A stretch of DNA of 6,027 bases from an uncultured Fidelibacterota bacterium (GTDB taxonomy: Bacteria; Marinisomatota; Marinisomatia; Marinisomatales; UBA1611). The stretch lies in contig CAJWPW010000080.1 of assembly GCA_913045415.1 (NCBI GenBank), positions 1-6,027 on the forward strand, written 5' to 3'. Position numbers and translations under genes: made by a program. Shown in pieces: positions 1-6,027 of the stretch; position 1 is the first letter of the stretch, and each line of letters begins with the position of its first letter. Under the pieces are notes generated by a model. It saw only the letters and a list, made by a program, of their open reading frames with translations. It was not told the origin of the DNA and searched no databases.

Positions 1-43
1 CAATGATTTCAGGGATGTGAAGAAAATGATTCTATTGAAGTAG
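1..43 (+). CDS. 3' end of a probable T9SS-secreted protein (partial)
   Basis: Only the last 13 codons are inside the window, read from base 2 to a TAG at 41-43: NDFRDVKKMILLK. The other two + strand frames stop almost at once (TGA at 4-6 and at 18-20). The tail has the look of the last beta strand of a type IX secretion C-terminal sorting domain, usually an aromatic residue, a few polar residues, then a basic pair and a hydrophobic run ending in LK. The 504-aa propeller protein in this window ends in a comparable way (GYTQTVKSIYLK). A strong terminator begins 39 bp after the stop, which supports a real gene end. What the rest of the protein does cannot be seen. The call rests on a short stretch, so confidence is moderate. 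Confidence 0.55.
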   Translation, partial: NDFRDVKKMILLK

Positions 44-82
44 AAAATATTATTGTTATTTCGCAATAATTAAATTGCAAAT

Positions 83-118
83 AAAAAAGGGCTTCTAACC
101 AAGTCCTTTTTTATTTTT
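83..118 (+). terminator. Rho-independent terminator, possibly bidirectional
   Basis: AAAAAAGGGCTT (83-94) pairs with AAGTCCTTTTTT (101-112) over 12 positions with one G-T wobble, around a 6-nt loop (95-100). It is followed by A and five T (113-118). It ends the partial + strand gene whose stop is at 41-43. The left arm is A-rich, so the minus-strand transcript also gets a U-run. The hairpin may therefore also stop the convergent transporter transcript, which ends at 203, about 90 bp away. Confidence 0.85.
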
Positions 119-202
119 CATAATAAAATAAATCGTTACTTATTCGTAAACATTTTCAATTCCATTTCATTGAACTCCTGAGCTTATTATTTGAATGGTT
201 TG

Positions 203-1591
203 TTACCACCAGCCAATCATTTTCCACCAGATAGAGCCAATCCCGAGCCAAACCACCAGGTGATAAATTGAAACAATAAACCCAATTCTAAACCAGGCCA
301 GTGGTTGGACATAACCATTCCCAAAATAAATAATAACAGGTCCTGTGGAATAATTGGTTAAACAACCGCATAAGTTGGAAAAATAAGCCATTACACCTAC
401 TACGAGAAATGGATTCAAACCTACACCAGATGCCACAAGAAAAATTGTTCCAACCAAAGCTACAATATGAGCAGTGAGCATGGAAAAAAAATACATGGAA
501 TAAAAATAAATTAGCGTCAGAGCAATAAGAAGCATTATGGGGGAAATACCAGTTAATCCGTTTTCGATCAAATTCCCAAACCAACCTATAAACCCTAAAT
601 CTTTCAATCCTGTTGCCAGTGTTAACAACCCGCCGAGCCAAATGAGCGCATCCCACGCTTTATGATTTTTCACCAATTGATCCCATGTCAAAGTACGAGT
701 AAGTAAAATGATCACTAAACCCAAGAAAGCAACCGTGGTGGTACCCCAACCATGAAAGGGTTTGGTTGACCAAAGAATCAGCATCAGTCCAAGAGTGCAA
801 GCGGTAATAATCTCCTGGCGAGACCATGGTCCAAGAGATTGAATATCTTCTTGAATTTTTTCACGTATCGGTTGGATTGAATCGATTGTGGGCGTTGAGA
901 TGTAATTAATCAATAATGGGAGTCCAGCCAAGCCGATCAATCCGGGAACGATGCCGCCCTTAGCCCATGTGAACCAATCAAATTCAATCTCAAAAATATC
1001 AAATGCTGCTTTAGAAACCAATGGATTGGCGGCCATCCCGGTAAGAAACATTGCTGCAGTAATGAGGTTGGCATGAGCGCCCACAAGGTGCAGATACTGT
1101 CCTGCTTTTTCCGGTTTATTTTTTGGTGATGATCCCAATGTGCGGGATATGGAATCAACGATGGGTGCTAAGATTCCCCCACCACGGGCTGTATTAGATG
1201 GGACCACGGGACCAAGGATAAATTCTGCCAAACAAATTGCATAGCCTAACCCTGTGATTGATCGCCCCAGAATTAAAATACAGAGTAATGCAATTCGTCG
1301 TCCCAGCCCGGTCTCGATCACAGCACCGGCGATCATGAATGCGACAACAACCAACCAAGTTGTTGTATCGCTGTATCCCATTAATGCGCTTTTCAAAGGG
1401 AGAATTCCCACCGTGACAACAAATGTCAGCCCTGTTAATACACTCACTGCCATTGGAATTGCCCGAACCATCAATGATGCAATAACTGTAAGAAAAACAA
1501 TGAATAATTGGTATGCTTGGGTATCCAAACCATCGGGGCCGCCGATGAACCACAACGATAGCCCTGCAAATACGGGGAAAAGTCCTTTCAA
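203..1591 (-). CDS. DASS-family (SLC13-like) dicarboxylate/anion transporter
   Basis: A 462-aa, very hydrophobic inner-membrane protein with about a dozen probable membrane segments, the usual length for the divalent anion:Na+ symporter family. The two repeat-related signature loops are visible. The first is 'PSNTARGGG' at residues 131-139, with the SNT motif at 132-134. The second is 'CLTNYSTGP' at 410-418. A stretch around 362-383 (FYSMYFF then TAHIVALVGTIF) resembles the CitT/TtdT/YbhI and plant DiT1 2-oxoglutarate/malate translocator branch more than the NadC/SdcS branch. Family knowledge suggests uptake or exchange of a C4-C6 di- or tricarboxylate such as malate, succinate, 2-oxoglutarate, tartrate or citrate; the substrate cannot be told here. 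The start codon is TTG, supported by a well-placed AAGGA. It diverges from the oxygenase gene across 72 bp and appears to be a single-gene transcript ending near the hairpin at 83-118. Confidence 0.92.
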   Translation of the reverse strand: MKGLFPVFAGLSLWFIGGPDGLDTQAYQLFIVFLTVIASLMVRAIPMAVSVLTGLTFVVTVGILPLKSALMGYSDTTTWLVVVAFMIAGAVIETGLGRRIALLCILILGRSITGLGYAICLAEFILGPVVPSNTARGGGILAPIVDSISRTLGSSPKNKPEKAGQYLHLVGAHANLITAAMFLTGMAANPLVSKAAFDIFEIEFDWFTWAKGGIVPGLIGLAGLPLLINYISTPTIDSIQPIREKIQEDIQSLGPWSRQEIITACTLGLMLILWSTKPFHGWGTTTVAFLGLVIILLTRTLTWDQLVKNHKAWDALIWLGGLLTLATGLKDLGFIGWFGNLIENGLTGISPIMLLIALTLIYFYSMYFFSMLTAHIVALVGTIFLVASGVGLNPFLVVGVMAYFSNLCGCLTNYSTGPVIIYFGNGYVQPLAWFRIGFIVSIYHLVVWLGIGSIWWKMIGWW

Positions 1592-1598
1592 GTATTTA

Positions 1599-1603
1599 TC
1601 CTT
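1599..1603 (-). promoter_or_regulatory. Ribosome binding site for the TTG start of the transporter
   Basis: Read on the minus strand, AAAAAGGATAAATAC precedes TTG at 1591-1589. AAGGA ends 7 nt before the start codon. This is the only good Shine-Dalgarno match nearby and there is no ATG alternative close by in frame, so it decides the non-ATG start. The first encoded residues (KGLFPVFAGLSLWF) lead directly into the first membrane segment. Confidence 0.65.
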
Positions 1604-1604
1604 T

Positions 1605-1633
1605 TTGAAATAAAATATGACACATAATTTAAC
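1605..1633 (+). promoter_or_regulatory. Possible sigma70-like promoter for the oxygenase gene (weak)
   Basis: TTGAAA (1605-1610) and TTTAAC (1628-1633) are separated by 17 bp, giving 5/6 and 4/6 matches to the -35 and -10 consensus. They lie in the 72-bp divergent spacer, about 30 bp before the ATG at 1664. AT-rich DNA gives such matches by chance and the promoter consensus of this lineage is uncertain, so this is only a candidate. I could not pick a convincing promoter for the minus-strand transporter in the same spacer. Confidence 0.2.
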
Positions 1634-1663
1634 ATCTGCCTAAATTGAGTCCCTAAAAAACAT

Positions 1664-2257
1664 ATGGCAACACATTCACAACATATTCATACATTTTTTC
1701 CTGAAATTTCAGACAAATATCGACTTGAAATTTTAAAAGATTTGAAAAAATATTCATCTCGGTTGCAACAGTCCCATTTAATCAATAACAGATGGGAGAA
1801 CCTGTATCTTGATCCATATCATGTTCCTGCTGTTAAACATGTTTTTATGGCTGCATCTGTTTTTGCGAAAAAAATTACAAATAAACCAGTCATTGTCCCC
1901 CACCAGGGCTTGGGCATTTCTTTTGATGAATTCTGGTTTAATGTAGCAAAATCTGGGGAATCCACTGGGTGGCACGATCATAAAAAAAAAGCTGTAATAT
2001 CTGGTGTTTATTACTTGGATATTCATGATAATTCCGGTGATATTCATTTCCGGTCAAAAGTGAAAGAGAAATGGAATGAATGGTCCCTGAAACCTGAAAC
2101 TGGAAAAATGATTCTCTTTGATTCAAAATTAGAGCACTCAGTATCAGAAAACAAAAGTTGTCATCCCAGAATTTCACTAGCCTTCAACCTCTATACTTTA
2201 CCTTTGGAAATACAGGATCATACGGCTCAATATTCCACTAATAAATTCTTTTCATAG
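1664..2257 (+). CDS. Putative 2-oxoglutarate/Fe(II)-dependent oxygenase
   Basis: A 197-aa protein without signal peptide or membrane segment, presumably cytoplasmic. The C-terminal half (residues 88-175) has the jelly-roll pattern of the small '2OG-Fe(II) oxygenase' family I recall as TIGR02466/PF13759: 'FWFNVAKSGE', then H104-D105-H106, 'SGVYYLD' (113-119), 'SGDIHFRS' (124-131), a glycine before 'MILFDSKLEHSV' (149-160), and 'RISLAFNL' (169-176). Likely metal ligands are H104, H106 (at the place of the Asp in the usual HxD pair) and H158; R169 is the candidate 2-oxoglutarate-binding arginine. The N-terminal 85 residues are less conserved-looking. The substrate of this family is generally not known, so no reaction beyond 2OG-coupled hydroxylation is claimed. 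The ATG at 1664 is the first in frame after TGA at 1646-1648. No Shine-Dalgarno site is seen, only an A-run. The next gene follows after 21 bp. Confidence 0.8.
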   Translation: MATHSQHIHTFFPEISDKYRLEILKDLKKYSSRLQQSHLINNRWENLYLDPYHVPAVKHVFMAASVFAKKITNKPVIVPHQGLGISFDEFWFNVAKSGESTGWHDHKKKAVISGVYYLDIHDNSGDIHFRSKVKEKWNEWSLKPETGKMILFDSKLEHSVSENKSCHPRISLAFNLYTLPLEIQDHTAQYSTNKFFS

Positions 2258-2278
2258 TCAGTGTAAAAAATTCAGAAT

Positions 2279-3793
2279 ATGATAAATCGATTTAGTATTT
2301 TATTCTTTATTTTTCAGATCATCTATGCAAATGATTTTGCCCAGAGTACATTAGTTTCAGGGGAAGTAACCAACCATAATCTTTACCCTGAAATGGCCGT
2401 AACGGATTCAGGAAAAATTTATATAGTCTGGGTTAATACACAAGGTGGCGGCGATGTTCATTTCACCATGTCTATTGACCACGGACAAACTTTTACCAAT
2501 TTTTCAACAGTAAATCAGGTTGAGAATCATGCAATAACTATTGGGTTCAGCGGGCCGCAAATAGAAGTATGGCGCGATACAATCCATGTCATTTGGTCAG
2601 ATCAACGGAATGGGTATGATCATTCAACAATCTATTATGCCCGGTCTATCGATCAGGGACTGACGTGGGAAGAAATGCGGATTGGTTATCCCAATGGTGT
2701 CAATTTTTACCCTGAACTATTAATTGATTCACAAGGAATTTTGCATGCGTCCTTCCATTATTATTCACCGGGGTCGTTTGCCTACCAATACATCGCCCAT
2801 ACGTATTCCTCTGATGGAGGAGAATCGTGGTCGAATTTTAACATCGTTAGCGATTATGAATCTGGGGAGCCTTGCGATTGTTGCCCCGTAGAACTCCACG
2901 AAATGCCAGATGGAAAGATCATAAATGGATTTAGGAATAATGAGAATGATATTCGAGATATGTTTTCAATGGATTGGCATCCCGAAGACTCATCATGGAT
3001 CAATTTATCTCCCATGTCTTACGATGATTATTTTGTGAATTACTGCCCTACAAGCGGCCCCAGTCTTGTCAGTCGGGATTCTACAGTAGCTATGGCTTAT
3101 ATGTCGGAAACAAATAGCGAAAACCGAATTTTTCTTACTCTATCCCATGACTTGGGGGATACTTTCTCAGTCAGGATCCCAATGGAATTGACCAGCGGCG
3201 TTAATTATCATCAAAACCATCCTTCAGCCGTAATGACCCAAGATGGCAATATCCATGTGATTTGGGAAGACAGTAGAAATTTTGGCAATATTCTTTATAG
3301 TGTTCTTGAATTGGGGCACAGTTTCATGACTGGTTTTTCAACAGTAAATGACAGCATTACATCATCCCCGGAGATTGCACCCCAGTTAGCATCAGATTCA
3401 GACGATCATCTTTATGCAGTTTGGGTAGATCGTCGTTCTGGAAGACAGATAAGATTTTCAACGACATTTCCATTGGATCTTTCAATTGATAAAGAAATGA
3501 TCCCTGTATCTTTTTCACTATCTCAGCCCTACCCAAATCCTTTTAATTCCACAACGACCATTCGGTTTTCAGTAAAGACACGGCACGGTTTCCGAGCGGA
3601 GTCGATGAATGCCGTGTCTCTACGAATATTTGATATTCATGGCAGTTTAGTGGCTTCGTTGATTGATGGATTTGTACACAAAGGAACGCACGAAATTCAG
3701 TGGAATGCATCGACTCAATCTAGTGGGATTTATTTTATTGCTCTACAGGCTCAGGGTTATACACAAACAGTTAAATCTATTTACTTAAAATGA
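2279..3793 (+). CDS. Secreted Asp-box (BNR/sialidase-like) beta-propeller with T9SS sorting domain
   Basis: A 504-aa exported protein. Residues 1 to about 17 form a signal peptide (hydrophobic core SILFFIFQII, likely cut after YA). Four Asp boxes (SxDxGxTW/F type) mark a beta-propeller: SIDHGQTF 65-72, SIDQGLTW 123-130, SSDGGESW 177-184 and SHDLGDTF 289-296. Between them sits CDCCP (199-203), followed by 'FRNNENDIRD' (218-227). I recall this CxCC plus 'RNN..DIRD' pattern from exo-alpha-sialidase-like propellers of unknown activity. Residues from about 412 to 504 are a type IX secretion C-terminal sorting domain (QPYPNPFNSTTTIRFS, then 'SLRIFDIHG', 'SSGIYFIALQA', end SIYLK). The protein should be moved to the cell surface or released. 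Sialidase catalytic residues are not evident, so it may bind glycans or proteins rather than cut. A palindromic repeat is inserted in frame in the sorting domain (residues 432-449). No Shine-Dalgarno site precedes the ATG. Confidence 0.88.
   Translation: MINRFSILFFIFQIIYANDFAQSTLVSGEVTNHNLYPEMAVTDSGKIYIVWVNTQGGGDVHFTMSIDHGQTFTNFSTVNQVENHAITIGFSGPQIEVWRDTIHVIWSDQRNGYDHSTIYYARSIDQGLTWEEMRIGYPNGVNFYPELLIDSQGILHASFHYYSPGSFAYQYIAHTYSSDGGESWSNFNIVSDYESGEPCDCCPVELHEMPDGKIINGFRNNENDIRDMFSMDWHPEDSSWINLSPMSYDDYFVNYCPTSGPSLVSRDSTVAMAYMSETNSENRIFLTLSHDLGDTFSVRIPMELTSGVNYHQNHPSAVMTQDGNIHVIWEDSRNFGNILYSVLELGHSFMTGFSTVNDSITSSPEIAPQLASDSDDHLYAVWVDRRSGRQIRFSTTFPLDLSIDKEMIPVSFSLSQPYPNPFNSTTTIRFSVKTRHGFRAESMNAVSLRIFDIHGSLVASLIDGFVHKGTHEIQWNASTQSSGIYFIALQAQGYTQTVKSIYLK
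3572..3623. repeat. 52-bp palindromic (REP/MITE-like) element inside the sorting-domain coding sequence
   Basis: GTAAAGACACGGCA (3572-3585) and TGCCGTGTCTCTAC (3610-3623) are 14-bp inverted repeats with a single mismatch (3575 against 3620); the inner 10 bp are perfect. The 24-bp centre contains a second imperfect stem: TTC 3590-3592 with GAA 3607-3609, and CGA 3593-3595 with TCG 3602-3604. The outer arms match, from memory, a repeat of form GTAGAGACACGGCA/TGCCGTGTCTCTAC found in several bacterial phyla. The centre (TTTCCGAGCGGAGTCGATGAA) resembles the 'TTCCGAGCGGAGTCGA' repeat common between genes in Bacteroidetes-type genomes. It is GC-rich relative to its surroundings. It is translated as VKTRHGFRAESMNAVSLR (residues 432-449) without a stop. 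There is no other copy in the window. Confidence 0.8.
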
Positions 3794-3853
3794 GTCCTAA
3801 TCATCGTAGATTGGTGGGTAATCCATTCTTACAATTAATACTAACTTTTATTT

Positions 3854-3860
3854 AAAAGGA
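3854..3860 (+). promoter_or_regulatory. Ribosome binding site of the cysteine-rich gene
   Basis: AAAAGGA ends 7 nt before the ATG at 3868. It is clearly better than the upstream regions of the oxygenase and propeller genes, which lack a Shine-Dalgarno match. This suggests efficient and independent initiation for the small cysteine-rich protein. Confidence 0.7.
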
Positions 3861-3867
3861 AAACATA

Positions 3868-4179
3868 ATGAATCGTTTAACAGTAGGAATTCTTCTATCT
3901 TTTACAGTTATTTTATCTGTGACTGCCTTGAATTATACACCAGATCCACTTTCTAGTAGCTCCAATTGTCAATATAAATCTGCCTGTGGCTCTAGTTGCG
4001 CCAAACTTTGTTGTGCACAAAAAGCCAAAGCCTGTGGCTCTAATTGCACCAAACCTTGTTGTGCACAAAAAGCCAAAGCATGTGGTCTTGATTGCACCAA
4101 ACCATGTTGTGTGCAAAAGGCCAAAGCATGTGGCCCTGATTGCACCAAACCATGTTGTGCGGAGAAGAAAGGAATCTGA
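3868..4179 (+). CDS. Secreted cysteine-rich tandem-repeat protein (CX3CX3CC x4)
   Basis: A 103-aa protein that I do not recognise as a named family. Residues 1-20 are a clear signal peptide (NRLTVGILLSFTVILSVTA), with no lipobox cysteine at the likely cut. A short Ser/Pro linker (about 21-38, with one Cys at 34) follows, and then four 16-residue repeats at 39-54, 55-70, 71-86 and 87-102 of form ACGxxCTKPCCAQKAK. Each repeat has the cysteine pattern CX3CX3CC, giving 17 cysteines in all, with lysines between. No histidine or aromatic residue lies in the repeats. Such density suggests thiolate metal binding (metallothionein-like) or a disulphide-stapled rod outside the cytoplasm; both are inference. 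The stop is only 5 nt before the next start, so it is probably cotranscribed with the DUF1028 gene. The ATG is supported by AAAAGGA 7 nt upstream. Confidence 0.85.
   Translation: MNRLTVGILLSFTVILSVTALNYTPDPLSSSSNCQYKSACGSSCAKLCCAQKAKACGSNCTKPCCAQKAKACGLDCTKPCCVQKAKACGPDCTKPCCAEKKGI
3982..4173 (+). repeat. Four 48-bp tandem coding repeats
   Basis: Units lie at 3982-4029, 4030-4077, 4078-4125 and 4126-4173, each 48 bp (16 codons). Units 1 and 2 differ at only 3 of 48 positions. Unit 3 carries more changes, and unit 4 diverges in its last 12 bases, where the gene ends. The 48-bp period is a multiple of three, so copies can be gained or lost without a frameshift. The close match of units 1 and 2 points to a recent duplication. 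Confidence 0.9.
4168..4173 (+). promoter_or_regulatory. Ribosome binding site selecting the ATG at 4185
   Basis: AAAGGA lies 11 nt before ATG 4185-4187, in a purine-rich stretch (GGAGAAGAAAGGA) that is also the end of the cysteine-rich gene. It favours 4185 over an in-frame ATG at 4140, which would sit inside the repeats and put 15 extra residues before the signal peptide. Confidence 0.55.
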
Positions 4180-4184
4180 TTTTC

Positions 4185-5183
4185 ATGTTATCAACCGCCA
4201 AAATTTTTCAAAATTATCTCCTAACACCCGGAATTCTTCTGGGTGTTTTGTTTTCCCAACCTATTTCAGAATCAATTCCGGTCCACACATATTCCATTGT
4301 CGCATTAGACGCAGAAACCGGTGAATTGGGCGTAGCTGTCCAAAGCCATTGGTTTTCCGTAGGATCTCTCGTTCCATGGGCAAAAGCTGGAGTGGGCGCT
4401 GTGGCAACTCAATCTTTTGTAAAAGTGGACTATGGTCCCGATGGGTTAAAACTTATGGAAGGGGGAATGTCCGCTGAATCTGCACTGAATAAATTAGTGT
4501 TGGAAGATGAAGGCGAAGCAGTCCGACAGGTTGCAATGATCGATGTGAAGGGAAATGTAGCAACCCATACTGGATCCAAATGTATTTATGCTGCAGGACA
4601 CCAGATTGGAAATAATTATTCGGTACAAGCTAACCTCATGGAAAATGAAACAGTTTGGCCAGCTATGGCAAAAGCTTTTGAAAACACTGAAGGTGATTTA
4701 GCTGATAAAATGATGGCTGCTTTATACGCAGCAGAAGGAGAAGGTGGAGATATCCGAGGAAAACAATCTGCGGCCATGTTGATTGTCACCGGCGAGCCAA
4801 CAGGTGTCTCGTGGAAAGATGTGGTCATGGATATTCGAGTTGATGATCATGCGGAACCACTGAAAGAACTAAAGCGACTGATCCGTGTTCATCGAGCCTA
4901 TCAGCATGCAAACAAAGGGGACTATTACCTGGAGTTTAGTGAAATCGATAAAGCCTTGTCAGAGTATGAAATGGCAGCTAAATATTATCCTGAAAATCCA
5001 GAGTTGCCATACTGGTCTGCTATCACATTAGCCAGTAAGGGACAATTAGAGAAAGCATTGCCAATATTCAAGGATGTTTTTAAGCGAGAACCACGATTGC
5101 GAAAATTAACACCAAGATTGGTTAACGCGGGGTTACTACCTGACGACCCTGAATTAATTGAAACAATCATGAAGGTAGATTAA
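4185..5183 (+). CDS. Secreted DUF1028 (Ntn-hydrolase-like) protein with TPR-like C-terminus
   Basis: 332 aa from the ATG at 4185. Residues 1 to about 28 look like a signal peptide (basic residue at 6, hydrophobic LLTPGILLGVLF). The DUF1028 domain runs from about 34 to 240: 'HTYSIVALDAETGELGVAVQS' begins at 34, then 'GVGAVATQSF' (69-78), 'YGPDGLKLMEGG' (83-94), 'VATHTGSKC' (125-133), 'YSVQANLM' (145-152), 'GGDIRGKQSAAMLIV' (187-201), and RVDDH with PLKEL (218-229). The family belongs to the N-terminal-nucleophile hydrolase fold; its substrate is not established. T35 is a candidate nucleophile because cytoplasmic members, as I recall, begin Met-Thr-Phe-Ser. Residues 250-305 form TPR-like helices (KALSEYEMAAKYYPENPELPYW, then KALPIFKDVFKREP). 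It follows the cysteine-rich gene after 5 nt and precedes the alpha/beta hydrolase by 8 nt, which suggests one operon of exported proteins. Confidence 0.88.
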   Translation: MLSTAKIFQNYLLTPGILLGVLFSQPISESIPVHTYSIVALDAETGELGVAVQSHWFSVGSLVPWAKAGVGAVATQSFVKVDYGPDGLKLMEGGMSAESALNKLVLEDEGEAVRQVAMIDVKGNVATHTGSKCIYAAGHQIGNNYSVQANLMENETVWPAMAKAFENTEGDLADKMMAALYAAEGEGGDIRGKQSAAMLIVTGEPTGVSWKDVVMDIRVDDHAEPLKELKRLIRVHRAYQHANKGDYYLEFSEIDKALSEYEMAAKYYPENPELPYWSAITLASKGQLEKALPIFKDVFKREPRLRKLTPRLVNAGLLPDDPELIETIMKVD

Positions 5184-5191
5184 AGAATTTT

Positions 5192-6027
5192 ATGAAAAAT
5201 ATTATTTGCTTTTTTACATTCTTTTTCCTGTTTGGATCATTGAGGTCAGAAGCAGGCCAATTAATTGAATATAATCTGCAGGGTGCCATGACACAGGATG
5301 ATATTATTTATATTTTGTGGATTGCTGGCATAGATCCACAGGCAGATTATGGTGTCTCGATTTATGATATCAAATACGAAACGGAAGGCGAGGGCGGGTA
5401 TCTGGATACTTTGGGAGGACTCGTTATTTTTCCGCATTCGTTAACTGAAGCATTCCCTATTATTAGCTACCAGCACGGAACGGCCGTGAACGATGCAAGT
5501 GCACCTTCCCTCACGGGGCTATCCTTGGACAATCAGGAAGTATTATTGATTAGCCTGATAACATCACCCATGGGTTTCATTACTTTATTCCCTGATTATG
5601 AAGGATTTGGAGACCCAGAAAAGTTTCATCCATATATCACAGCAGAATCATACTCCCACGCAATTGTGAATATGGTTCGTGCCGTAAAAGAGCTATCCTA
5701 CGAGTTGCAATTGGACGATCCATTTCAGTTTAATGACCAGCTTCATTTATTGGGTTATTCAGAAGGTGGCTATGCAACCTTAGCAGCCCAACGTGGTATA
5801 GAATTAAATTATAATGATGAGTTTACCATCACCACTTCCTGTCCTATGGCGGGTCCTTACGATTTAGGCGGAACCATGGTGGATTATTTTCTCTCGATTC
5901 CATCCTATCCAAAACCATTTTATGTTCCCTTTGTGCTTACGAGCCATTTATGGTATTACCAAGGAGAAGATGTTGATTTTAGTCTATATTTTAAACCTTT
6001 TTGGGCACATACATTACCATCCCTATT
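5192..6027 (+). CDS. Secreted alpha/beta hydrolase, lipase/esterase-like (3' end missing)
   Basis: An open frame of 278 codons runs from ATG 5192 off the right edge with no stop. Residues 1 to about 21 are a signal peptide (MKNIICFFTFFFLFGSLRSEA). The mature part has an alpha/beta hydrolase core: a strand 'GGLVIFP' (75-81), 'PIISYQHGT' (89-97) with H95-G96 as likely oxyanion-hole residues, 'TLFPDYEGFGDP' (131-142), a helix 'SYSHAIVNMVRAVKEL' (153-168), and the nucleophile elbow GYSEGGYAT (188-196) with Ser190. The 'PDYEGFG' and 'GYSEGGYA' pair is typical of the secretory-lipase/large esterase group. The acid and histidine of the triad should lie beyond the edge or near it. The likely role is ester hydrolysis in the periplasm or outside; the substrate is unknown. 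It starts 8 nt after the DUF1028 stop, with only a weak AAAGAA upstream, so translational coupling is plausible. Confidence 0.85.
   Translation, partial: MKNIICFFTFFFLFGSLRSEAGQLIEYNLQGAMTQDDIIYILWIAGIDPQADYGVSIYDIKYETEGEGGYLDTLGGLVIFPHSLTEAFPIISYQHGTAVNDASAPSLTGLSLDNQEVLLISLITSPMGFITLFPDYEGFGDPEKFHPYITAESYSHAIVNMVRAVKELSYELQLDDPFQFNDQLHLLGYSEGGYATLAAQRGIELNYNDEFTITTSCPMAGPYDLGGTMVDYFLSIPSYPKPFYVPFVLTSHLWYYQGEDVDFSLYFKPFWAHTLPSL

Follow-up and report, generated by a model that had tools for sequence, protein, structure and literature searches.

A composite REP palindrome in frame in the first hairpin turn of a T9SS sorting domain, a probable resident slot for REP hairpins in Neomarinimicrobiota

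Main finding

The palindrome of 52 bp at positions 3572-3623 of the window (the whole stretch of 6,027 nucleotides analyzed here) probably occupies a resident slot in which REP hairpins are carried in frame and turned over, with a second REP nested inside the first in the lineage of the window. We give this reading a probability of roughly 0.7. The observations behind it are the position and frame of the element, its near length-neutrality, its presence in paralogous T9SS sorting domains (CTDs), comparable slots in carB and in RAYT-like genes, the occupation of these slots by at least two REP families, and arms that covary. The features of the window are the following:

2279..3793, + strand: host gene, encoding a 504-aa BNR-repeat protein with a C-terminal T9SS sorting domain (ORF, PF13088, PF18962, TIGR04183)
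3530..3778, + strand: T9SS type A sorting domain (CTD), residues 418-500 (PF18962, 37.5 bits)
3572..3623, no strand assigned: composite palindromic element, in-frame residues 432-449 (arm pairing, folding, ORF)
3572..3585, + strand: left arm, GTAAAGACACGGCA, of a putative double-foot GTAG-type REP, 5' foot mutated to GTAA (arm pairing, family search)
3586..3609, + strand: 24-nt centre, which lengthens the loop by 8 residues (37 versus 29 residues; centre deduced from protein sequence in P0002 and P0019)
3590..3611, + strand: stretch with 21/22 identity to TTCCGAGCGGAGTCGAAGAATG, a CGTC-tagged repeat at locus L370 (sequence comparison)
3610..3623, + strand: right arm, TGCCGTGTCTCTAC, 3' foot CTAC intact (arm pairing, family search)

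The host gene and its palindrome

The host gene stays open across the palindrome, and profiles of the Por_Secre_tail type score above their curated cut-offs at the C terminus of the protein (37.5 bits against 27 for PF18962, 28 bits against 23 for TIGR04183), which places the domain in type A. The closest named relatives of the protein are Candidatus Marinimicrobia proteins, and the best full-length matches to the gene lie in Neomarinimicrobiota genomes. In an AlphaFold2 model with a mean pLDDT of 83.9, residues 432-449 span the turn between the strands 425-432 and 443-452, and the pLDDT falls below 50 at residues 436-440 within this turn. Downstream of the host gene, a small ORF at 3868-4179 encodes four similar cysteine-rich repeats (ACG..C.K.CC..K) after a segment that resembles a signal peptide by eye; no Pfam or NCBIfam profile matched it.

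The two arms of the palindrome form 13 of 14 pairs and stand 24 nt apart. Folded as single-stranded DNA, the region 3565-3630 reaches -14.6 kcal/mol compared with -6.8 ± 2.2 kcal/mol for shuffled sequences (n = 200, z = -3.5), only one of the 200 shuffles folding as well. A previous sequence-only reading had described a 52-bp palindrome with 14-bp arms and a single mismatch, lying inside a coding sequence, translated without a stop and located in an exposed hairpin turn, and the pairing, the ORF and the model agree with it on each of these points. A palindrome formed by chance was ruled out by the folding relative to shuffles, by the occurrence of the family in other genomes and by the census of CTDs with its control region (see below). 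A second inverted repeat of 15 nt (3599-3613 and 3702-3716, 87% identity), which would pair the centre of the element with a stretch 88 nt downstream, is probably due to chance.

A double-foot REP family that lies mostly at one loop of the sorting domain in near genomes

To define the family, 245 Neomarinimicrobiota genomes were searched for the ends GTAGAGAC and GTCTCTAC separated by 8-38 nt. We found 283 copies in 51 of the 245 genomes, compared with 6/245 genomes for the pattern read backwards, and seven further copies in G010. The latter is a Stygiobacter genome, which we take to belong to the Ignavibacteria. The outer bases are fixed by the search pattern and the inner arms vary; the feet are part of the pattern. 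Double-foot REPs carry a 5' GT[AG]G and a 3' C[TC]AC foot and are linked to RAYT subclass 2.4 in the accessible part of PMC6006769. The window copy has the intact 3' foot CTAC, while its 5' foot differs by one mutation. Judged by its sequence, the outer 28 bp of the window element appears to be a double-foot GTAG-type REP of the GTAGAGAC...GTCTCTAC family. The proposals that the arms match a widespread repeat and that a REP-like palindrome would have further copies in related genomes have held.

Six near genomes (G133, G132, G001, G135, G136 and G119) were selected by their match to the host gene; they hold ranks 1-5 and 8, and ranks 6 and 7 (G117 and G084), which lack an exact copy, were excluded. 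In this set, a search for the 28-bp form that allowed up to two mismatches in the ends gave 29 copies, compared with 3 for the reversed control. All 29 loci were translated in the analysis: 26 copies lie in CTDs, two in carB and one in a RAYT-like gene. CTDs number 51-95 per genome in the six genomes and make up approximately 0.8% of the near-genome DNA. All 26 CTD copies are in the same frame and at one loop, where they mostly read V-E-T-x4-S-L, and the five exact copies of greater length, 49 or 52 bp, that these genomes hold are likewise all in CTDs. Entry into a secretion signal domain, which had been called unusual, is therefore the common case in these genomes, and a one-off insertion was ruled out by the many CTD copies. 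REPs are extragenic by name and definition, whereas none of the 29 near-genome copies is intergenic.

A wider survey of exact copies covered 147 distinct matches (two of which overlap in L100) of the 290 counted, that is, 283 in the phylum and seven in G010. Thirty-two of the 147 lie in CTDs and 12 in RAYT-like genes. Another 11 are within different frames of at least 150 residues (two of them carB), and the remaining 92 are in none, meaning that no open frame of at least 150 residues runs through the copy, some of the loci being short. In G103, most of the fetched copies are outside long frames. The intragenic habit is thus strong near the window and weak elsewhere, since 0/29 copies are intergenic nearby and 92/147 are without a long frame overall.

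The 32 exact CTD copies (29 from Neomarinimicrobiota, three from G010) were assigned with a CTD profile built from 95 CTDs of G135, element-bearing ones included; the same profile served to assign the near-genome copies and those of the GTAGGG family (see below). All 32 start with V-E-T in one frame and 31 end with S-L, the exception being the 29-nt copy of L081. Thirty are in the first loop of the domain and two, from G010, in a second one; these two (L090 and L092, at 1501-1528 in both) belong to the same family, are in the same frame and lie just before the SGVY of the CTD. Other palindrome-like repeats, e.g., CCCCTCTTGAGAGGGG..., are seen in the same first loop in loci from Ignavibacteria and others (L020 at 2467 on the minus strand, L016 at 3028 and 4464, L021 at 1683, L009 at 6984), suggesting that this loop may be a general landing site. 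A further palindrome type, TTAGAGGCGAGGCATGCCTCGCTCCTAC, fills the CTD loop of L150 (contig C6 of G119).

Loop length and orthologues

The loop of the window CTD, counted from PNP through the Gly of D..G, has 37 residues. In G135, where the length was obtained for all but two of the 95 CTDs, 69 of 79 CTDs without an element have 29 residues, all ten plain 28-bp copies give loops of 30-32 residues, which corresponds to an increase of 1 to 3, and the four composite copies have 38 or 39. The estimate of the sequence-only reading, a loop about 8 residues longer than usual, was accurate; a simple insertion of the whole 52 bp is not supported, as the 28-bp form hardly changes the loop length and the increase comes from the 24-bp centre. 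Being nearly length-neutral, the 28-bp form stands in place of a native turn, and the centre, equal to eight codons, accounts for the eight extra residues of the window loop.

The closest orthologue, P0001 (93% identity), is without the element, and the next, P0002 (79%), has it. P0001 was rejected as a clean empty site because its loop of 32 residues matches neither the usual length of 29 nor that of the composite, 37. In the G133 orthologue (63%), GTAGAGA...TCTCTAA extends over 28 nt at the same place and resembles a decayed copy; some orthologue copies look decayed. The CTD copies hardly differ at their right border (S-L-[RQH]); the left border is variable. No target duplication was definable, since the left junctions vary and a clean empty site is lacking at the DNA level.

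Census of the CTDs of G135 and probable turnover of CTD hairpins

The genome of G135 has 95 PF18962 matches, and 14 of these CTDs bear a recognizable element (chosen by eye from stem and motif); its exact copies are all in CTDs (8/8). A stem score of at least 10 was reached by the first loop of 10/95 domains, compared with 0/95 for the 96 nt that follow it in each domain. Nine of the ten stems are REPs, the remaining one (C39:59584) is not. With a score of at least 8, the numbers were 25 first loops and four downstream control regions.

In a set of 26 plain CTD copies, which have 15 distinct left inner arms, 127 of the 156 positions of the six inner pairs remain paired, compared with 65.1 expected from shuffled right arms, and none of 5000 shuffles reached 127 pairs. 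The identity of the arms is weakly correlated with the identity of the flanks (rho 0.13, p 0.03; 253 pairs from 23 copies). Two G135 CTDs with flanks that are 83% alike carry perfect palindromes of very different sequence. Copies with the same palindrome occur on flanks only 49-68% alike, with the exception of L082 and L085 in G005, where an identical palindrome with identical flanks represents a plain duplicate. The right flanks of element-bearing G135 CTDs share 65% identity at the DNA level, compared with 46% among 74 others; for this comparison, the 14 CTDs were selected by a regular expression and differ slightly from the 14 chosen by eye. The greater likeness of the flanks indicates that shared descent of CTDs plays a part.

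Slots in carB and in RAYT-like genes

carB is a metabolic gene, which is single-copy in most of the genomes listed, and it provides a check on the slot that does not depend on the CTDs. Of the 178 genomes in which carB was matched, we examined the 30 best. Between IDPWFL and LK.NGF, 6/30 orthologues have a stem of at least 9, compared with 0/300 control windows. Five of the six stems are REP hairpins, the stem of G136 (score 9) is not. Hairpins of the GTAGAGAC type are found in this slot in G132, G135, G102 and G103, and hairpins of the GTAGGG type in G091 and G096, while the slot of G002 resembles a composite that has decayed. The same slot can also hold a plain loop of equal length, e.g., VETKNDSEL or VDQQNGSSL. 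In two carB pairs, 27 of the 28 slot bases are identical, with no synonymous change in the slot codons for unchanged residues, compared with 34% and 48% of such codons differing upstream. The carB slot loci of the near genomes are L116, L296, L305, L310 and L379-L408.

GTAGGG...CCCTAC represents a second REP family in the slots. Seventeen distinct copies (16 of the 18 counted and one in L328) include four in CTD first loops, two in carB, two in RAYT-like genes (by eye) and nine elsewhere. In L415 and L417, GTAGGG-type REPs are in frame in RAYT-like genes just before a WQR...EH(I/V) motif, which is a different place.

RAYT-like genes had been suggested as something to look for, and they are present in related genomes, where some of them contain the same REP. 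In relatives of the window, 12 exact copies are located in RAYT-like ORFs with the motif MPNH[VIFL]H and do not break the frame. NF047646 matched the six RAYT-like genes scanned with E values of 1e-15 to 4e-19, below its 80-bit cut-off, and PF01797 gave E <0.001 in 6/9. Two frames are open through such a palindrome, and the RAYT-like genes take the one not used in CTDs in 8/12 cases. A second copy nearby was found at 1/12 REP-containing RAYT-like loci (L368), and a double-foot palindrome (GTAG...CTAC with at least 10 paired bases) flanked the Y1_Tnp gene at 0/20 loci. Y1_Tnp was detected in 38/51 genomes with the palindrome and in 56/194 others, counts that are uncorrected for kinship; none was detected in G135 at E ≤ 0.001, despite eight exact copies.

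A putative CGTC-type centre

The centre of the window element had been assigned to a repeat family and the whole taken as a possible composite of two families. Both ideas are supported by a 22-nt stretch that matches TTCCGAGCGGAGTCGAAGAATG of L370 at 21 positions, which gives the element a GTAG-type outer part and a putative CGTC-type centre. In L370, this repeat is preceded by CGTC, whereas the corresponding tag in the window reads CGGT. A search of the 245 genomes of the phylum with the CGTC-tagged centre motif gave nine hits in six genomes (reversed control, 2) and none in the near genomes. At the protein level, the same composite is encoded by P0002 and by P0019 (79% and 84% identity to the window protein), and it therefore predates the divergence of these proteins. 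Centres of composites are seen repeatedly, both in different genes and outside genes.

Proposed origin and alternative explanations

According to our preferred reading, the outer 28-bp GTAG REP would sit in a resident slot, the first β-hairpin turn of the CTD, where the frame GTA GAG AC. ... TCT CTA C (V-E-T-x4-S-L) is open and S-L fits the second strand. A REP may first have taken the place of the native turn, a step that native codons such as TCTCTAC perhaps made easier. The slot would then have been refreshed by exchange of one REP for another, either through cleavage or recombination by a RAYT or through gene conversion, and correction of the arms in place would offer a second route. Hairpins of the same length would be retained since the domain stays exportable, and unprotected intergenic copies may have been lost in the near genomes. 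In the lineage of the window, a CGTC-type REP of 24 nt, a multiple of three, would have come to lie in the centre of the first and extended the loop by eight residues. E. coli TnpA-REP is reported to cleave and recombine single-stranded REPs in vitro, and the GTAG motif to take part, in one system, in the choice of the cleavage site (accessible part of PMC8266576), which makes an exchange of hairpin for hairpin plausible here. We infer such an exchange from the sequences, and correction of the arms in place could yield the same covariation. Gene conversion among CTDs and in-place correction are the main rivals and may contribute.

The former would mean that a single CTD acquired the palindrome, which then spread as a passenger of CTD duplication or gene conversion, with no recent mobility of the REP itself. 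We consider this unlikely. Although the more similar right flanks of element-bearing CTDs in G135 and the position of 30/32 exact CTD copies at the same loop, all in one frame, are what such a spread predicts, comparable slots are occupied in carB and RAYT-like genes, the arms are nearly uncorrelated with the flanks, identical palindromes sit on poorly matching flanks, and the different family GTAGGG...CCCTAC is found in the same CTD loop. Somewhat less likely still is that templated (quasipalindrome) correction of native codons (V-E-x...S-L) makes and maintains the hairpins, their likeness to intergenic REPs being secondary. The near length-neutrality of the 28-bp form, the related arm types GTTGCA, GTTACA and GTTTCA, and the plain carB loops of equal length, be they native or decayed, are consistent with this idea; the eight outer bases, however, are those of copies outside long frames in the same phylum (e.g., in G103, G032 and G033) and of G010, and the recurrence of composite centres in different genes and outside genes also argues against it.

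Random insertion of REPs, with selection leaving the tolerated sites and neither slot nor targeting, appears improbable. Intragenic REPs are reported from many unrelated genes in the accessible part of PMC3733652, and in-frame copies are found here in carB and RAYT-like genes, but random insertion predicts mostly intergenic copies, which the six near genomes do not have, as well as loops at least 9 residues longer than usual, compared with the increase of 1 to 3 residues that the plain form shows. It is very improbable that the hairpin is kept for a function in RNA or DNA near the 3' end of genes for secreted proteins, such as pausing, mRNA stability or a binding site. The persistence of perfect stems in coding DNA and the lack of synonymous change in the slot of the two carB pairs would fit such a function; yet only 14/95 CTDs of G135 bear an element, many are apparently decayed, unrelated genes share the hairpin, and the window has no Rfam match at gathering thresholds.

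Extending the resident-slot reading, we tentatively suggest that CTDs and CarB could serve as standing cassettes for the exchange, nesting and correction of REP hairpins, by which mobile DNA would repeatedly rewrite the same protein turn and might promote recombination among dozens of CTDs; we regard this wider view as possible, with the odds somewhat against it. In some genomes, the REP family is found only within coding sequence and chiefly at one loop of a secretion signal. This offers a countable natural system in which to study how protein sequence is written by short mobile DNA, why one fold and one frame are used, and whether hairpins are exchanged in place by RAYTs. The slot also explains the VET....SL peptide that recurs in CTDs of uncultured marine bacteria and could mislead motif searches.

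Comparison with known systems

REPs, RAYTs, intragenic REPs (PMC3733652) and REPs in frame within RAYT genes (PMC6006769) are already known from the accessible parts of these papers. Among the matches listed in a search of the open-licence literature, we found no account of a REP slot in a T9SS CTD or in carB; the matches listed for the letters of the arms as a query were all on unrelated subjects by title. An example from a CTD or carB may be contained in Additional file 3 of PMC3733652, which lists intragenic REPs. The accessible parts of the papers on Caldithrix abyssi (PMC5317091) and on RepRanger (PMC12306157) deal with other REPs and describe no such slot.

As far as the accessible parts of the sources go, the closest counterparts are the double-foot REPs of RAYT subclass 2.4 (Bertels group 4), which resemble the window family in the 5' GT[AG]G and 3' C[TC]AC feet and in their long hairpin, and which also occur in frame inside the transposase gene (PMC6006769). 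In contrast to these, the commonest home of the family in the six near genomes is the CTD, followed by carB, with no intergenic copies, and the window element has a 24-nt CGTC-type repeat nested at its centre. The GTAG and CGTC superfamilies described in PMC3733652 are likewise tagged palindromes with intragenic copies in several species; recB of X. campestris and X. oryzae, for instance, carries a REP at about the same site. Those REPs are mainly intergenic or in unrelated genes, whereas here one domain family, one loop and one frame are involved, and both superfamilies are joined in one element. Rickettsia palindromic elements (RPEs), which are compared there to the second superfamily, the CGTC-tagged REPs, are palindromes translated in frame within functional proteins, as is the case here, and their CGTC tag is related to the centre of the window element (PMC3733652). 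RPEs, however, are found in many different genes, while the outer element of the window is of the GTAG type and bound to a single structural slot.
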